This document shows, in pieces, positions 1 through 64,000 of a stretch of 64,000 bases of DNA (positions within the stretch are counted from its first letter, which is position 1; every line of letters starts with the position of its first letter). The stretch is taken from the NCBI RefSeq assembly GCF_000093025.1, contig NC_014207.1:1612001-1676000 (forward strand), given 5' to 3'. The translations under genes were made by a program, and so were the position numbers. Source of the DNA: Methylotenera versatilis 301. GTDB lineage: Bacteria > Pseudomonadota > Gammaproteobacteria > Burkholderiales > Methylophilaceae. A model generated the notes under the pieces. The model was not told where the DNA came from and did no database searches. It saw only the letters and a list, made by a program, of their open reading frames with translations.

Positions 1-708
1 TTCTACAATGCGACCTTCTGGCACTGGCACGCCGCAATTTTGTAGCAATTGCTTGGTTAAATCTTTGTCACGTGAAATGCCTTCAGCAATCGCACTGGTC
101 ATATCCGTTTCAGCAGTCCAGACACGGTGCTGTGCAGCGCCATAGCCAAGCTGCACTAAATTACCTTCTGTCAAACGGATAGATGGAATGCGTAATTCTG
201 TTGCAGCATCTACAATGCAAGCAGTACTGGGGCCTAAGCAGTAGTCATCGACTAGCTCGCGAAGTGATGCAACGGTTGCTGCAACATCAAATGGTCGATT
301 TTCTACAGCCGCCATAATCAAGTCGCGCCCTGCATTTAATGCTGCTCGACTGACTTTTTCATTACGTGAACGCACAACAACTTTATAGATGCCTCGCACG
401 GCTGTGCTGCGCGCTTTACCAAATCCACCTTGCATGCCTGCCAAAGTTTGCAGCTCAAGCGTTACATGTTCCAGTATATGCCCAACCCAAGTGCCTTCTT
501 TTACCCGTAATAAAAATCCACCACGCTCGCCTATACCGCACCGGTGTTCAATTAGAGAAGGGAGCCATGAACTAAGACGCTCATAAAAACCTGGGATGGT
601 GTTGGAAGGTGAATCCTCTAACGCACCAATATCTAGCCATACCTCTAGCACTGGACGATATGTCCATATATTTGGGCCATGCAGAGGTAATATTTTGAGA
701 AATTGCAT
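1..708 (-). CDS. cphA: Cyanophycin synthetase, N-terminal part (cut by window edge)
   Basis: CphA polymerises aspartate and arginine into cyanophycin, an intracellular nitrogen reserve, using ATP. The open frame runs without a stop from ATG at 708 to base 1 and gives 236 residues, so the ATP-grasp and Mur-ligase-like domains lie outside the window. The visible part is the CphA N-terminal domain: it opens MQFLKILPLHGPNIWTYRPV, followed by an EVWLDIGALEDSPS stretch, the EHVTLELQTLAGMQGGFGKA block near residues 80-100, and the beginning of the ATP-grasp region (SRDKDLTKQLLQNCGVPVPE). A TTG directly upstream at 711 is an alternative start. A weak GGAT precedes the start. The gene diverges from a cyanophycin-associated ABC transporter across about 100 bases, so both promoters must sit in 709-812. 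The family assignment is secure from the motifs and from the neighbouring DUF1854 gene. Confidence 0.93.
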   Translation of the reverse strand, partial: MQFLKILPLHGPNIWTYRPVLEVWLDIGALEDSPSNTIPGFYERLSSWLPSLIEHRCGIGERGGFLLRVKEGTWVGHILEHVTLELQTLAGMQGGFGKARSTAVRGIYKVVVRSRNEKVSRAALNAGRDLIMAAVENRPFDVAATVASLRELVDDYCLGPSTACIVDAATELRIPSIRLTEGNLVQLGYGAAQHRVWTAETDMTSAIAEGISRDKDLTKQLLQNCGVPVPEGRIVE

Positions 709-812
709 CAATCTATCCAGATTAATAATATTAAAATTAAACCTTTCGATTTTATCGCATTTAACTGACAGAAAGCTGACAGTAAACGATTTATATTTAT
801 TTGTAAGCTTGT

Positions 813-3149
813 ATGATTGTAGTAAACTCAGCAGCCGTGAACAAGCAAATACAACTTTCAAACTCCGCGCCAAAGCAGCTGCCCGATGACTGGCAAACTA
901 ACGTGTCTGCACAATTAATGAGTGCTGAAACGCTGACTGGTTGGCTGGAAATCAATCTGGATAACAAGCTTCATTTTAAGAAGAGCTTGTTGGTCGTTAC
1001 CAATCAACGTTTACTGCATATTGAGTTGCAAGCGCTGGATAGCGCTGCGCAAAGTATTGAGTTTCAATATGGTGCGAATTTAAAGCTGGAATACCGGGAT
1101 CATGCTGGCGTAGGAAAAATCGAACTATTTGAGCAAGAAAAACGAATAGCGTACTGGTTTTTGACCTTAGAAAACAACACGGCAGCCTTACGTTTTGTTA
1201 AGCAGTTTGCGCAACAAATTACCAGTCTTGTCACTGGGCAGGCTATCAGCATAGAGCCAACGGAGCCGTGTCCAAAATGCCAGTTCCCCATGACTGCAGA
1301 TCAAGACGAATGTCCGCAATGTAGTCGCACCTTAGATGCACCGCCTTCAACTTGGACGCTATTCAGGCTATGGCGCTTTGCAAAACCTTACCAATGGCAG
1401 TTGCTTGCAGGATTTTTACTGATGCTAGCGTCAACCGCCGCAACTTTGGTGCCGCCCTATTTAACCATTCCGTTGATGGATAAGGTGCTGATTCCCTATC
1501 AAAACGGTGTGCCTATTGATAAAGGTATGGTTTCCTTGCTGCTTATCGGGTTGCTAGGCTCAGCATTGTTGGCGTGGAGCCTAGGCTGGGCGCGGACTTA
1601 TATTCTGGCTTTAGTCAGCGAGCGTATCGGGGCTGACCTTAGAACGATTACCTATGAGCATCTACTTCGACTTTCCCTAGAATACTTTGGTGGCAAACGT
1701 ACTGGCGATTTAATGGCGCGCATAGGCTCAGAATCTGACCGAATCTGTGTATTTCTATCCTTACATTTACTCGATTTCGCCACTGACGTATTGATGATTA
1801 TCATGACGGCAGCGATTTTAATTTCTATCAATGCCAAGCTAGCGCTCATCACCTTACTGCCGCTGCCCATCATTGCATGGATGATTCACCAAGTGCGTGA
1901 TCGTCTGCGTACAGGCTTTGAAAAGATAGACCGTGTATGGTCGCAAGTAAGCAATGTGTTAGCCGATACGATACCTGGCATTCGCGTGGTAAAAGCTTTT
2001 GCACAAGAAAATCGTGAGGCTACGCGCTTCCGCGAAGCTAATCAACAGAACCTTTTGGTAAATGACCGCATTAATAAAATCTGGTCGCTATTCTCACCCA
2101 GTGTGACCCTGCTTACGGAAATTGGCTTGTTATTAGTCTGGGCATTTGGCATTTGGCAAGTATCTCGCAACGAAATCAGCGTGGGTATATTAACCGCCTT
2201 TCTCGCCTATATCAGCCGTTTCTATACGCGTTTAGATTCCATGAGCCGTATTGTTTCAGTCACTCAAAAAGCTGCATCTGGCGCCAAACGTATTTTTGAT
2301 ATTCTTGACCATGTTTCCAGCGTTCCAGAAGCGACTAACCCAGTGCACTTAGAAAAAGTCACTGGCAAAATCGAAATTACCAATGCAGGCTTTCGTTACG
2401 GCAATCGCGCTGTAATTAAAAACATCAACCTGACCATAGAACCCGGTGAAATGATAGGGTTGGTTGGTCATAGCGGATCTGGCAAAAGTACTTTAGTCAA
2501 TCTCATGTGCCGTTTTTACGACGTCTCAAGCGGTTCAATCAGCCTAGATGGCGTCAATATTCGCTCGCTACCTATTTCTGAATATAGACGTAATATTGGA
2601 CTCGTCTTACAAGATCCTTTCCTTTTCTTTGGCAGCATCGCAGACAATATTGCTTACGGAAAGCCCGATGCAAGCAGAGCTGAAATCGTTGCTGCAGCTC
2701 GCGCAGCACATGCTCACGAGTTTATTTTACGACTTCCGCATGGTTATGACTCTTTAGTTGGCGAGCGTGGACATGGCTTATCTGGTGGCGAACGTCAGCG
2801 TATTTCAATTGCACGTGCATTGCTGATAGATCCGCATATTTTAATTCTGGACGAAGCAACTGCCTCAGTGGATACAGAAACTGAAAAAGAAATTCAAAAA
2901 GCGCTGGATAATCTGGTTCAAGGTCGTACAACTATTGCAATTGCGCATCGCCTTTCTACCTTGCACAAGGCAAACCGATTAGTAGTATTAGATCAAGGTG
3001 AAGTAGTCGAAATTGGCAGTCACGATGAGTTGATGGCAAAAGAAGGCGCTTATTATCGACTTTACCAAGCACAGGCTAGAAATGTAGATACTGATTTAGA
3101 TGACTTAAGTTCTGACGACGAAATTGCCAGTAAAGAATTGAATACGTAA
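813..3149 (+). CDS. Cyanophycin-associated ABC transporter (fused permease/ATPase)
   Basis: This is a 778-residue half-transporter with permease and ATPase in one chain, of the type found beside cphA. Residues 1-140 form a PH-like soluble domain. A Cys4 zinc ribbon follows (C153, C156, C167, C170). The type-1 exporter membrane domain spans about 185-470 and the nucleotide-binding domain about 515-765. The ATPase looks intact: Walker A G552-T560 with K558, LSGGE at 656-660, Walker B D680 followed by E681, and H712 in the switch loop. Its substrate is unknown. The location suggests an amino acid or peptide linked to cyanophycin, but this is inference. No strong ribosome site precedes ATG 813; a GTG at 837 is an alternative start. 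The DUF1854 gene follows after two bases, so the two are co-transcribed. Confidence 0.9.
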   Translation: MIVVNSAAVNKQIQLSNSAPKQLPDDWQTNVSAQLMSAETLTGWLEINLDNKLHFKKSLLVVTNQRLLHIELQALDSAAQSIEFQYGANLKLEYRDHAGVGKIELFEQEKRIAYWFLTLENNTAALRFVKQFAQQITSLVTGQAISIEPTEPCPKCQFPMTADQDECPQCSRTLDAPPSTWTLFRLWRFAKPYQWQLLAGFLLMLASTAATLVPPYLTIPLMDKVLIPYQNGVPIDKGMVSLLLIGLLGSALLAWSLGWARTYILALVSERIGADLRTITYEHLLRLSLEYFGGKRTGDLMARIGSESDRICVFLSLHLLDFATDVLMIIMTAAILISINAKLALITLLPLPIIAWMIHQVRDRLRTGFEKIDRVWSQVSNVLADTIPGIRVVKAFAQENREATRFREANQQNLLVNDRINKIWSLFSPSVTLLTEIGLLLVWAFGIWQVSRNEISVGILTAFLAYISRFYTRLDSMSRIVSVTQKAASGAKRIFDILDHVSSVPEATNPVHLEKVTGKIEITNAGFRYGNRAVIKNINLTIEPGEMIGLVGHSGSGKSTLVNLMCRFYDVSSGSISLDGVNIRSLPISEYRRNIGLVLQDPFLFFGSIADNIAYGKPDASRAEIVAAARAAHAHEFILRLPHGYDSLVGERGHGLSGGERQRISIARALLIDPHILILDEATASVDTETEKEIQKALDNLVQGRTTIAIAHRLSTLHKANRLVVLDQGEVVEIGSHDELMAKEGAYYRLYQAQARNVDTDLDDLSSDDEIASKELNT

Positions 3150-3151
3150 TC

Positions 3152-3631
3152 ATGAAACAAACTTTTGAAGACTTCAAACTGATACGCAATCCCGCAGGGC
3201 AATTGCAACTCACCACACGTAATAATGAGGTTCACAATGGCGTGTATCCTGTTCGTGCCTTTCCAATCTCTGCGGCTGATGAGGGACTCTCGTTGATGAG
3301 TCGTGAAGGCCATGAACTGGCTTGGATTAGTCAACTAGCTGATGATTTGCCAGAAGACATACGGACACTGATTGCAGAAGAATTGATGCAAAGAGAATTC
3401 ATGCCTGAAATTCATCGCATCATGCACGTATCCAGCTTTGCCACACCTAGCACGTGGCAACTGATGACGAATCGCGGCGAAGCAACGCTCACGTTAAAAT
3501 CTGAAGATCATATTCGCCGACTAACACACACCAGCCTGCTCATTTCAGACAGCCACGGCATTGATTTCTTGATTCCAGAAATAGACCGTCTAGACAAACC
3601 AAGTAGAAAACTTCTGGATCGTTTTTTATAA
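3152..3631 (+). CDS. DUF1854 family protein, cyanophycin-associated
   Basis: This 159-residue cytoplasmic protein has no signal peptide or membrane segment. It matches the DUF1854 family, which recurs beside cphA and the exporter encoded immediately upstream. Recognisable parts are the N-terminal 'NPAGQLQLTTRNNEVHNGVYPVRAFP', here quoted in pieces as a family hallmark around residues 12-37, the 'EGHELAWISQLADDLPEDI' block near 51-69, and a C-terminal 'LISDSHGIDFLIPEIDRLD' block. No catalytic motif is visible and no biochemical role is known to me. Start ATG 3152 lies two bases after the transporter stop, and the next gene begins two bases after this one ends, so the three genes form one transcription unit. 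A subunit or regulator of the transporter is a reasonable guess. Confidence 0.87.
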   Translation: MKQTFEDFKLIRNPAGQLQLTTRNNEVHNGVYPVRAFPISAADEGLSLMSREGHELAWISQLADDLPEDIRTLIAEELMQREFMPEIHRIMHVSSFATPSTWQLMTNRGEATLTLKSEDHIRRLTHTSLLISDSHGIDFLIPEIDRLDKPSRKLLDRFL

Positions 3632-3632
3632 T

Positions 3633-3887
3633 ATGACGAACGCTACGCCTACTCAACACAACAACCCTTTGCATGGTATCAAGCTAGAGCAAATAGTGAC
3701 GGATTTAGCGAATCATTATGGTTGGAATGGCTTAGCCGAGCGCATTCCTGTCAATTGCTTCAGCAATGATCCTAGTATTCAATCTAGCCTAAAATTCTTG
3801 CGCAGAACGCCTTGGGCACGCGATAAGGTTGAAGCACTTTATCTAACTATGCTGAGTAAGCAAAAAACTACGAAAGTAGCCGAATAA
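3633..3887 (+). CDS. VF530 (DUF2132) family DNA-binding protein
   Basis: This 84-residue protein matches the VF530/DUF2132 family almost throughout: 'NPLHGIKLEQIVTDLANHYG' near residues 11-30, then the WNGLAERIPVNCF and SSLKFLRRTPWARDKVEALY blocks. The family has a solved small helical fold and is described as double-stranded DNA binding; its physiological role is not known. It starts two bases after the DUF1854 stop, so it is read through from the cyanophycin-associated transporter operon, although VF530 proteins occur widely without that context. The last residues (KQKTTKVAE) are a short basic tail. A hairpin about 60 bases downstream probably ends the transcript. Confidence 0.88.
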   Translation: MTNATPTQHNNPLHGIKLEQIVTDLANHYGWNGLAERIPVNCFSNDPSIQSSLKFLRRTPWARDKVEALYLTMLSKQKTTKVAE

Positions 3888-3949
3888 AGCACCTGTGCTA
3901 ATCAGCCATTAGCTACGCTGCCAAAAGATTGTGTTTCTCTGTACTTGTA

Positions 3950-3977
3950 TCGACTTGGGTTTAAATAGCCAAGTTGA
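3950..3977 (+). terminator. Stem-loop after the VF530 gene, possible transcript end
   Basis: TCGACTTGG (3950-3958) pairs with CCAAGTTGA (3969-3977), a nine-pair stem with one G-U pair around a ten-base loop. There is no T-run after it, so it is a weak candidate for an intrinsic terminator. It may instead stabilise the 3' end or act as a spacer before the metal-efflux locus. Confidence 0.3.
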
Positions 3978-4003
3978 AAATAGTGTAAATGACAAGTTCA
4001 AAT

Positions 4004-4030
4004 TTGAGATTTGGATTTAACCAGTATAAT
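4004..4030 (+). promoter_or_regulatory. Possible promoter of the His-rich protein/czc locus
   Basis: TTGAGA at 4004-4009 and a perfect TATAAT at 4025-4030 are separated by 15 bases, shorter than the optimum. Initiation would fall around 4037, so the likely ATG at 4040 would be almost leaderless. No ribosome site is visible before 4040, which fits that reading. Confidence 0.35.
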
Positions 4031-4039
4031 ACTCATACA

Positions 4040-4438
4040 ATGCTTAAGCTTAGTAAAAATTTTTTAATGCTGTGTTTAGTCATGTTGCAATTTTTTGCAC
4101 CATTTATACATGCTCACGCGTATGGCTTGGACGACTCTAAAGAGCACGGCATCCACATACACTCCAGTGAGGTCAGCGTACCAGTTATTGACCCTGCTGT
4201 TGATAATACGCAAATAAGCGATCAACCAACCATTGGTGCAATTGTTACCGTTGCGAGCGGCATTAAAGTATCAAAAGCAGATGACATTGCAGACAAGCTT
4301 GCAATGCTGGCTGTTTTATTCACTATCATTTCAATTATTCTTAATGAATCAAGCTCGTTAAGACCCAGCTTTTTTCAAGTCCCAAAGTACCGTCACACAC
4401 CCTACTCGCTTCAAAGTCCCCGCGCGCCACCTTACTAA
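4040..4438 (+). CDS. Small His-rich exported protein upstream of metal efflux genes
   Basis: I do not recognise a named family. From ATG 4040 the product is 132 residues; an in-frame start at 3989 would add 17 residues ahead of the signal sequence and is less likely. The N-terminus (MLKLSKNFLMLCLVMLQFFA) is a signal peptide or anchor, followed by a histidine-rich stretch with HAHA and HGIHIH motifs near residues 24-41, suited to metal binding. A second hydrophobic segment (LAMLAVLFTIISII) lies near residues 91-104, and the tail is basic and proline-rich. It sits 78 bases before the czcC-like gene in the same orientation. A role as a periplasmic metal chaperone or sensor for the efflux system is inferred only from histidine content and position. 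Confidence 0.6.
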   Translation: MLKLSKNFLMLCLVMLQFFAPFIHAHAYGLDDSKEHGIHIHSSEVSVPVIDPAVDNTQISDQPTIGAIVTVASGIKVSKADDIADKLAMLAVLFTIISIILNESSSLRPSFFQVPKYRHTPYSLQSPRAPPY

Positions 4439-4460
4439 TTAAATCACTTAAGCTGTGCTT

Positions 4461-4495
4461 AATAATAGCTAACTATTATTTGGTTTTTTAACCAA
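4461..4495 (+). promoter_or_regulatory. Tandem hairpins in the leader of the metal efflux operon
   Basis: Two adjacent perfect stem-loops lie between the His-rich gene and czcC: AATAATAG (4461-4468) with CTATTATT (4473-4480) around a four-base loop, and TTGGTT (4480-4485) with AACCAA (4490-4495) around TTTT. They share base 4480, so they may be mutually exclusive at the junction. The T-run inside the second could end transcription after the first. An attenuator is possible but not demonstrated. Confidence 0.35.
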
Positions 4496-4516
4496 TCGAT
4501 TTAATTAGGAGTTTTT

Positions 4517-5767
4517 ATGTTTAAACCACATTACTTAGTGTGGGCATTATTTTTATCTTGTGTCTTTCATAGCGCTTTATCACCCGCTGAAGAGATGCAG
4601 CATGAAGATACATTGACCTCAGATCGCACCCTGACCTTACATGATTTGGTGGAAAAATCTCTACCAAACTACCCCAATAGCCAATTACTTAACGCTAAAA
4701 AACTAGAGCTTGAAGCGCGCCAAATACATGCTAAAGGCTTATTGCCTGCCGCACCTAGTATTATGCTGCGCAATCAAAATGACCAATTACTGAGCCGCAA
4801 TGGTGAAAGCGAATGGGAGCTTGGTGTTGAGCTACCGATATGGTTAAGCGGCCAGCGAAAAGCGCGCGAGGCAATTGCAAATGCGTCGTTACAAAACCTG
4901 AATAGCCATACACAAAATATACGTTTGCAATTAGCGGGCATGGTGCGAGATGCCCTATGGGAAATTCAGCTAATGCAAGGCTTGGCTGATATTGCAAAGA
5001 ATAAATATGACGCTGCAAGCCAACTGCAACAAGATATTGAAAAGCGAGTAAAGCTTGGTGATATGGCGCAAAAAGATTTACTCGTCGCGCAAACTGAGAC
5101 TTTACAAGCTGAATCTGAAAAAATTTATGCTGAAGCTGAAGTTCAACATGCGAAGTTTCGCTATACGAATCTGACGGGTTTAAAAGTAATACCTGCTGAA
5201 TTTACGGAAGCAAAATCTAATAAAAGTGAGTTAGATGCAATGCATCCAGCGTTGGTTGAGGCTAACGATAAAATCGCTTTAAGCGAACAGCGGAGCAATT
5301 TAACCAAAATTGAGTCCCGCGACAATCCAACCGTTATCATCGGAACGCGTAGTTTACGCGGCGCGTCTGATACACAGTTTAATAACAGCTTAGGAATCAC
5401 TTTGCGAATTCCATTACAGACGGAATCACGCAATGCGCCACTGCTAGCCGCAGCTGAGATGCAAAATGCCGAGCAGAGAGCGAATCTAAGTCAATTAAAA
5501 CAACTACTTGCCGCAGCCATGCACGAAGCTGAACATAACTTCGAAATCGGCGTTACTCAGCTTGAAGTGCTCACAAAACAAAACAGCATCGCACATCAAA
5601 GTTTAAACGTCACTCGCAAAGCCTTTCAATTAGGAGAGCTTGATTTAAGCGACTTAATGCGCGTGCAAACACAGACATTTAATGCCGATCGAAGCCTGAA
5701 AAATCAACAAATTCAACAACTTTGGAATACTGCGCGCTTCAATCAAGCAGTAGGAGAATTACCATGA
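4517..5767 (+). CDS. czcC: TolC-family outer membrane factor of metal RND efflux
   Basis: This 416-residue protein would form the outer-membrane channel of the tripartite exporter encoded with the next two genes. It has a cleavable signal peptide (MFKPHYLVWALFLSCVFHSA), then the two long alpha-helical repeats of the outer membrane efflux family: 'LEARQIHAKGLLPAAPSIML' near residues 60-80 and 'ARFNQAVGELP' at the C-terminus. An AGGAG ribosome site lies seven bases before ATG 4517. Its stop overlaps the start of the czcB-like gene as ATGA at 5764-5767, so translation is coupled. The symbol denotes the CzcC-like branch; the actual metal cannot be read from this subunit. Confidence 0.85.
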   Translation: MFKPHYLVWALFLSCVFHSALSPAEEMQHEDTLTSDRTLTLHDLVEKSLPNYPNSQLLNAKKLELEARQIHAKGLLPAAPSIMLRNQNDQLLSRNGESEWELGVELPIWLSGQRKAREAIANASLQNLNSHTQNIRLQLAGMVRDALWEIQLMQGLADIAKNKYDAASQLQQDIEKRVKLGDMAQKDLLVAQTETLQAESEKIYAEAEVQHAKFRYTNLTGLKVIPAEFTEAKSNKSELDAMHPALVEANDKIALSEQRSNLTKIESRDNPTVIIGTRSLRGASDTQFNNSLGITLRIPLQTESRNAPLLAAAEMQNAEQRANLSQLKQLLAAAMHEAEHNFEIGVTQLEVLTKQNSIAHQSLNVTRKAFQLGELDLSDLMRVQTQTFNADRSLKNQQIQQLWNTARFNQAVGELP

Positions 5768-6864
5768 GATTCACTTTATATTTCACCTTTTTTGTACTTT
5801 ATTGCGGTCAAGCAATGGCTGTAGATCTTATAAAAATGACAGCTATACAACAAAAAAACTTGGATGTTAAAACTGTTAAGTTACAAGCTGAAACCAACAT
5901 GTCAGGTCAAGTTTACCCTGCAGTTGTCGTCGTACCAGTCAACCAAGTCCATGTGGTAAGCAGCGCTTACGCTGGCTTGGTTGATCAGTTACAAGTAACG
6001 GCAGGTCAATCAGTTAAAAAAGGCCAAGTACTAGCACATATTATTAGCCCAGAACTCATCAGCATGCAGCGCGAGTATTTACAAAGCAATACGCAAAAAC
6101 GTTTGGCTAGGCAGTCGCTAGATCGTGATGAAGCTTTATTTAAAGATGGCATCATTGCCGAGAAGCGCCTGCAAACATCACAAAATAGCCACCTTGAAAC
6201 TTCCGCACAAATGAACGAGCGTCGTCAATTGCTAAGACTATCTGGCATGGGTGATGGCTCAATTAACCAACTTGAAAAAAGTGGTCGCTATCAAAATGGT
6301 ATCGCTTTAGTTGCGCCAATTTCCGGCGTAGTGCTGGAGCAAATGGTCTCACAAGGTCAGCGAATTGATGCGGTGATGCCCTTACTAAAAATTGCACAAT
6401 TAAGCCCACTTTGGGTAGAGGTACAGGTACCACTAACGAATCTTAAAAAGAATCATATTCAAAAAGGCGCGCTAATCGCTATTAAAGACCTAGATGTATC
6501 TGGCAAAGTAATCACAGTGCTGCCTAGCATGCGCACGCAAGATCAAACTGCGATTGTTCGTGCTGAAGTACGTAGTGGCGTTGATCAACTATTCCCCAGC
6601 CAAATGGTGGATGTCATTATTTCATCCACTGCCAGTGCAAGTATGAGTAACTTTAAAGTACCAACTAGCGCGTTGGTGAGTCATCAATCGCGCGTGATGG
6701 TGTTTGTACAAACAGACACTGGTTTTGAAGTTCGCGAGGTCAAAGTAGTGAATACCCAAGGCGATATAACTAGCATCAGTGGTGATTTTAACGGGACAGA
6801 AAAAATCGTGATAAGTGGTACAGCCGCTATTAAAGCTAGTTGGCAAGGCATGGGTGGGGAATAA
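5764..6864 (+). CDS. czcB: Periplasmic adaptor of metal RND efflux (CzcB/CusB-like)
   Basis: The membrane-fusion protein that bridges the inner-membrane pump and outer-membrane channel. From ATG 5764, preceded by AGGAGA, it has 366 residues; an in-frame ATG at 5722 inside czcC would precede the signal peptide and is rejected. The N-terminus is a signal peptide ending near GQAMA. The lipoyl/barrel-sandwich halves show 'AGLVDQLQVTAGQSVKKGQV' near 71-90 and 'NGIALVAPISGVVLEQMVSQ' near 178-197, with the helical hairpin between them. Beta-barrel and membrane-proximal domains follow. It lacks the long N-terminal His-rich extension found in some CzcB proteins, so the separate His-rich protein upstream could fill that role. 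It ends two bases before the pump gene. Confidence 0.87.
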   Translation: MRFTLYFTFFVLYCGQAMAVDLIKMTAIQQKNLDVKTVKLQAETNMSGQVYPAVVVVPVNQVHVVSSAYAGLVDQLQVTAGQSVKKGQVLAHIISPELISMQREYLQSNTQKRLARQSLDRDEALFKDGIIAEKRLQTSQNSHLETSAQMNERRQLLRLSGMGDGSINQLEKSGRYQNGIALVAPISGVVLEQMVSQGQRIDAVMPLLKIAQLSPLWVEVQVPLTNLKKNHIQKGALIAIKDLDVSGKVITVLPSMRTQDQTAIVRAEVRSGVDQLFPSQMVDVIISSTASASMSNFKVPTSALVSHQSRVMVFVQTDTGFEVREVKVVNTQGDITSISGDFNGTEKIVISGTAAIKASWQGMGGE

Positions 6865-6866
6865 GC

Positions 6867-9800
6867 ATGAATAAACTCATTGAAATATCACTTAAAAACC
6901 CGTTACTTATTTTCATATTCACTGCCTGTATTCTATTCGGCGGGCTTTATGCAGCAAAAGAGCTGCCAATTGATGCATTTCCTGATGTATCAAGTACACA
7001 GGTAAAAATCATTATGAAATCTCCTGGTTTAACGCCAGAAGAAGTTGAAGCGCGCATTACGGCACCGCTTGAAATTGAAATGTTAGGTTTACCCAATCAA
7101 ACCATGCTGCGCTCAGTAGCTAAATATGGGCTTACCGACATTACGATTGATTTCGCTGATGGTACCGATATTTATTGGGCACGCAATCAGGTTGCGGAGC
7201 GAATTAACGCTGTGCGTGGCGACTTGCCGAGTGATGCCACTGGCGGAATCGCACCAATGACTACGCCGCTAGGTGAAATGTTGATGTTTACTGTAGAAGG
7301 CGGTGGTTTGAGCTTAACCGAGAATCGCAGCCTGCTTGATTGGGTGATTCGACCTCAACTAAGGAGCTTAGAAGGTGTAGCAGACGTCAATTCATTAGGT
7401 GGCAAAGTAAAGACATTTGAAATAGTCCCTGATTTAAACGCGATGCAAGCACGCGGTATTACTTTAGATAGCTTACAAATAGCCCTAGAACGCAATAACC
7501 GCAACGATGGTGCCGGACGACTGAGCCAAGGCGAGGAAGCGATTATCGTGCGCAGCGAGGGTCGAATCAACGCATTGAACGATATTTTAAATACTGTAGT
7601 GAAAGCTGATACAAACGTTGTGGTTCGAGTTAAAGATATTGCTAGCGTGAACATTAGCAACCTCACCCGCAACGGCGCTGTGAGCCACAACGGGCAAGGT
7701 GAAGTAGTCGAAGGCTTGGTACTGGGTTTGCGTGGTGCAAACGCGCAAAAACTAGTTGAAGGCGTTAAAGCTAAATTGGCTGAAATTGAGCCAACTTTGC
7801 CAAAGGGTGTAAAACTTAATATATTTTACAATCGTGGCAATTTAGTTGATAAAGCAATACATGGCGTGTCTAAAGCCATGCTAGAAGCCATTGTGCTGGT
7901 ACTGATATTACTGATGCTATTTTTGGGCAATATTCGCGCGGCAGTGACTGTCGCTTTAGTCTTACCACTTTCTGCATTGGTGACATTTATGCTGATGCGT
8001 TATTTTGGCGTAAGCGCTAATTTAATGAGCCTAGGTGGGTTGACTATCGCTATTGGTATGTTGGTAGATGCGGCCGTTGTGGTAGTTGAAAACATAGAGT
8101 CTAAACTTGCCCATTACGATGGAAAGAGCAATAAGATCGCCTTGATTTTACAGGCGGTAAAAGAGGTTAGTACGCCAGTTATCTCAGGTATCGTCATTAT
8201 TATCGTCGTATTTCTGCCATTACTCACTTTACAAGGCTTAGAAGGCAAGCTGTTTGCGCCAGTAGCACTCACTATTGTGTTTGCTTTGGCTGCTTCCTTG
8301 TTATTGTCACTGACTGTCATTCCTGTTTTTGCGGCAATGCTTATTACCAAAAAACATCATGCAGAGCCTTGGTTGGTACGACAAGCTTTACGAGTTTACA
8401 CGCCAATTTTAAAGATGGCGTTAAATAAAAGTAAACTTGTGATGCTGATTGCAATCACCTTTCTGGTTTTGACAATGGTCGTTTACACACAAATTGGTAA
8501 AACCTTTATGCCAACAATGGATGAAGGTGACATTATTATGGGATCAGAAAAACTTCCTTCCATAACCTTAAACCAAAGCGTTGCCATGGATAACGCCATA
8601 CAAAAAGCCATTCTAAAAGATGTGCCAGAAGTCGCACAAGTAGTGTCACGAGTGGGTTCTGATGAGCTAGGTTTAGACCCGATGGGATTAAATCAAACAG
8701 ATAATTTTGTAATTTTAAAGCCGCGCGACCAATGGCGCACACAAAATAAAGATGACATTATCGATAGTTTGCGACAAGTCATGACTAACTTTGCAGGCAT
8801 CGATTACAGTTTTACGCAACCCATTGATATGCGCGTGAATGAAATGATATTAGGCGTACGCGGCGACTTAGCCATTAAGTTATACGGTACTGACTTAAAA
8901 GTACTGGGAGAAAAAGCCGAAAAAATCAAATCGATATTAGAAGGCATTCAAGGTGCCCAGGATGTTTACACCCCGCAAAATAGCGGTGTGCAATATTTAT
9001 CCGTCAATATTGACCGCGAAAAAGCTGGCAGATTAGGCTTTGACGTGACGCGCATTCAAGATGCACTACGTGTCCAAGTTGAAGGCTTGCAGCTGGGTAT
9101 TGTCCAAGAAGCCGAGCGCCGCATACCGCTAGTGATTAAAGGCGCTGAAAGTTTACGCCTTTCACCTGCCGATTTTGCCAATATTCGTATCACATCAAGT
9201 GAAGGTGTCAGCGTGCCACTTGCGACTTTGGCTACTTTAGATCGCATTGAAGGGCCCGTGAAGATTGATCGTGAGCGGGCAAGTCGCATGGTAGTCGTCA
9301 CGAGCAACGTAAAAGGTCGCGATTTAGTGAGCTTTGTTGAAGAAGCTAAACAAAAAATCACTAACCAAGTCAAGTTAGATTCAGGCTACCGCATCCAATT
9401 TGGCGGTCAGTTTGAAAATCAACAGCGCGCAGCTCAGCGACTTTCTATTGTGATTCCAATCGCCATCTTGATGATTTTTATTTTGCTATTCTCAACATTT
9501 CACTCGATTCGCCAAACAGTGCTGATATTAGCCAACATTCCATTTGCCATGATAGGTGGTGTATTTGCACTATGGGTTTCAGGCGAGTATTTATCAGTGC
9601 CGGCCTCAGTGGGCTTTATTGCATTGCTAGGCATTGCCGTACTGAATGGCGTAGTGATGATGACTTACTTCAACCAACTAGAAGACGAAGGTTTACAGTT
9701 AATTGATGTGGTGATGGAAGGTGCAAAACGTAGATTACGACCAGTACTGATGACCGCGAGTATCGCCGCTTTTGGCTTGGTGCCATTACTATTTGCCACT

Positions 9801-9923
9801 GGTCCGGGGTCAGAAATTCAGAAACCTTTAGCCATTGTGGTGATTGGTGGCTTAATCACCAGCACTATTTTAACGTTGATTCTGTTACCGATGCTATATC
9901 AGCGTTTTGGAGGTCGCAGGTAA
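6867..9923 (+). CDS. czcA: Heavy-metal RND efflux pump, inner-membrane permease
   Basis: A 1018-residue proton-driven RND permease of the CusA/CzcA heavy-metal family, close to the family's usual length. Start ATG 6867 gives the standard MNKLIEISLKNPLLIF opening; an in-frame ATG at 6840 overlaps czcB and is rejected. The sequence has TM1, the first periplasmic loop with 'ARNQVAERINAVRGDLPSDA', TM2-6 (about 335-500), TM7, the second large loop and TM8-12. The TM4 signature reads AIGMLVDAAVVVVEN, lacking the first acidic residue of the CzcA-type DFG...DGAV...EN motif and resembling the CusA-type or related branches. Zn/Co/Cd specificity therefore should not be assumed. It is last in the operon, and a long convergent hairpin follows. 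Confidence 0.9.
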   Translation: MNKLIEISLKNPLLIFIFTACILFGGLYAAKELPIDAFPDVSSTQVKIIMKSPGLTPEEVEARITAPLEIEMLGLPNQTMLRSVAKYGLTDITIDFADGTDIYWARNQVAERINAVRGDLPSDATGGIAPMTTPLGEMLMFTVEGGGLSLTENRSLLDWVIRPQLRSLEGVADVNSLGGKVKTFEIVPDLNAMQARGITLDSLQIALERNNRNDGAGRLSQGEEAIIVRSEGRINALNDILNTVVKADTNVVVRVKDIASVNISNLTRNGAVSHNGQGEVVEGLVLGLRGANAQKLVEGVKAKLAEIEPTLPKGVKLNIFYNRGNLVDKAIHGVSKAMLEAIVLVLILLMLFLGNIRAAVTVALVLPLSALVTFMLMRYFGVSANLMSLGGLTIAIGMLVDAAVVVVENIESKLAHYDGKSNKIALILQAVKEVSTPVISGIVIIIVVFLPLLTLQGLEGKLFAPVALTIVFALAASLLLSLTVIPVFAAMLITKKHHAEPWLVRQALRVYTPILKMALNKSKLVMLIAITFLVLTMVVYTQIGKTFMPTMDEGDIIMGSEKLPSITLNQSVAMDNAIQKAILKDVPEVAQVVSRVGSDELGLDPMGLNQTDNFVILKPRDQWRTQNKDDIIDSLRQVMTNFAGIDYSFTQPIDMRVNEMILGVRGDLAIKLYGTDLKVLGEKAEKIKSILEGIQGAQDVYTPQNSGVQYLSVNIDREKAGRLGFDVTRIQDALRVQVEGLQLGIVQEAERRIPLVIKGAESLRLSPADFANIRITSSEGVSVPLATLATLDRIEGPVKIDRERASRMVVVTSNVKGRDLVSFVEEAKQKITNQVKLDSGYRIQFGGQFENQQRAAQRLSIVIPIAILMIFILLFSTFHSIRQTVLILANIPFAMIGGVFALWVSGEYLSVPASVGFIALLGIAVLNGVVMMTYFNQLEDEGLQLIDVVMEGAKRRLRPVLMTASIAAFGLVPLLFATGPGSEIQKPLAIVVIGGLITSTILTLILLPMLYQRFGGRR

Positions 9924-9959
9924 TTTAAATTTAAGTAGACTTTTGATTGAGATGGGAGC

Positions 9960-10025
9960 GATTAACTGTTAGAAAACTCACTTTAAAAACATACGCAAGT
10001 TTTTTTGAATTTTCAGCAGTTAATC
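9960..10025. terminator. Bidirectional hairpin between convergent czcA and GGDEF/EAL genes
   Basis: Nested inverted repeats: GATTAACTG (9960-9968) pairs with CAGTTAATC (10017-10025), GAAAA (9972-9976) with TTTTC (10010-10014), and AAAAAC (9985-9990) with GTTTTT (9999-10004) around an eight-base loop. The A- and T-runs are suitably placed for termination from both sides. The position between convergent genes supports a shared terminator. Confidence 0.5.
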
Positions 10026-10058
10026 TCCAACTTCACTTGTTTTTATTGACTGGTATTT

Positions 10059-12956
10059 TCACATCAGCTTTACCTGATCTACAAATTGCTCAATCGGCAT
10101 AGGTTGTCCGAATAAAAATCCTTGGAAGCAGGTGCAACCACTATTGATCAACACGTTTCGTTGTTCAATGGTCTCAACACCTTCAGCTATTACCTCAAGG
10201 TTTAATGTTTGTGCCATCACGATAGTGGTACGCACAATCGCTTGATCACTATTGTCCACGGCAATGTCGTGCACAAATGATTTATCGATTTTCAATTGAG
10301 TGAGTGGTAATTGCTTTAGATATTGTAGAGACGAGTAGCCTGTTCCAAAATCATCCAGTGAAAACTGGATGCCAATTTCTTTCAGAATATTCATCGTTCT
10401 AATCGTGTCTTCGATATTATCTAACAACATACTTTCGGTTAACTCTAACTTAAGCATCGCTGGGTTGATCGCATGATTTTTTATGGCCGTTTTAACCTGC
10501 TTGATAAAGTCGGCTTGATGAAACTGCTTAGCGCTTACATTGATCGAAAGTTTGAGATTGCGTGTGCTAGCCTCTAACTCCCAAGCTTTAAGCTGAGCAC
10601 AAGCCATGTCTAAGACCCATTTCCCGATAGTAAAAATCAAACCATTATCTTCTGCCAAAGGGATAAACGTGGGTGGAAATATCGTTCCATGTTCGGGATG
10701 AATCCAACGAATCAACACTTCAGCCCCCAAAGGCCGGCCCGCAATGTCGACTTGCACTTGAAAGTACAATTGAAATTGTTGCCGTTCAATCGCCACGCGT
10801 AATTCACGATCTAAATTGACAAGGTGATTAATGGCATCCTGCATCTTGGGGTCAAAAAACCGTATGGCATTACGCCCCGCTTTTTTTGCTTGATACATCG
10901 CTATATCAGCTTGTTTTAAGAGCTCTTCTATACCCGACTGATGATCATTAAAAAGTGTAACGCCTATGCTTGGTGAACTGAGACATTCATATTTAGATAG
11001 CGTATACGATTCATTCAGTATGCTTAAATACTTGTCACATATCACTTTTGCATGCTCAGCGGCCTCCATGGGCTTATCGCTGAGGTTTTCTAAAATAACC
11101 ACAAATTCATCACCCCCTATGCGGGCAATCGTGTCATCTTCACGAGAGGTTGCAGATAAACGTTTAGCGACTTGTTGCAACAGCAAATCACCAACATCAT
11201 GACCAAGCGTGTCGTTAAGTGTCTTAAAGTTATCTAAATCAAGAAACAAAACTGCGCCATACATTTTACTGCGAGCACTGGCTGCCAATGCATGCTTTAG
11301 CCTATCAATCAGCAGTCGTCTGTTTGGTAGACCTGTAAGCGAATCATAAAATGCAAGATTTCTGATTTCTTCTTCAGCAGCTTTACGCTGTGTAATATCA
11401 ATGCCTGAGCCAACATAATGACTCACGACCCCATCCTTTCCACTGACCGCAGAAATAGTGAGCCATTTGGGATAAACCTCACCATTCTTACGACGAGCCC
11501 AAATTTCCCCTTGCCATGCGCCTGTTTTATGAATGGAATCCCACATTTCTAAATAGAAATCTGCAGGATGTAAGTTTGATTTGAACATATAAGCATTTTT
11601 ACCAATCACTTCATCAGCTGGGTAGCCAGTAGATTGAGTAAATGCCGGATTAACCCGCAATATGATGCAATTAGCATCAGTGATCAGCAAGCTTTCTTGT
11701 GATTGAAATGCCGTTGCTGCTATTGTGAGCTCGGACTCTGCTCTATCACGTTCAATAGCAATACTAGCCAAATCTGCATATTGTTCAATAATGGCAATGT
11801 CTGAGTCTTTAGGACTGAGCGACTCATTGAAATAAACAGAAAATACGCCTTGAACTTTACCCGTCGAAGTTATTACGGGGTATGTCCAACATGCAGTTAC
11901 CCCTACTTTACTTGCAAGGGCTTTATAGCTGGCATCATAAGGGTGCGCTTGAATATTCTCAATAATGACAGGCTTACCAGTAGCTACAGCTGTTGCGCAT
12001 GGAGTCAGGCCATTGCTGAGTTTCAGCTCTTTTATATAATCAATATAAAAATCAGGTAAATCGAGAGAGATGCTCCGACAGAACTGAGTGCTATCATTAT
12101 TAAGTAACCAGAAACAACAAATTGCACCTTTATTAGAATACTCTGTATTTTCAGAAAATCCGCTAGTTACAATGGCTTCAAGCACCTCACCTAATGGCTT
12201 GTGATTAGCCAACATCCGCATGATATTACTTTGTGATTCCTCGCGCATTTCAGCCAGTTGCATCTGCTGCAGCATTTCATTAAAGCCGGTTGCTAACTCC
12301 CCTACTTCATCGCTAGAAATATGGTCCATACGTCCTGAATAGTCTATATTGTTGGAAATATGACGCATCATATAATTCATATTAAGAATGGGCTGTGTAA
12401 TTGAACGTATAAGTGGGCGGAGCATAAGCGTTGCAAAGATCAGCGCCACAACAACCGCAAGCAAAGCGATGCCCCCATACAAAAATATATGTTGATACAG
12501 CAGATTAAAATTGGCCTCAAGTACAAGCTGCCCAACAGAACTACCTTTAAATTTAATGTCTTCCGACAAGGTCATCTTAGTCCATGTATATTTAGTGCCA
12601 TACCAAGTTGGCCTTTCTAGCGCCCCTGATTGCTGAAGATTTTGTTTACTATATTCTGCAAAGGGAGTGCCATCGCGCAGAAAGATTTGCGCCCTATCTA
12701 GGCTTGGTGAGGTATGCAATGCGGAGAGCACTTCATTTGTAGCAACCGGGTCACTAAATGCTAAAGCAGCCGCGCTATTATCTGCAATGATGTTTGATTG
12801 AACCGACAAATCAACAGACTGATTTTTCCTAAAGAAATAAAACTCATAAGACATCATCACGATAAGCATAACAAGCATCGCGGATACGATTGAAACCACA
12901 CTTATCGTAGTTAATTTGGTTTTAATTGATAAAAAATGCTTTTGTCTATTAATCAT
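10059..12956 (-). CDS. Membrane GGDEF/EAL protein with HAMP, GAF and PAS domains
   Basis: A 965-residue c-di-GMP enzyme. In order: TM helix (about 14-38), a periplasmic CHASE8/YfiN-like sensor (about 45-150), a second TM helix (about 155-180), HAMP (to about 240), GAF (about 250-405), PAS (about 415-530), GGDEF (about 535-700) and EAL (about 710-960). The cyclase motif RIGGDEFVVIL is intact. The phosphodiesterase domain begins with the EVL variant and keeps NVSAKQF, LTES, DDFGTGYSSL, LKIDKSF and AEGVET, so both activities are possible. It begins six bases after the YfiR-like gene and is last in an operon of receptor, YfiR and cyclase. By analogy with the YfiBNR system, YfiR probably binds the periplasmic domain and controls output; this is inference. 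Confidence 0.9.
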   Translation of the reverse strand: MINRQKHFLSIKTKLTTISVVSIVSAMLVMLIVMMSYEFYFFRKNQSVDLSVQSNIIADNSAAALAFSDPVATNEVLSALHTSPSLDRAQIFLRDGTPFAEYSKQNLQQSGALERPTWYGTKYTWTKMTLSEDIKFKGSSVGQLVLEANFNLLYQHIFLYGGIALLAVVVALIFATLMLRPLIRSITQPILNMNYMMRHISNNIDYSGRMDHISSDEVGELATGFNEMLQQMQLAEMREESQSNIMRMLANHKPLGEVLEAIVTSGFSENTEYSNKGAICCFWLLNNDSTQFCRSISLDLPDFYIDYIKELKLSNGLTPCATAVATGKPVIIENIQAHPYDASYKALASKVGVTACWTYPVITSTGKVQGVFSVYFNESLSPKDSDIAIIEQYADLASIAIERDRAESELTIAATAFQSQESLLITDANCIILRVNPAFTQSTGYPADEVIGKNAYMFKSNLHPADFYLEMWDSIHKTGAWQGEIWARRKNGEVYPKWLTISAVSGKDGVVSHYVGSGIDITQRKAAEEEIRNLAFYDSLTGLPNRRLLIDRLKHALAASARSKMYGAVLFLDLDNFKTLNDTLGHDVGDLLLQQVAKRLSATSREDDTIARIGGDEFVVILENLSDKPMEAAEHAKVICDKYLSILNESYTLSKYECLSSPSIGVTLFNDHQSGIEELLKQADIAMYQAKKAGRNAIRFFDPKMQDAINHLVNLDRELRVAIERQQFQLYFQVQVDIAGRPLGAEVLIRWIHPEHGTIFPPTFIPLAEDNGLIFTIGKWVLDMACAQLKAWELEASTRNLKLSINVSAKQFHQADFIKQVKTAIKNHAINPAMLKLELTESMLLDNIEDTIRTMNILKEIGIQFSLDDFGTGYSSLQYLKQLPLTQLKIDKSFVHDIAVDNSDQAIVRTTIVMAQTLNLEVIAEGVETIEQRNVLINSGCTCFQGFLFGQPMPIEQFVDQVKLM

Positions 12957-12962
12957 ATCAAT

Positions 12963-13481
12963 CTATTTTGCTAGCCTAACTAGCCTAGAACTTAAGGTTA
13001 AATGAGCATGCTTCGCAGACTCAACATTGACGTTAAAAACCAATCGCCGATTCTCTGGAAACATATTAATCATGACACCTGACTTAACCAAATCAAAGTT
13101 ATCGCTCACAGTCAGCACAGGCGACTCGCCAAGTTTGTTAAGGATATTTTGAATATCAATTGAATCAGTTTCGCCTAGATAAAGCACTTCACAGGCCTCT
13201 ATATTAGAATAATTCAACAGATGAATTACTCTGATATGCCGTTTATTTGCTTCAGTACCGTCGAAGTCATTAATCGCCTCATCCATGCCGCCTTTTCCAA
13301 TGACACAAAGGCGTAAGGAGTCATTCACAGTTTTAGGCCATTCAGTTAATAGAATAAAGTTATAAAGGAAAGCGGCTTTTAATTTGTATTCTGGCGCAGG
13401 ATCAGCGCGGCAGCTTTGTACCCAAGGCAAACCAAACAGGATTGCAATAAAACATTTATAGATTGAAGGCTTTATTTTCAT
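12963..13481 (-). CDS. YfiR family periplasmic regulator (DUF4154)
   Basis: A 172-residue exported protein of the YfiR/DUF4154 family. The N-terminus is a signal peptide ending near QSCRADPAPE. The family core follows: 'YKLKAAFLYNFILLTEWPKT' near residues 31-50, then LRLCVIGKG and a C-terminal 'VMINMFPENRRLVFNVNVES' block. In Pseudomonas YfiR is a periplasmic repressor of the diguanylate cyclase YfiN. Here the start overlaps the stop of the TonB-dependent receptor as ATGA (13478-13481), and a GGDEF/EAL protein with a periplasmic sensor follows six bases downstream. That supports the same role, coupling a signal at the outer membrane to c-di-GMP. YfiR disulphide cysteines are partly represented by C108 or nearby, but I did not align them. 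Confidence 0.85.
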   Translation of the reverse strand: MKIKPSIYKCFIAILFGLPWVQSCRADPAPEYKLKAAFLYNFILLTEWPKTVNDSLRLCVIGKGGMDEAINDFDGTEANKRHIRVIHLLNYSNIEACEVLYLGETDSIDIQNILNKLGESPVLTVSDNFDLVKSGVMINMFPENRRLVFNVNVESAKHAHLTLSSRLVRLAK

Positions 13482-15436
13482 TTGAAGGCGTAATCAACTT
13501 GTAGCCAAAAATTACGGCCATCCATCCGCAGCGTATCCTGCACTAAACCAGCAGGAGCCACTGAAAAATATTGACGATCGAAAAGATTTTTAATACTAAA
13601 AGATGCACTAACGCCATTGATTGGATGCTCGGAGCTGAACGTTAGATTCGCTACGGTGTAGCCTGGCACCAACATCCTTTTTTCAGTGTAGCGCGAGCTG
13701 GTAGTTTGCACTTCAACACCAGTACGGACAGAATTTTGCAACAAGGGAAAAGTTAAATTTATTTTCCCAAGATTTTCTGGAGAGTTCACCATGCGCAATC
13801 CGTCTGAATCTGTCGAAAATTGCTTTGCATAGCTACCATGCAATCGCACGCCATTATCCCAAAGTCTATGCAGCTCAAGTTCTAAGCCATTAGCATGTCC
13901 ACCACCTGAGTTAACATTCTGATTCAGCAAAGAAGGTGAAGGTAAAGGTATACTCGTAATAATGTCGCTTGTTTGATAATGGTAAAGTGATGCAATTGCC
14001 CGCATGTTTCTAGAAAACTGCTGTTGAACAGTTAACTCAGTTGATGTGACGAACTCAGGGCCTAGTGCTGGATTGATTGCTTGTGTGTCATCATGATAGA
14101 ACTGTTCGTATGCAGAGGGTCGTCGGAATGCAGAGCTATATGACAATTTAACGGTCGTGGGATTAAATGGCGTGTAGATTAAAGCAGCGCGAGGACTAAT
14201 GTTTGTGCCTATACCTGAGGTGTTTTCAACTCTACCACCAAGGTTAACCTTTAAGTTGTTAGTCACGCTCATTTCATCTTGAGCATAAAAACTTACTGTT
14301 TCTCTGCTGTAGTCTGACGAGCCGAAGTGGTTTTGAAAACTTATTTCAAAGTCATTACGATACTCCGCACCAAACACTAATTTGTGATCATCAAACCAGT
14401 CGCCAACAAACTTTACATCTCCACCAACCCATTGACCGCGGTTATGTTCATGTATAAAACCTAGTGTTGGGTCAGTTAATGCAGTTCGATCCAGATAGTA
14501 GCCGTAATACACATGGCTAGAAGCCTTTACGTGAGAGCCGATATTGTTATCTGATTTTAAGCTAACGAATCCATTGGTGTCCCAATCCCATGTCAATGCG
14601 TTAAAAACCGTACCATAAGCCCCTGTTGGATTAGCATGTCTTCGTGAAACATACCCTCCTTCAATGCTTACGCCTTCAAACTGTAATTTACCGAAAAGAC
14701 GCGGGCTACGCTCAAAATCAAGGTTATTGGCTATACCGTAATTAGTTGATGGGTTATTGAACTCAGGATAGTAGTAGTCTTGTCCGTCACTATGTAGTGC
14801 AGAAGCTGACAGCAGAATATCTGCACCATTATCAAATCGTTTACCGTAGGTCACTCGGCCTTTTTTTCCGCCAAAACTAGCGAGCTCACCTGACACCTGA
14901 GTACCGTTAAAATCACGACCTTTTTTTGTAATGATATTAATGATGCCAAAGAAAGCATTATTCCCGTAGATGGCTGAACCAGAGCCTGGGACGTACTCTA
15001 CTCGCTCGATGAGCTCAGTATCTAGTAAGCCATCATTGCCAATATAAGCTTCATCGTAAATATTATCATTGGTGGCATAGCCATCAATCATCAACAATAT
15101 ACGACCAACATAATCGCCAGAACGACCGAAGCCTCGTCCGCCAAGGTAATAGATACTGCCGTCATACGGCGTATAGAGTCCACGCATGCTATTGACTATT
15201 TCAGCCACACTACGATATCCATAAGCACGAATATCATCAGCGGTGACGATTGAAATAGCAGTATTTGCATCGCTAATTTGATTAGCAATTTTAGCTGCCG
15301 AAACATACTCCACATCAAGTAGCTGTTCTAACTCCATATGAGTTAAATCTGCTTGATTATCAGTACTTTTTTCTGCGCCAACTGCCTGACCTGCTACAAA
15401 GAGCAGTATTGTTGTTAACAAAACTATATAGCGCAT
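13478..15436 (-). CDS. TonB-dependent outer membrane receptor
   Basis: A 652-residue TonB-dependent receptor. It has a signal peptide (MRYIVLLTTILLFVAGQAVG), a plug domain (about 45-165) with 'EIVNSMRGLYTPYDGSIYYL' and RVEYVPGSGSAIYGNNAFFG blocks, and a 22-strand-type barrel ending in aromatic LQVDYAFK. A short TonB-box-like region precedes the plug. Substrate is not evident. The receptor lies in an operon with YfiR and GGDEF/EAL genes, an arrangement in which the receptor may act in signalling rather than, or as well as, uptake. The ribosome site AAGGGAAG lies about eight bases before ATG 15436. No obvious Fur box was seen upstream, although the 317-base leader leaves room for control sites. 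Confidence 0.9.
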   Translation of the reverse strand: MRYIVLLTTILLFVAGQAVGAEKSTDNQADLTHMELEQLLDVEYVSAAKIANQISDANTAISIVTADDIRAYGYRSVAEIVNSMRGLYTPYDGSIYYLGGRGFGRSGDYVGRILLMIDGYATNDNIYDEAYIGNDGLLDTELIERVEYVPGSGSAIYGNNAFFGIINIITKKGRDFNGTQVSGELASFGGKKGRVTYGKRFDNGADILLSASALHSDGQDYYYPEFNNPSTNYGIANNLDFERSPRLFGKLQFEGVSIEGGYVSRRHANPTGAYGTVFNALTWDWDTNGFVSLKSDNNIGSHVKASSHVYYGYYLDRTALTDPTLGFIHEHNRGQWVGGDVKFVGDWFDDHKLVFGAEYRNDFEISFQNHFGSSDYSRETVSFYAQDEMSVTNNLKVNLGGRVENTSGIGTNISPRAALIYTPFNPTTVKLSYSSAFRRPSAYEQFYHDDTQAINPALGPEFVTSTELTVQQQFSRNMRAIASLYHYQTSDIITSIPLPSPSLLNQNVNSGGGHANGLELELHRLWDNGVRLHGSYAKQFSTDSDGLRMVNSPENLGKINLTFPLLQNSVRTGVEVQTTSSRYTEKRMLVPGYTVANLTFSSEHPINGVSASFSIKNLFDRQYFSVAPAGLVQDTLRMDGRNFWLQVDYAFK

Positions 15437-15753
15437 TAATACTTCCCTTAAACCGTGACTACATGCCTATAAGTTTATATTTGTAGCAAAGATGTTGAAA
15501 CAAACTCGTCCTTGGACTTCATTATATCTAACAATAATCTTGGTTGGATATTTTATCTACCTTGAAGTGTGTTTGATTTTTCATATTCTAATCTGCATGA
15601 ATAGCTACAACTTTGCAAAGACAATTCTATACATATGTAACAAAATGTAAATACAATTTATGTTTAGCAGCACGATATCCAATCACTTAAAGCAAAGGTA
15701 TTGCTGTAAAACTAATCATAGATTAAATAACGTCAAAAACTCTCTCACCTTTA
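15437..15753. other. AT-rich divergent intergenic region
   Basis: The 317 bases between the receptor operon (minus) and the conserved unknown gene (plus) hold no convincing open frame, RNA gene or strong inverted repeat. They must carry divergent promoters. I could not assign a specific -35/-10 pair or regulator site with confidence. Confidence 0.5.
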
Positions 15754-15798
15754 ATGCCGTATACTAAGTTAACTAAAATTATGTGTATGGAAAACAAC

Positions 15799-16398
15799 AT
15801 GAATGAGCGCGTTCAACAGTTACTAACTCAAATGAATTTACTAGAAGACGAGCTGCGCACAGCCTTAAGCGAACAGCAGTCAACGATGTTTTTTCAAATC
15901 AAAGGGAAGCGCGTTGAGTTTGAACAATCCATCAAAGCTACACACCGTAAACTCAAACGAAATTTCTTTCGCTGGTTGGTCACAGACCGCCCACAAAACC
16001 TGATTACTGGGCCTATCATTTATTCGATGATTGTTCCGCTGCTCGTCACCGATCTTTTTGTCAGCTTTTACCAAATCACTTGCTTTCCGATTTACGGTAT
16101 TAAAAAAGTGAAACGTGGTGACTATATTATTTTTGATCGCCAACATTTAAGTTATTTGAACTTCATTGAAAAATTTCATTGTACTTACTGCGCTTACGGT
16201 ACTGGTATGGTGGCTTATATCAGCGAGATTATCGCCAGAACCGAGCAATATTTTTGCCCGATTAAACATGCAAGAAAAGTGTTAAGCACCCATGCGCGAT
16301 ATTCACACTTTTTAGACTTTGGTGAAGCCGAGAATTATGAAGCTAAATTAGAGGAATATAGACGCGCATTATCGCCAGATAGAATCGATAAAAAGTAG
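15799..16398 (+). CDS. Conserved protein of unknown function with CxxC motif
   Basis: I recognise no named domain. From ATG 15799 the product is 199 residues; in-frame starts at 15787 and 15754 are alternatives, and a GGA about ten bases before 15799 is the best ribosome site. The first 60 residues are charged and probably helical. A hydrophobic segment follows (ITGPIIYSMIVPLLVTDLFV, about 72-91) and could be a membrane hairpin. Then come a HCTYCAYG motif near 131-138 and a third cysteine in EQYFCPIKHA near 155-164, an arrangement that could bind metal or be redox active. The coding quality (charge pattern, conserved-looking core) supports a real gene. It stands alone between the receptor operon and ycaO, in the same direction as ycaO. 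Confidence 0.7.
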   Translation: MNERVQQLLTQMNLLEDELRTALSEQQSTMFFQIKGKRVEFEQSIKATHRKLKRNFFRWLVTDRPQNLITGPIIYSMIVPLLVTDLFVSFYQITCFPIYGIKKVKRGDYIIFDRQHLSYLNFIEKFHCTYCAYGTGMVAYISEIIARTEQYFCPIKHARKVLSTHARYSHFLDFGEAENYEAKLEEYRRALSPDRIDKK

Positions 16399-16472
16399 TC
16401 AATTTACCGCGTTATTTTCGCTGTTTTAGCTCCGCATGATATTCTGTAGGCTTTTAGCTAAGAGCCTTCAAC

Positions 16473-18236
16473 ATGACTGTCAACTCAACCACCACAGAAA
16501 CCTTTATCCCTAGCAAGGATGCCTCACTAGAATCATCTATACGCACGTTACAAGGCAAGCTAGAAGCGCTGGGCATTCATGTGGAAGAGAAGTCATGGTT
16601 AAATGAGATTGAAGGCATTTGGTCTGTGCATGTGATTGACCGAGACTGCACTCGTCTTTTTACTAACGGCAAGGGCGCATCTCAATTAGCGGCTCGTGCA
16701 AGTGCGTTGGGCGAATATTTTGAACGCCTAAGTACTAACTACTTTTGGACGCATTTTTACTTAGGCGAAACCATCGCCAATAAAGAATTTGTACATTATC
16801 CAAATGAGCAATGGTTTCCCTTAAATAAAGGTAAATCTGCTGATAAATGGCCTGCTGGCTTGCTCACACCCGAGCTACAAAAATTCTATAACCCTGAAGG
16901 CACAGCGGTTGCCAGTCAATTAATTGATTTGAACTCAGGCAATAAAGAGCGCGGCATTTGCGCGATTCCATACACGCGTTTGCGTGACGATAAAATCGTT
17001 TATTTCCCAGTCAACCTGATTGGCAACTTGTATGTAAGTAACGGTATGAGTGCTGGCAATACACTGATGGAAGCGCGCACACAAGCGCTTGCAGAGATTT
17101 TTGAACGCGATATTAAATATAAAATCATACGCGAAGGCATTTGCTTACCTGATGTGCCAGAAGCTGTGATTAATCGCTTTCCACGCATTGCTGCGGGCAT
17201 TAAAGGTTTACGTGATGCAGGTTACGGTATATTAGTTAAAGATGCTTCCTTGGGCGGTCAGTACCCAGTAATGAACGTCACATTGCTGCACCCTGAAGAT
17301 CAAGGTTGTTTTGCCAGCTTCGGGGCACATCCGCGCTTTGAAGTGGCGCTAGAACGTGCATTGACTGAGTTACTTCAAGGTCGTGCGCTCGGCAGCTTAA
17401 AAGGCTTTGTCGCGCCAGGCTTTGACATGGAAGAGATTGCCGATTCGCAAAACTTAGAAATCCATTTTGTGGATTCTAGCGGTGTGATTAGCTGGGATTT
17501 CTTACGCAGCACGCCAGATTATGAATTTGTCGATTGGAACTTCGGCACGACAACAGAAGAAGATTACAACTGGTGCGTCAACACTATCCACAATAGTGGA
17601 CATGATATGTATATTGCCGACTTTATGCACTTAGGCGTCTACGCTTGCCGTATCTTTGTGCCAGGCATGAGTGAAATCTATCCTGTAGAAGAATTGGAAT
17701 GGGAAAACAATACGGTTGGCAATTTAGTGCGCCCTTTTGCTTTGCGACTACAAGATTTACAACAAGAAGAGTCAGCCGAGCTACTTGAAACTTTACTGGA
17801 TTTAGATTTAGCCGATGAATTACCAGTCACCACCTTGATAGGTCTATGCGCCGACGCTGGTACCACTTGGGTAGACTTGCGTGCAGGTGAGCTTAAAACG
17901 CTCGCAGCCTTAGCCGCAGGTGACATAGACAATATCTTAGATGGCTGCGCTTGGATTGCTCAATTTAACGAGCTTCCTCCAGCACGCGCCAAAGTTTATC
18001 GCTGCATTGCCAACTTAGTGCAGATTGAGGAAGAGCTTGAGAATGGCGATCCCGCCTTATTTGCCGCTAATCTGGCGCTTATGTATGGCAAAGACACCTT
18101 GGCTCAAGCCCAGCGCCTAGTGAATCAAGAGGAACAATATTTTGGTTTAGAGAATTTAGGGCCGAATATGGAAGCCAGCAAAATGCACCAACAGTTATTA
18201 GCTGCATATCGCAAAGTATGGAAACAACTTAATTAA
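16473..18236 (+). CDS. ycaO: YcaO-domain protein, S12 methylthiotransferase accessory factor
   Basis: At 587 residues this matches E. coli YcaO in length and sequence style, including 'WSVHVIDRDCTRLFTNGKGA' and 'QLAARASALGEYFERLSTNY' near residues 50-90. YcaO proteins use an ATP-grasp-like fold to activate backbone amides. The E. coli member assists RimO in beta-methylthiolation of ribosomal protein S12, and the C-terminal half here has the extra tetratricopeptide-like region typical of that branch rather than a natural-product cyclodehydratase. No precursor peptide, dehydrogenase or exporter gene is adjacent, which argues against an azoline biosynthesis cluster. The ECF sigma gene starts 94 bases downstream with its own promoter. 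Confidence 0.88.
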   Translation: MTVNSTTTETFIPSKDASLESSIRTLQGKLEALGIHVEEKSWLNEIEGIWSVHVIDRDCTRLFTNGKGASQLAARASALGEYFERLSTNYFWTHFYLGETIANKEFVHYPNEQWFPLNKGKSADKWPAGLLTPELQKFYNPEGTAVASQLIDLNSGNKERGICAIPYTRLRDDKIVYFPVNLIGNLYVSNGMSAGNTLMEARTQALAEIFERDIKYKIIREGICLPDVPEAVINRFPRIAAGIKGLRDAGYGILVKDASLGGQYPVMNVTLLHPEDQGCFASFGAHPRFEVALERALTELLQGRALGSLKGFVAPGFDMEEIADSQNLEIHFVDSSGVISWDFLRSTPDYEFVDWNFGTTTEEDYNWCVNTIHNSGHDMYIADFMHLGVYACRIFVPGMSEIYPVEELEWENNTVGNLVRPFALRLQDLQQEESAELLETLLDLDLADELPVTTLIGLCADAGTTWVDLRAGELKTLAALAAGDIDNILDGCAWIAQFNELPPARAKVYRCIANLVQIEEELENGDPALFAANLALMYGKDTLAQAQRLVNQEEQYFGLENLGPNMEASKMHQQLLAAYRKVWKQLN

Positions 18237-18251
18237 ACTTTAAGATGTTTT

Positions 18252-18273
18252 TGCAATCTCGCTATAGATTGCA
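18252..18273. repeat. Perfect inverted repeat overlapping the sigma-gene promoter
   Basis: TGCAATCT (18252-18259) and AGATTGCA (18266-18273) form a perfect eight-pair dyad with a six-base spacer. Its right arm runs into the TGCATCC -35-like element at 18270-18276. It could be an operator for a dimeric regulator or a hairpin at the end of ycaO; no T-run follows, which favours an operator. Confidence 0.45.
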
Positions 18274-18298
18274 TCCAAAAGCACATATGTTGCGTAAT
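18270..18298 (+). promoter_or_regulatory. Candidate ECF-sigma promoter upstream of the sigma gene
   Basis: TGCATCC at 18270-18276, sixteen bases, then CGTAAT at 18293-18298. The same bipartite motif with identical spacing occurs at 20689-20717 before the lipid operon. The layout suits ECF promoters (a CC-containing -35 and a CGT -10). Initiation near 18305 would leave a leader of about 26 bases before ATG 18331 and imply autoregulation. Confidence 0.6.
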
Positions 18299-18330
18299 GC
18301 TTCATATGATAGTTAATTTGATTAAATACC

Positions 18331-18930
18331 ATGGTTGAACTCATGTACGTGACACCTACGCATCTGCACGACCTCTCGCCGCCTTCGGAAATGCTCGCGC
18401 TTATTGGCAGGATGGCGAAAAGAGATGAGTCGTCGCTTGAGGCTTTTTACGATCTGACCTTATCAAAAGTCTATGGGCTAGCGCTTAAAATCACGCGCCG
18501 CCACGACTTAGCTGAAGATGTTGTAGGGGATACTTATTGGCAGGTTTGGCATCAGGCGGTTAAGTTTGATATTAGCCGAGGCGTACCTATGGCTTGGCTA
18601 ATGCTTATTTGTCGAAGCCGCGCTTTAGATGCGTTGCGTAAGTTAGACGAAGCTGACTCTCATCCCGAACCTAGTGAGTTAATTGTAGAGCCCGGGTTTT
18701 CATGTCCTACACTTGAAAAAATGCTCACTTTAGAAAGAGACTCGGCGCTACATGCTGCTATGGCAAAACTTTCCGCCATTCAAAGACAGCTTATTGCACT
18801 CGCTTTTTTTAAAGGTTATACCCATCAAGAAATTTCTGAACAGACCAACTTACCGTTAGGTTCTGTTAAATCCCATATTAAACGTGCACAAGCGTCATTA
18901 AAAGATGCGCTATCGCATCAGGAGGCCTAA
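18331..18930 (+). CDS. ECF RNA polymerase sigma factor, RpoE/ChrR-type
   Basis: A 199-residue group 4 sigma factor. Region 2 spans about 30-100, with the 'LEAFYDLTLSKVYGLALKIT' and 'AEDVVGDTYWQVWHQAVKFD' blocks. Region 4 (about 135-190) carries the helix-turn-helix 'GYTHQEISEQTNLPLGSVKS' and ends in IKRAQASLKDAL. The sequence resembles ECF factors paired with ChrR-type cupin anti-sigmas, known in Rhodobacter for the singlet-oxygen response. The next gene is such a cupin protein, starting two bases after this stop, with a strong GGAGG site inside the 3' end of the sigma gene. A bipartite motif upstream recurs before the lipid operon, so autoregulation and control of that operon are likely. A later in-frame ATG at 18343 is an alternative start. 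Confidence 0.88.
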   Translation: MVELMYVTPTHLHDLSPPSEMLALIGRMAKRDESSLEAFYDLTLSKVYGLALKITRRHDLAEDVVGDTYWQVWHQAVKFDISRGVPMAWLMLICRSRALDALRKLDEADSHPEPSELIVEPGFSCPTLEKMLTLERDSALHAAMAKLSAIQRQLIALAFFKGYTHQEISEQTNLPLGSVKSHIKRAQASLKDALSHQEA

Positions 18931-18932
18931 TC

Positions 18933-19382
18933 ATGGCTAAAGATAAAGACTTAAATGTTTTAGAGGCATTAGATATCACAGTTGCTGGTGCGGTAGCATC
19001 AAGCCTACTACCAACCATTCCCGCTCCTGAAGTAGCAAGCAGAATGAAAGCAACCTTACTCAACAGAATTAAGACCTCTGAAAGTAGCCATCGCTTTATG
19101 TTTGCGGACCAAGGGGATTGGCGAACAATTGCAGAAGGCGTGCAAGTCAAGGTGTTGAGGCAAGAAAGTGATAGTCGCTCCGTTTTAGTTAAAATGGCCG
19201 CGAATAGCTTCTTACCAGCGCATGAACATGATGTTGATGAAGAAGCCATCGTGCTGGAAGGCGAAGTTTGGTTGGAAGACATTTTATGTGGCATTGGTGA
19301 TTACCACCTTGCACACGCAGGCAGCTCACATCGTGAGATTCGCACGGACCATGGCTGCTTACTATTTATTAGAAACGCCTAG
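18933..19382 (+). CDS. ChrR-like cupin protein, candidate anti-sigma factor
   Basis: A 149-residue protein whose C-terminal two thirds is a ChrR-type cupin. The metal ligands H97, H99, E103 and H133 are present with spacings 2, 4 and 30, the same as those I recall for Rhodobacter ChrR (141, 143, 147, 177). The N-terminal zinc-binding anti-sigma domain looks shortened: the first 96 residues contain no cysteine, and the only cysteines are C119 and C142 or nearby. A short helix with LPTIPAPEVASRMKATLLNR near 26-45 remains. It follows the sigma gene by two bases with a GGAGG site eight bases before ATG. It may control the sigma factor without a zinc fold, or act only as a sensor; which of these holds is unknown. 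Confidence 0.82.
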   Translation: MAKDKDLNVLEALDITVAGAVASSLLPTIPAPEVASRMKATLLNRIKTSESSHRFMFADQGDWRTIAEGVQVKVLRQESDSRSVLVKMAANSFLPAHEHDVDEEAIVLEGEVWLEDILCGIGDYHLAHAGSSHREIRTDHGCLLFIRNA

Positions 19383-19418
19383 GTTTTTTAAGTTACTCAT
19401 CCACATTAAACAAACACT

Positions 19419-20507
19419 TTGAACAAATATAGCGTAGTTCTTATGATGATATTTGGTTTCGTAGCAACGCCAAGCGTTGCTGAGGAATCATACTCAGCAC
19501 CATTCTGGCTCCCTAGCGGGCACCTGCAAACGATTTATCCAGCAGTATTCGCTGCGAAACAAGGAGTGAAGTATCGTCGTGAACGCTGGGAGTTAGATGA
19601 CGGCGACTTTATGGATGTGGATTGGCTAGACAATGAGAATAGCAGCTTACAAAGTACCGATGTTGAAAGTACTCCAACTGTCGTGTTATTTCATGGCCTA
19701 GAAGGCAGCTCTAAAAGCCACTACGCTTTAGCTTTAATGGCTAACTTGCAAGCAAAAGGTTGGCGTGGCGTGGTGGTTCATTTCCGCGGCTGCTCTGGTG
19801 AAAACAATCGTTTACCGCGCGCCTATTTTGCTGGAGATAGCGTTGATATAGAAATGGCATTGTCTCGCGTTAAAAAAACCGTGGGCAATGCACCTGTATA
19901 TGCTGTTGGCGTTTCTTTAGGCGGTAATGCACTGTTAAAGTGGCTGGGAGAGTCAGGTGAACATGCCGCTGAAATCATTGAATCGGCAGCTGCTATTTCA
20001 GCCCCCACAGACTTGGCCGCCTGCGGAGAAGCATTAGACAAGGGGCTTAATCGCGTGCTTTACACCCCGATGTTTGTGAATAGCATGCGACCAAAAGCCC
20101 TTGAAAAAGCGCGACAATTTCCCGGTTTATTGGATGAGGAAAAGATTAAATCTGCAAAGACTATTCGTGAGTTTGATACTTACGTCACCGCAAAGCTACA
20201 TGGCTTCGTGGATGCTGACGATTATTGGGCTAAAAATGCGGCTAAGCCATGGCTACCGTATATCCAAATTCCAACTTTGATTCTTAACGCAAAAAACGAC
20301 CCTTTTATTCCTGTAGAGTCCTTACCTGATCAAACATCTGTTTCTAATACCGTGACATTAGAAACCACTGAAGAAGGCGGACATGTGGGCTTCTTAAGCT
20401 CGCCCTTCCCTGGCAATAACAATTGGCTTCCACAACATATCATTCATTACTTTGAATCCTTGCAATTAAAATCCACGATTACTAGTCACTTAACTATTGA
20501 CCAGTAA
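19419..20507 (+). CDS. YheT-like alpha/beta hydrolase
   Basis: A 362-residue alpha/beta hydrolase of the YheT/EMB8 (UPF0017) group. The family opening 'SAPFWLPSGHLQTIYPAVFA' lies near residues 26-45. With TTG 19419 as start, the catalytic triad reads S166 (in GVSLGGN), D294 (NAKNDPFIP) and H322 (EGGHVGF). The first 22 residues are hydrophobic and resemble a signal sequence, which is unusual for this mostly cytosolic family. ATG 19443 is an alternative start and neither has a clear ribosome site. The gene begins 36 bases after the ChrR-like gene and is probably read with it, suggesting a lipid or ester substrate in the same stress response. The true substrate is unknown. Confidence 0.82.
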   Translation: MNKYSVVLMMIFGFVATPSVAEESYSAPFWLPSGHLQTIYPAVFAAKQGVKYRRERWELDDGDFMDVDWLDNENSSLQSTDVESTPTVVLFHGLEGSSKSHYALALMANLQAKGWRGVVVHFRGCSGENNRLPRAYFAGDSVDIEMALSRVKKTVGNAPVYAVGVSLGGNALLKWLGESGEHAAEIIESAAAISAPTDLAACGEALDKGLNRVLYTPMFVNSMRPKALEKARQFPGLLDEEKIKSAKTIREFDTYVTAKLHGFVDADDYWAKNAAKPWLPYIQIPTLILNAKNDPFIPVESLPDQTSVSNTVTLETTEEGGHVGFLSSPFPGNNNWLPQHIIHYFESLQLKSTITSHLTIDQ

Positions 20508-20601
20508 TCGAAGTTTAAATCATCAGTCCAACTTACCACTATTGACCAGCTAAAGTTGCCAGCAATACTGCTGTGCCATTAGTCTTTCCAACATCACTGT
20601 A

Positions 20602-20634
20602 TATCTGTGACAACTTAATATCTGTAACAACTTA
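20602..20634 (+). repeat. Tandem 16-base direct repeat upstream of the ECF promoter
   Basis: TATCTGTGACAACTTA at 20602-20617 and TATCTGTAACAACTTA at 20619-20634 differ at one base and are offset by 17 bases. The second copy ends 54 bases before the -35-like element. The pair could be binding sites for an additional regulator. Confidence 0.5.
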
Positions 20635-20688
20635 GCGATCGAAACTGAGCTATCGATTCGCTATGTGTCTAAACTAATACCTGTACAT

Positions 20689-20717
20689 TGCATCCATAAA
20701 CAGAAATGCCACGTATA
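20689..20717 (+). promoter_or_regulatory. Candidate ECF-sigma promoter of the lipid operon
   Basis: TGCATCC (20689-20695), sixteen bases, CGTATA (20712-20717). The preceding bases (ATT) and several spacer bases also match the motif before the sigma gene at 18270-18298. Initiation near 20724 would give a leader of about 90 bases to ATG 20815. Confidence 0.6.
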
Positions 20718-20814
20718 TGTAATGAATTTGTTTCAGATGAAGGAACCTAGTCTAGTCAGCTACGTCTATTTAACGCTGGGTAATATTCAATTTAAAAAAA
20801 TAATAAGGGTGATA

Positions 20815-21873
20815 ATGCAATTAACAAGTTTAGCCATTAAGTTAGCGGAAAAAGGTTTAGTGCCTGATAGCGTAATCAGGACTGGTATTAGACAATTATC
20901 AGAAACTCGGCTTAAAGAAATCCGTGCGGGCAATTGCGAAGCTGGTGCGCAAATTGAAGCTGAGTTCGTAACCGCTATGAACAAAGCGCCTATTGCCTTA
21001 GTGCCAGAACTCGCAAATGCACAACATTACGAACTACCAACAAAGTTTTTCGAATTATGTTTAGGACAACACCGTAAGTACAGTAGCTGCTTCTGGCTGC
21101 CTGAGACATCGTCTTTAGATGAAGCCGAAGCCAATGCACTGCGTATGAGTTGCGAGCATGCAGATTTGCAAGATGGTCAACAAATTCTAGAACTAGGCTG
21201 CGGCTGGGGATCACTTACATTATGGATGGCAGCGCACTACCCAAACAGCCAAATTACAGCGGTTTCTAATTCAAACTCGCAACGCGAACACATTACGGCC
21301 ACCGCCGCACAGCGTGGACTTAAAAATATTACGGTCATCACTTGTGACATGAACAACTTTTCACCTAGTAACTTTTCAATCAATCAAGCATTTGATCGGG
21401 TGGTATCGGTTGAGATGTTTGAACACATGCGTAACCACAAACTTTTATATGGAAAAGTGCATGATTGGTTAGTGCCAGGTGGCAAGTTTTTCATGCATAT
21501 ATTTGTGCATCGCTCAACGCCATATGCATTTGAAGTGCAAGGTGATGACGATTGGATGAGCCAGTTTTTCTTCTCTGGCGGCATGATGCCAAGCGATGAC
21601 TTGCCTTTACATTTTCAGGAGAAATTAAAGTTAAACAAGCGCTGGCGCTGGGATGGCACGCATTACGAAAAAACGGCTAATGCTTGGTTGGAGAATATGG
21701 ATAAGCATGAAAATACTATCACGCCGATTTTAAAAGAAACCTATGGAGCAGGCGAAGCTGTCAAGTGGCGTAATCGCTGGCGTATATTTTATATGGCTTG
21801 TGCAGAGCTATTTGGTTATAAAAACGGCCAAGAGTGGTGGGTTTCTCACTACCAGTTTGAGCGCCCTGCATAA
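20815..21873 (+). CDS. Cfa/CNMT-like SAM-dependent methyltransferase
   Basis: A 352-residue methyltransferase of the cyclopropane fatty acid synthase superfamily, nearest in style to the coclaurine N-methyltransferase-like branch. The substrate-side block 'HYELPTKFFELCLGQHRKYS' lies near residues 66-85, and the SAM-binding motif ILELGCGWGSLTLWMA near 123-138. A VVSVEMFEHM block follows. It transfers a methyl group from SAM, probably to an unsaturated acyl chain of a membrane phospholipid. ATG 20815 is chosen because AAGGGTG precedes it and the ECF promoter lies between it and the upstream in-frame TTG at 20665. It is first in a nine-gene operon; the DUF2878 gene follows after 13 bases. Substrate and product are inferred from context only. 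Confidence 0.85.
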   Translation: MQLTSLAIKLAEKGLVPDSVIRTGIRQLSETRLKEIRAGNCEAGAQIEAEFVTAMNKAPIALVPELANAQHYELPTKFFELCLGQHRKYSSCFWLPETSSLDEAEANALRMSCEHADLQDGQQILELGCGWGSLTLWMAAHYPNSQITAVSNSNSQREHITATAAQRGLKNITVITCDMNNFSPSNFSINQAFDRVVSVEMFEHMRNHKLLYGKVHDWLVPGGKFFMHIFVHRSTPYAFEVQGDDDWMSQFFFSGGMMPSDDLPLHFQEKLKLNKRWRWDGTHYEKTANAWLENMDKHENTITPILKETYGAGEAVKWRNRWRIFYMACAELFGYKNGQEWWVSHYQFERPA

Positions 21874-21886
21874 AGCTTAATCAATC

Positions 21887-22423
21887 ATGCTTATTATTAA
21901 CTTCATATTTTTTCAGCTCGCTTGGTTTGCTTGTGTGATAGGCGCAGGCAAAGGCATGCCTTGGTTAGGTGTATTAGTAACCGCACTTGTTTTAAGCTGG
22001 CATTTATATCAAGCCAAAAATGTAAAAGCTGAACTATTACTGATGTTATGCGCGCTGTTGATTGGTGCGGCCTATGACCAATCAATGCTTTCTTTAGGCT
22101 ACATCAGTTATTTAAACAATGGCTGGAGTAACGCAATTGTACCGGTCTGGATTCTAGCCCTTTGGCTGGCATTCACCAGTACGCTCAATGTAAGTTTGCG
22201 CTGGATGCACAGCAAACATTTAATCGCAGTCGCTTTTGGCGCAATGGGTGGTCCATTAGCGTATTTAGGTGCAGAGAAATTAGGCGCAGTTGTTTTGCAT
22301 GGTGCAGCGAGCTATATCGCGTTATCGATAGGCTGGGCAATCATCACACCGTTGTTGCTCATACTCTCTAGCCGCTTCGATGGATTTGCATCTATCAAAC
22401 CATTAAGAGGTTCAAGCAATTGA
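21887..22423 (+). CDS. DUF2878 family membrane protein
   Basis: A 178-residue integral membrane protein of the DUF2878 family, with about five or six hydrophobic helices, for example IINFIFFQLAWFACVIGAG at the N-terminus and SIGWAIITPLLLILSS near 147-162. Family members recur beside Cfa-type methyltransferases, DUF1295 and DUF1365 genes in ECF/ChrR-linked loci, but no activity is known to me. It is the second gene of the lipid operon. Its stop codon overlaps the TTG start of the DUF1295 gene (22420-22423), indicating coupled translation and perhaps a shared complex in the inner membrane. Confidence 0.8.
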   Translation: MLIINFIFFQLAWFACVIGAGKGMPWLGVLVTALVLSWHLYQAKNVKAELLLMLCALLIGAAYDQSMLSLGYISYLNNGWSNAIVPVWILALWLAFTSTLNVSLRWMHSKHLIAVAFGAMGGPLAYLGAEKLGAVVLHGAASYIALSIGWAIITPLLLILSSRFDGFASIKPLRGSSN

Positions 22424-23199
22424 TACATTGGCAAATATATTTGAATGGTCTGATGAGCATGGCTTTACTGGCACTCGTTGGCTGGTTAGTCAGTTTGTTT
22501 AGAAAGAATGTGACCCATGTAGACAGCATGTGGAGCTTATTTTTAATGTTATCCGCCTACACCTATGCCCTGCTACTAAACGATCTCACGCCTCGTATGT
22601 TTTTAGTGCTGTTTTTAGTCAGTTTATGGGCAATCAGGCTTTGCGTATATTTAACTTGGCGTAACTGGGGGCCTCATGAAGACCATCGTTATGTAGCTAT
22701 TCGCCAAAATAACGAACCTCACTTTTGGATTAAAAGTATCTACATCATCTTTGGTTTGCAAGCTGTACTTGCGTGGATTATCTCCATGCCATTATTTGGC
22801 GCTATCGAATCAAAAGTATTACTAACTAGGCTAGACGTTTTAGGCGGCATCGTGTTTACCATTGGTTTTGTATGGGAAACCATCGCTGATTGGCAATTAA
22901 GTATATTCAAGGCTAATACTAACAATAAGGGCAAGGTGCTCAATACTGGCCTATGGCGTTACAGTCGGCATCCTAACTACTTTGGCGAATGTTGTGTCTG
23001 GTGGGGTTTTTATCTAATTGCCGCTGCTGCTGGTGCATGGTGTACGATTGTCGGGCCAATTCTAATGACTCTGCTGCTACTTAAAGTCAGTGGTGTTGCG
23101 TTACTGGAAAAAGATATTGCAGAACGCCGACCAGCTTATCTAAGCTACATTCAAAACACCAATGCTTTCATCCCGTGGTTTCCTAAAAGGTCTCAATAG
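22420..23199 (+). CDS. DUF1295 membrane protein, steroid 5-alpha-reductase-like
   Basis: A 259-residue DUF1295 protein with about six membrane helices. The C-terminal 'GLWRYSRHPNYFGECCVWWG' block near residues 176-195 is the hallmark shared with steroid 5-alpha reductases and isoprenylcysteine methyltransferases. Such proteins act on lipid-embedded substrates, often reducing or methylating double-bond systems with NADPH or SAM. The precise reaction of the bacterial DUF1295 group is unknown to me. Start is TTG 22420, overlapping the DUF2878 stop; AAGAGG at about 22403-22408 supports this start. The DUF6134 gene follows after two bases. Within the operon it could reduce or modify an acyl intermediate, which is inference. 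Confidence 0.82.
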   Translation: MIHWQIYLNGLMSMALLALVGWLVSLFRKNVTHVDSMWSLFLMLSAYTYALLLNDLTPRMFLVLFLVSLWAIRLCVYLTWRNWGPHEDHRYVAIRQNNEPHFWIKSIYIIFGLQAVLAWIISMPLFGAIESKVLLTRLDVLGGIVFTIGFVWETIADWQLSIFKANTNNKGKVLNTGLWRYSRHPNYFGECCVWWGFYLIAAAAGAWCTIVGPILMTLLLLKVSGVALLEKDIAERRPAYLSYIQNTNAFIPWFPKRSQ

Positions 23200-23201
23200 T
23201 C

Positions 23202-23837
23202 ATGCGTAAACCTATATTAATCAGTGCATTATTAATGACCAGTTTATTTTGTGTAAACATAAGTGCTAAAGAATGGGCTTTTGACGTGTACTTAGACAAA
23301 AATAAAATCGGTCAGCACGAATTTAAACTTACCGAGTCTAACGAGTTAATTAGCACTGCAAAATTTAATGTCAAAGTATTATTTATCAACGCGTATCAAT
23401 ACGACCATAAAGCCGTTGAACAATGGCAAGGTGACTGTTTAAGCAGTTTGGAGTCGCATACCTTAGAAAATAAAGTGGAAACAAATATTAAAGCTAAGTT
23501 ATCTGGGCAAGAGTTCACCGTAGACGATGGCAAACTTAAACAAAAGTTACCCGCTTGCACCATGACTTTTGCTTATTGGAACCCAAAAATCATTCAACAA
23601 ACAAAGCTATTGAATCCACAAAATGGTGAATGGCTAGACACAAAATTCACTAATCTTGGTATTGAAACGATAGACGTAAAAAACAAAAAAGTTGAAGCCA
23701 GCCATTACAAATTAGATGGCAGCTTAAATGGTAAAAGCAAATTAAAAATTGAGCTTTGGTATTCTGCAAATAATGAGTGGCTTGCACTTAAATCGATTAC
23801 ACCAGAAGGCTATACCATTAATTATAAATTACGTTAA
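23202..23837 (+). CDS. Exported DUF6134-like protein
   Basis: A 211-residue protein with a signal peptide (MRKPILISALLMTSLFCVNI, cleavage near SAKEW). The rest is predicted to be beta-rich, with 'FDVYLDKNKIGQHEFKLTES' near residues 27-46, then FINAYQYDHKAVEQWQGDCL and a C-terminal LKSITPEGYTINYKL. It resembles the family I know as DUF6134; this assignment is from memory and unverified. A periplasmic lipid-binding or lipid-presenting role would suit its position in an operon of membrane-lipid genes. Two cysteines (C79 and C112 or nearby) might form a disulphide. It begins two bases after the DUF1295 stop. Confidence 0.72.
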   Translation: MRKPILISALLMTSLFCVNISAKEWAFDVYLDKNKIGQHEFKLTESNELISTAKFNVKVLFINAYQYDHKAVEQWQGDCLSSLESHTLENKVETNIKAKLSGQEFTVDDGKLKQKLPACTMTFAYWNPKIIQQTKLLNPQNGEWLDTKFTNLGIETIDVKNKKVEASHYKLDGSLNGKSKLKIELWYSANNEWLALKSITPEGYTINYKLR

Positions 23838-23872
23838 TTAAAACAGTTAACTAACTGAAAGATATATTAAAT

Positions 23873-24430
23873 ATGATTTCAACTAATATTAAAAGAGTGT
23901 TAATGATGTCAATACTTGCAAGTATTTTATCTGCCTGCGCGACGAATAAATTGCCGCCTATTGCGACTGTGCCACAAGTGGATTTACCAAAATTCATGGG
24001 CGATTGGTATGTCATTGCAGCCATTCCCACCATGATAGAAACCCAGTCTTTTAATGCTATTGAAAATTACAAACTCAATGCAGATGGCAGCATTGCCACA
24101 ACGTTTACATTTAATAAAGGTAGCTTAACTGGTGAATTTAAAACCTACCAGCCACATGGCTTCGTCATAGAAAATTCCGGTAATGCTTTGTGGGGCATGC
24201 AATTTATATGGCCAATTAAAGCGGAATATCGTATTGCCTATTTAAACGACGATTACACGCAAACGGTCATTGCTAGAAATGCACGTGATTACGTTTGGAT
24301 AATGGCAAGAACACCAAGCATCAGCGATACAGAATATGCCAAGCTTACAGGCTTCGTATCAAACCTTGGCTACGATTTAAGTAAGCTACGTAAAGTGCCT
24401 CACAACACAAGCAAAGTTAACCATCCGTAA
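23873..24430 (+). CDS. blc: Lipocalin family lipoprotein (Blc-like)
   Basis: A 185-residue bacterial lipocalin. It has a lipoprotein signal with lipobox LSAC at about residues 20-23 (lipidated C23) and the lipocalin signature PKFMGDWYVIAAIP near 40-53. The family hallmark for Blc continues with 'NDDYTQTVIARNARDYVWIM' near 122-141. Blc is an outer-membrane lipoprotein that binds fatty acids or lysophospholipids and is stress-induced in E. coli. Here it sits 35 bases after the DUF6134 gene and 21 bases before the desaturase gene. It could remove or shuttle modified or damaged acyl chains in the same response. The symbol reflects family similarity, not proven orthology. Confidence 0.86.
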   Translation: MISTNIKRVLMMSILASILSACATNKLPPIATVPQVDLPKFMGDWYVIAAIPTMIETQSFNAIENYKLNADGSIATTFTFNKGSLTGEFKTYQPHGFVIENSGNALWGMQFIWPIKAEYRIAYLNDDYTQTVIARNARDYVWIMARTPSISDTEYAKLTGFVSNLGYDLSKLRKVPHNTSKVNHP

Positions 24431-24451
24431 TACTGGAGCGCTCAAGACACT

Positions 24452-25396
24452 ATGCTTAAGAAGATTATTAAATGGTTTGATAATGAAGCCGTGATTATCC
24501 CCGAGGATGGTCTGAGCTATCGCGCAAACTGGCGCCAAATTGATTTGTGGCGCGTGATTCCATTTGTGTTATTACATTTAGCTTGCTTCGCAGTTTTTTG
24601 GGTCGAATTTAGCTGGTTTGCACTGGTTTTTGCCATTGCACTTTATGCCATTAGAATGTTTGCAATCACTGGTTTTTACCATCGTTATTTTTCACACAAG
24701 GCTTTTCGCACCACACGTGTTTTCCAGTTTATTCTAGCTGTGTTCGGCGCCACTGCAGTGCAGCGCGGCCCTTTGTGGTGGGCTTCGCATCATAGGCATC
24801 ACCATATTAAATCAGATGAAATAGACGATGCGCACTCCCCTGTGCAACATGGATTTTTATGGAGTCACTTGGGCTGGTTTCTTTCAAACAAACACTTCGC
24901 CACACAAACTGAGCGCGTCAAAGAGCTGGCTAAGTTTGCAGAATTACGTTTACTCGATCGTTTTGATATCGTTGTACCAATTCTTTTTGGCCTGAGTATT
25001 TACTTATTAGGCGTATGGCTTGAGAGCTATTACCCAAACCTGAACACCAATGGCATGCAATTGCTGGTCTGGGGGTTTGCTATATCTACCGTAGTGTTAT
25101 ATCACGCCACATTCACGGTGAACTCGCTCGCACACGTTTGGGGCAAGCGTCGCTATGCAACTAGCGATCAAAGCCGCAATAACCTATGGATTGCATTGTT
25201 AACCTTAGGCGAAGGCTGGCATAACAACCATCATCACTACCCTGGCTCTGCGCGACAAGGTTTTTATTGGTGGGAAATAGACTTAACGTTTTATGGCTTA
25301 AAGCTACTTGCAGCCTGCGGGTTAATATGGGACGTCAGAACTGTTCCCACAGCTATCCGCGAATCAAAAAAAATAAATAGAACAATCAGTCGTTAA
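24452..25396 (+). CDS. Membrane acyl desaturase (delta-9 type)
   Basis: A 314-residue membrane di-iron desaturase. The three histidine boxes are intact: H77-x4-H82 (HRYFSH), HHRHHH at 113-118, and HNNHHH at 257-262. Hydrophobic helices lie around residues 35-75, 90-105 and 160-240. Such enzymes introduce a cis double bond into acyl chains using oxygen and an electron donor. The donor is not encoded as a fused cytochrome b5 or ferredoxin domain, so a separate partner, possibly the FAD oxidoreductase of the next gene, would be needed. It lies sixth in the lipid operon. The produced double bond could be the site used by the two Cfa-type methyltransferases. Confidence 0.88.
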   Translation: MLKKIIKWFDNEAVIIPEDGLSYRANWRQIDLWRVIPFVLLHLACFAVFWVEFSWFALVFAIALYAIRMFAITGFYHRYFSHKAFRTTRVFQFILAVFGATAVQRGPLWWASHHRHHHIKSDEIDDAHSPVQHGFLWSHLGWFLSNKHFATQTERVKELAKFAELRLLDRFDIVVPILFGLSIYLLGVWLESYYPNLNTNGMQLLVWGFAISTVVLYHATFTVNSLAHVWGKRRYATSDQSRNNLWIALLTLGEGWHNNHHHYPGSARQGFYWWEIDLTFYGLKLLAACGLIWDVRTVPTAIRESKKINRTISR

Positions 25397-25415
25397 AGTT
25401 CAGGGAAATAGTCAT

Positions 25416-26669
25416 TTGAAAATCGCCATTATAGGTAGCGGTATTGCAGGTAACACTATTGCATACCACTTAAACAAACAACACGATGTCACCGTATTTG
25501 AGGCAGAAAGCCACATTGGCGGCCATACGCATACACATCACATCAAGCATGAAGGCAATGAATATAATGTAGATACTGGCTTTATTGTATTCAATGACCG
25601 CACGTACCCTAATTTCATCGCCTTGCTTGATGAGTTAAAGGTGGCTTGGCAGCCCAGCGAAATGAGCTTTAGTGTTCAATGTGAAAAAACTGGCTTGGAA
25701 TATAACGGCACCAATTTAAACAGCCTATTTGCGCAACGCCGCAATCTATTTAAGCCGTCATTTCACCAAATGATTCGCGATATTTTACGTTTTAACAAAA
25801 CTTCACTTGAACTACTCACTGATGGTAACGAAATTAAATTGGGTGATTATCTAAAGCAAGGTAAATACAGTCAGCAGTTTATTGACCATTACATCATCCC
25901 TATGGGTTCGGCCATTTGGTCTACTGAAGCGCGCCAAATGTTAGATTTTCCAGCGCGCTTTTTTGTACGATTCTTCCATCATCACGGCATGTTAACGGTG
26001 AATAACAGGCCGCAATGGCGTACGATTACTAATGGCTCAGCTAGCTATGTGAGCGCATTGACTGAAAGTTTTAAAGACAAAATCAGACTCAACACCCCTG
26101 TAGAAAGCGTGCGCAGATTAGCTTCATCTGTGCGTGTTAAGCCATTACATGGTGATGAAGAAAAATTTGATTACGTATTTTTTGCCTGCCATAGCGACCA
26201 AGCATTAAAACTACTTAGCGATAAAAAAGCGAATGAAATTGAAATACTGAGTGCGATTCCTTATCAACAAAACACCATATTTTTGCACCATGACGTTTCA
26301 CTGATGCCTAAGCGCAAATTAGCATGGGCAGCTTGGAATTACCATGTTACCAATCCGCATGCTGAGCAAGTTGCTGTGACTTACAACATGAATATTCTGC
26401 AAAATCTACAATCAAATGAGCCTCTGCTTGTGACGTTAAACCACACTAAGTTTATTAACCCCGCCAAAGTCATTAAGCGCCTGAAATACATGCACCCTAT
26501 TTACACTTTGGCCGGTGCCGCAGCACAAGCTAGGCATGCTGAAATTAGCGGTAAGAATAGAACAGGTTTTGCTGGCGCATACTGGCGCAACGGCTTTCAT
26601 GAAGATGGCGTTGTAAGTGCTTTAGAAGCCATTAAACATTTTGAACAAGCCAATATTGGTAAAGCTTAA
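25416..26669 (+). CDS. FAD-dependent amine-oxidase-like oxidoreductase
   Basis: A 417-residue flavoprotein with the Rossmann dinucleotide motif at the extreme N-terminus (MKIAIIGSGIAGNTIAYHLN) and a second FAD contact (AESHIGGHTHTH near residues 29-40). It belongs to the NAD/FAD-binding amine oxidase group that is regularly encoded with DUF1365 and Cfa genes. Flavoproteins of this operon type have been linked to acyl desaturation in the Rhodobacter furan fatty acid pathway (UfaD), and orthology needs testing. Start is TTG 25416 with GGGA about twelve bases upstream; the TTG is required to retain the beta strand before GSGIAG. The DUF1365 gene begins immediately after the stop. Confidence 0.86.
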   Translation: MKIAIIGSGIAGNTIAYHLNKQHDVTVFEAESHIGGHTHTHHIKHEGNEYNVDTGFIVFNDRTYPNFIALLDELKVAWQPSEMSFSVQCEKTGLEYNGTNLNSLFAQRRNLFKPSFHQMIRDILRFNKTSLELLTDGNEIKLGDYLKQGKYSQQFIDHYIIPMGSAIWSTEARQMLDFPARFFVRFFHHHGMLTVNNRPQWRTITNGSASYVSALTESFKDKIRLNTPVESVRRLASSVRVKPLHGDEEKFDYVFFACHSDQALKLLSDKKANEIEILSAIPYQQNTIFLHHDVSLMPKRKLAWAAWNYHVTNPHAEQVAVTYNMNILQNLQSNEPLLVTLNHTKFINPAKVIKRLKYMHPIYTLAGAAAQARHAEISGKNRTGFAGAYWRNGFHEDGVVSALEAIKHFEQANIGKA

Positions 26670-27458
26670 ATGCCCAATAGCGCTATTTATGAAGGCTTTG
26701 TAAAACACCTAAGATTCCAGCCTCAGCCGCACGGCTTTCGCTACAAGGTCTTTATGATGTATTTAGATTTAGATGAATTGCCAGATTTATTCAACAATTC
26801 TAAAAACTGGTCTTATGCAACTAAGAATTGGGCATGGTTTAAGCGCTCTGACTACTACGGTGACGCCCAAAAACCACTTAAACAAGAGATTAGTACGCTA
26901 GTCCAACAAGCAACAGGTTCAGAGCCGCGTGGTGCAATCCGACTTCTCACCAATATGCGCTATTTCGGACATTGCTTTAATCCTGTGAGCTTTTACTATT
27001 GTTTTGAAGCAGATGGCATTACCTTGCAAGCTGTCGTCAGCCATATCACCAACACGCCTTGGGGCGAAGATTACGCTTATGTGCATGATTTTAATCATGA
27101 CTCTAACACTGGAAAAACCATTAAAAAAACTAGAAATGGTGAAATTTCAATATTTAAATTTAACAAACAGTTTCATGTATCGCCCTTTATGCCTATGGAC
27201 ATTCAATACGACTGGGCATTTAAGCATGAAGCCAATCAACTACTCATTCATATGAAAAACTTTAAAGATGGCGAACAAGTTTTCAACGCTACATTAGCCT
27301 TAGAACGTAAAGAAATCACTCAAAGTAGCCTCAATTGGATTTTGATTCATTACCCACTCATGACTATTAAAGTCGTTGCTGCCATTTACTGGAACGCATT
27401 AATGCTTTGGATTAAGCGCGTGCCCTTTTACTCAAACCCAAAACAAGTCACTAAATAA
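26670..27458 (+). CDS. DUF1365 family protein
   Basis: A 262-residue DUF1365 protein. The family opening 'IYEGFVKHLRFQPQPHGFRY' lies at about residues 5-24 and is followed by FMMYLDLDEL. The middle has the 'YFGHCFNPVSFYYCFEADGI' block near 98-117 and a 'SHITNTPWGEDYAYV' block after it. No catalytic role is established to my knowledge, but the gene almost always accompanies the flavin oxidoreductase and Cfa-type methyltransferase that flank it here. The start directly abuts the preceding stop, and its TAA shares a base with the next ATG (27458), so all three are translationally coupled and likely work on one substrate. Confidence 0.88.
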   Translation: MPNSAIYEGFVKHLRFQPQPHGFRYKVFMMYLDLDELPDLFNNSKNWSYATKNWAWFKRSDYYGDAQKPLKQEISTLVQQATGSEPRGAIRLLTNMRYFGHCFNPVSFYYCFEADGITLQAVVSHITNTPWGEDYAYVHDFNHDSNTGKTIKKTRNGEISIFKFNKQFHVSPFMPMDIQYDWAFKHEANQLLIHMKNFKDGEQVFNATLALERKEITQSSLNWILIHYPLMTIKVVAAIYWNALMLWIKRVPFYSNPKQVTK

Positions 27459-28729
27459 TGATGATTAATCCCACACTTCAGAAAGAAACCTTAACCGCCA
27501 GCTTAAAACAAAAAAGCCGTTCAAAATGGGTGGCTGATTTTGCAAGGTCGCAAATACTTAAGCGCTTACAGCTTTTACAAAAAGGTCATTTAACACTGGT
27601 TGATGGCGCTGAACAGCACAGATTTGGCAACAGTGACGGTATAAATGCCACTATTTATGTACATGACTCACGCTTTTATGGCGAGATCGCTTTTGGAGGC
27701 AGCATAGGCGCTGGCGAAGCTTATATGCTCGGTTATTGGTCAGCGGATAATCTTACCGAGGTGATTCGCTTGATGTGTGTTAATCAATCTGTGATGGATA
27801 CGCTTGAAGGCGGCTACCAATGGCTGACTAAGCCATTTTTGCAAGTATTACATTGGCTAAATAGCAATACCACCGAAGGTAGTCGCAAGAATATTGCAGC
27901 ACATTATGATTTAGGTAATGACATGTTTGCCCTGTTTTTAGATCCAACCATGATGTATTCAAGCGCGATTTTTAGCGCAGATACACCCAACTTACAAGCG
28001 GCCTCTGAACTAAAGCTTAAAACTATTTGCGATAAATTAGACTTAAAATCGACAGACCATGTAGTTGAAATCGGCACTGGCTGGGGCGGCTTTGCTATTT
28101 ATGCAGCAACACATTACGGTTGCCGTGTCACCACTACCACGATCTCTAAGCAGCAATATGAATTAGCGAAAGTCAGAGTGAAGGCTGCTGGCTTGGAAGA
28201 TAAAATCACCCTATTACTTGAAGACTATCGCCATTTAACTGGCACTTTTGATAAGTTAGTTTCTATTGAGATGATTGAAGCAGTCGGGCATCGGTTTTAT
28301 GACACCTATTTTGCTAAAGTTGGCTCATTGCTTAAAGCAGATGGCTTGGCATTGATTCAAGCCATCACCATTGCGGATCAACGCTATGAAAATGCAAAGA
28401 AATCCGTCGATTTTATTCAACGTTACATATTTCCAGGCTCATGTATTCCATCAAACACTGCCATGCTCAATAGCGTGACTAAAACGAGCGATTTGCGATT
28501 GTTTGATTTAGAAGATATAGGTCCGCATTACGCTACAACATTAAAGATTTGGCGAGAAAACTTTTTTGCTAATATTAAAGAAGTTCGCAAACTCGGATAC
28601 ACGGAAGAGTTTATTAAAATGTGGGATTTTTATTTAAGCTATTGCGAAGGCGGCTTTATGGAGCGCGCTTTAGGTGACGTACATTTGTTGTTAGCAAAGC
28701 CAGAAAATCGAAGAGAGGCATTAATTTAA
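27458..28729 (+). CDS. cfa: Cyclopropane-fatty-acyl-phospholipid synthase family methyltransferase
   Basis: A 423-residue Cfa-type enzyme close to the length of E. coli Cfa (382) plus an N-terminal extension. The Cfa-specific 'AAHYDLGNDMFALFLDPTMM' block lies near residues 148-167, the SAM motif VVEIGTGWGGFAIYAA near 204-219, and the catalytic-region blocks MIEAVGHRFYDTYF and 'QRYIFPGSCIPS' follow. It methylates or cyclopropanates double bonds of phospholipid acyl chains. It is last of the tight part of the lipid operon and the second methyltransferase encoded in it, so the two may act on different positions or products. The start overlaps the DUF1365 stop by one base. Cfa-like proteins in such loci may form methylated rather than cyclopropane products. 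Confidence 0.88.
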   Translation: MMINPTLQKETLTASLKQKSRSKWVADFARSQILKRLQLLQKGHLTLVDGAEQHRFGNSDGINATIYVHDSRFYGEIAFGGSIGAGEAYMLGYWSADNLTEVIRLMCVNQSVMDTLEGGYQWLTKPFLQVLHWLNSNTTEGSRKNIAAHYDLGNDMFALFLDPTMMYSSAIFSADTPNLQAASELKLKTICDKLDLKSTDHVVEIGTGWGGFAIYAATHYGCRVTTTTISKQQYELAKVRVKAAGLEDKITLLLEDYRHLTGTFDKLVSIEMIEAVGHRFYDTYFAKVGSLLKADGLALIQAITIADQRYENAKKSVDFIQRYIFPGSCIPSNTAMLNSVTKTSDLRLFDLEDIGPHYATTLKIWRENFFANIKEVRKLGYTEEFIKMWDFYLSYCEGGFMERALGDVHLLLAKPENRREALI

Positions 28730-28779
28730 ACTTATAATAATGTTAAAGTGAAAACTTAAACAGAACATGAGTAAATGCA

Positions 28780-29244
28780 ATGATTATCGACACGATTGAC
28801 AATATACAACGCTATGCAGCCATGCATGCATTATTTCCTCATGTGTTTGAATACATCAAAACCACAGATTTGCTAGCACTACCTAATGGCAAACATGCCA
28901 TCTTAAACGATGATATATTTGTGCTCATTCAACGTGGAATTGGGCAAACTAAAGCTGAATCTAAGCTTGAATGCCACCGAAAATACATCGACATTCAACT
29001 GGTACTTAATGGCACAGATGAAATGGGCTGGAATCCGCTTGCAGACTGCCAACAAGCAATTGATACTTTCAATACCGCTAATGACGTGCATTTCTTTGAA
29101 GATGCTCCGCTGAATTGGCTTGCTACGCCCACTAATAAATTTTGTATATTCTTCCCCGAAGATGCCCATTCCGGCATGGTTTCAGAGCATCATCTGCACA
29201 AAGCGGTTTTTAAAATCGCAGTAAACCCGACAAATCAACCTTAA
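28780..29244 (+). CDS. YhcH/YjgK/YiaL family protein
   Basis: A 154-residue DUF386 protein of the YhcH/YjgK/YiaL family, a single cupin-like beta-barrel domain. Family blocks are 'SKLECHRKYIDIQLVLNGTD' near 64-83, where H and D contribute to the putative metal site, then FFEDAPLNW and 'CIFFPEDAHSGMVS' near 124-137 with a conserved histidine. Related proteins take part in sugar or sialic acid catabolism or control biofilm formation; the substrate here is unknown. It starts 50 bases after the second Cfa gene, a gap large enough for a separate promoter, so operon membership is uncertain. The mnmD gene follows 13 bases later. Confidence 0.85.
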   Translation: MIIDTIDNIQRYAAMHALFPHVFEYIKTTDLLALPNGKHAILNDDIFVLIQRGIGQTKAESKLECHRKYIDIQLVLNGTDEMGWNPLADCQQAIDTFNTANDVHFFEDAPLNWLATPTNKFCIFFPEDAHSGMVSEHHLHKAVFKIAVNPTNQP

Positions 29245-29257
29245 GCACTAACCCATA

Positions 29258-29965
29258 ATGCAATCTCCTAGTAATACTGCCAACATCGAATGGCGTGACG
29301 GACAGCCTTACGCCAGCGAATTCCAAGATGTTTACTTCTCCACTGATAATGGCTTATTGGAAACAGACTATGTGTTTTTGCAAGGCAATCATTTAGCAGA
29401 ACGTTGGCTTGATTCAGACTTGCAAACTTTCAGCATCGCTGAAACTGGCTTTGGTACTGGCTTAAACTTCTTATGTGCCGTCAATATATGGCTAAGCACA
29501 AGCCCTATGAATGCAAAACTGCATTATATTAGCGCAGAAAAATATCCGCTTAGTTTGCAAGACCTCCGCACCGCCTTAAATCTTTGGCCGCAACTCAAAA
29601 CAGTTATCGAGCCACTTTTAGCGCAGTATGACAACCTAATTAATGGCGCTAATACAATCCTCCTTTATGATAATCGCGTGCAGCTAAGTCTTTTAATCGG
29701 CGATGCCACAGCATGTTTTAGCAAAGTCACCAGTCAAGTCGATGCTTGGTTTTTAGATGGCTTTGCCCCAGCTAAAAACCCTGATATGTGGCAAACCGAG
29801 CTGTATCAACAAATGGCTAGGTTATCAAATGCATCCACGACATTTGCAACCTTCACCAGTGCTGGCGATGTGCGGCGAGGTTTAATGAGTGCGGGGTTTA
29901 ATGTTCACAAACGTATAGGTTTTGGAAAAAAACGTGAAATGCTGATTGGCAATTTTGTTGAATAA
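29258..29965 (+). CDS. mnmD: tRNA mnm5s2U34 methyltransferase MnmD (MnmC N-terminal activity)
   Basis: A 235-residue stand-alone version of the methyltransferase half of bifunctional MnmC. It completes mnm5s2U at the wobble position of tRNAs for Lys, Glu and Gln by methylating nm5s2U with SAM. Motifs are IEWRDGQPYASEFQDVYFS near residues 9-27, the SAM site AETGFGTGLNFL near 67-78, and the catalytic WFLDGFAPAKNPDMW near 165-179. In E. coli this domain is fused to the FAD domain. Here a stop and 131 non-coding bases separate them. The gap holds a short hairpin (AGACC/GGTCT, 30006-30020) without a T-run. Both domains look complete, so this is a true split rather than a frameshift. Confidence 0.9.
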   Translation: MQSPSNTANIEWRDGQPYASEFQDVYFSTDNGLLETDYVFLQGNHLAERWLDSDLQTFSIAETGFGTGLNFLCAVNIWLSTSPMNAKLHYISAEKYPLSLQDLRTALNLWPQLKTVIEPLLAQYDNLINGANTILLYDNRVQLSLLIGDATACFSKVTSQVDAWFLDGFAPAKNPDMWQTELYQQMARLSNASTTFATFTSAGDVRRGLMSAGFNVHKRIGFGKKREMLIGNFVE

Positions 29966-30096
29966 TAGAACATTCGTACACACCAATTACATTTTAGTCA
30001 GGTTGAGACCGTAAGGGTCTTCCCCAAAAAATATATGCGCTAAAGTGCTTTATTTTGAGTGAAACCCTAACCCACAAATAACTTACAAAATTCTAT

Positions 30097-31323
30097 ATGA
30101 GTGCCATTCCTAAAACTGCAATAATTATCGGTGGCGGCATTGCAGGCTGTAGCACTGCTTATGCCCTAGCCACTCGCGGCATAAAAGTCACCTTGTTTGA
30201 ACGGCACGCGGAAGTTGCCAGCGAAGCCTCAGGCAACCCACAAGCGATGCTTTATCCACGCATCAGCGGTGAAGATGCCGCAAGTCAATTCGTACTTGAT
30301 AGCTATTTGTACAGCTTAGAATTTTTCAAAACACTTAAGCTAAACCCTGCAGATTTCAATGTTTGTGGCATGTTACAACTTGGCTTTAACCCAAGAGAGT
30401 TAGCTCGTATTCAAAAAGTCGCCACACAAAATCATGCTGACGATATTTTGAAATATGTGAGTGCAGATGAGGCAAGCAGCCTTGCAGGCATAGACCTTGC
30501 GCACGATGCGCTATATTTTCCAAAAGCTGCCTGGGTTAATCCGCAACAACTATGCCAGCACTTAACCGCGCATGAAAATATTTCAGTTAAAACATTAATA
30601 AACGTTGATAATTTATTGAAAAATAACGATTTATTTGAGATTTATTCAGATAATAAAATTATAGAAAAAGCTGATATTGCCATCATTGCCAATGCCAATG
30701 AAGCACAAAATTTAGGGTTTAACCTTTATTTAAAAACACAAGCGGTACGTGGTCAAGTCAGCATTCTTGAGGCTACCAACATCAGCCAGAAAATAAAATC
30801 GATTATATGCAGCGATGGCTACTTAAGCCCTGCAGATTACGGTCAGCATTGCTTGGGTGCGACTTTCTCCGAAGAGAATATGGACGATAAGTTAGATGAG
30901 GAAGATCACCTAGCTAATTTATTTAAATTAAAAAGCTTCTCATTGCCGCTGCATGAAAATCTAAAAGAAAATATTAAAGGTGGTCGCGTTTCATTCAGAT
31001 GCACATCCTTTGACTACTTTCCATTAGTAGGTGAGTTGCTAGATAACAACTTACTCAAAGCCAAACCGCCCCGCCCCAACGCTCTACCCGATAGTTTGCC
31101 TTGGATTAAAGGCCTATACATCAACGTTGCGCATGGCAGCCGAGGCTTCACCAGCGCGCCATTTTGCGCAGAGTTACTGGCGCAAATGATATGTGGTGAA
31201 CCATTCACCATGAATATTGAATTGGCTGCCTTAATGAACCCCAACCGTTTTGCATTACGTAAACTTGGGTTGAAACGATTGGCAAGAATGTTTCCAAGCT
31301 CAATACCCGCTAAAATCAGCTAA
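30097..31323 (+). CDS. mnmC: FAD-dependent cmnm5s2U34 oxidoreductase, MnmC C-terminal activity
   Basis: A 408-residue stand-alone FAD domain of MnmC, which removes the carboxymethyl group from cmnm5s2U34 to give nm5s2U, the substrate of MnmD. The N-terminus carries the dinucleotide motif AIIIGGGIAGCSTAYALATR (about 8-27), then the 'ASGNPQAMLYPRISGEDAAS' block near 46-65, typical of MnmC2 (SGNPxGxxYP). The C-terminus has YINVAHGSRGFTSAPFCAEL near 337-356. It lies 131 bases after mnmD. The next gene, a TPR glycosyltransferase, starts nine bases after this stop, suggesting co-transcription. Confidence 0.9.
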   Translation: MSAIPKTAIIIGGGIAGCSTAYALATRGIKVTLFERHAEVASEASGNPQAMLYPRISGEDAASQFVLDSYLYSLEFFKTLKLNPADFNVCGMLQLGFNPRELARIQKVATQNHADDILKYVSADEASSLAGIDLAHDALYFPKAAWVNPQQLCQHLTAHENISVKTLINVDNLLKNNDLFEIYSDNKIIEKADIAIIANANEAQNLGFNLYLKTQAVRGQVSILEATNISQKIKSIICSDGYLSPADYGQHCLGATFSEENMDDKLDEEDHLANLFKLKSFSLPLHENLKENIKGGRVSFRCTSFDYFPLVGELLDNNLLKAKPPRPNALPDSLPWIKGLYINVAHGSRGFTSAPFCAELLAQMICGEPFTMNIELAALMNPNRFALRKLGLKRLARMFPSSIPAKIS

Positions 31324-31332
31324 AATCACGCC

Positions 31333-33222
31333 ATGCAATCCACTTCATCAGAACAAGCGTTAAAAGATTACCAACAGGCCTTATTGCGCAACCCCAAAGA
31401 TACCGTTGCGCAAATCAATTGTGGGAATTTGTGTGTTGAACTGAAACGCTATGAAGAAGCGGCTGGCTACTTTAGGCGGTTGATGCGTATATTCAAAACC
31501 AACTTAGATATACGCAATGCCTTATGTTACGCCTTGCAAGAGTTCGGCAATGAATCTCATGCAGAGGGTCGCTATCTAACAGCAGAAGCCTGCTTCGAGG
31601 AGGCTTTAGAGAATCAGCCTGCAAATGCTGCATATTTGTATAACTTAGGCAATGCGCAGCGTGAGCTTGGTAAGCCTAAAGAAGCGGCGTTGCAATATGA
31701 AAAAGCTATTCGGCTTAATCCTAATGATGCCGATATTTATAACAATTTAGGTAATGTGCAACGTGAATTAGGGCTACTAGATTTTGCGATTGCAAGTTAC
31801 CAAAAAGCGCTAGATTTAAATCCATATCTGTACCATGCAAAAGTACATTTGGTGCATCAAAAACAGCATATATGTGACTGGCAAGGTTTAGAAGTTGATA
31901 TTTCAACCATACGCGATTGGGTGAAGAATGTACCGCAAGCGCAAATTTCGCCTTTTGCCTTTTTAGCTATGCCGACGACGACCGCTAATGAGCAGAAGCT
32001 TTGTGCGAACAATTGGGTGAGCAATCGTTACGCGGCACTGATTAAACAAGGCGAAACACTTAGTTTTAAAAACAAACTGCCTTCTAAAAATCAAAAAATT
32101 AAAATAGGCTATTTATCGGCTGATTTCAGGCTGCATCCACTGGCTTTTTTAGTAAGTGAATTGATTGAATTACACGACAGATCAAAATTTGAGACTTTCG
32201 CTTTTTCATATGGTGTAAATGATAAAACTAATGCCAGAGCCAGACTAGAAAAGGCTTTTGACGAGTTTTATGACATTCGAAATTTATCTGAAATTGATGC
32301 CGCAAAAAAAATAAATGAACACCAAATCGACATTTTGGTGGATTTAACTGGCTTTACCCAAACCAGCCGAAGCGGCATTGCGGCTTTACGCCCTGCGCCT
32401 ATCAATGTGAACTGGCTTGGCTTCCCTGGCACGATGGGAATGATGAATAACAACAAGCCGTTATTCGATTATATTTTAAGTGATAGCTTCATCACGCCGC
32501 CTGATTCAGAAAGCCATTATGCTGAGAAACTTGCCCTTTTACCGCATTGCTACCAACCCAACGACCGTAAGCGCCCAATTGGCAAGCAGCCTAGTCGTGA
32601 AAGCTGCAATCTACCAGAAGGTGCTTTTGTATTTTGTTGTTTTAACCAATCTTTTAAAATCACACCTGAGTTTTTTAAGGTGTGGATGCGCTTATTAAAT
32701 GCCGTGCCAAATAGCGTGCTTTGGCTGTTGGAAAGTAACACATGGGCTAAGCAAAACTTAATCAACCAAGCTGCAAAAAATAATATCACGGCTGAACGTT
32801 TAATATTTGCGCCACGCATGAGTATTGCAGACCATCTAGCACGCCACATTCATGCAGACTTGTTTTTAGATACCTCACCCTACAATGCCCACACTACTTG
32901 CAGCGATGGATTATGGATGGGTTTACCAGTATTAACCTGTGTTGGCGATACCTTTGCAGCGCGCGTGGCGGGTAGCTTGTTAACCGCAGCAGATATGCCT
33001 GAGTTAATCACCTATTCACTGCAAGATTATGAAAATAAAGCACTTTATCTGGCTAACAATTCAACAGAACTTGAAAAGATTAAACAGAAGCTGCACGCTA
33101 CCAAGCTTACATCGGCTTTATTTGACACCAACCAATTTGCACATGCGTTAGAAAATTCTTATCTATCGATGTGGCAGCAACATTTAAACACATCAAAATC
33201 TAGTGATAAAGCTACAAAATAG
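31333..33222 (+). CDS. TPR protein with OGT-like glycosyltransferase (GT41) domain
   Basis: A 629-residue protein with tetratricopeptide repeats over about residues 8-180, including 'AAYLYNLGNAQRELGKPKEA' and DIYNNLGNVQRELGLLDFAI. An O-GlcNAc-transferase-like catalytic region follows (about 255-610). Blocks include KIGYLSADFRLHPLAFLVSE near 256-275, the 'RPAPINVNWLGFPGTMGMMN' block, and DTSPYNAHTTCSDGLWMGLP near 514-533. Bacterial GT41 enzymes glycosylate Ser/Thr residues of proteins, for example flagellin or pilin in some species. The adjacency to the pilU gene makes a surface protein an attractive target, but that is inference. The UDP-sugar donor is unknown. Confidence 0.87.
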   Translation: MQSTSSEQALKDYQQALLRNPKDTVAQINCGNLCVELKRYEEAAGYFRRLMRIFKTNLDIRNALCYALQEFGNESHAEGRYLTAEACFEEALENQPANAAYLYNLGNAQRELGKPKEAALQYEKAIRLNPNDADIYNNLGNVQRELGLLDFAIASYQKALDLNPYLYHAKVHLVHQKQHICDWQGLEVDISTIRDWVKNVPQAQISPFAFLAMPTTTANEQKLCANNWVSNRYAALIKQGETLSFKNKLPSKNQKIKIGYLSADFRLHPLAFLVSELIELHDRSKFETFAFSYGVNDKTNARARLEKAFDEFYDIRNLSEIDAAKKINEHQIDILVDLTGFTQTSRSGIAALRPAPINVNWLGFPGTMGMMNNNKPLFDYILSDSFITPPDSESHYAEKLALLPHCYQPNDRKRPIGKQPSRESCNLPEGAFVFCCFNQSFKITPEFFKVWMRLLNAVPNSVLWLLESNTWAKQNLINQAAKNNITAERLIFAPRMSIADHLARHIHADLFLDTSPYNAHTTCSDGLWMGLPVLTCVGDTFAARVAGSLLTAADMPELITYSLQDYENKALYLANNSTELEKIKQKLHATKLTSALFDTNQFAHALENSYLSMWQQHLNTSKSSDKATK

Positions 33223-33294
33223 TGTAAAAAATTATGCTAAAGTCACGCACATAACATTTTTACTCATGATTAAAAAAATAAATAGGGTTAAATT

Positions 33295-34389
33295 ATGGCC
33301 GCAATCGACATCAGTCCAATCTTAAAGTTCATGCTAGATAAAGGTGGCTCCGACCTCTTTTTTAGTACGGGCGCAATCATTCATATTGAAGTTGAAGGCG
33401 ACACACTGCCTATCAACAACCAAATAATGACGCCTGGCATGATTAAAGAAATCGCTTATTCGATGATGACTGCAGATCAAATCACGGAGTTTGAATCGAC
33501 TTTAGAATGTAATTTTGCTATTAGCAAGAAAGATGTCGGGCGTTTCCGCGTAAATGTATTCAAGCAACGCGGTGAAGTGGGCATGGTAATACGTCATATT
33601 AAAACGGATATCCCAACAATTGAATCTTTAGGGCTTCCTGCGATATTAAAAGATCTAATTTTACGTAAGCGCGGCTTAATTCTAGTGGTTGGTGCAACGG
33701 GTTCAGGCAAAACCACCACCCTCGCCTCTATGATTGATCATCGTAACGCAACGACTAACGGTCACATTCTGACTCTTGAAGACCCGATTGAGTTTATTCA
33801 CCCGCATAAAAAATCGGTTGTTGATCAACGCGAAGTTGGTATTGATACACTCTCTTTTGAAAACGGTCTTAAAAATGCCATGCGCCAAGCGCCAGATGTG
33901 ATTTTAATTGGGGAAGTCCGTGATATGGAAGGCATGAAAAATGCCATGGCTTATGCAGAAACGGGCCATTTGTGCCTTGCTACATTGCATGCCAACAATG
34001 CCAACCAAGCGCTTGAGCGCATCATTTCATTCTTCCCAGAAGACGCCAGAGCGGGCTTACTACTAGGCTTATCAATGAATTTGGTGTCTATTGTTTCTCA
34101 ACGCCTTATTCCAGGTAAACTCAGCAAGCGTGTAGCCGCGACTGAAGTCATGATTAATACGCCGTACATTTCAGAGCTGATTCAAAAGCAAAAAATGGGT
34201 GATATGAAAGATACTATGGCTGACAGCAACGACATCGGCATGAACACTTTTGACCAATCGTTATTCAGGTTGTTTAGCAACGGTAAAATTGATGAGGAGA
34301 ATGCTCTGTCAAATGCAGATTCTCGCAACGATTTATCACTAAAAATTCGCTTTGCTGCTGAAGGTAATCGTAACACTAGCTTTGGTTAA
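33295..34389 (+). CDS. pilU: Type IV pilus retraction ATPase, PilU-like
   Basis: A 364-residue GspE-type ATPase of the PilT/PilU branch. The N-terminal PAS-like domain includes FMLDKGGSDLFFSTGAIIHI near 12-31, while the Walker A GATGSGKTTT lies near residues 133-142, followed by the Asp box (THILTLEDPIEF in the form GHILTLEDPIEF), Walker B DVILIGEVRD and the His box HLCLATLHANNA. Features of PilU rather than PilT are the long acidic/polar C-terminus and VATEVMINTPYISELI-type segment. It powers or assists pilus retraction with PilT. An AGGG ribosome site lies eight bases before ATG. The gene stops 12 bases before the convergent DMT transporter. PilT itself is not in the window. Confidence 0.87.
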   Translation: MAAIDISPILKFMLDKGGSDLFFSTGAIIHIEVEGDTLPINNQIMTPGMIKEIAYSMMTADQITEFESTLECNFAISKKDVGRFRVNVFKQRGEVGMVIRHIKTDIPTIESLGLPAILKDLILRKRGLILVVGATGSGKTTTLASMIDHRNATTNGHILTLEDPIEFIHPHKKSVVDQREVGIDTLSFENGLKNAMRQAPDVILIGEVRDMEGMKNAMAYAETGHLCLATLHANNANQALERIISFFPEDARAGLLLGLSMNLVSIVSQRLIPGKLSKRVAATEVMINTPYISELIQKQKMGDMKDTMADSNDIGMNTFDQSLFRLFSNGKIDEENALSNADSRNDLSLKIRFAAEGNRNTSFG

Positions 34390-34401
34390 TCGATAAAGCT
34401 T

Positions 34402-35307
34402 CTAATCATTATGATTCAACGCCGCAAATATTGAGGCGGCTGCAATTAAGCTGCCGCCTATCCATTCGTTTATTTCCATAGTTTCATGTGCTAGAAAATA
34501 AGAAGTAATAGCGGCAACGACCAACTCAAACAAAAATAATACGGAAGCGCGTGTCGCTGGCATTTGTGTAATGCCGTATTGCGTTAGCAAGGTCGCGGCA
34601 ATCAGCGACAGTGCAATCGCCAATATCACCATGCCATCATTTAAGCTAAAAAAGCTTGGCGATGGAATCGTTTCCTTCACAAACGGCATCGCTAGAATAG
34701 CCATCAAAAATACCCCCGCCCATACCGCAAAGGATTTACTGCGTATGGTTAAGTGCGTAGATTTTCTAGTAATCACATTGCTTATAGCAAACGCAATACC
34801 CGAGGTTAATGCAAACCACTCGGCAGTGTTTCTCGGTAATGGCCAGGCGCTGGATTTGCCTGTTAAGTCAGACAGCATAATAAATGCCCCCGTTAGCGAT
34901 AAAGCCATAATCATTAAGCCGCGTTTATCAATTCGCTCTTTAAGCCAAAAGTGGGCAAGTATTAAGGTCCATAATGGCGATAGATAAAATAACAGCATCA
35001 CACGCATTACCTCGCCATCTATCACAGCAAGCACATAAGCAAGGTTAGTCCAGCCTGCAGTCAAACTCAGCCAAAGGATGCTCAACGGCAACTTAAACAT
35101 ACCGCGCCAATGCTTGATACAGACAATACTCGCTAAAATTAGCACTGTTGAATAGCAGTAAAAACTCGATGCCACAGCCGCCACGCCAGCATTCGCCAAA
35201 ATTCGATACGGATACCAAACAACGCCCCAGCATACCGCGGCTAACAACAAACTTGTGCTATTCAGCAATGCGCTCTTGGCTAACGGCTTTGGGTTATTGA
35301 CATGCAT
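34402..35307 (-). CDS. DMT (EamA) superfamily transporter
   Basis: A 301-residue integral membrane protein with ten predicted helices in two EamA repeats (about 15-145 and 165-300). The first repeat includes LLLAAVCWGVVWYPYRILAN near residues 16-35, and the second ends with ITSYFLAHETMEINEWIGGS near 267-286. EamA proteins export metabolites such as amino acids or nucleotides; the substrate cannot be read here. It is convergent with pilU (12 bases between stops) and stands alone. The promoter region upstream, shared divergently with the dapC-like gene, contains a short tandem repeat at 35339-35364. Confidence 0.87.
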   Translation of the reverse strand: MHVNNPKPLAKSALLNSTSLLLAAVCWGVVWYPYRILANAGVAAVASSFYCYSTVLILASIVCIKHWRGMFKLPLSILWLSLTAGWTNLAYVLAVIDGEVMRVMLLFYLSPLWTLILAHFWLKERIDKRGLMIMALSLTGAFIMLSDLTGKSSAWPLPRNTAEWFALTSGIAFAISNVITRKSTHLTIRSKSFAVWAGVFLMAILAMPFVKETIPSPSFFSLNDGMVILAIALSLIAATLLTQYGITQMPATRASVLFLFELVVAAITSYFLAHETMEINEWIGGSLIAAASIFAALNHND

Positions 35308-35338
35308 TTTATTTTCAACTTTATTTATTTTTACTTAA

Positions 35339-35364
35339 TGTAGACAACGTTTGTAGACAACATT
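35339..35364. repeat. Tandem 13-base repeat in divergent promoter region
   Basis: TGTAGACAACGTT (35339-35351) is followed directly by TGTAGACAACATT (35352-35364), 12 of 13 bases identical. It lies between the divergent DMT transporter and aminotransferase genes and could bind a regulator. Confidence 0.45.
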
Positions 35365-35434
35365 AAATTTTACGATTTAAATTTTTGCGACTTAAACTTA
35401 CCAGTCCTAGGGCGGCTAGTTTACAATATTGCCT

Positions 35435-36613
35435 ATGAATCCAAACTTAAATTTACTCCAACCTTACCCTTTTCAACGCTTGCGCGATTTATTTAAAGGC
35501 ATTACACCAAATCCAAGCTATTCTGCCATTAATCTATCGATAGGCGAGCCTAAACACGCCACACCACAGCTTATTAAAGACGCACTGGTGAATAATTTAG
35601 CAGGTTTAGCTAGTTACCCAACAACAGTGGGCTCTTTAGCGCTGCGAGAAGCAATTTCTAATTGGATTACACGTCGTTATGGTGTGCCAGCACTTAATCC
35701 TGAAACTGCGATTTTGCCAGTAACTGGTAGCCGTGAAGCGCTATTTGCTTTTGCGCAGGTGATTATTGATAGCACCAAACCGAATCCAGTTGTCATTTCA
35801 CCTAACCCTTTTTATCAGATTTATGAAGGCGCAGCATTTCTAGCAGGTGCTGAACCCTACTTTCTCAACACACTGCCTGAAAATCAACATGCAATGGAGA
35901 TTGAGAACGTGCCCGTAGAAGTGCTAAAACGCACGCAATTAGTGTATGTTTGCAGCCCAGGCAACCCTTCAGGCAAGGTGATGTCGTTAGCGCAGTGGAA
36001 AACCATTTTTGAGTTATCCGACAAATACGGCTTTGCCATCGCTGCCGATGAATGCTATTCAGAAATCTATTTTGATGAGGCGAATCCGCCACTAGGCGCC
36101 CTGCAAGCCGCTCACAAGCTAGGTAGAGATTACAAAAACTTAGTGATTTTCAGCTCGCTTTCTAAGCGCTCAAACGTACCAGGCATGCGCTCAGGCTTTG
36201 TTGCTGGCGATGAAAAAATCATAGAGAAGTTCACATTATTCCGTACCTATCATGGCTGCGCAATGAACCCAGCAGTGCAAGCGGCGTCTATCGCTGCGTG
36301 GAACGATGAAGCGCACGTCATTGAGAACCGCAGACTTTATGCAGCTAAATTCAATGTAGTGACGCCCTTACTAAAATACGTATTAGACGTTGAATTGCCT
36401 GATGCAGCATTTTACCTATGGGCAAGAAGCAAGCAAAGTGACACCGAACTTGCGGTAAAACTATATCGCGATTTGAATATTACGGTGCTGCCAGGTAGCT
36501 ATTTGGCACGTGAAGCGCATGGGTTGAACCCAGGTGAAAATTTCATTCGCATGGCCTTGGTTGCGTCGCATGATGAATGTGTTGAAGCGGCAAATCGGAT
36601 GCATGGTATTTAA
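35435..36613 (+). CDS. dapC: Succinyldiaminopimelate transaminase, DapC-type
   Basis: A 392-residue class I/II PLP aminotransferase. It begins MNPNLNLLQPYPFQRLRDLF, typical of betaproteobacterial DapC, which transfers an amino group in lysine and peptidoglycan precursor synthesis. Family blocks are 'INLSIGEPKHATPQLIKDAL', the PLP-binding lysine in SSLSKRSNVPGMRSGF (near 236-251) and the preceding YVCSPGNPSGKV. ATG 35435 is preferred over an in-frame TTG at 35429. No other dap genes are adjacent, so the assignment rests on sequence style; a general aspartate-type aminotransferase is the alternative. A palindromic element follows and probably ends both this transcript and miaA. Confidence 0.8.
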   Translation: MNPNLNLLQPYPFQRLRDLFKGITPNPSYSAINLSIGEPKHATPQLIKDALVNNLAGLASYPTTVGSLALREAISNWITRRYGVPALNPETAILPVTGSREALFAFAQVIIDSTKPNPVVISPNPFYQIYEGAAFLAGAEPYFLNTLPENQHAMEIENVPVEVLKRTQLVYVCSPGNPSGKVMSLAQWKTIFELSDKYGFAIAADECYSEIYFDEANPPLGALQAAHKLGRDYKNLVIFSSLSKRSNVPGMRSGFVAGDEKIIEKFTLFRTYHGCAMNPAVQAASIAAWNDEAHVIENRRLYAAKFNVVTPLLKYVLDVELPDAAFYLWARSKQSDTELAVKLYRDLNITVLPGSYLAREAHGLNPGENFIRMALVASHDECVEAANRMHGI

Positions 36614-36702
36614 ATTCGTCATTCTGAGCATAGCGAAGAATCCATGCACTCTTACTAAGTTTCACAAAGACCTAGATTCTTCGCTAGCTCAGAATGACGA
36701 AT
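36614..36702. repeat. Long palindromic intergenic element, probable bidirectional terminator
   Basis: ATTCGTCATTCTGAGC plus AGCGAAGAATC on the left (36614-36643) pairs with GATTCTTCGCT plus GCTCAGAATGACGAAT on the right (36674-36702), with one or two unpaired bases. The sequence resembles the TCATTCTGAGCGAAGCGAAGAAT palindromic repeats scattered in many bacterial genomes. It begins directly after the dapC stop and lies between convergent dapC and miaA. Confidence 0.7.
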
Positions 36703-36739
36703 AAAGACAAACTTAACTACTCAATGTAATTTATTAAGT

Positions 36740-37681
36740 TTAACTCTTAATAAATTGATTTATTTCATTAAATACCATCTCATTCAACTGTGGGTTCAAG
36801 CAATCCAACTCAACATTATCATCCATGCCACGCAACCAAGTAAGCTGACGTTTCGCTAATTGGCGTGTGGCAAAGATGCCTCTATCGCGCAGTTCAGCTA
36901 AATCATACTCACCAGCAAGATGCTCCAAAGCTTGCCTATAACCAACGCAGCGCATAGACGTGGATTCAGGCGTTAATGATGGATACTTTGCTATCAGCAC
37001 CTTCACTTCATCCACAAAACCATCTTTAAGCATTTGATCGAATCTAATTGCAATACGCTCATGCAGCACTTTGCGGTCGCTAGGCACTAAGGCGATTTTA
37101 AGCAATTTATATGGTAAAACCTCGCTCGTCTGCTTCGCATAAAGTGCAGACATCGCCTCGCCTGTCAGTTCAAACACCTCCAAAGCGCGCTGAATACGCT
37201 GAGTGTCGTTAGGCTCTAATCTCGCGGCAGTCACAGGGTCAACCAAAGCCAATTTCTCGTGCATGGCAGGCCAACCAATAAAAGCCGCGCGCTTATCGAG
37301 CCGCGCACGCACTTCTTGATTCGCCTCTGGCAAACCACTCAAGCCTTCTTGCAAAGCCTTAAAGTACAACATCGTACCGCCGACCAGTAATGGAATCTTC
37401 CCGCGCGCGGTAATATCCGCCATCAAACGCAAAGCATCATTTCTAAAATTCGCTGCAGAATACGCGCTGGTAGGCTCAATAATATCGATTAAATGATGCG
37501 GTGCCTTTGTAAGCGTTGCAGCATCAGGCTTAGCCGTGCCGATGTTCATATCTTTAAACACCAAAGCAGAATCCACACTGATAATTTCAACAGGAAGCTT
37601 GGTTATCAAGTCAATAGCCGCACTAGTTTTACCACTGGCGGTTGGACCCATTAAAAAGATAGCGGGATTAGCTTTTTCCAT
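36740..37681 (-). CDS. miaA: tRNA dimethylallyltransferase
   Basis: MiaA adds a dimethylallyl group to N6 of A37 in tRNAs that read UNN codons. The 313-residue length is usual for the family. The P-loop G12-T19 (GPTASGKT) is followed by [20 protein letters not shown] near 34-53, in which the usual DSxQVY appears as DSALVF, then [20 protein letters not shown] and [20 protein letters not shown] near 99-118. The C-terminus has the typical [13 protein letters not shown] block near 271-283. It is the third gene of a minus-strand unit after mutL and an unknown gene, starting 11 bases after the latter. mutL and miaA are commonly adjacent in Proteobacteria; the intervening gene is unusual. Confidence 0.94.
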
Positions 37682-37692
37682 TATTGATGCCT

Positions 37693-38289
37693 TTAATGCT
37701 TAGCATAATCAAGCATTTTATCTAATGTAGCATTTACCAGGTCTTGCTTACCTGATAGAACTGCAAGTTCTCCAGCAGAAATTAGTGCAAGACTTCCACT
37801 TGACTTTAAAGCTTGGATAATCTCCTGTTCTGGATAATTTACCGAACCTGTTATCCCATGTTTGTGACGCCTAGTAATATGTTGAAAACCTGTATGGGTA
37901 AAACTGTTAAAAAATTTCCAAGAAGACTTATGTAGCTGTGAAAGGACACTCCCGTTTGCATCAATACTTTGTTCAATGCGAGATACTAACTCTTTAAACT
38001 CAATCTTTAATGAGTCTTTTTTGAACAAGTTAATTTCTTTGTCTGTTGCACTGTAATTAACAAACAATCCCCTAGCACAGCTCTCAAAAATGGAACGTAA
38101 CAACGCAAACAGTGAGGCGTAAATTCCAGCTTTTATTAATACACAAATCGCAGCATGATGCTCTATTGTTATATCAAAACAGCCTATTGCAATTAATGAC
38201 TTTTCATCAGCAGGCAACTCAATCTTAAAGTTATCGTCAATCCACTCAGCAAGTTCAACTTGCCTTTGATATTCTTGTTCAACAGTCAT
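37693..38289 (-). CDS. Unknown 198-residue protein inserted between mutL and miaA
   Basis: I do not recognise a characterised function. It resembles an uncharacterised family (possibly DUF6988, from memory and unverified). The sequence is probably all helical, with a moderately hydrophobic central segment ([20 protein letters not shown], about 46-65) and a conserved-looking [12 protein letters not shown] stretch, then '[20 protein letters not shown]' near 126-145. The THTG...RRH pattern recalls helical accessory proteins, possibly HEPN-like, but no R-x4-6-H nuclease motif is certain. It starts five bases after the mutL stop and ends 11 bases before miaA, so it is co-transcribed with both. Its DNA looks more AT-rich than mutL, suggesting a later insertion. 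Confidence 0.75.
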
Positions 38290-38294
38290 AGATG

Positions 38295-40163
38295 TTATTT
38301 ACCTCGCATAAACATTTTATCCAAGTCACTCATACTCACTTGAAACCACGTCGGGCGACCGTGATTACATTGTCCGCTTCGCTCTGTGGCTTCCATATCT
38401 CGAAGCAAGGCATTCATTTCAGGGATCGTCAGGCTGCGATTGGCGCGTACAGCTGCATGACATGCCATGGTGCCTAACAACTCATTGCGGCGCTCTGTAA
38501 GTGCTCTTGAGGCGCCGTATTCCCGTAAATCACGTAATACATCACGGGCTAAGGTGACGGCGTCAGCATCTTGCAGCATGGTTGGCACAGCGCGTACAGC
38601 TAACGTGGTGGGAGATATTATGGCGATGTCGAATCCTAACTGTTGCAGACTACCATCGTTGCTTGCCAAGGCTTCTTGAACCGTGGCAACTTCTAGCCTG
38701 TCAGCATTAAAGCTCACTGGTAGCAATAACGGCTGCATGCCCACAGCTTGATTGTCGAGCGCATTTTTAAGCTGCTCGTACATAATGCGTTCGTGTGCGG
38801 CGTGCATATCAACCACGACTAAGCCTTGCGCATTTTGCGCGAGCACGTAAACACCATGAATTTGTGCAACTGCAAAACCTAGCGGAAAGGCGCTTTCAGC
38901 GTAGTTTTCACTGGCATTACTTGTAAAAACAGCACCTCCAGCAAGCCCGTCCCTATTGGTCTGCAGGGCAGTATTATTTAATGCGTTGTTTGAATAGTTT
39001 TGTGCACTATTGGCACTAAATAATGTTTGATAAAAACTATTCGGTTCGTTAGCGCTTAAATTGATTTGCGCTTGGTATTGCGGATAAGGGCTCGCTGAGT
39101 AACTCGGTGAGTTGGCATTTTGACCCCCAAACGGATTGTAAGCCGCTTGATTGGCCGTACTAGCATTTGAAACGCCCGTAGGTGAAGCTAGCGCTTTATG
39201 TAGCGAATGAAAAATAAAGCGATGGATAGCTTGTCCATCTCTAAACCTGACTTCGGTTTTAGCTGGATGTACGTTCACATCAACCAAATTAGGGTCTAGC
39301 TCTAAAAACAGTACAAATGCAGGATGCCGATCATGATGCAACACATCTTGATACGCTTGGCGTATGGCGTGCGAAATGAGCTTATCACGCACAAAACGGC
39401 CGTTCACATACACATATTGCGTGTCGCTTTTGTTGCGATTGAAGGTTGGCTTGGCGACTACGCCCCATATGCGCAAGCCTGCTGCGGATTCTTCCACAGC
39501 GATTGTTTCAGCAGCGAAATCCGCGCCCAAAACTTCACCGAATCGCTTAGTTGGCTCGCTTACCGCATAACGGCTAAGTGCCCTGCCGTTGTGTTGCAAC
39601 ATAAAAGCTACGTCTGGCCGCGACAGCACCACACGGTTAAATGCAGCTTCGCAATGCCCAAACTCAGTGCCTTCAGTTTTTAAAAACTTACGGCGCGCAG
39701 GTGTATTGAAATACAAATCATCGACTTCAATAATAGTACCCGCATCTAAAGCCGTTGGTTCGATAGGTGAAATCTCGCTGCCATTTGAAGCGATACGCCA
39801 AGCGTGTTTAGTATCAAGTGCACGGCTACTGATTTGCGTGCGTGAAACAGAGGCAATACTCGCCAACGCTTCTCCACGAAAACCTAAGCTTGCCACAGCC
39901 TCCAAGTCATCCAAGCTGGCAATTTTACTAGTTGCATGCCGCGTGAGCGCCATGGCTAAATCTTCCTGCGCAATGCCATTGCCATTGTCTGCCACGCGTA
40001 GCTGCTTAACGCCACCTTGCACAAGAGACACAGATATATCGGTGCTACCGGCATCTAAGCTATTTTCCAGCAACTCTTTGAGTGCAGATGCTGGGCGCTC
40101 CACAACTTCGCCGGCGGCGATTTGGCTGATGAGTTGATCTGGGAGTAAGTGAATGAGCGCCAT
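38295..40163 (-). CDS. mutL: DNA mismatch repair protein MutL
   Basis: A 622-residue MutL. The GHKL ATPase is intact: ELLENSLDAGS near residues 29-39, DNGNGI near 57-62 and TRHATSKI with GFRGEALASI after it. A low-complexity Asn/Ser/Ala/Tyr-rich linker spans about 325-425. The C-terminal dimerisation domain contains DMHAAHERIMYE, the D(Q/M)HA-x2-E-x4-E endonuclease motif also known from Neisseria, plus CHAAVR and CNHGRPT. It therefore probably nicks DNA itself, unlike E. coli MutL, which depends on MutH. A ten-pair inverted repeat abuts the start codon at 40164-40195. It is the first gene of the mutL, unknown gene, miaA unit. Confidence 0.95.
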   Translation of the reverse strand: MALIHLLPDQLISQIAAGEVVERPASALKELLENSLDAGSTDISVSLVQGGVKQLRVADNGNGIAQEDLAMALTRHATSKIASLDDLEAVASLGFRGEALASIASVSRTQISSRALDTKHAWRIASNGSEISPIEPTALDAGTIIEVDDLYFNTPARRKFLKTEGTEFGHCEAAFNRVVLSRPDVAFMLQHNGRALSRYAVSEPTKRFGEVLGADFAAETIAVEESAAGLRIWGVVAKPTFNRNKSDTQYVYVNGRFVRDKLISHAIRQAYQDVLHHDRHPAFVLFLELDPNLVDVNVHPAKTEVRFRDGQAIHRFIFHSLHKALASPTGVSNASTANQAAYNPFGGQNANSPSYSASPYPQYQAQINLSANEPNSFYQTLFSANSAQNYSNNALNNTALQTNRDGLAGGAVFTSNASENYAESAFPLGFAVAQIHGVYVLAQNAQGLVVVDMHAAHERIMYEQLKNALDNQAVGMQPLLLPVSFNADRLEVATVQEALASNDGSLQQLGFDIAIISPTTLAVRAVPTMLQDADAVTLARDVLRDLREYGASRALTERRNELLGTMACHAAVRANRSLTIPEMNALLRDMEATERSGQCNHGRPTWFQVSMSDLDKMFMRGK

Positions 40164-40195
40164 AAAATATAGTTATTTTTGAATGACTATATTTT
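40164..40195. repeat. Perfect inverted repeat abutting the mutL start codon
   Basis: AAAATATAGT (40164-40173) and ACTATATTTT (40186-40195) form a perfect ten-pair dyad with a 12-base loop. It touches the mutL ATG (40161-40163). In mRNA the hairpin would sequester the region where a ribosome site should lie; none is otherwise evident. It may also act as an operator. Confidence 0.5.
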
Positions 40196-40217
40196 ACCTT
40201 GCTTTGAGAACTTTGCT

Positions 40218-40300
40218 TTGATAACGTTAATTTAACTATTCTAATAAGTAAAAATAGATAAACTTAAAATCTACATTCGCCCCAATAAAGGGCGATTTTT
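40218..40300 (+). ncRNA. Possible small RNA with promoter and intrinsic terminator
   Basis: A promoter-like pair, TTGATA (40218-40223), 16 bases, TCTAAT (40240-40245), is followed by a hairpin TCGCCC (40277-40282)/GGGCGA (40290-40295) with a seven-base loop and a T-run (40296-40300). Transcription would start near 40252 and give about 50 bases. There is no plus-strand gene nearby for the terminator to serve, hence the small-RNA suggestion. The hairpin might instead serve the minus-strand gene at 40386-41066. Confidence 0.3.
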
Positions 40301-40385
40301 CACTTTAATAAACATCGTGCACCATGAAGTAGCTGCATTAAAATAACTAATGCAATCTGCAGCGCTCTTTTTTACTTGTATTCTG

Positions 40386-41066
40386 TTAACTAAAATCAAG
40401 TAGTGCCGTTTTAACTAAAGAATCAATTTTCTCAGTAATATTCGTCAACTCAGTTGCCACAACAGAAAATTCACGCCCTATTTCACCAGCGCGTGCAGCA
40501 GAAATCTGTGCATTGACAGCCACAATTTTAGCTTGCTTCGCAATGTTCTGAATGTCATTCATTAAGTAACGACGCTTCTTTTGCTCTAATTTCACAAACT
40601 CTTTAGATTCAGTTTCATACACCAGCGTGATTTGATTTAGCAGCTTTACAATTGGCATTGCCAGTAAGCCCAATTCATCTAATAAGCCTTGTGCAGTGCG
40701 GTAATTAGCCTCATAAGCATTGAGTGTTTTTTCCGCCAGATTAATGAATTCTAGGTTCTTTTTGTGCCCATCTAACTCACTATAGTAGGCAAGCCTGAGA
40801 TTTTCAAAGAAAACACCTGGCATTTCACTATTACCAATCACCAAGGCATGATGACTATCTCTAAACAATTGCAAATCATCACGGGCTATTTTTAGCGCAT
40901 CTTCGTGACCATGAGTTGAAAGAAATATGTTCAAGATGATGCGCTGTGACAGCATGCGTTGGCGCCCTGAAATGTTAATTAAATGACCAAATGTTTCACT
41001 GGTGATGTCAAACTCATGGTTTGCATAACTTGCTGACCCTTGATTACGTTTCATCTCTAAGCTCAA
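40386..41066 (-). CDS. Soluble PilJ-domain protein with shortened signalling tail
   Basis: A 226-residue protein without signal peptide or membrane helix. Residues 20-145 match the N-terminal sensor of type IV pili chemotaxis transducers (PilJ domain): 'TFGHLINISGRQRMLSQRII' near 25-44. The C-terminal 45 residues (AKIVAVNAQISAARAGEIGR followed by EFSVVATELTNI) resemble the methyl-accepting hairpin tip and adjacent helices, but only a single short arm is present. It therefore looks like a soluble mini-receptor that might bind a CheW/CheA-type complex or compete with the full transducer. It stands alone on the minus strand. An alternative start is ATG at 41054. Function is inferred from the two domains only. 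Confidence 0.75.
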   Translation of the reverse strand: MSLEMKRNQGSASYANHEFDITSETFGHLINISGRQRMLSQRIILNIFLSTHGHEDALKIARDDLQLFRDSHHALVIGNSEMPGVFFENLRLAYYSELDGHKKNLEFINLAEKTLNAYEANYRTAQGLLDELGLLAMPIVKLLNQITLVYETESKEFVKLEQKKRRYLMNDIQNIAKQAKIVAVNAQISAARAGEIGREFSVVATELTNITEKIDSLVKTALLDFS

Positions 41067-41243
41067 AATAACTCTCCAACTTTCATTTCAAAAAAATTTA
41101 TGTGCGCAAATTTTTTACTTTAACATTTGCTTTAATAGCTACATAAGCAAAACTCATTCCAACGAATCACAAACTTTTTCATTGGCAACACTGAATGTTT
41201 AAGCTAAATTCCTAACCTGTATTCATTCTGTTAAAAATCATCA

Positions 41244-42755
41244 ATGGCACAACATTACGCAAAAAGTTTTACTCAAGCTCGCTTGCTTAATCGCCATCAT
41301 CATTTTTACCTAGGTCCAACTAATTCCGGTAAAACCTATCAGGCACTTATCGCACTAGAAAAAGCGCAGTCTGGCGTTTATTTAGCACCTCTCAGATTAT
41401 TAGCCATGGAAATTCGTGATCGGCTAGTTGCCGCAGGTGTACCGTGTAACCTGATTACTGGGGAAGAGCGTGTGTTAATGGCTGGTGCACAGCATACTGC
41501 CTCTACCATCGAAATGATGAATCCATCTAAGACCGTGGAAGTTGCAATCATTGACGAAATTCAAATGCTGCAAGATGGCGATAGAGGTAGTGCATGGACG
41601 ACCGCCTTAGTTGGCGTACCAGCAAGTCAGGTGTTTATCTGCGGCTCAACCGCTGTGACTGCGCCTTGCGTTGCAGCTATTGAAGCCATGGATGAAACCT
41701 ATGAAATCACTTATTTAGCTAGAAAAACGCCATTGGTGTTAGAGGATGAAAGCATTTGTGGCAAGCATTATAGCCGTCAAAAATTAAAGCCAAAACTACA
41801 AAAAGGTGATGCGATTATTGCTTTTAGCCGCAAAGATGTGCTGACTTTCTCCGCAAGGTTTCGGCAATGGGGGTTTACCGTGGCGAGCATCTACGGCGCA
41901 CTTTCACCTGAAGTGCGCAGAACCGAGTCCGAGCGTTTTTGTACAGGCAAAGCTGATATTTTGGTGGCAACCGATGCGATTGGCATGGGTTTGAATCTGC
42001 CGATTCGACGTGTGATTTTTTCAAATATTCATAAATTTGATGGCGTAGCTTCCCGCCACCTTAACTCAACCGAAGTGCGCCAGATTGCTGGGCGTGCAGG
42101 TCGATTCGGCATTTATGATACTGGTTATATAAGCGTATTCGAGAACGATGAGTTGATACATATTGAGCACATGCTAAGTACAGACGATACGTCCGACTTA
42201 ACAAAACTGCCGGTCAGTATTAGCTTTAGTCAAATTGGCGAAATTTCTCATAAATTACACACCAGAAAAATCGCAGAAGTCCTCATTTACCATCAGCAAA
42301 GAACGCGTATACATTCTGAGCTATTCGCACAAACGTCACTTAGCACTCAAATTGCCCAAGCCATATTAGTAGATGAGCATGCGCCTACCATGTCGCTCAA
42401 AGACAAATTCATCTTCGTCTGCGCGCCAATTTCGCTCGATGTCGCGTTTGAGAAAGACTATTACCTACTTTGTTTGAAAAGCGTGGTTGACTCCAAAATG
42501 CGTCACTTACCAGCCCCGCCCAACTGGCTAGGGTCAGAAAGTCCTAAGCATTTAGAAGCAGCAGAATTGTTAAGCCATAACTTAAGCTTATACGCATGGT
42601 TAAGCTTTAAGTTTCCAAATACTTTTGTGGATGGAGATGAAGTCCGTCCTTACAGACAGCGTGTCAGTCGTTACATTGAAAGTGCGCTACTCACCCAAGC
42701 AGGCTATGGAGATACCACAAGGGAAATTGATTATTTAAAGCTTAAAAGCTATTAA
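41244..42755 (+). CDS. Suv3-like RNA helicase
   Basis: A 503-residue superfamily 2 helicase of the Suv3 type, the family best known from the mitochondrial RNA degradosome and present in some bacteria. Motif I is GPTNSGKTY near residues 24-32, motif II is IDEIQ near 106-110, followed by ICGSTA, and motif VI is QIAGRAGRFGIYDTGYISVF near 280-299. The Suv3-specific C-terminal region follows. It would unwind structured RNA 3' to 5' and feed a nuclease. The stop codon overlaps by four bases (42752-42755) with that of the convergent beta-CASP ribonuclease gene. This arrangement invites a functional link, but co-regulation across convergent genes is not established. Confidence 0.88.
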   Translation: MAQHYAKSFTQARLLNRHHHFYLGPTNSGKTYQALIALEKAQSGVYLAPLRLLAMEIRDRLVAAGVPCNLITGEERVLMAGAQHTASTIEMMNPSKTVEVAIIDEIQMLQDGDRGSAWTTALVGVPASQVFICGSTAVTAPCVAAIEAMDETYEITYLARKTPLVLEDESICGKHYSRQKLKPKLQKGDAIIAFSRKDVLTFSARFRQWGFTVASIYGALSPEVRRTESERFCTGKADILVATDAIGMGLNLPIRRVIFSNIHKFDGVASRHLNSTEVRQIAGRAGRFGIYDTGYISVFENDELIHIEHMLSTDDTSDLTKLPVSISFSQIGEISHKLHTRKIAEVLIYHQQRTRIHSELFAQTSLSTQIAQAILVDEHAPTMSLKDKFIFVCAPISLDVAFEKDYYLLCLKSVVDSKMRHLPAPPNWLGSESPKHLEAAELLSHNLSLYAWLSFKFPNTFVDGDEVRPYRQRVSRYIESALLTQAGYGDTTREIDYLKLKSY

Positions 42756-44125
42756 ATAAGCGTCACTTTTTCTAAATATTCTGGCACTTCAACTGACCAA
42801 TGCAACTGCTCTTCAATGTGAAGCCTCATTGCATCAGCTGCAACAGGCTCACCGTGCGTAATAAAAGTTTTTTTTGGTGGCGATTCAAAACCACCCAGCC
42901 AATCAATGATTTCCGAATACTCCGCATGCGCAGATAGATTGGAAATCAACTCAACATCAGCGCGAACCGGCACGTACTCACCGTGAATTTTGATGCTTTC
43001 AGCACCATCCAACATGGCTGAACCGCGTGTACCTGCTGCCTGAAAACCTACGAATAGAATGGTGTTGTTTGGTTTAGGCGCAAAGGCCTTCAAATGATGC
43101 ACTACGCGACCGCCAGAGGCCATACCACTTGCTGAGAGTATAATCATAGGCCCTTTGGTTTCATTCAAGCGCTTAGACTCCTCCACGCTATTGACCATAT
43201 TTGCAGTATGACTAAGTGCACTACATTGATCTGGCGATAGGCGATGCTCTCCGCTATGATGGCTAAATATCGCTGTGGCATCCACGGCCATTGGGCTATT
43301 CAAATACACTGGAATATCTTTGGATATAGCGCCAGATACCTTGAGTAAGTGAATGTAATAAAGCAGCTCTTGCGCCCTGCCCACGGCAAATACAGGGATA
43401 AGTACCACGCCTTTGCGTTTGACTGTTTTATTGATCACCGCTGCTAATTTAACTTTGGGATCGTCATGCTCGTGCAAGCGATTTCCGTAAGTAGATTCCA
43501 GTACCAGATAATCTGCTTGCTTGAGCCTAACGGGTGGCTTCATCAAAATATCATTGGGTCGCCCAATATCGCCTGAAAAGACAATTGACGTTTTTTTGTA
43601 CTGAATACGGACAAATGCTGAACCTAGAATGTGTCCATTTGGTGTGAAAGTAAGAGTCAAGCCATCACCCAAATCAACGGTTTGCTCAAAATCTACTGCG
43701 ACTAGCAGTTCCAGCGCATTGTCGGCATCTTCTTTGGTATAAAGCGGTAGCGCAGGCTTATGTTTTGAAAAACCACGTCGATTAGCGTAGTCAGCCTCTT
43801 CCTCTTGCAAATGCGCCGAATCAGGCAGCAGAATATCGCATAAATCCCGTGTAGCCTCAGTACAGTACACTTTCCCAGAAAAACCATTTTTAACAAAAAG
43901 AGGCAAGTAGCCGGTATGGTCAATATGTGCGTGTGTTAATACCACAACATCGACATCTTTAGGATTGATTGGTAGCGCTGCCCAATTTTTAAGTCGTAAC
44001 TGTTTTAAGCCCTGAAACAAGCCACAATCAACCAGAATGCGCCTAGTTCCATTATCAGTCTCGCAAGTGAGCAGGTATTTAGATCCTGTCACTGTGCCTG
44101 TGGCACCTAGAAATGTTAATTCCAT
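42752..44125 (-). CDS. Beta-CASP metallo-beta-lactamase-fold ribonuclease
   Basis: A 457-residue MBL-fold protein with beta-CASP and RNA-specificity domains, related to CPSF-73 and to bacterial YsiA-like RNases. ATG 44125 is preceded by GGGAG; a TTG/ATG extension to 44143 is less likely. The zinc motif HAHIDHTG lies near residues 57-64 and 'VFSGDIGRPNDILMKPPVRL' carries another ligand. The beta-CASP domain includes PVFAVGRAQELLYYIHLLKV near 226-245, then ILSASGMASGGRVVHHLKAF near 311-330 and a final ITHGEP. The enzyme is expected to cleave RNA. It lies 63 bases after amiC on the same strand and overlaps the Suv3-like gene at its 3' end. Confidence 0.88.
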   Translation of the reverse strand: MELTFLGATGTVTGSKYLLTCETDNGTRRILVDCGLFQGLKQLRLKNWAALPINPKDVDVVVLTHAHIDHTGYLPLFVKNGFSGKVYCTEATRDLCDILLPDSAHLQEEEADYANRRGFSKHKPALPLYTKEDADNALELLVAVDFEQTVDLGDGLTLTFTPNGHILGSAFVRIQYKKTSIVFSGDIGRPNDILMKPPVRLKQADYLVLESTYGNRLHEHDDPKVKLAAVINKTVKRKGVVLIPVFAVGRAQELLYYIHLLKVSGAISKDIPVYLNSPMAVDATAIFSHHSGEHRLSPDQCSALSHTANMVNSVEESKRLNETKGPMIILSASGMASGGRVVHHLKAFAPKPNNTILFVGFQAAGTRGSAMLDGAESIKIHGEYVPVRADVELISNLSAHAEYSEIIDWLGGFESPPKKTFITHGEPVAADAMRLHIEEQLHWSVEVPEYLEKVTLI

Positions 44126-44188
44126 ATCGACTCCCTTAATCACTGGATAATCACTATTGGAACAACTTGATATTACTCCAAGGCGATA

Positions 44189-45730
44189 TTATTCCAGTGC
44201 CACTTTGGTTTTAGCTAGCGCTGGGTTCGTAGCAAAGTATTTTTTAATTCCTGTCAAAATCGAAGTGACTAGCTTATCTTGATAGTCCGCATCGTTCAGT
44301 CGGCGCTCTTCTTCTGGATTACTAATAAAAGCAGTTTCAACCAAAATTGACGGAATATCAGGTGATTTCAACACTGCAAAAGCCGCCTGTTCAACACGGC
44401 TGGTATGTAAAGTATTGATTGCACCAATTTGTGTCAATACTGCTTTACCTAACTTTAAGCTATCGTTGATCGTTGCGGTTTGCGATAGATCAAGCAAGGT
44501 TCTCGCCAGCACAGGATCCTTATCATCTAAACTCACGCCGCCAATTAAATCAGACTCATTTTCCTTTTTAGCCAAGTAGCGCGCACTGGCACTGGTTGCA
44601 CCGCGCTCAGATAAAGCAAATACTGAGGAGCCTTTTGCGGATTGATTGGTAAATGCATCTGCATGAATAGAGACGAATAAATCAGCCTGCATATTGCGTG
44701 CTTTCACTACACGACCATGCAACGGAATAAAAAAGTCACTGTCGCGCGTGAGTACACCTCGCATATTTGGCTCGCCATCAATTTTTTCTTTGAGTTTTTT
44801 AGCAATCATTAAAGTGACATCTTTTTCATGGCTACCATTGGCGCCTCGCGCGCCTGGATCTTCCCCACCGTGACCAGCATCAATCGCAATGATGATTTGA
44901 CGGCCACTTTTTTTTGACTTGGTTGGGGCTGTGTCTTGTGCAGCATTTTGACTAGCTCCCTGACTTTTGACCTCTTGGTTTTTAACTTCTGAGTTCTTAA
45001 CTTCCAGTGTTTTAACTTCTACTTTAGCTATAGGTAGTTCAACTGGCTTGGTTGTTTCAGCAGGTTTAGTTGTTTTAGTGGCATTGGGTTCGGTAGACTC
45101 AATTTGTGGCGGCAAAGGCTCTACAATAACCTGTGGCTGGCTTGAACTGCTAGTTGACTCTTGCGCAACAGTTACTTGATTTGACACTTCAGTTTGTGTA
45201 GATGAGCTAGCATTTGTAGAGTTAGACACAGTATCACGCTCTGCAATCATCGCCATGAGTGGGTCTTTAAGAGGATAAACATCAAGCACCAAGCGGTATT
45301 TATAATCGCCTGTTGGCATTAAAGTAAAGGCGTTGGGTTTGGCTTCCGTTTTTAAATCTACGACTAGACGCACCACATTTTGCTGAAACTTAGCGACGCG
45401 AATTTGCTTAATATAAGGATCGCTTGCTAGAATCTTTTCGCTTAATGATTTAACCACGAGGTTTAAATCGATATTTTCAATATCCACCACCACGCGATCA
45501 GGATTTTGAATCACGGACATTTTATAAACAAACGGTTGTGCAGACTCTAGTGTGATGCGCGTGTAATCTTGCGCCGGCCATACACGAGCAGCCGTAACAA
45601 TATTCACCGCTTGCGCTGATGCAGCAAAATTAAGTTCTGTAAAAGTAAAACTTACCAACAGCATCAAGCCCCAATATATGGTTTTTTTACATGACCCAAA
45701 AGCATTGTTCATTTTATTAAAGCTCATCAT
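44189..45730 (-). CDS. amiC: N-acetylmuramoyl-L-alanine amidase with AMIN domain
   Basis: A 513-residue peptidoglycan amidase that cleaves the amide bond between N-acetylmuramic acid and L-alanine for daughter-cell separation. It has a signal peptide (through about residue 40), an AMIN domain (about 42-150) for envelope targeting, a long Ser/Thr/Val/Lys/Glu-rich linker (about 165-275), and an Amidase_3 domain (about 275-505). Zinc ligands lie in IAIDAGHGGEDPG, in E of SHEKDV and in SIHADAF, and the catalytic glutamate in ILVETAFISN. The linker is longer than in E. coli AmiC, so the protein exceeds the usual length. It starts six bases after tsaE, the classical arrangement. ATG at 45727 or 45712 are alternative starts. 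Confidence 0.92.
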   Translation of the reverse strand: MMSFNKMNNAFGSCKKTIYWGLMLLVSFTFTELNFAASAQAVNIVTAARVWPAQDYTRITLESAQPFVYKMSVIQNPDRVVVDIENIDLNLVVKSLSEKILASDPYIKQIRVAKFQQNVVRLVVDLKTEAKPNAFTLMPTGDYKYRLVLDVYPLKDPLMAMIAERDTVSNSTNASSSTQTEVSNQVTVAQESTSSSSQPQVIVEPLPPQIESTEPNATKTTKPAETTKPVELPIAKVEVKTLEVKNSEVKNQEVKSQGASQNAAQDTAPTKSKKSGRQIIIAIDAGHGGEDPGARGANGSHEKDVTLMIAKKLKEKIDGEPNMRGVLTRDSDFFIPLHGRVVKARNMQADLFVSIHADAFTNQSAKGSSVFALSERGATSASARYLAKKENESDLIGGVSLDDKDPVLARTLLDLSQTATINDSLKLGKAVLTQIGAINTLHTSRVEQAAFAVLKSPDIPSILVETAFISNPEEERRLNDADYQDKLVTSILTGIKKYFATNPALAKTKVALE

Positions 45731-45736
45731 GTTAAA

Positions 45737-46237
45737 TCATTTGCTCTGAGTAGAAATTGTGTGCAGACATTGTTGTCCTAATGTTGAGTGTGCTGATAGA
45801 TTAACACTACGTCCTAAATTTTTACCTACATTTTTAATTGAAAAAGTAATATTAATATCTGGTGTTGGTAGCACATTTTCCGCCTTCTCAGGCCACTCAA
45901 TCACGCACACACTATTGGCATTAAAGTAATCCCTAAATCCAGCAGACTCCCACTCTTCTTCATCATTAAAACGATATAAGTCAAAATGATACAACATTAA
46001 ACTCGAAGTTACATTATATTTAATGTCATAAGGCTCAACCAGCGTATAGGTAGGACTTTTAACCTTCCCCACATGCCCCAAAGCATGCAACAAGCCGCGT
46101 ACCAAGGTAGTTTTTCCTGCCCCTAAATCCCCATGCAAGTAGATGGTTAAATTTGGCTGTATAGCCTTCGCAAGGGCAACACCAAAAGCTAAGGTTGCTG
46201 CCTCGTCGGCTAAATCACGTGTAAAATTGCTATCCAT
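45737..46237 (-). CDS. tsaE: tRNA t6A37 threonylcarbamoyladenosine biosynthesis ATPase TsaE
   Basis: A 166-residue TsaE, the P-loop ATPase that works with TsaB and TsaD to make t6A at position 37 of ANN-decoding tRNAs. Walker A G36-T43 (GDLGAGKT) is followed by VKSPTYTLVEPYD and 'FDLYRFNDEEEWESAGF' near residues 88-104, the family hallmark. ATG 46237 is chosen because TAAGG lies eight bases upstream and because the extension to 46291 would be coding for the opposite-strand queG. The start codon shares CATG with the divergent queG start. amiC follows six bases after its stop. Confidence 0.93.
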   Translation of the reverse strand: MDSNFTRDLADEAATLAFGVALAKAIQPNLTIYLHGDLGAGKTTLVRGLLHALGHVGKVKSPTYTLVEPYDIKYNVTSSLMLYHFDLYRFNDEEEWESAGFRDYFNANSVCVIEWPEKAENVLPTPDINITFSIKNVGKNLGRSVNLSAHSTLGQQCLHTISTQSK

Positions 46238-47345
46238 GACAGACCTTAACGAAACTATCCAATCTAAGTTTACCCAGCTTGCCAATGACATTAAACAATG
46301 GGGATTGGCGCTGGGCTTTAATCAAATTGGCATCACGGATACCAATTTGCAAGAAGCAGAAGTTGAGCATCAAGCGTGGATTGCTAAAGGTTTTCATGGT
46401 GAAATGGATTATATGGCAAAACATGGGGTGAAGCGCACTCGCCCTGCAGAATTAGTGCCGAATACTCTGCGGGTGATTTCTGCTCGATTAGATTATATGC
46501 CGCCCAATGCCGTAGATAGTGAATCGATAATGCAAGACAGCTCTAAAGCCTTTATCTCACGCTATGCCATGGGGCGTGACTACCACAAGGTGATGCGCAA
46601 CAAACTGCAAAAGCTTTGTGAAAAAATTCAGTCAGAAATGACAAAATACAAAGTAGATGACTTCAGCTATCGCGCATTCACAGATAGCGCACCAGTATTA
46701 GAGGTTGCTTTGGCTGAAAAAGCGGGTTTAGGTTGGCGCGGCAAACATACCCTGCTCATCAATAAAAATCGCGGCTCATGGTTTTTTTTAGGTGAAATCT
46801 ATACCAATTTACCTTTACCAATAGATGAGGCTGGGACCAATCACTGTGGCATCTGCACTAGCTGCATAGATGTATGCCCCACCAAGGCGATTACAGCGCC
46901 TTATGAGGTAGATGCTAGGCGCTGCATCTCTTACTTGACCATAGAGCTTAAAACCAGCATTCCTATTGAATTCAGGTCGCTCATTGGAAACCGTGTGTAT
47001 GGTTGCGATGATTGTCAGCTTTTTTGCCCTTGGAATAAGTTTGCTGAAATCACTCATGAGTCAGATTTTGCAGTCAAAAATGGTTTGGATAATATCAGTT
47101 TGGTGCAATGCTTCGCGTGGACTGAAGCGCAGTTCAAGCAGAATATGGCGGGTAGCGCGATTTACCGGATTGGCTACGAACAGTGGTTGCGCAATATTGC
47201 AGTTGGTTTAGGCAATGCAAGCACTACGCCCGAAATATTAGAAGCACTGCAAAACCGCAAGAATGATGCATCCGCTTTATTACGTGAACATATTGATTGG
47301 GCATTAGAACAACACAAACTTAGTAGTGATACGGCTGATATTTAA
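46236..47345 (+). CDS. queG: Epoxyqueuosine reductase QueG
   Basis: A 369-residue QueG, which reduces epoxyqueuosine to queuosine in tRNA using a cobalamin cofactor and two 4Fe-4S clusters. The start at 46236 gives the standard opening (MTDLNETIQSKFTQLANDIK), matching E. coli QueG; an in-frame ATG at 46143 would lie inside tsaE. Ferredoxin-like cysteines are CGICTSCIDVCPTKAI near residues 205-220 and CDDCQLFCPWN near 257-267. A C-terminal HEAT-like region follows. Its ATG overlaps the tsaE start on the other strand, so the promoter must lie inside tsaE coding DNA. No strong ribosome site is visible. Confidence 0.93.
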   Translation: MTDLNETIQSKFTQLANDIKQWGLALGFNQIGITDTNLQEAEVEHQAWIAKGFHGEMDYMAKHGVKRTRPAELVPNTLRVISARLDYMPPNAVDSESIMQDSSKAFISRYAMGRDYHKVMRNKLQKLCEKIQSEMTKYKVDDFSYRAFTDSAPVLEVALAEKAGLGWRGKHTLLINKNRGSWFFLGEIYTNLPLPIDEAGTNHCGICTSCIDVCPTKAITAPYEVDARRCISYLTIELKTSIPIEFRSLIGNRVYGCDDCQLFCPWNKFAEITHESDFAVKNGLDNISLVQCFAWTEAQFKQNMAGSAIYRIGYEQWLRNIAVGLGNASTTPEILEALQNRKNDASALLREHIDWALEQHKLSSDTADI

Positions 47346-47375
47346 AATACTAAGCATTTGATTTAACCAATAACT

Positions 47376-49196
47376 TTAATGCTCATCCCCTCTAAATCTA
47401 CGCTCATAAAATATACTATTGCCATTGATTCGCTTAGCTTCCTTCTTCGCAACTGTCATGGCTGCGGAAACTTCATAATGACTAGCGAACTCCTCTGGGA
47501 CAATTTTCACCGCACCAATCGATAAAGTACTGAATGGATAAAATGTACTTTTGCCTTGCCTATCATCAATCTCAATCCCACCGATTTTTCGGTCTTCTTC
47601 ACTATAAAAAGTAGGGATAACCTCCTCTAAGTGAGAAAGTATAAAATTACACCGCTCCTCCCAATTGGTAGTTTGGCAGATTAAAATAAAGTCGTCGCCA
47701 CCAATATGCCCGACAAAATCCAAGTTAACATCAACAGACTTTGCTAAGGTTTCACCTACCAGCTGGAGTACAAGGTCACCTTGCCTAAAGCCATAGGCAT
47801 CATTAAATGGCTTAAAGTTATCCAAATCACAATAGCATGCCCAAAATGTATTTTTCTTTTCTAGTAAGCGGTCTATATGTTCGTTTATCGGTACATTACC
47901 CGGCAATAAAGTCAGCGGGTTAGCGTAACGAGCTGCGCTGATTTGCATTTCGGTAATTTTTCTCAACAAGGCATGACCACTACCTAAGCCTATATACTTT
48001 TCATTTTCAGTAATGATAAAACCATTGGTTAAATGATGAGGCTCCATTTGAGTAATCAGGTCACTAAGCTCATGATAGGTAATGCTACCATCAACAATTA
48101 AAGGCTTTGTGTCCATAAACTCTGTACATGAGTGCTTGCCATATAACTCTTTTCTAAAAGGCCGGACAAAGCTATCAATCATACTAAATCGGCTTATCAA
48201 GCCTACCGGAATGCCATTTTCAACAACGGGAATCGAAAATAACTTTTCGTTACTTTCAAACATCACATTCACTTCATCATTAGTTGTAGCTGGTGTAACG
48301 AAAGGCGCTTTCTCTAATAACTTCAAAATATTACCTTGCCGTTCAGTACCAGCGGCCTTAGGAAAAACGCTGATAGTTTTTCGTGTAAAAAGATGCTGAA
48401 TATTTTTACTTACATGCTGGATAGGTTCTGGAAGTGGATGACCCAACAAATATCCTTGGCAATACGCAATATTCAAGTCACGTAGAATAACAAACTCAGC
48501 TTCAGTCTCCACTCCCTCTGCAATCACTTTAGTACTTGAGTTATCAGCTATTTGCTGAATAGACTTTACAAACTGTAGTTTGACGGGGTCTGAATTGATA
48601 GAGTGAATGAAGTGTTTATCGATTTTTACATACTCTGGACGCAGCTCTGACCAAAGCCTTAATGTTGAGTAACCTTCCCCTAAGTCATCAAGCGCAATTT
48701 GAAAGCCAACATTTCTATAACTGTCGATGACCTTATACAGCTCTGAATAATCAAAGGTCGGAGAACTCTCAGTAAGCTCAAGCACGATGTTCTTAGGATT
48801 TAGGCCCAAACTCTCAATATAATCAATTGATATAAGCTTGTTACGACCAAACTCCTGTAAGCACTCAGGACTAACATTCACAAATATTTTATTTGAGCAG
48901 GCGTGCTTTGCAAAACTTTCCAATCCAACTTTAAGGCTTGCTAACTCCAAATCACACACTCGATTTTCAACTTTAGCAAATTTAAATAAATTATGCGGAG
49001 AATATAAATCTGAATTTTCTGGGCCTCTTATCAGCCCTTCATGCCCAAGTATGACTCCACTTTGAATGTTGATGATTGGCTGGAATACACTTGCTAACGT
49101 TTGACGATCAATAATGTCATGTAAAATTTTACTTTGGTTAATTTCAGGAGATTTAGTGTCAAATAATCGAAGTAATTGCATGTTTTTCCCAAACAT
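47376..49196 (-). CDS. Cytoplasmic EAL-CBS-GGDEF protein
   Basis: A 606-residue c-di-GMP protein with the unusual order EAL (about 25-265), CBS pair (about 295-425), GGDEF (about 430-595), and no membrane helix. The EAL domain keeps the key residues: EGL, NVSPEC, LTES, DDLGEGYSTL, YVKIDKH and AEGVET, so hydrolysis is possible. The GGDEF motif reads GGDDF, a conservative change that may lower cyclase activity. The CBS domains would bind adenosyl nucleotides and could couple the energy state to c-di-GMP. The start is 29 bases from the convergent queG stop at its other end. It is followed on the minus strand by no close gene and preceded by the 1591-residue sensor, 133 bases away. Confidence 0.88.
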   Translation of the reverse strand: MFGKNMQLLRLFDTKSPEINQSKILHDIIDRQTLASVFQPIINIQSGVILGHEGLIRGPENSDLYSPHNLFKFAKVENRVCDLELASLKVGLESFAKHACSNKIFVNVSPECLQEFGRNKLISIDYIESLGLNPKNIVLELTESSPTFDYSELYKVIDSYRNVGFQIALDDLGEGYSTLRLWSELRPEYVKIDKHFIHSINSDPVKLQFVKSIQQIADNSSTKVIAEGVETEAEFVILRDLNIAYCQGYLLGHPLPEPIQHVSKNIQHLFTRKTISVFPKAAGTERQGNILKLLEKAPFVTPATTNDEVNVMFESNEKLFSIPVVENGIPVGLISRFSMIDSFVRPFRKELYGKHSCTEFMDTKPLIVDGSITYHELSDLITQMEPHHLTNGFIITENEKYIGLGSGHALLRKITEMQISAARYANPLTLLPGNVPINEHIDRLLEKKNTFWACYCDLDNFKPFNDAYGFRQGDLVLQLVGETLAKSVDVNLDFVGHIGGDDFILICQTTNWEERCNFILSHLEEVIPTFYSEEDRKIGGIEIDDRQGKSTFYPFSTLSIGAVKIVPEEFASHYEVSAAMTVAKKEAKRINGNSIFYERRFRGDEH

Positions 49197-49329
49197 TTCA
49201 GATGGTTAATGCATCATGCAATCAAAAAAATATTGAATCACTACATACACCAACAGTAGCTCAAAACACTATGCTTGAATTATGACGGGGTCATTACAAA
49301 GCTATTACTAAAATTGGTGAATTTAGAAC

Positions 49330-52300
49330 CTAGGGCTTAAGAGCTAGATTGAACTGGGCAATTGGCATTGGTCTACCAAACAGAAAGCCTTGGTATGCAT
49401 TACAACCACAATTCATTAGGAGTTCACGCTGCTCATCAGTTTCAACCCCCTCGGCAATCACGTCTAGGTTTAGGGTTTCTGCCATAGCTATCACTGTACG
49501 CACTATGGCTTGATCGCTAGTATCGATTGCAATTTCCCTCACGAATGACCGATCTATTTTCAATTGATATAGCGGAAGCAACTTGAGATATTGCAGAGAG
49601 GAATAACCCGTACCAAAGTCATCCAGGGAGAAGTTAACACCAATATTTTTTAGCTCCATCATCTTAGTGATAGTCGCTTCAATATTTTCCAGCATGATAC
49701 TTTCTGTTAACTCTAATTTAAGTCGAATTGGGTTAATACCACTATGCTTCACCGCAGCCTGAACCTGTTTTGCGAATGTGTTTTGGTAGAACTGTTTTGC
49801 ACTGACATTAATTGAGAGTGTGAGGGCTTGTGTTTGCCGTTTTGTTTGCCATGCTTTAAGCTGAGCACAGGCAGTTTCCAACACCCATTGCCCTATTGGT
49901 AAAATCAAGCCAGTTTCTTCAGCTAACGGAATAAATTCTAAGGGTGAAACTAAGCCGCGCTCTGGATGAATCCAGCGAATCAGTGCTTCCGCCCCTAATG
50001 CCTTGCCCAATCGATCAACCTGAACTTGGTAATAAAGCTCGAACTGATTGTTATCTAGGGCTTTACGTAAATCTACTTCTAATGCAGCGCGCATATTAAT
50101 CGCTTCTTGCATATTCGGGTCAAAGAAACATAAGGTATTTCTACCCATTTTTTTAGCCTGATACATAGCAATATCAGCATGTTTTAATAGCACATCCTGA
50201 GAATGCTCATTTTCACTAAATAACACAACGCCAATACTAGCCGTTGTCTGATATGCGCTTGCACCAAGCTGGTAAGGCTGACTAATAGATATTAAAATTT
50301 TATTGGCAATAGTCTCAGCCTGCCCGGCAGCTTCTAAAGGGTGCTTACTCAAGTCTTCCAGCATAACCACAAACTCATCACCACCTAAACGCGCCACGGT
50401 GTCGCCTTCACGCACACAGTCGGTAAGTCTGTCAGCCACTTGTCTTAACAGCAAGTCACCCACGTCATGACCAAGTGTGTCATTGAGTGTTTTAAAATGA
50501 TCAAGATCGAGAAAGAGCAAAGCCCCACCCCAGCCTAGACGTGCGCCAGCTGATAAAGCATGATTCAGGCGATCAATTAAAAGCCGTCGATTAGGTAAAC
50601 GCGTCAACACATCATAAAAAGCTAAGTGATTGATTTCAGCTTCTGCAGCATTCCGCAATGTCACATCGGTAAACGTGGCGACATAATTCGTCACAATACC
50701 GTTGTCACCCATCACTGCGGTAATCGTGAGATGCTGTGGATAAACCTCACCATTTTTGCGGCGATTCCAAACCTCACCTTCCCAATAACCACTTGCATCA
50801 ATGTTTTGCCACATTGATGCGTAAAAATCTTCATGATGATGGCCAGAACTCACTAAGCGCGGCGTCTGACCTACCGCCTCTTCTGCCGTATACCCAGAGA
50901 TTTTAGTGAAAGCTTTATTGACTCGAAGGATAATCTTATTAACATCTGTCACCATCATGCCTTCTTGAGATTCAAACGCGGTAGCCGCAATGCGAAACTC
51001 TAATTCAGCTAGCTTACGTTCAGTAATGTCTAAAGAAGTGCCCGTAGCACGAATAGCCCGTCCACTAGCATCACGAATGACTTTGATTGAGTTACTCAAC
51101 GTACGCACTGCTCCCAAAGATGGATTGGTGCGGGACTCAAATTGAATTGAGCCGATGAGTGTTGCTAATTGGCGTTGAATATCGGTCACTAGGTCACGGT
51201 CATCAGGATGAATTAGCTCAAGATATTCAGCAAAACTTGGCGTGCCTAACTCTGGATCAAGGTCGTACAAACGAAAGTTTTCATCAGACCAACTGCCAAC
51301 CATAGTAGTTAAATCTAACTCCCAGCTGCCTAAGTGCGCACTGGCTTGGGCTTTAGCTAAACTGGCGGAACTTTCAAGTAGTTTTAATTCAGATTGCTTG
51401 CGCTCAGTCACATCGCGCGACAACAAAATAAAGCGAATATCTTCGCCTGCTACTTTTGGTTTTTTAGCTACCGAAAGTTCAAACCAGAACTTACCTCCTG
51501 GCAGTGTCAGTTCAAACTGCCTACCCTGTGACCTATCCGTATCATATGCCTCACTAATTGCAGACATCACAATGTTAGCCGCACCTTCTGGCATAACTTC
51601 GCGCACAGTTTTTCCGATTAAGGCTTCTGGTGGAACCGGCAATAAGTGTTTACTAGGCGAGTGTGCAGAAAAATATCGACCATGAATGTCAATTTCGAAT
51701 AGTAAATCAGGAATGGCATCTATGATCGCTTGCAGCCTAACATCGGAGCGTTGCTTTTCTTCCTCAGTATGCTTTAACTGGGTCACATCGAGCATCGCTA
51801 CACGCAATATAGGTTGTTCAGCATCATCATCCATGCGCAAACAGTTGAGATTAGCGGTGATGATCGCACCACTGACATGCGTCAGTTTAATATCAAAATT
51901 TAGCTCTTCTCCGCCGTCTAGATCCTGCATACTTAAAAATAACTTTTGCCAACGAGATTTCTCTTCATCGATGACGAATTGACTAAAATGCTGCTCGTTA
52001 AGCTCGCCACGCTTCACACCTAACATTGAAGTCACTTTCCAATTCACTTCAGTGATCATGCCATGCTTGCTGATAGAGAGATAACCTATTGGCGCAAACT
52101 CATAAAGATCTCTATAACGGTCACGTGATTCTGCGGCTTCTAACTGTGCTAACTGTAACTTATCTTGCGCCAAGCGACGCTGTGCTTCGCGATCGAAATT
52201 ATCCAACGCAAAGCTAATATCAGAGGTCATTTCATTCAATAGTGCTATCGTCTCTTGATCAAATGCATCTATTTCAGGGCTGTAAACAATAAATATGGCA

Positions 52301-54105
52301 AATGGCTTACCATTTCGAGCAATAGGAAATGCCCCTAAAGCTTTCCAACCATATTGATGCGAATATGCCCGCCAAGGCTGAGTGAGTGGGTCTTCTAAGA
52401 AATTATTAACAACGACGTAGTGATTCTCTCTAAATGCAGTGCCACTAGGCCCTTGACCTTCTTGAATGTCTGCACGGCTCGAAATTTGAAGGCTTTCTAA
52501 GAAATCTAAGCCATGACCATAAGTCGCCACAGGTAAAATCAGCTTACTCTCCTCATCTAGCACCCCTACCCAAGCCGTTTGCATACCGCCAAATTTAACA
52601 GCGCACTTGCATGCTAAAGGAAATAAGTCATTCTCATCCGACATGCGAACAATCGCTTGGTTAGTTTCACTCAATGCTTGATACAGATTGTTTAATCTAA
52701 GAATGCGATGCTCATTTTTTTTACGATTGGTCAGGTTGTGCAAAATAGCAAAGTAAGTATGATCATCTAATTTACGTGCATTCACTTCTGCCATGAACTT
52801 AGTACCATCCTTGCGCACATGTACCCATTCCCCCGTATGAGACTCGCCAGCCATCATGCTTTCTAAAACAGGATTTACTCTCTCAACTTCTGCATCGACT
52901 AATACTCTAGGTAAGTGAAGGCTTAAAAACTCTTCACGCTGGTAACCAAACATCTCTAATGCTGCAGGGTTAGCATCAAGAATGCGATGCTCTTGATTGA
53001 GCACTAAAATACCTGATCCAGACTGTTTAAAAAGCTTTAGATACCGGTTTTTTGCAACTTGTTGACCTTTTACCAAAACCCAAGCTAGCAAAGCTAGCAT
53101 TAAAGATAAGGCGAAGCCGGCTCCAGCAATAATTTTAGATTGATGAAGATTGGTAACACGCAACTCAAATTCAGGCGTGGTATTTAATAGCAATGTCCAA
53201 GTATGTCCAGCAAAGTCCAACTGACGTTTGGTTTGTAGCATACCCTCAGCAATACTGTATTTTGGTGACTTTGTAGCTGAGCGATACATGAGTGATTGAC
53301 CCGAGACCGTATTGCCATCATGAATCTCAAGGCCAATGTCTTGATCAAACTCACCCTTAAGCCCAGCCATTAAATCGTTAATACGAAACGGCACATCTAC
53401 CCAACCCTTAATGTTAGTGCGCTTGGCACTTAGCGTATCAAGTCTTGCACCGGCTTTAAAAATTGGTAGATACATCACAAAAGAAAACACGTTTGACTTA
53501 CCTGCATCTTGCACCAAGGTAAAGTGGTTCGAAATGGCGACTTCATTTGAGTCGCGAGCCCGCTCCATTGCAGCACGGGCGATAGGCACGGCAAATACAT
53601 CTAAACCTAAAGCCTTAATATTATCACCAGCCATAGGCTCCATACGAATGATGGGCGCATATACTTGGCGGTTACCCTCGGGTCTGATTTTGTAATTGGG
53701 TAATCCCAGTTTGCGAATTTCTTCGAGATGCCGAGTTTTATCAGCATATGGCACGATGGTGACTAAGCCTATTCCCAGTACCCCCGTTTTTTTTTCGTGT
53801 ATTTTTAAGGCGTCAACATAAGATCGAAACTCACTCACAGTCACGCTTTCTGAACCATCAATAAAACCCTTCACACCTCGCATCACGGTTTCATAGGCAT
53901 GTAAGCGAGCGAGTATGTTGGTTTGAGTTTGATCTGCGGCGTACTCTAATGCTGCATTTAAATTTTCCGTATGGTTTTTGTTAGCTTCGCGCCATAAAAC
54001 CGCAGTAATGATTAGCCCAACTAGCAACACCATGGCAGAAATTAACCAAGGAGCAAGCCTAGTCTTAACTAAATCTAACAAACGTTTTTTATTCCAAGAA
54101 ACCAT
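49330..54105 (-). CDS. Large CHASE-PAS-GAF-GGDEF-EAL sensor protein
   Basis: A 1591-residue membrane c-di-GMP enzyme. Order: TM helix (about 15-38), periplasmic CHASE domain (about 75-300), second TM (about 330-350), PAS (about 360-480), GAF (about 495-640), four further PAS domains (about 665-790, 800-915, 925-1040 and 1045-1160), GGDEF (about 1165-1325) and EAL (about 1335-1585). The motifs RLGGDEFVVML, GAEALIRW, NVSAKQF, LTESIML and DDFGTGYSSL are intact. The C-terminal half closely resembles the GGDEF/EAL half of the gene at 10059-12956. Several independent ligands or light/redox cues could be integrated, but none is assigned. A 267-base region upstream has no clear promoter motif. Confidence 0.9.
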   Translation of the reverse strand: MVSWNKKRLLDLVKTRLAPWLISAMVLLVGLIITAVLWREANKNHTENLNAALEYAADQTQTNILARLHAYETVMRGVKGFIDGSESVTVSEFRSYVDALKIHEKKTGVLGIGLVTIVPYADKTRHLEEIRKLGLPNYKIRPEGNRQVYAPIIRMEPMAGDNIKALGLDVFAVPIARAAMERARDSNEVAISNHFTLVQDAGKSNVFSFVMYLPIFKAGARLDTLSAKRTNIKGWVDVPFRINDLMAGLKGEFDQDIGLEIHDGNTVSGQSLMYRSATKSPKYSIAEGMLQTKRQLDFAGHTWTLLLNTTPEFELRVTNLHQSKIIAGAGFALSLMLALLAWVLVKGQQVAKNRYLKLFKQSGSGILVLNQEHRILDANPAALEMFGYQREEFLSLHLPRVLVDAEVERVNPVLESMMAGESHTGEWVHVRKDGTKFMAEVNARKLDDHTYFAILHNLTNRKKNEHRILRLNNLYQALSETNQAIVRMSDENDLFPLACKCAVKFGGMQTAWVGVLDEESKLILPVATYGHGLDFLESLQISSRADIQEGQGPSGTAFRENHYVVVNNFLEDPLTQPWRAYSHQYGWKALGAFPIARNGKPFAIFIVYSPEIDAFDQETIALLNEMTSDISFALDNFDREAQRRLAQDKLQLAQLEAAESRDRYRDLYEFAPIGYLSISKHGMITEVNWKVTSMLGVKRGELNEQHFSQFVIDEEKSRWQKLFLSMQDLDGGEELNFDIKLTHVSGAIITANLNCLRMDDDAEQPILRVAMLDVTQLKHTEEEKQRSDVRLQAIIDAIPDLLFEIDIHGRYFSAHSPSKHLLPVPPEALIGKTVREVMPEGAANIVMSAISEAYDTDRSQGRQFELTLPGGKFWFELSVAKKPKVAGEDIRFILLSRDVTERKQSELKLLESSASLAKAQASAHLGSWELDLTTMVGSWSDENFRLYDLDPELGTPSFAEYLELIHPDDRDLVTDIQRQLATLIGSIQFESRTNPSLGAVRTLSNSIKVIRDASGRAIRATGTSLDITERKLAELEFRIAATAFESQEGMMVTDVNKIILRVNKAFTKISGYTAEEAVGQTPRLVSSGHHHEDFYASMWQNIDASGYWEGEVWNRRKNGEVYPQHLTITAVMGDNGIVTNYVATFTDVTLRNAAEAEINHLAFYDVLTRLPNRRLLIDRLNHALSAGARLGWGGALLFLDLDHFKTLNDTLGHDVGDLLLRQVADRLTDCVREGDTVARLGGDEFVVMLEDLSKHPLEAAGQAETIANKILISISQPYQLGASAYQTTASIGVVLFSENEHSQDVLLKHADIAMYQAKKMGRNTLCFFDPNMQEAINMRAALEVDLRKALDNNQFELYYQVQVDRLGKALGAEALIRWIHPERGLVSPLEFIPLAEETGLILPIGQWVLETACAQLKAWQTKRQTQALTLSINVSAKQFYQNTFAKQVQAAVKHSGINPIRLKLELTESIMLENIEATITKMMELKNIGVNFSLDDFGTGYSSLQYLKLLPLYQLKIDRSFVREIAIDTSDQAIVRTVIAMAETLNLDVIAEGVETDEQRELLMNCGCNAYQGFLFGRPMPIAQFNLALKP

Positions 54106-54372
54106 ACCTTCTATTCTTAAAATTGATGTTATTTATTTTAAATATCTAGCTGCTTTGCAATACGTGAGATAGCCCTTCAAAATCGATAAAAACACAGCAA
54201 AACCACCAATAGTTAGAGATCAGCAATCAATTAACTGGTGTGCAATACCATAAGAATATCAGCGCAATCTTAATTTATCTAATATCGGCAACATAATATA
54301 AAAATTCAATGTACCCCCAAGCGAGGCATCGAATTTAGATTTACTAACAATGAACACATTCAATACCAACAA

Positions 54373-55326
54373 TTAAATAATGAATTTTTTTTGCACCAAC
54401 ATGGCGGCACCAATAATACCTGCTTGGTCACCCATGCTAGAGATACTTAGATTCACGTTACCACGTAAAGCTGGAATCAAATCTTCGTTTAACTGCTGTG
54501 CAAAGGCTGGCTCTATAAGCGACCAAGCGGCACTCATGCCCCCCCCTATCACTACATTGGTCACGTCGATTACTTTTAAAACCTGTGCCAATGCCTGAGC
54601 AAGTGCTTTACCCGCTAAAGAATAGGCAGAAATAGCATGTGTGTCACCCTGATGAGCAAGGCGTGCAATTTCGTGTGAGTTATATTGTTGACCAGTTGCT
54701 TCTAAATAGCTAATTGCAACCCCACTGGCTGAGGCATATTGTTCCATGCAGCCATAATTGCCGCAGCCGCATAATCTACCATTCGGATGAACAGACATAT
54801 GCCCAACTTCCATAGCCACGCCATGCTGACCTTGAAACGGCTGGCCATTTAAAATCAAACCACCACCAACACCTGTGCCCAATCCCAAATAAATGAGATG
54901 ATTGATTTGACTAGCACGCGTGACATACTCTCCGTAGGCTGCAGCTAATGCATCGTTTTCCGTCATGACAGGCAGCTCTATCAGCTGACTTAAATCGGCA
55001 CTTAAATCTACGTCAACTAAACCGGGCAAATTGGGAGATTGCGAAATTTTTTGCGTATGCGGATCGATAAAACCTGGAAAGCCTATGCCAACGGCCGATA
55101 TATTGGGATACTTCACATGCATACTATCTATTGCCGCTGCTGTCGCATTTAAAATGGCTCGCCATGCTTGCTCTGGCGTGTGAATTTTACACATATTAGA
55201 AAAATCAGTTTGAAAGCGTTTTTCCTCTATTAAGCGAGGAGGAATGTTAGGCGTAGTTTCATCATAATCCACTACGCCCAAACGTAGATTTGTACCGCCA
55301 ACATCGATACCAATTAATACTGTCAT
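54373..55326 (-). CDS. ROK family sugar kinase, probable glucokinase
   Basis: A 317-residue ROK kinase. The ATP motif IGIDVGGTNLRLGVVD opens the chain, followed by GIGFPGFIDPHTQKISQSPN near 85-104 and ENDALAAAYGEY near 127-138. The ROK zinc site is present: EVGHMSVHPNGRLCGCGNYG near residues 178-197, then CMEQYASASG. It phosphorylates glucose or a related hexose. The position after malQ, GH57 and glgC suggests it returns glucose freed from maltodextrins to glucose-6-phosphate for the isomerase at the right end of the window. Fructokinase or N-acetylglucosamine kinase are alternatives. It starts 18 bases after malQ ends. Confidence 0.85.
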   Translation of the reverse strand: MTVLIGIDVGGTNLRLGVVDYDETTPNIPPRLIEEKRFQTDFSNMCKIHTPEQAWRAILNATAAAIDSMHVKYPNISAVGIGFPGFIDPHTQKISQSPNLPGLVDVDLSADLSQLIELPVMTENDALAAAYGEYVTRASQINHLIYLGLGTGVGGGLILNGQPFQGQHGVAMEVGHMSVHPNGRLCGCGNYGCMEQYASASGVAISYLEATGQQYNSHEIARLAHQGDTHAISAYSLAGKALAQALAQVLKVIDVTNVVIGGGMSAAWSLIEPAFAQQLNEDLIPALRGNVNLSISSMGDQAGIIGAAMLVQKKFII

Positions 55327-55344
55327 GATGACGCCTCCATCGTA

Positions 55345-56865
55345 TTAACTTCTTGCCGTCCGAGTAATCACTTCAGTAATACTTTCTTCCTGAGCTAATA
55401 TTAACTGTTGCCAATTAAAACGCCAATGCCAATTGCCAGAGCACGTGCCTGGGGTATTCATACGGTGACTAGAATCCAGCGCCAATATATCTTGCATTGG
55501 AATAATCGCTAATTGTGCATGAGACTCAAACACAAGGTTAATCAAGTCAGCTGGCATGTGTACATCATGTTCCTCAGAACGTGAAGAATATATATAAGCC
55601 TGCACATGACCACGCTGACTATCATCTAAACTGTTATACCAACCAAGTGTTGTGTCATTATCGTGCGTACCTGTATAAGCCACACTACTAGCTTCGATGT
55701 GATGCGGCAAATAGGGATTATCATCTTGACCACTAAACGCAAACTGCAGAATCTTCATACCCGGCAAGTCGTATTGATGCCTTAGTGCATCCACTTCTGG
55801 CGTAATAATGCCCAAGTCTTCTGCAACTAAACAAATCTTAGGTAAGGCTTTAAAAATGGCTGCCAGTAAAGCTTCACCCGGCGCTAATACCCATTGACCA
55901 TTAATTGCCGTATCTTCACTTGCAGGAATCTCCCAAGCAGCTTGCAAGCCTCTAAAATGGTCAATGCGTACAATGTCAAACAAGGCGTTTTGTGTTGCCA
56001 TGCGCGAAACCCACCAGCTAAAATTATCGGCCGCCATTGCATCCCAGTTATAGTGTGGGTTACCCCAACGCTGACCTGTAGCGCAGAAGTAATCTGGCGG
56101 CACGCCTGCCACCACCTCCATATTTTTATAATCATCTAACTTAAAGAAGTGCGGCTGCGCCCAAACATCTGCACTGTCATACGCAACAAAAATTGGAATG
56201 TCACCAAATAAATAAACGTTTTTAGTCGCAGCATAAGCTTTGAGTGCTAGCCACTGGGTAAAAAATACAAACTGGGTAAACTGGATAATAGTGATTTCAT
56301 GTGCCAGTTCTTTACGTGCCTGCTTAAGCGTTGCAACATCTCTGTTTTTATAGCCATCAGGCCAATATTGCCAGCCAGCCAGATTAAACTTATGACGTAA
56401 TGCTAAAAATAAGGCAAAATCATTCAGCCAGCGTGCTTGTTTTTTACAAAACTTTTTGAAATTGAGCTGCTCTTTCTCTGCCAAAGACTCTACCTGCTTG
56501 GCTTGCTCTCGAAATACCTCATAGGCTGTTGCAATCAAATCGGCTTTACTGATTGACTCGCCAGTTAAATCCTTTTGATTAAGCAAGCCTTGTGATTGTA
56601 GTCTTTCAAGACTAATAAAATCAGGATTGCCCGCAAAGGCTGATAAACACTGATAAGGAGAGTTATCTGCATGTGGCATATTGATTGGCAATGTTTGCCA
56701 AACGCTTACGCCAATTCTACTTAAGAAATCTACAAAGCGGTAAGCCTCTGCGCCTAAATCACCTACCCCGAAATCATGCGCGTCAGGGGAGCTAGGCAAA
56801 GAGCTAATGTGTAACAACACCCCTGATCGGCGTTGAGATAAAAGAGATAAATTAGTGCGTTTCAT
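55345..56865 (-). CDS. malQ: 4-alpha-glucanotransferase
   Basis: A 506-residue GH77 enzyme that transfers alpha-1,4-glucan segments between chains (disproportionating enzyme). The opening 'RRSGVLLHISSLPSSPDAHD' lies near residues 12-31, followed by DFGVGDLG. Catalytic blocks are IDHFRGLQAAWEIP (nucleophile Asp), AEDLGIITPEV (acid/base Glu) and THDNDTTLGWY (transition-state Asp). The size fits the short bacterial/plant D-enzyme form rather than the longer E. coli MalQ. It lies in a minus-strand unit glgC, GH57, malQ, kinase, so it would process linear dextrins from glycogen turnover. The gap to GH57 is 77 bases. Confidence 0.93.
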   Translation of the reverse strand: MKRTNLSLLSQRRSGVLLHISSLPSSPDAHDFGVGDLGAEAYRFVDFLSRIGVSVWQTLPINMPHADNSPYQCLSAFAGNPDFISLERLQSQGLLNQKDLTGESISKADLIATAYEVFREQAKQVESLAEKEQLNFKKFCKKQARWLNDFALFLALRHKFNLAGWQYWPDGYKNRDVATLKQARKELAHEITIIQFTQFVFFTQWLALKAYAATKNVYLFGDIPIFVAYDSADVWAQPHFFKLDDYKNMEVVAGVPPDYFCATGQRWGNPHYNWDAMAADNFSWWVSRMATQNALFDIVRIDHFRGLQAAWEIPASEDTAINGQWVLAPGEALLAAIFKALPKICLVAEDLGIITPEVDALRHQYDLPGMKILQFAFSGQDDNPYLPHHIEASSVAYTGTHDNDTTLGWYNSLDDSQRGHVQAYIYSSRSEEHDVHMPADLINLVFESHAQLAIIPMQDILALDSSHRMNTPGTCSGNWHWRFNWQQLILAQEESITEVITRTARS

Positions 56866-56942
56866 TATTACCTACATAAAATTATGTTGACGTGAAGCTG
56901 GTTAACACTAATTACATCTATATGCGCTTACTTACATTGAGC

Positions 56943-58679
56943 TTAAACCTGCCCTCTACGCATTGTGCCAGCATTATCTGCATTACCACCACCAGCACTA
57001 ATTGTTTTATGCAAAATTGCAGGTACTGGCTGTTGTAGCAGAGTATACAAGTTGATTAAATTACGACGATACAGCTGGTCAAAGCTCGCCACGCTATCTG
57101 ACGAGTTATAATCACCAAACCACCAAAACCAATCTGAGCCTTCACAAATCGAAAGCTGGCGTTCGCAAGCTTTTAATTGATTGGCATCTAAACTATTACT
57201 CAACATCACATCATCGTAGGTTTTTTTCGCAGCACAGAGTAAATCCCATGCCAAGTTTTTATCCTTACTACCAATCCATGTGCTAAATGTGCCATATACC
57301 CAACTACCTGCCGCTATTTGTGAAAGAGCGGGAGCGGATATTCCTCTAGTTTTGTATTCTTTAGATTGATATAAATCAACGATGTCGCTGTAAGTCGTCA
57401 TTTCAATATCAGGATGATTGGTCAGCGCCGCATACAATTCGTTCAAAAAGTAATAACCATTGTATGGGTAGTATTCCCAAGCATTTTCACCATCCAATAT
57501 AACGCTAACGACTTTGGCGTATTCATTGGAATTGGCTTTGTGGATACCCTCTAAGGTTTGAATGAAGTCACTCACGGCATCTGGCGTATGCATTTTTGCA
57601 TATTCAAAGCCGATTTTATCTGAAAGATTATCATCTCTAAAAAAGCATAAAATATCTTCTTTACCATTCGTCACACGGTATGGTTGATAGAGGTATTCAC
57701 TCTTATCTTGTAGACCCATCTGCGACTTCAACAAGCTGTTAGCCAGCACTGCCTGCCCTGTAGCCGCCCACTCCACGCCATGCTCTGCCATCAAGGAGAG
57801 CGCGGCATTAGACACGCCACCTTCTGCAGGCCACATTCCACGGGGTAGTTGACCAAATAAATTAGTATGATATTTACTTGCGGCAACTACATGAGCCGCA
57901 GCACGCTCTTGCCCACCTGCATATCGGGCATATTTAGGTAATGGTGCATACGGCATAGCATCTATCGTAGATTTAAAATCTATCAATAATGGCAAAATCG
58001 GGTGGTAGTATGGCGTAGTCGAAATCTCAATCTGCTTGGATTTCATCAACGCTTTGTAGCGTGGAATTAAGTTAGAAATTGTTTCAGCTATCACATCAAA
58101 CAATTGTGTTCTATCTTCTAAGGTAAAACTTAACCCCTTAGTCATGAGTGTCTGCACTACTTTGTTATTACGGCGCAAACTCTCGCCGCACCAAGCTAAG
58201 TGATACCACACTAATAAATCCGCTTTATATTGTGCAGACAAATAATGAAACTCTTCTTTGTCATCCGAGATTGGCTCTATGAGCTGATAAAGCTGCAATA
58301 AGCGCTGATAATGCGGGAACGGACTCAGCATTTTCTCGTGATGGCTTTTGAAACAGCTATTCACAATTAAACGACACTGCTGATAACTGATACCAGCTAA
58401 ATCTGGCTCTATCAACAAAGCCAAAAGTGGGTCGCGAATATGATTTTGCTTAAACTGAGTTGTGTAATCCTCTAGCTGCTCAAGCAAAATTGGCACAAAA
58501 TTAAAGCTGACGCGCGCTTTTGGGTTGGCTTCTAAGTGATATGCCATATCACTGTAATCTTTTATTGCATGCAGATATGTCCATGGCAGCACATATTCGT
58601 TGCTGACAATGTCGCGGTAATCTGGCTGATGCATGTGCCAGTAAAGATTAATGTACAGTTTAGGACGAGTTGGCTTCAT
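56943..58679 (-). CDS. GH57 family glycoside hydrolase or glucanotransferase
   Basis: A 578-residue GH57 enzyme. The family region 1 motif appears as 'LYINLYWHMHQPDYRDIVSN' near residues 7-26 (HQP), with GMWPAEGGVS near 293-302 and VSVILDGENAWEYYPYNGYY near 397-416. GH57 includes alpha-amylases, 4-alpha-glucanotransferases and amylopullulanases; the specific activity cannot be assigned. ATG 58679 is preferred, since AAGG lies eleven bases upstream; a TTG at 58691 is next to that site and is less suitable. It is encoded after glgC across a strong AT hairpin (58707-58736) and before malQ. Confidence 0.87.
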   Translation of the reverse strand: MKPTRPKLYINLYWHMHQPDYRDIVSNEYVLPWTYLHAIKDYSDMAYHLEANPKARVSFNFVPILLEQLEDYTTQFKQNHIRDPLLALLIEPDLAGISYQQCRLIVNSCFKSHHEKMLSPFPHYQRLLQLYQLIEPISDDKEEFHYLSAQYKADLLVWYHLAWCGESLRRNNKVVQTLMTKGLSFTLEDRTQLFDVIAETISNLIPRYKALMKSKQIEISTTPYYHPILPLLIDFKSTIDAMPYAPLPKYARYAGGQERAAAHVVAASKYHTNLFGQLPRGMWPAEGGVSNAALSLMAEHGVEWAATGQAVLANSLLKSQMGLQDKSEYLYQPYRVTNGKEDILCFFRDDNLSDKIGFEYAKMHTPDAVSDFIQTLEGIHKANSNEYAKVVSVILDGENAWEYYPYNGYYFLNELYAALTNHPDIEMTTYSDIVDLYQSKEYKTRGISAPALSQIAAGSWVYGTFSTWIGSKDKNLAWDLLCAAKKTYDDVMLSNSLDANQLKACERQLSICEGSDWFWWFGDYNSSDSVASFDQLYRRNLINLYTLLQQPVPAILHKTISAGGGNADNAGTMRRGQV

Positions 58680-58706
58680 TTGAATTAACAACCTTAAATT
58701 AAATAA

Positions 58707-58736
58707 AAATAGTTAAAAATTATTTTTTAACTATTT
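58707..58736. terminator. AT-rich perfect hairpin between glgC and GH57 genes
   Basis: AAATAGTTAAAAA (58707-58719) and TTTTTAACTATTT (58724-58736) form a perfect 13-pair dyad with a four-base loop. It lies between the glgC stop (58759) and the GH57 start (58679). It has only A-U and a few G-C pairs, so it may attenuate or process the transcript rather than end it. Confidence 0.4.
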
Positions 58737-58758
58737 AATTTATATTCAATAATTTACG

Positions 58759-60039
58759 TTAAATTACCCTATACAGATCTTGCCCTAACATGTCCGGCGT
58801 CACAAGTGTGATGCCCTTTTCTGACACATAAAAACGTTTAGCGTCTAAAGCCAAATCTACGCCTATCTGCATACCTTCAGGGATGCTACAGCCACGATCA
58901 ATTACCACATTTTTGAGTATCACATTACGATGAATGGTCACTTTTGGCAAAATAACCGCGCCTTCAATATCACAATAACTGTGCACTCTGACATCAGAAA
59001 ACAGCACTGAGTTAGTCACACATGAACCACTGATTAGGCAGCCACCTGATACCAATGAATCCGTTGCTTTACCCGTTCTACCTTCATCATTAAACACAAA
59101 CTTAGCTGGCGGTAATTGCTCTAGTGATGTCCAAATCGGCCACTCTCTATCATACAAATTAAGCTCTGGAATCACTCGAGTTAACTCCATGTTCGCTTCC
59201 CAATAAGCATCAATCGTACCAACATCGCGCCAGTAGTAGTTACCGTTTTGAGCACCTACACAACTTTCAGTAAAGCGATGTGCCTGAATTTTATATTTTT
59301 TTATAATGTAGGGAATAATATCTCCACCAAAATCATGGGTCGATTTTGGGTCGCCAGCATCGCGGATAAGCTGCTCATATAAGAATTTAGCATTAAATAC
59401 GTAGATACCCATACTCGCAAAAGCCTTGGTAGTATCACCAGGCATATGTTTAGGGTTGGCGGGCTTTTCAGCAAATTCAATCACGCGATCTGTACCATCA
59501 ACCGCCAACACACCAAACCCTTTGGCATCTTCTAAGGGCACATTGATGCACGCCACCGTCATATCAGCATTGCTTTTTACATGGGTTGCTAACATCTTGC
59601 CGTAATCCATTTTATAGATATGGTCACCAGCTAGAATCAGAATATATTCACCGCCGCCCTCACGCAATAAATCTAAGTTCTGATATACAGCATCTGCTGT
59701 CCCTTTGTACCACTCTTCAGATATTCGTTGTTGCGCGGGAATAATATTCACATACTCATTAAATTCACCACGTAAGAATCCCCAGCCGCGCTGAAGATGT
59801 TGAATTAAGCTTTGCGCCTTATATTGCGTAGCAACGTTAATGCGGCGAATACCAGAGTTGATGCAGTTGGAGAGTGGGAAGTCGATGATTCGGAATTTAC
59901 CACCGAATTGAACGGCAGGTTTTGCGCGCCAATCAGTTAAGTTTTTTAAGCGGCTACCTCGCCCACCTGCAAGAATAATAGCTGCGGTATTTTTGGTTAA
60001 TGTACTAATGAAACGGTCTGAATGCTGATCTTGCGGCAT
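58759..60039 (-). CDS. glgC: Glucose-1-phosphate adenylyltransferase
   Basis: A 426-residue ADP-glucose pyrophosphorylase, which makes the ADP-glucose used for glycogen synthesis. The pyrophosphorylase signature GGRGSR at residues 25-30 and the substrate lysine K40 (RAKPAV) are present. Further blocks are 'GTADAVYQN', [17 protein letters not shown] near 135-151 and [14 protein letters not shown] near 210-223. The left-handed helix domain occupies the C-terminus and ends [13 protein letters not shown]. The length is that of the usual bacterial enzyme, including the effector-binding regions. It diverges from glgB over 184 bases. No glgA is present in the window. Confidence 0.94.
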
Positions 60040-60223
60040 AGCGCCCTCCTGAAGTTTAATTAATCATTTACTTAACTAGCCGGGCTCACTAGTTTAATTT
60101 TTTGTTCTTACAGTGTTCGTTTACATTATAATCAGCTTAAAGCACTATAATCTAGCTAAAACACTAGCAATCTAGCAAATATTATTAAATATATTTTTTA
60201 GAAAAATTGAGGGGGAATGTATC
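60040..60223. promoter_or_regulatory. Divergent glgC/glgB promoter region
   Basis: Two TATAAT boxes face glgB at 60127-60132 and 60146-60151. Each has only a poor -35 partner (TTGTTC at 60102-60107, or TTTACA at 60120-60125, with spacers of 19-20 bases). The region also has several CTAGC repeats (near 60152, 60164 and 60172), which might be regulator sites. A GAGGGGG ribosome site precedes the TTG start of glgB. ATG at 60217 opens a four-codon frame (M-Y-L-G) overlapping that start. Confidence 0.4.
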
Positions 60224-62482
60224 TTGGATAAATCTGAAGCGACTCCAGTTGATTCAACAACCAAAGTAGCCGCAAAAACAAGCGCTAAAGCCAAGTCAGC
60301 TTCAAACGCAAATTCAGATTCTTTGAAACTGATTTTAAAAGCAAAACATCACGATCCATTTAGCTTTTTAGGTTTACATGCTGTTGAAAACACCTATGTT
60401 TACCGTGTGTTCCTGCCAAGCGCCTCTGAAGTTTGGGTTAAAAACTCCAGAACATGGACTAAGCTCAATAAAACACATGCGGATGGTTTATTTGAGGTGG
60501 CTAGCGAAACCGCTATCAAAACGCCCTGTTTGCTTAAAGTAAGTGCTGGTGGTAGCGAGTACGAAACCTATGACCCCTACACATTTTCATCAAGCCTGAC
60601 GCAAGATGAGCTTTACTTGTTTGGCGAAGGCCGCTTATTACAGGGCTATAAAACATTAGGCGCGCAGTGCCTCTCTCAAAAAAATATCGAGGGCGTACGA
60701 TTTGCCGTATGGGCACCTAATGCTGAACGCGTCAGCGTGATTGGTAGCTTTAACAATTGGGATGGTCGAGTACACTCCATGCGCGCGCATGGCTCTAGCG
60801 GCGTTTGGGATATTTTTATCCCACATTTAACAACGAATGACACCTATAAATTTGAAATTCGCAATCGTCACACTGGTCACATTTTAGCTAAAACTGACCC
60901 CTATGGTTTTGAGTTTGAGCCACGCCCAGGAACTGCTGCAAAAATCAGCACGAGTCAGCATCAATGGCAAGATAAAAACTGGCTAGATGCACGTCAAAAA
61001 CGTGATTGGCTGCATGCACCATTCAACTGCTATGAGGTGCATCTCGGTTCATGGCAGCGTAACGAACAAGGTCATTTTTTAACGTATCGTGAACTCGCAA
61101 ATACGCTGGTACCTTACGTCACTGAAATGGGCTACACCCACGTTGAATTGATGCCAATTTCAGAGCACCCGCTCACAGAGTCTTGGGGTTATCAAACGAC
61201 AGGTTATTTTGGCGTGACTAACCGATTTGGCTCACCAGATGATTTACGCTTTTTGATTGATGCATTTCATCAAGCCAATATTGGCGTGATTTTAGATTGG
61301 GTGCCGGGTCATTTTCCAAAAGATGATTGGGCATTAGCAAGGTTCGATGGCACTGCGCTATATGAGCACGAAGATCCACGTCTAGGTGAACACCAAGACT
61401 GGGGAACGTTGATTTTCAATTACGGCCGCAATGAAGTGCGTAACTTTTTGATGTCTAACGCTTATTTCTGGCTGTCTGAATTCCATATAGATGGTTTACG
61501 CGTAGATGCTGTAGCCTCAATGCTATATCTAGATTACTCACGTAAAGCAGGTGAATGGTTGCCAAACAAATTTGGTGGGCGAGAAAATCTAGATGTTATC
61601 GACTTCCTAAAACAACTCAATGTCATGGTTGGCGAAGACTTTGCTGGCGTTCTAACTATCGCTGAAGAATCTACCGCATGGCCTGGCGTATCTCGCCCAG
61701 TGTACTTAGGTGGTTTGGGCTTCAACATGAAATGGAATATGGGATGGATGAATGACACCCTTTCATATATCGAGCATGACCCAGTACACAGACGTTATTA
61801 TCACGACATGCTGACTTTTGGTCAGCTGTACGCCTATTCTGAAAACTTTGTGCTGCCCTTCTCACATGATGAAGTAGTACACGGTAAACATTCGCTGTTA
61901 GACAAAATGCCCGGCGACGCATGGCAAAAATTTGCCAATTTGCGTCTGTTGATTACTTATCAAATGACAACCCCTGGTAAAAAACTCAATTTCATGGGTA
62001 ATGAATTTGGTCAAGGACGTGAGTGGAATGTCAACAGTAGCCTTGATTGGCACTTGCTAGGCAAAGACTATGAAGGTCATCAATGGCATCAAGGTGTTAA
62101 GCAAGCAACAACTGATTTAAATAAAATTTATAAGGACGTCAATGCATTGCATGCGCTTGATTTTGAAGTGCAAGGCTTTGAATGGATAGACTGTCATGAC
62201 AGCGATCAATCAATAGTTAGCTATATTCGACGGGGTTTAGACAATAGTTTTGTTATAATAGTGCTGAATTTTACACCTGTGTTGCGAAATGCATATCGCA
62301 TTGGCGTACCGCAAGCGGGTAATTATCATGAGATTTTTAACAGTGACGCTGGTTGCTATGGCGGTAGCAATCAAGGTAATGGCTCTGGCTTGCATACAGA
62401 AAATGTTGCTTGGATGAATCATCAACAATCACTTGTCATCACATTGCCACCTTTAGCAGGTATCGTTTTACAATTAAACTAA
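60224..62482 (+). CDS. glgB: 1,4-alpha-glucan branching enzyme
   Basis: A 752-residue GH13 branching enzyme that introduces alpha-1,6 branches into glycogen. It is slightly longer than E. coli GlgB because of a Lys/Ala/Ser-rich N-terminal extension (about residues 1-38). A CBM48-type N-terminal module and a second one ('GVRFAVWAPNAERVSVIGSF' near 155-174) precede the catalytic barrel. Catalytic blocks are GLRVDAVASMLYLDYSR (nucleophile Asp), LTIAEESTAWPGVS (acid/base Glu) and FSHDEVVHGKHSLL. The start is TTG 60224 after GAGGGGG; the nearby ATG 60217 is in another frame and meets a stop after four codons. pgi follows 35 bases after the stop in the same direction. Confidence 0.94.
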   Translation: MDKSEATPVDSTTKVAAKTSAKAKSASNANSDSLKLILKAKHHDPFSFLGLHAVENTYVYRVFLPSASEVWVKNSRTWTKLNKTHADGLFEVASETAIKTPCLLKVSAGGSEYETYDPYTFSSSLTQDELYLFGEGRLLQGYKTLGAQCLSQKNIEGVRFAVWAPNAERVSVIGSFNNWDGRVHSMRAHGSSGVWDIFIPHLTTNDTYKFEIRNRHTGHILAKTDPYGFEFEPRPGTAAKISTSQHQWQDKNWLDARQKRDWLHAPFNCYEVHLGSWQRNEQGHFLTYRELANTLVPYVTEMGYTHVELMPISEHPLTESWGYQTTGYFGVTNRFGSPDDLRFLIDAFHQANIGVILDWVPGHFPKDDWALARFDGTALYEHEDPRLGEHQDWGTLIFNYGRNEVRNFLMSNAYFWLSEFHIDGLRVDAVASMLYLDYSRKAGEWLPNKFGGRENLDVIDFLKQLNVMVGEDFAGVLTIAEESTAWPGVSRPVYLGGLGFNMKWNMGWMNDTLSYIEHDPVHRRYYHDMLTFGQLYAYSENFVLPFSHDEVVHGKHSLLDKMPGDAWQKFANLRLLITYQMTTPGKKLNFMGNEFGQGREWNVNSSLDWHLLGKDYEGHQWHQGVKQATTDLNKIYKDVNALHALDFEVQGFEWIDCHDSDQSIVSYIRRGLDNSFVIIVLNFTPVLRNAYRIGVPQAGNYHEIFNSDAGCYGGSNQGNGSGLHTENVAWMNHQQSLVITLPPLAGIVLQLN

Positions 62483-62517
62483 TTTTTTCAACATCAAACT
62501 TAAAGTAATTTTACAAA

Positions 62518-64000
62518 ATGGCTGCATTAACGACACTACCAGTATGGCAAAAACTTTGCCTACATCAACAATCAATTGCTTCAACACATATGCGCGATTT
62601 ATTTGCAAACGATGCGAATCGTTTTGATAAATACAGCCTTAAGTTTACCGATATATTGTTTGATTTCTCCAAACACCGTATCAATGAAGAAACGCTACCT
62701 TTGCTGATGCAATTAGCACGCGAAGCAAATATCGAGAACTGGCGTGATCGAATGTTTGCTGGTGAAAAAATCAATATTACGGAAAATCGTGCGGTACTAC
62801 ATACCGCACTTCGTAACCGCAGCAATACACCGGTGTTAGTTGATGGTAAAGACGTAATGCCCGAGGTTAACGCAGTGCTCGCGCAAATGCGTCAATTTTC
62901 AGACAAAGTACGCAATGGCTCATGGCTTGGCTACACAGGCAAGCGCATCACCGATATTGTTAACATCGGCATTGGCGGCTCTGATCTTGGTCCAGTCATG
63001 GTTTGTGATGCCCTTAAACCATACGCTAGCCCTGACTTACAAGTACATTTTGTATCAAATATCGATGGCGCCCACTTAATGCGCGCTTTGGAAAAATGTA
63101 ATCCTGAAACTACCCTATTCATTGTGGCTTCAAAAACATTTACCACGCAAGAAACCATGACTAATGCCATGTCAGCGCGCACTTGGTTTTTATCAGCAGC
63201 GCAAGATAATACACATGTAGCAAAACACTTTGTTGCCCTTTCAACCAATGCAAAAGCCGTACAAGAGTTTGGTATCGATATTGCCAATATGTTTGCATTT
63301 TGGGATTGGGTAGGCGGTCGCTACTCACTATGGTCTGCAATCGGCTTATCAATCGCCTTGTACGTTGGCATGGATAATTTCGAAGCATTGCTTAACGGTG
63401 CACATGAAATGGATAACCACTTCAAAACTGCACCTTTAGAGCAAAACATGCCAGTTATTATGGCGCTGATTGGCGTTTGGTATAACAACTTCTTCCATGT
63501 GGATACCAACGCAATATTACCTTACGATCAAGGTATGGCTCGCTTCCCAGCATATTTACAGCAAGCTGACATGGAAAGTAATGGTAAATTCATTTGCCGT
63601 GATGGTAGCCGTGTAAAGTACAAAACTGGCCCTGTCATTTGGGGTGAAGCTGGCACCAATGGTCAGCATGCGTTTTATCAACTCATTCATCAAGGCACTC
63701 AAATTGTTCCGTGTGACTTTTTGATGCCAGTACATAGTCATTATGCGATTGGTAAACATGGCTATGCTCATCACAAGATTTTACTGGCTAACTTCTTGGC
63801 GCAAACACAATCGTTAATGCTAGGAAAAACTTCGGAAGAAGCCCGTGTTGAACTTGAAAAACAAGGTATGAGTGGTGAAGCGCTAGAAAAACTATTGCCG
63901 CACAAAGTGTTTGAAGGCAACCGCCCTAGCACCTCAATCATGTTTGATAAACTCACGCCAAACACATTAGGCAAACTCATTGCTTTGTATGAACACAAAA
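62518..64000 (+). CDS. pgi: Glucose-6-phosphate isomerase (cut by window edge)
   Basis: The frame runs from ATG 62518 to the end of the window and gives 494 residues, about 55 short of a full-length enzyme. It interconverts glucose-6-phosphate and fructose-6-phosphate. Diagnostic blocks are '[20 protein letters not shown]' near 147-166, [17 protein letters not shown] near 200-216, [16 protein letters not shown] near 262-277, and [20 protein letters not shown] near 379-398 with the catalytic His. The visible end is '[14 protein letters not shown]'. The gene follows glgB by 35 bases and links glycogen-derived glucose phosphate with central carbon metabolism. Confidence 0.95.

What the first reader, a model, noticed from the sequence alone, without database searches (positions are those of the whole stretch)
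18270..20717. Two near-identical ECF-type promoters define a sigma-controlled lipid regulon
TGCATCC-N16-CGTA(A/T) occurs at 18270-18298, upstream of the ECF sigma gene, and at 20689-20717, upstream of the first lipid gene. Spacing is identical, the flanking ATT matches, and several spacer bases match too. Sharing this motif implies that the sigma factor activates both its own operon and the nine-gene lipid operon. The -35 is related to, but differs from, the TGATCC I recall for Rhodobacter RpoE.
Basis: partly seen in the sequence, partly recalled or inferred. Interest (0 to 1): 0.75.

Follow-up and report, generated by a model that had tools for sequence, protein, structure and literature searches.

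The report
Sigma-factor promoter pair controlling lipid operon
Two matching DNA start signals, one before a stress sigma-factor gene and one before a nine-gene fatty-acid-modifying operon, are kept in related bacteria, so the sigma factor very probably switches on both itself and the lipid genes; a similar circuit is known elsewhere, but here it uses a different sigma factor and a partner protein lacking the usual zinc domain.

Summary
TGCATCC-N16-CGTA(A/T) lies at 18270-18297 and 20689-20716 and nowhere else in the 3.06-Mb genome. Comparative data support the reading. Of 187 genomes of the family, 16 carry the orthologous sigma. TGCATCY-N16-CGTA precedes it in 15 of 16. It precedes the first lipid gene in 6 of these 16 genomes, and in 0 of 72 examined genomes without this sigma; the 10 misses are all one genus. 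The link persists where sigma and lipid operon lie on different contigs. The nine lipid genes resemble the furan-fatty-acid set (UfaD, DUF1365/UfaO, UfaM) and a nine-gene cluster that RNA-seq placed under RpoEc-ChrR in Stenotrophomonas (PMC11832516). What differs: the -35 is TGCATCY rather than the ECF11 TGATCC; the sigma is neither clearly ECF11 nor SigK-like; its cupin partner has no recognisable zinc anti-sigma domain. In relatives the same operon sits behind a SigK/RskA-type pair, a MerR-B12 regulator, or neither. I judge it a new variant of a known kind. The promoters and regulon are well supported in silico; how the cupin works is inferred; nothing was measured.

The parts
18270..18297 (+). 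Promoter 1: -35-like TGCATCC (18270-18276), 16-base spacer, -10-like CGTAA (18293-18297); 33 bases before the sigma ATG
   Evidence: conserved upstream of 15 of 16 sigma orthologues
18331..18930 (+). ECF sigma factor, 199 aa, sigma-70 regions 2 and 4
   Evidence: Pfam PF04542 and PF08281; NCBIfam best model SigK subfamily, 125 bits, below its cut-off of 226
18933..19382 (+). ChrR-like cupin, 149 aa, putative sigma regulator; cupin at residues 58-147, no HxxxCxxC motif
   Evidence: Pfam PF12973; motif test on 12 orthologues; Foldseek best match ChrR 2q1z on a model of mean pLDDT 69
19419..20507 (+). Alpha/beta hydrolase, third gene of the sigma triad
   Evidence: Pfam PF00561, NCBIfam NF008218 above cut-off; follows sigma and cupin in the relatives fetched
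20689..20716 (+). Promoter 2: TGCATCC (20689-20695), 16-base spacer, CGTAT (20712-20716); 98 bases before the ATG at 20815
   Evidence: present at the orthologous place in 6 of 16 sigma-bearing genomes and 0 of 72 others
20815..21873 (+). Lipid gene 1: CFA-synthase-like methyltransferase (CMAS); the longer ORF from 20665 is not supported by relatives, which align from the ATG at 20815
   Evidence: PF02353
21887..22423 (+). Lipid gene 2: DUF2878
   Evidence: PF11086
22420..23199 (+). Lipid gene 3: DUF1295
   Evidence: PF06966
23202..23837 (+). Lipid gene 4: DUF6134
   Evidence: PF19630
23873..24430 (+). Lipid gene 5: lipocalin
   Evidence: PF08212
24452..25396 (+). Lipid gene 6: fatty acid desaturase
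   Evidence: PF00487
25416..26669 (+). Lipid gene 7: FAD-dependent amine-oxidase/desaturase-like protein, UfaD candidate
   Evidence: PF01593, PF13450; UfaD described as NAD-FAD-binding with likeness to phytoene desaturases in PMC7380195 (passage)
26670..27458 (+). Lipid gene 8: DUF1365, UfaO candidate
   Evidence: PF07103; UfaO contains DUF1365 (PMC7380195 passage)
27458..28729 (+). Lipid gene 9: CFA-synthase-like methyltransferase, UfaM candidate
   Evidence: PF02353

Best explanation
An ECF sigma factor (18331-18930) recognises TGCATCY-N16-CGTA. It transcribes its own operon (sigma, ChrR-like cupin, hydrolase) from promoter 1 and the nine-gene lipid operon from promoter 2. In unstressed cells the cupin keeps the sigma idle; a photo-oxidative or lipid-peroxide signal, probably read by the metal-binding cupin, frees it. 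The lipid operon then remodels phospholipid acyl chains, most likely by methylation, desaturation and oxygenation to furan fatty acids. Shown here: the two sites, their conservation and the gene families. Inferred: sigma-promoter pairing (strong), furan product (moderate), cupin as inhibitor and sensor (moderate), the signal (weak to moderate).
For: The two sites are unique in the genome. TGCATCY-N16-CGTA lies before 15 of 16 sigma orthologues. It lies before the lipid operon in 6 of 16 sigma-bearing genomes and 0 of 72 others, including G047, where sigma triad (C29) and lipid operon (C119) are on separate contigs. In G142, G143 and G144 hexamers stay while spacers drift. In 20 hand-picked sites matching the pattern the A at position 8 is also invariant (the other fixed positions were selected for). 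Outside the family, 5 of 18 related sigma loci in the order have TGCATCY-N16-CGTA within 450 bp upstream. Operon gaps are -4 to 35 bases. No sigma-70-like site overlaps either promoter. Domain set matches UfaD/UfaO/UfaM (PMC7380195 sections and passages). In Stenotrophomonas RpoEc-ChrR drives a nine-gene lipid cluster with two CFA synthases, FAD oxidoreductase, desaturase and lipocalin (PMC11832516 sections 15 and 20).
Against: No transcription data. In 10 genomes of g15 the orthologous sigma is present but the lipid operon lacks the site. G162's sigma has no site of its own; it lies behind DUF3034 and globin genes with a TGAATCT-N15-CGTA site. Type-B (SigK/RskA-like) sigmas have related sites (TGCATCT-N16 in 2 and TGAATCT in 2 of 12 family loci), so cross-recognition by another ECF sigma is possible; the own genome has other ECF-like sigmas (9 region-2 matches in all). 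The cupin has no recognisable anti-sigma domain. 37 of the 125 genomes with the first lipid gene were not examined upstream.
Confidence: 0.85

Rival explanations
1. The two promoters are real ECF promoters but are read mainly or also by a different ECF sigma of the cell, the neighbouring sigma being coincidental or overlapping.
For: Type-B sigmas in relatives have similar sites; a TGAATCT variant precedes a bufferin-like operon in this genome while two close relatives have TGCATCT there.
Against: The lipid-operon site occurs only where this sigma occurs (6 of 16 against 0 of 72). The own genome has no second sigma matching this one at E <= 1e-20. Sigma self-promoters carry the same motif in 15 of 16.
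Confidence: 0.09
2. The cupin is not an anti-sigma factor but a co-activator, chaperone or enzyme made with the sigma.
For: No zinc anti-sigma domain in 12 of 12 orthologues by motif; best sequence matches in the PDB are KdgF cupins; N-terminal 27 residues modelled at pLDDT under 50.
Against: Foldseek's best match is ChrR over 136 columns, TM 0.55, though the rmsd of 14 shows that the halves are placed differently; it is next to the sigma in all family loci where both were seen and in 19 of 21 distinct loci of the order.
Confidence: 0.3
3. The match is a chance pair without regulatory meaning.
For: The pattern was derived from the two sites; one-mismatch versions are about as common as the reversed control.
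Against: Placement and conservation across the family and order; about 1.4e-4 sites expected per 400 bp.
Confidence: 0.01

Closest known systems
ECF11 RpoE-ChrR singlet-oxygen regulon (Rhodobacter; Pseudomonas PSPTO_1043; Shewanella RpoE2)
   Same: ECF sigma beside a ChrR-type cupin; N16 spacing and CGTA -10; lipid genes, including furan-fatty-acid genes, among core targets (PMC6852236 sections 15 and 16).
   Different: -35 TGCATCY against TGATCC; cupin without zinc anti-sigma domain; no other core members such as photolyase were found beside it in the genes listed (none was sought genome-wide).
Stenotrophomonas maltophilia RpoEc-ChrR-ChrA and its nine-gene cluster (PMC11832516, sections 15 and 20 read)
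   Same: ECF sigma and ChrR operon plus a nine-gene lipid operon with two CFA synthases, FAD oxidoreductase, desaturase and lipocalin, up about 165 to 700-fold without ChrR and dependent on RpoEc.
   Different: Third gene is an NAD(P)-binding oxidoreductase, not a hydrolase; cluster is divergent and ordered differently. The sequences were not compared here, and the four hypothetical proteins fit only by number and stated location.
SigK-RskA (ECF18/ECF19)
   Same: Nearest NCBIfam model and nearest solved sigma structure by a small margin.
   Different: Partner is a soluble cupin, not RskA; the two SigK cysteines are absent in 12 of 12. The type-B pairs that precede the same operon in relatives are the SigK/RskA-like ones.
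Anti-ECF sigma 'ChrR' Maqu_0586, PDB 3o14
   Same: Titled ChrR; aligns to this cupin from its residue 14 on, leaving no room for an N-terminal zinc domain.
   Different: 223 residues; only the title was seen; function untested as far as I know (recall).

Membership tests
ECF sigma factor family | sigma-70 regions 2 and 4 only | tested here: met
   PF04542 and PF08281/PF04545 in 199 aa
ECF11 / ChrR system | ChrR partner with N-terminal zinc anti-sigma domain (HxxxCxxC) | tested here: not met
   absent in 12 of 12 family orthologues; present in 1 of 21 distinct order-level partners, L274; no genome of 187 passes the TIGR02451 ChrR cut-off, Caulobacter control does
ECF11 / ChrR system | C-terminal ChrR-type cupin | tested here: met
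   PF12973 E 7.3e-17
ECF11 / ChrR system | promoter TGATCC-N16-CGTA | tested here: not met
   -35 is TGCATCY; spacing and CGTA agree
ECF11 / ChrR system | sigma clusters with ECF11 | tested here: inconclusive
   profile scores 106.6 bits to R. sphaeroides RpoE, 115.7 to SigK; no tree with reference groups was built
SigK-RskA (ECF18/19) | RskA-type anti-sigma partner | tested here: not met
   partner is Cupin_7; RskA_C is found in the type-B partner L120
SigK-RskA (ECF18/19) | two cysteines near 133 and 183 (94% of ECF18, 56% of ECF19; PMC7509140 section 11) | tested here: not met
   absent in 12 of 12 type A, present in 8 of 8 type B
Furan-fatty-acid (Ufa) pathway | UfaM (CFA-like), UfaD (FAD), UfaO (DUF1365) encoded together | tested here: met
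   families by Pfam at 25416-28729; no direct sequence comparison with the characterised enzymes
Furan-fatty-acid (Ufa) pathway | makes methylated furan fatty acid | not testable with these tools
   needs lipid analysis
Sigma-cupin regulon described here | sigma autoregulation from TGCATCY-N16-CGTA | tested here: met
   15 of 16 in the family, 5 of 18 order-level loci

The most novel reading that the evidence does not exclude
A family of ECF sigma factors spread through the order is governed by stand-alone ChrR-type cupins that have lost, or never had, the zinc anti-sigma domain. They would bind the sigma through a short N-terminal helical segment and sense oxidised lipid or metal state with the cupin itself. 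In this lineage that system has taken over a furan-fatty-acid operon which in sister lineages sits behind a SigK/RskA-type pair or a B12-binding MerR regulator: repeated regulator exchange at one photo-oxidative lipid operon.
Probability: 0.4. Interest if true: 0.62.

Novelty: new variant of a known kind. Interest (0 to 1): 0.45.

Why it matters
It gives a testable case of one lipid-remodelling operon passing between unrelated regulators while keeping, presumably, the same stress role. It also offers a ChrR-like regulator without the zinc domain that is usually taken to do the sigma binding, so it could show how much of singlet-oxygen sensing lies in the cupin alone. And it defines a promoter motif (TGCATCY-N16-CGTA) by which the regulon can be traced in many non-phototrophic bacteria.

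Tried and rejected
Chance pair: rejected by conservation. Sigma-70 promoter: no sigma-70-like site overlaps either place. Longer first lipid ORF from GTG 20665: it would put the promoter inside the gene; relatives align from the ATG at 20815. Large regulon in this genome: the one-mismatch scan is barely above control. Of the five exact hits to TGMATCYA-N15-CGTAW, two are the promoters, one (677181) lies inside a gene on the other strand, one (2299719) precedes a bufferin-like operon and one (2066978) a short ORF. ECF11 or SigK membership: see Membership tests. Named relatives by genome-contig scan: the patterns were too general; 11 distant loci, mostly Paenibacillus and kin, not used. So the organism and its relatives remain unnamed; methylotrophic Methylophilaceae is my guess from recall and no call shows it. 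The cupin model is weak (pLDDT 69.4, N-terminus under 50), so the fold match is support, not proof. An earlier Fisher p of 1.8e-9 set genus g15 aside after the fact; the fair figure with all 16 sigma genomes is 1.5e-5. Literature: ten searches used. None listed a study of a stand-alone cupin ECF regulator or of a TGCATC ECF promoter, but most subscription papers are not held, and Dufour 2008 and the main ECF reclassification papers were not read.
Full report
What was checked. The two sites read TGCATCC-AAAAGCACATATGTTG-CGTAA (18270-18297) and TGCATCC-ATAAACAGAAATGCCA-CGTAT (20689-20716), with identical 16-base spacers and 9 of 16 spacer bases shared. The pattern occurs twice in the window against a mean of 0.00 in 100 shuffles, and twice in the 3,059,871-base genome against 0 for the reversed control. 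Dropping the last base adds one site at 1375930.

Anatomy. Promoter 1 lies 33 bases before the ATG of a 199-aa ECF sigma (18331-18930), followed after 2 bases by a 149-aa protein whose only Pfam match is the ChrR cupin (18933-19382), and after 36 bases by an alpha/beta hydrolase (19419-20507). Promoter 2 lies 98 bases before the ATG at 20815 of nine tightly packed genes (gaps -4 to 35 bases): CFA-synthase-like, DUF2878, DUF1295, DUF6134, lipocalin, desaturase, FAD oxidoreductase, DUF1365, CFA-synthase-like. No sigma-70-like site overlaps either promoter and the scan found no plus-strand terminator-like site between them.

Conservation inside the family. In 187 genomes, 30 have a sigma matching at E <= 1e-20: 16 'type A' (38-100% identity), which include every genome with the sigma-cupin pair that I fetched, and 14 'type B' (28-33%). 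L111 (G080) is cut by the contig end, so only its sigma was seen. TGCATCY-N16-CGTA lies within 450 bp upstream in 15 of 16 type A genomes; the miss is G162, where the sigma follows DUF3034 and globin genes that have a TGAATCT-N15-CGTA site. The first lipid gene has an orthologue in 125 of 187 genomes; I examined the 400 bp upstream in 88 of these. The motif is present in 6 of 16 type A genomes (G000, G142, G143, G144, G047, G162), 0 of 14 type B and 0 of 58 with neither (Fisher p 1.5e-5 for 6 of 16 against 0 of 72). All 10 type A misses are one genus, g15. About 1.4e-4 sites are expected per 400 bp. G047 is telling: its sigma triad is on contig C29 and its lipid operon on C119, yet both have the motif. 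Among the four closest genomes the hexamers persist while spacer bases change.

Further targets. In G142, G143 and G144 a DUF3034 and truncated-globin pair diverges from the lipid operon. It has its own site: TGCATCT-N16-CGTA in G142 and G143, TGAATCT in G144. Over the loci fetched, 9 of 13 DUF3034 genes have TGMATCY-N15/16-CGTA upstream (6 TGCATCY, 3 TGAATCT). The window lacks this pair at this place. Its genome's only DUF3034 gene (921902) is 46.6% identical to that of G142 and has no such site nearby. In g15 the second site precedes a DUF4394 gene by about 290-305 bp in 7 of 9 DUF4394 loci seen (8 family, 1 other), and in G062 it precedes DUF3034. In this genome a TGAATCT-N16-CGTAT site precedes a small cysteine-rich protein followed by two genes that I recall as bufferin-operon types, while G142 and G143 have TGCATCT at the same gene. 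These are leads.

Beyond the family. A cupin profile found matches in 21 of 399 genomes of the order, two of them in this family. In 19 of 21 distinct loci a sigma 30-53% identical lies next to the cupin. Five of 18 such sigma loci have TGCATCY-N16-CGTA within 450 bp upstream. Only 1 of 21 distinct partners (L274) has the HxxxCxxC zinc motif and a weak zinc-finger match. None of the 18 order-level regions of up to 19.5 kb shows a match to the lipid operon genes. So the sigma-cupin pair is widespread and its hold on the lipid operon looks local to this family. A tree sets type A apart from type B with strong support (98/95 and 100/99), but deep branches are unsure and no reference ECF groups were included.

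What kind of sigma. The type A profile scores 115.7 bits to SigK and 106.6 to R. sphaeroides RpoE; the window protein alone scores 81.9 and 81.6. Type B scores 106 and 71.7, has both SigK-type cysteines in 8 of 8 and, in the one tested, an RskA_C partner; type A lacks the cysteines in 12 of 12. Type A is therefore neither clearly ECF11 nor SigK-like.

The cupin. Twelve orthologues keep the cupin histidines and glutamates (HxH, EE), two cysteines and a proline-lysine-rich N-terminal stretch, and none has HxxxCxxC. The model has low confidence at the N-terminus. Foldseek ranks ChrR 2q1z first (E 6.4e-9, TM 0.55, rmsd 14.3), followed by ordinary cupins. By sequence the best PDB matches are KdgF cupins and the 3o14 'ChrR'. 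I infer a cupin-based regulator of the sigma; its inhibitory role is not shown.

Function. UfaM, UfaD and UfaO make furan fatty acids in Rhodobacter and Rhodopseudomonas, UfaO being a DUF1365 protein (PMC7380195, sections and passages read). ECF11 regulons include furan-fatty-acid genes (PMC6852236 sections read). In Stenotrophomonas RNA-seq, a nine-gene cluster with lipocalin, two CFA synthases, FAD oxidoreductase and desaturase rises about 165- to 700-fold without ChrR and falls back without RpoEc (PMC11832516, sections 15 and 20; the transcriptome was done once). That is a close functional precedent and lowers novelty.

Regulator exchange. Within 3 kb upstream of the first lipid gene in the 88 genomes (some stretches shorter), 13 have a type-B sigma with RskA and 3 more RskA alone. 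Ten have a MerR-B12 protein (4 of them with the type-B pair). Type A sigma itself is within reach in 2, with G142, G143 and G144 showing its hydrolase, and one genome has only a hydrolase. Fifty-nine show none of the ten query proteins. MerR-B12 proteins of the LitR/CarH kind are light-responsive elsewhere, and ufaM is light-induced in Pseudomonas (PMC9758184, passages); that these are such proteins is inferred.

Verdict. The setting is a new variant of the ECF-ChrR lipid-stress circuit.

Noticed in passing
L102:10110-11657 (G142), L103, L104: DUF3034 and truncated-globin genes diverge from the lipid operon with their own sigma-type site; the pair is missing at this place in the window.
   Followed up: partly
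G000:C1:2299719 (L165:5746, minus strand): TGAATCT-N16-CGTAT before a small cysteine-rich protein and two downstream genes that I recall as bufferin-operon types; G142 and G143 have TGCATCT there.
   Followed up: partly
L117:12665-13627, also near the lipid operon in G174, G176, G178, G185, G183, G175, G181, G182, G032: MerR protein with B12-binding domains (Pfam on L117 only) right upstream of the same lipid operon in 10 of 88 genomes, suggesting light control.
   Followed up: partly
L120:4518-5785 and kin: SigK-like sigma with RskA-like partner directly before the lipid operon in 13 of 88 genomes.
   Followed up: yes
L122:4790-4816 and L123:2803-2829: TGCATCC-N16-CGTA about 38 bases before a trypsin-like protease with TPR repeats in G143 and G144; no such exact site at an orthologue was seen in this genome.
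   Followed up: partly
L136:8806-9879 (G134): Only the hydrolase of the sigma triad remains next to the lipid operon; no sigma or cupin match, and no motif.
   Followed up: no
L288 and L296 (G308, G408): Type-B sigma with RskA and type-A sigma with cupin lie side by side, with DUF3034 and globin diverging.
   Followed up: no
16473-18236: YcaO accessory factor for ribosomal protein S12 lies just upstream of the sigma gene; also in G142, G143 and G144.
   Followed up: no
G000:C1:2066978 (L164:5005, minus strand): TGAATCT-N16-CGTAT 69 bases before an 87-codon ORF of unknown kind.
   Followed up: no
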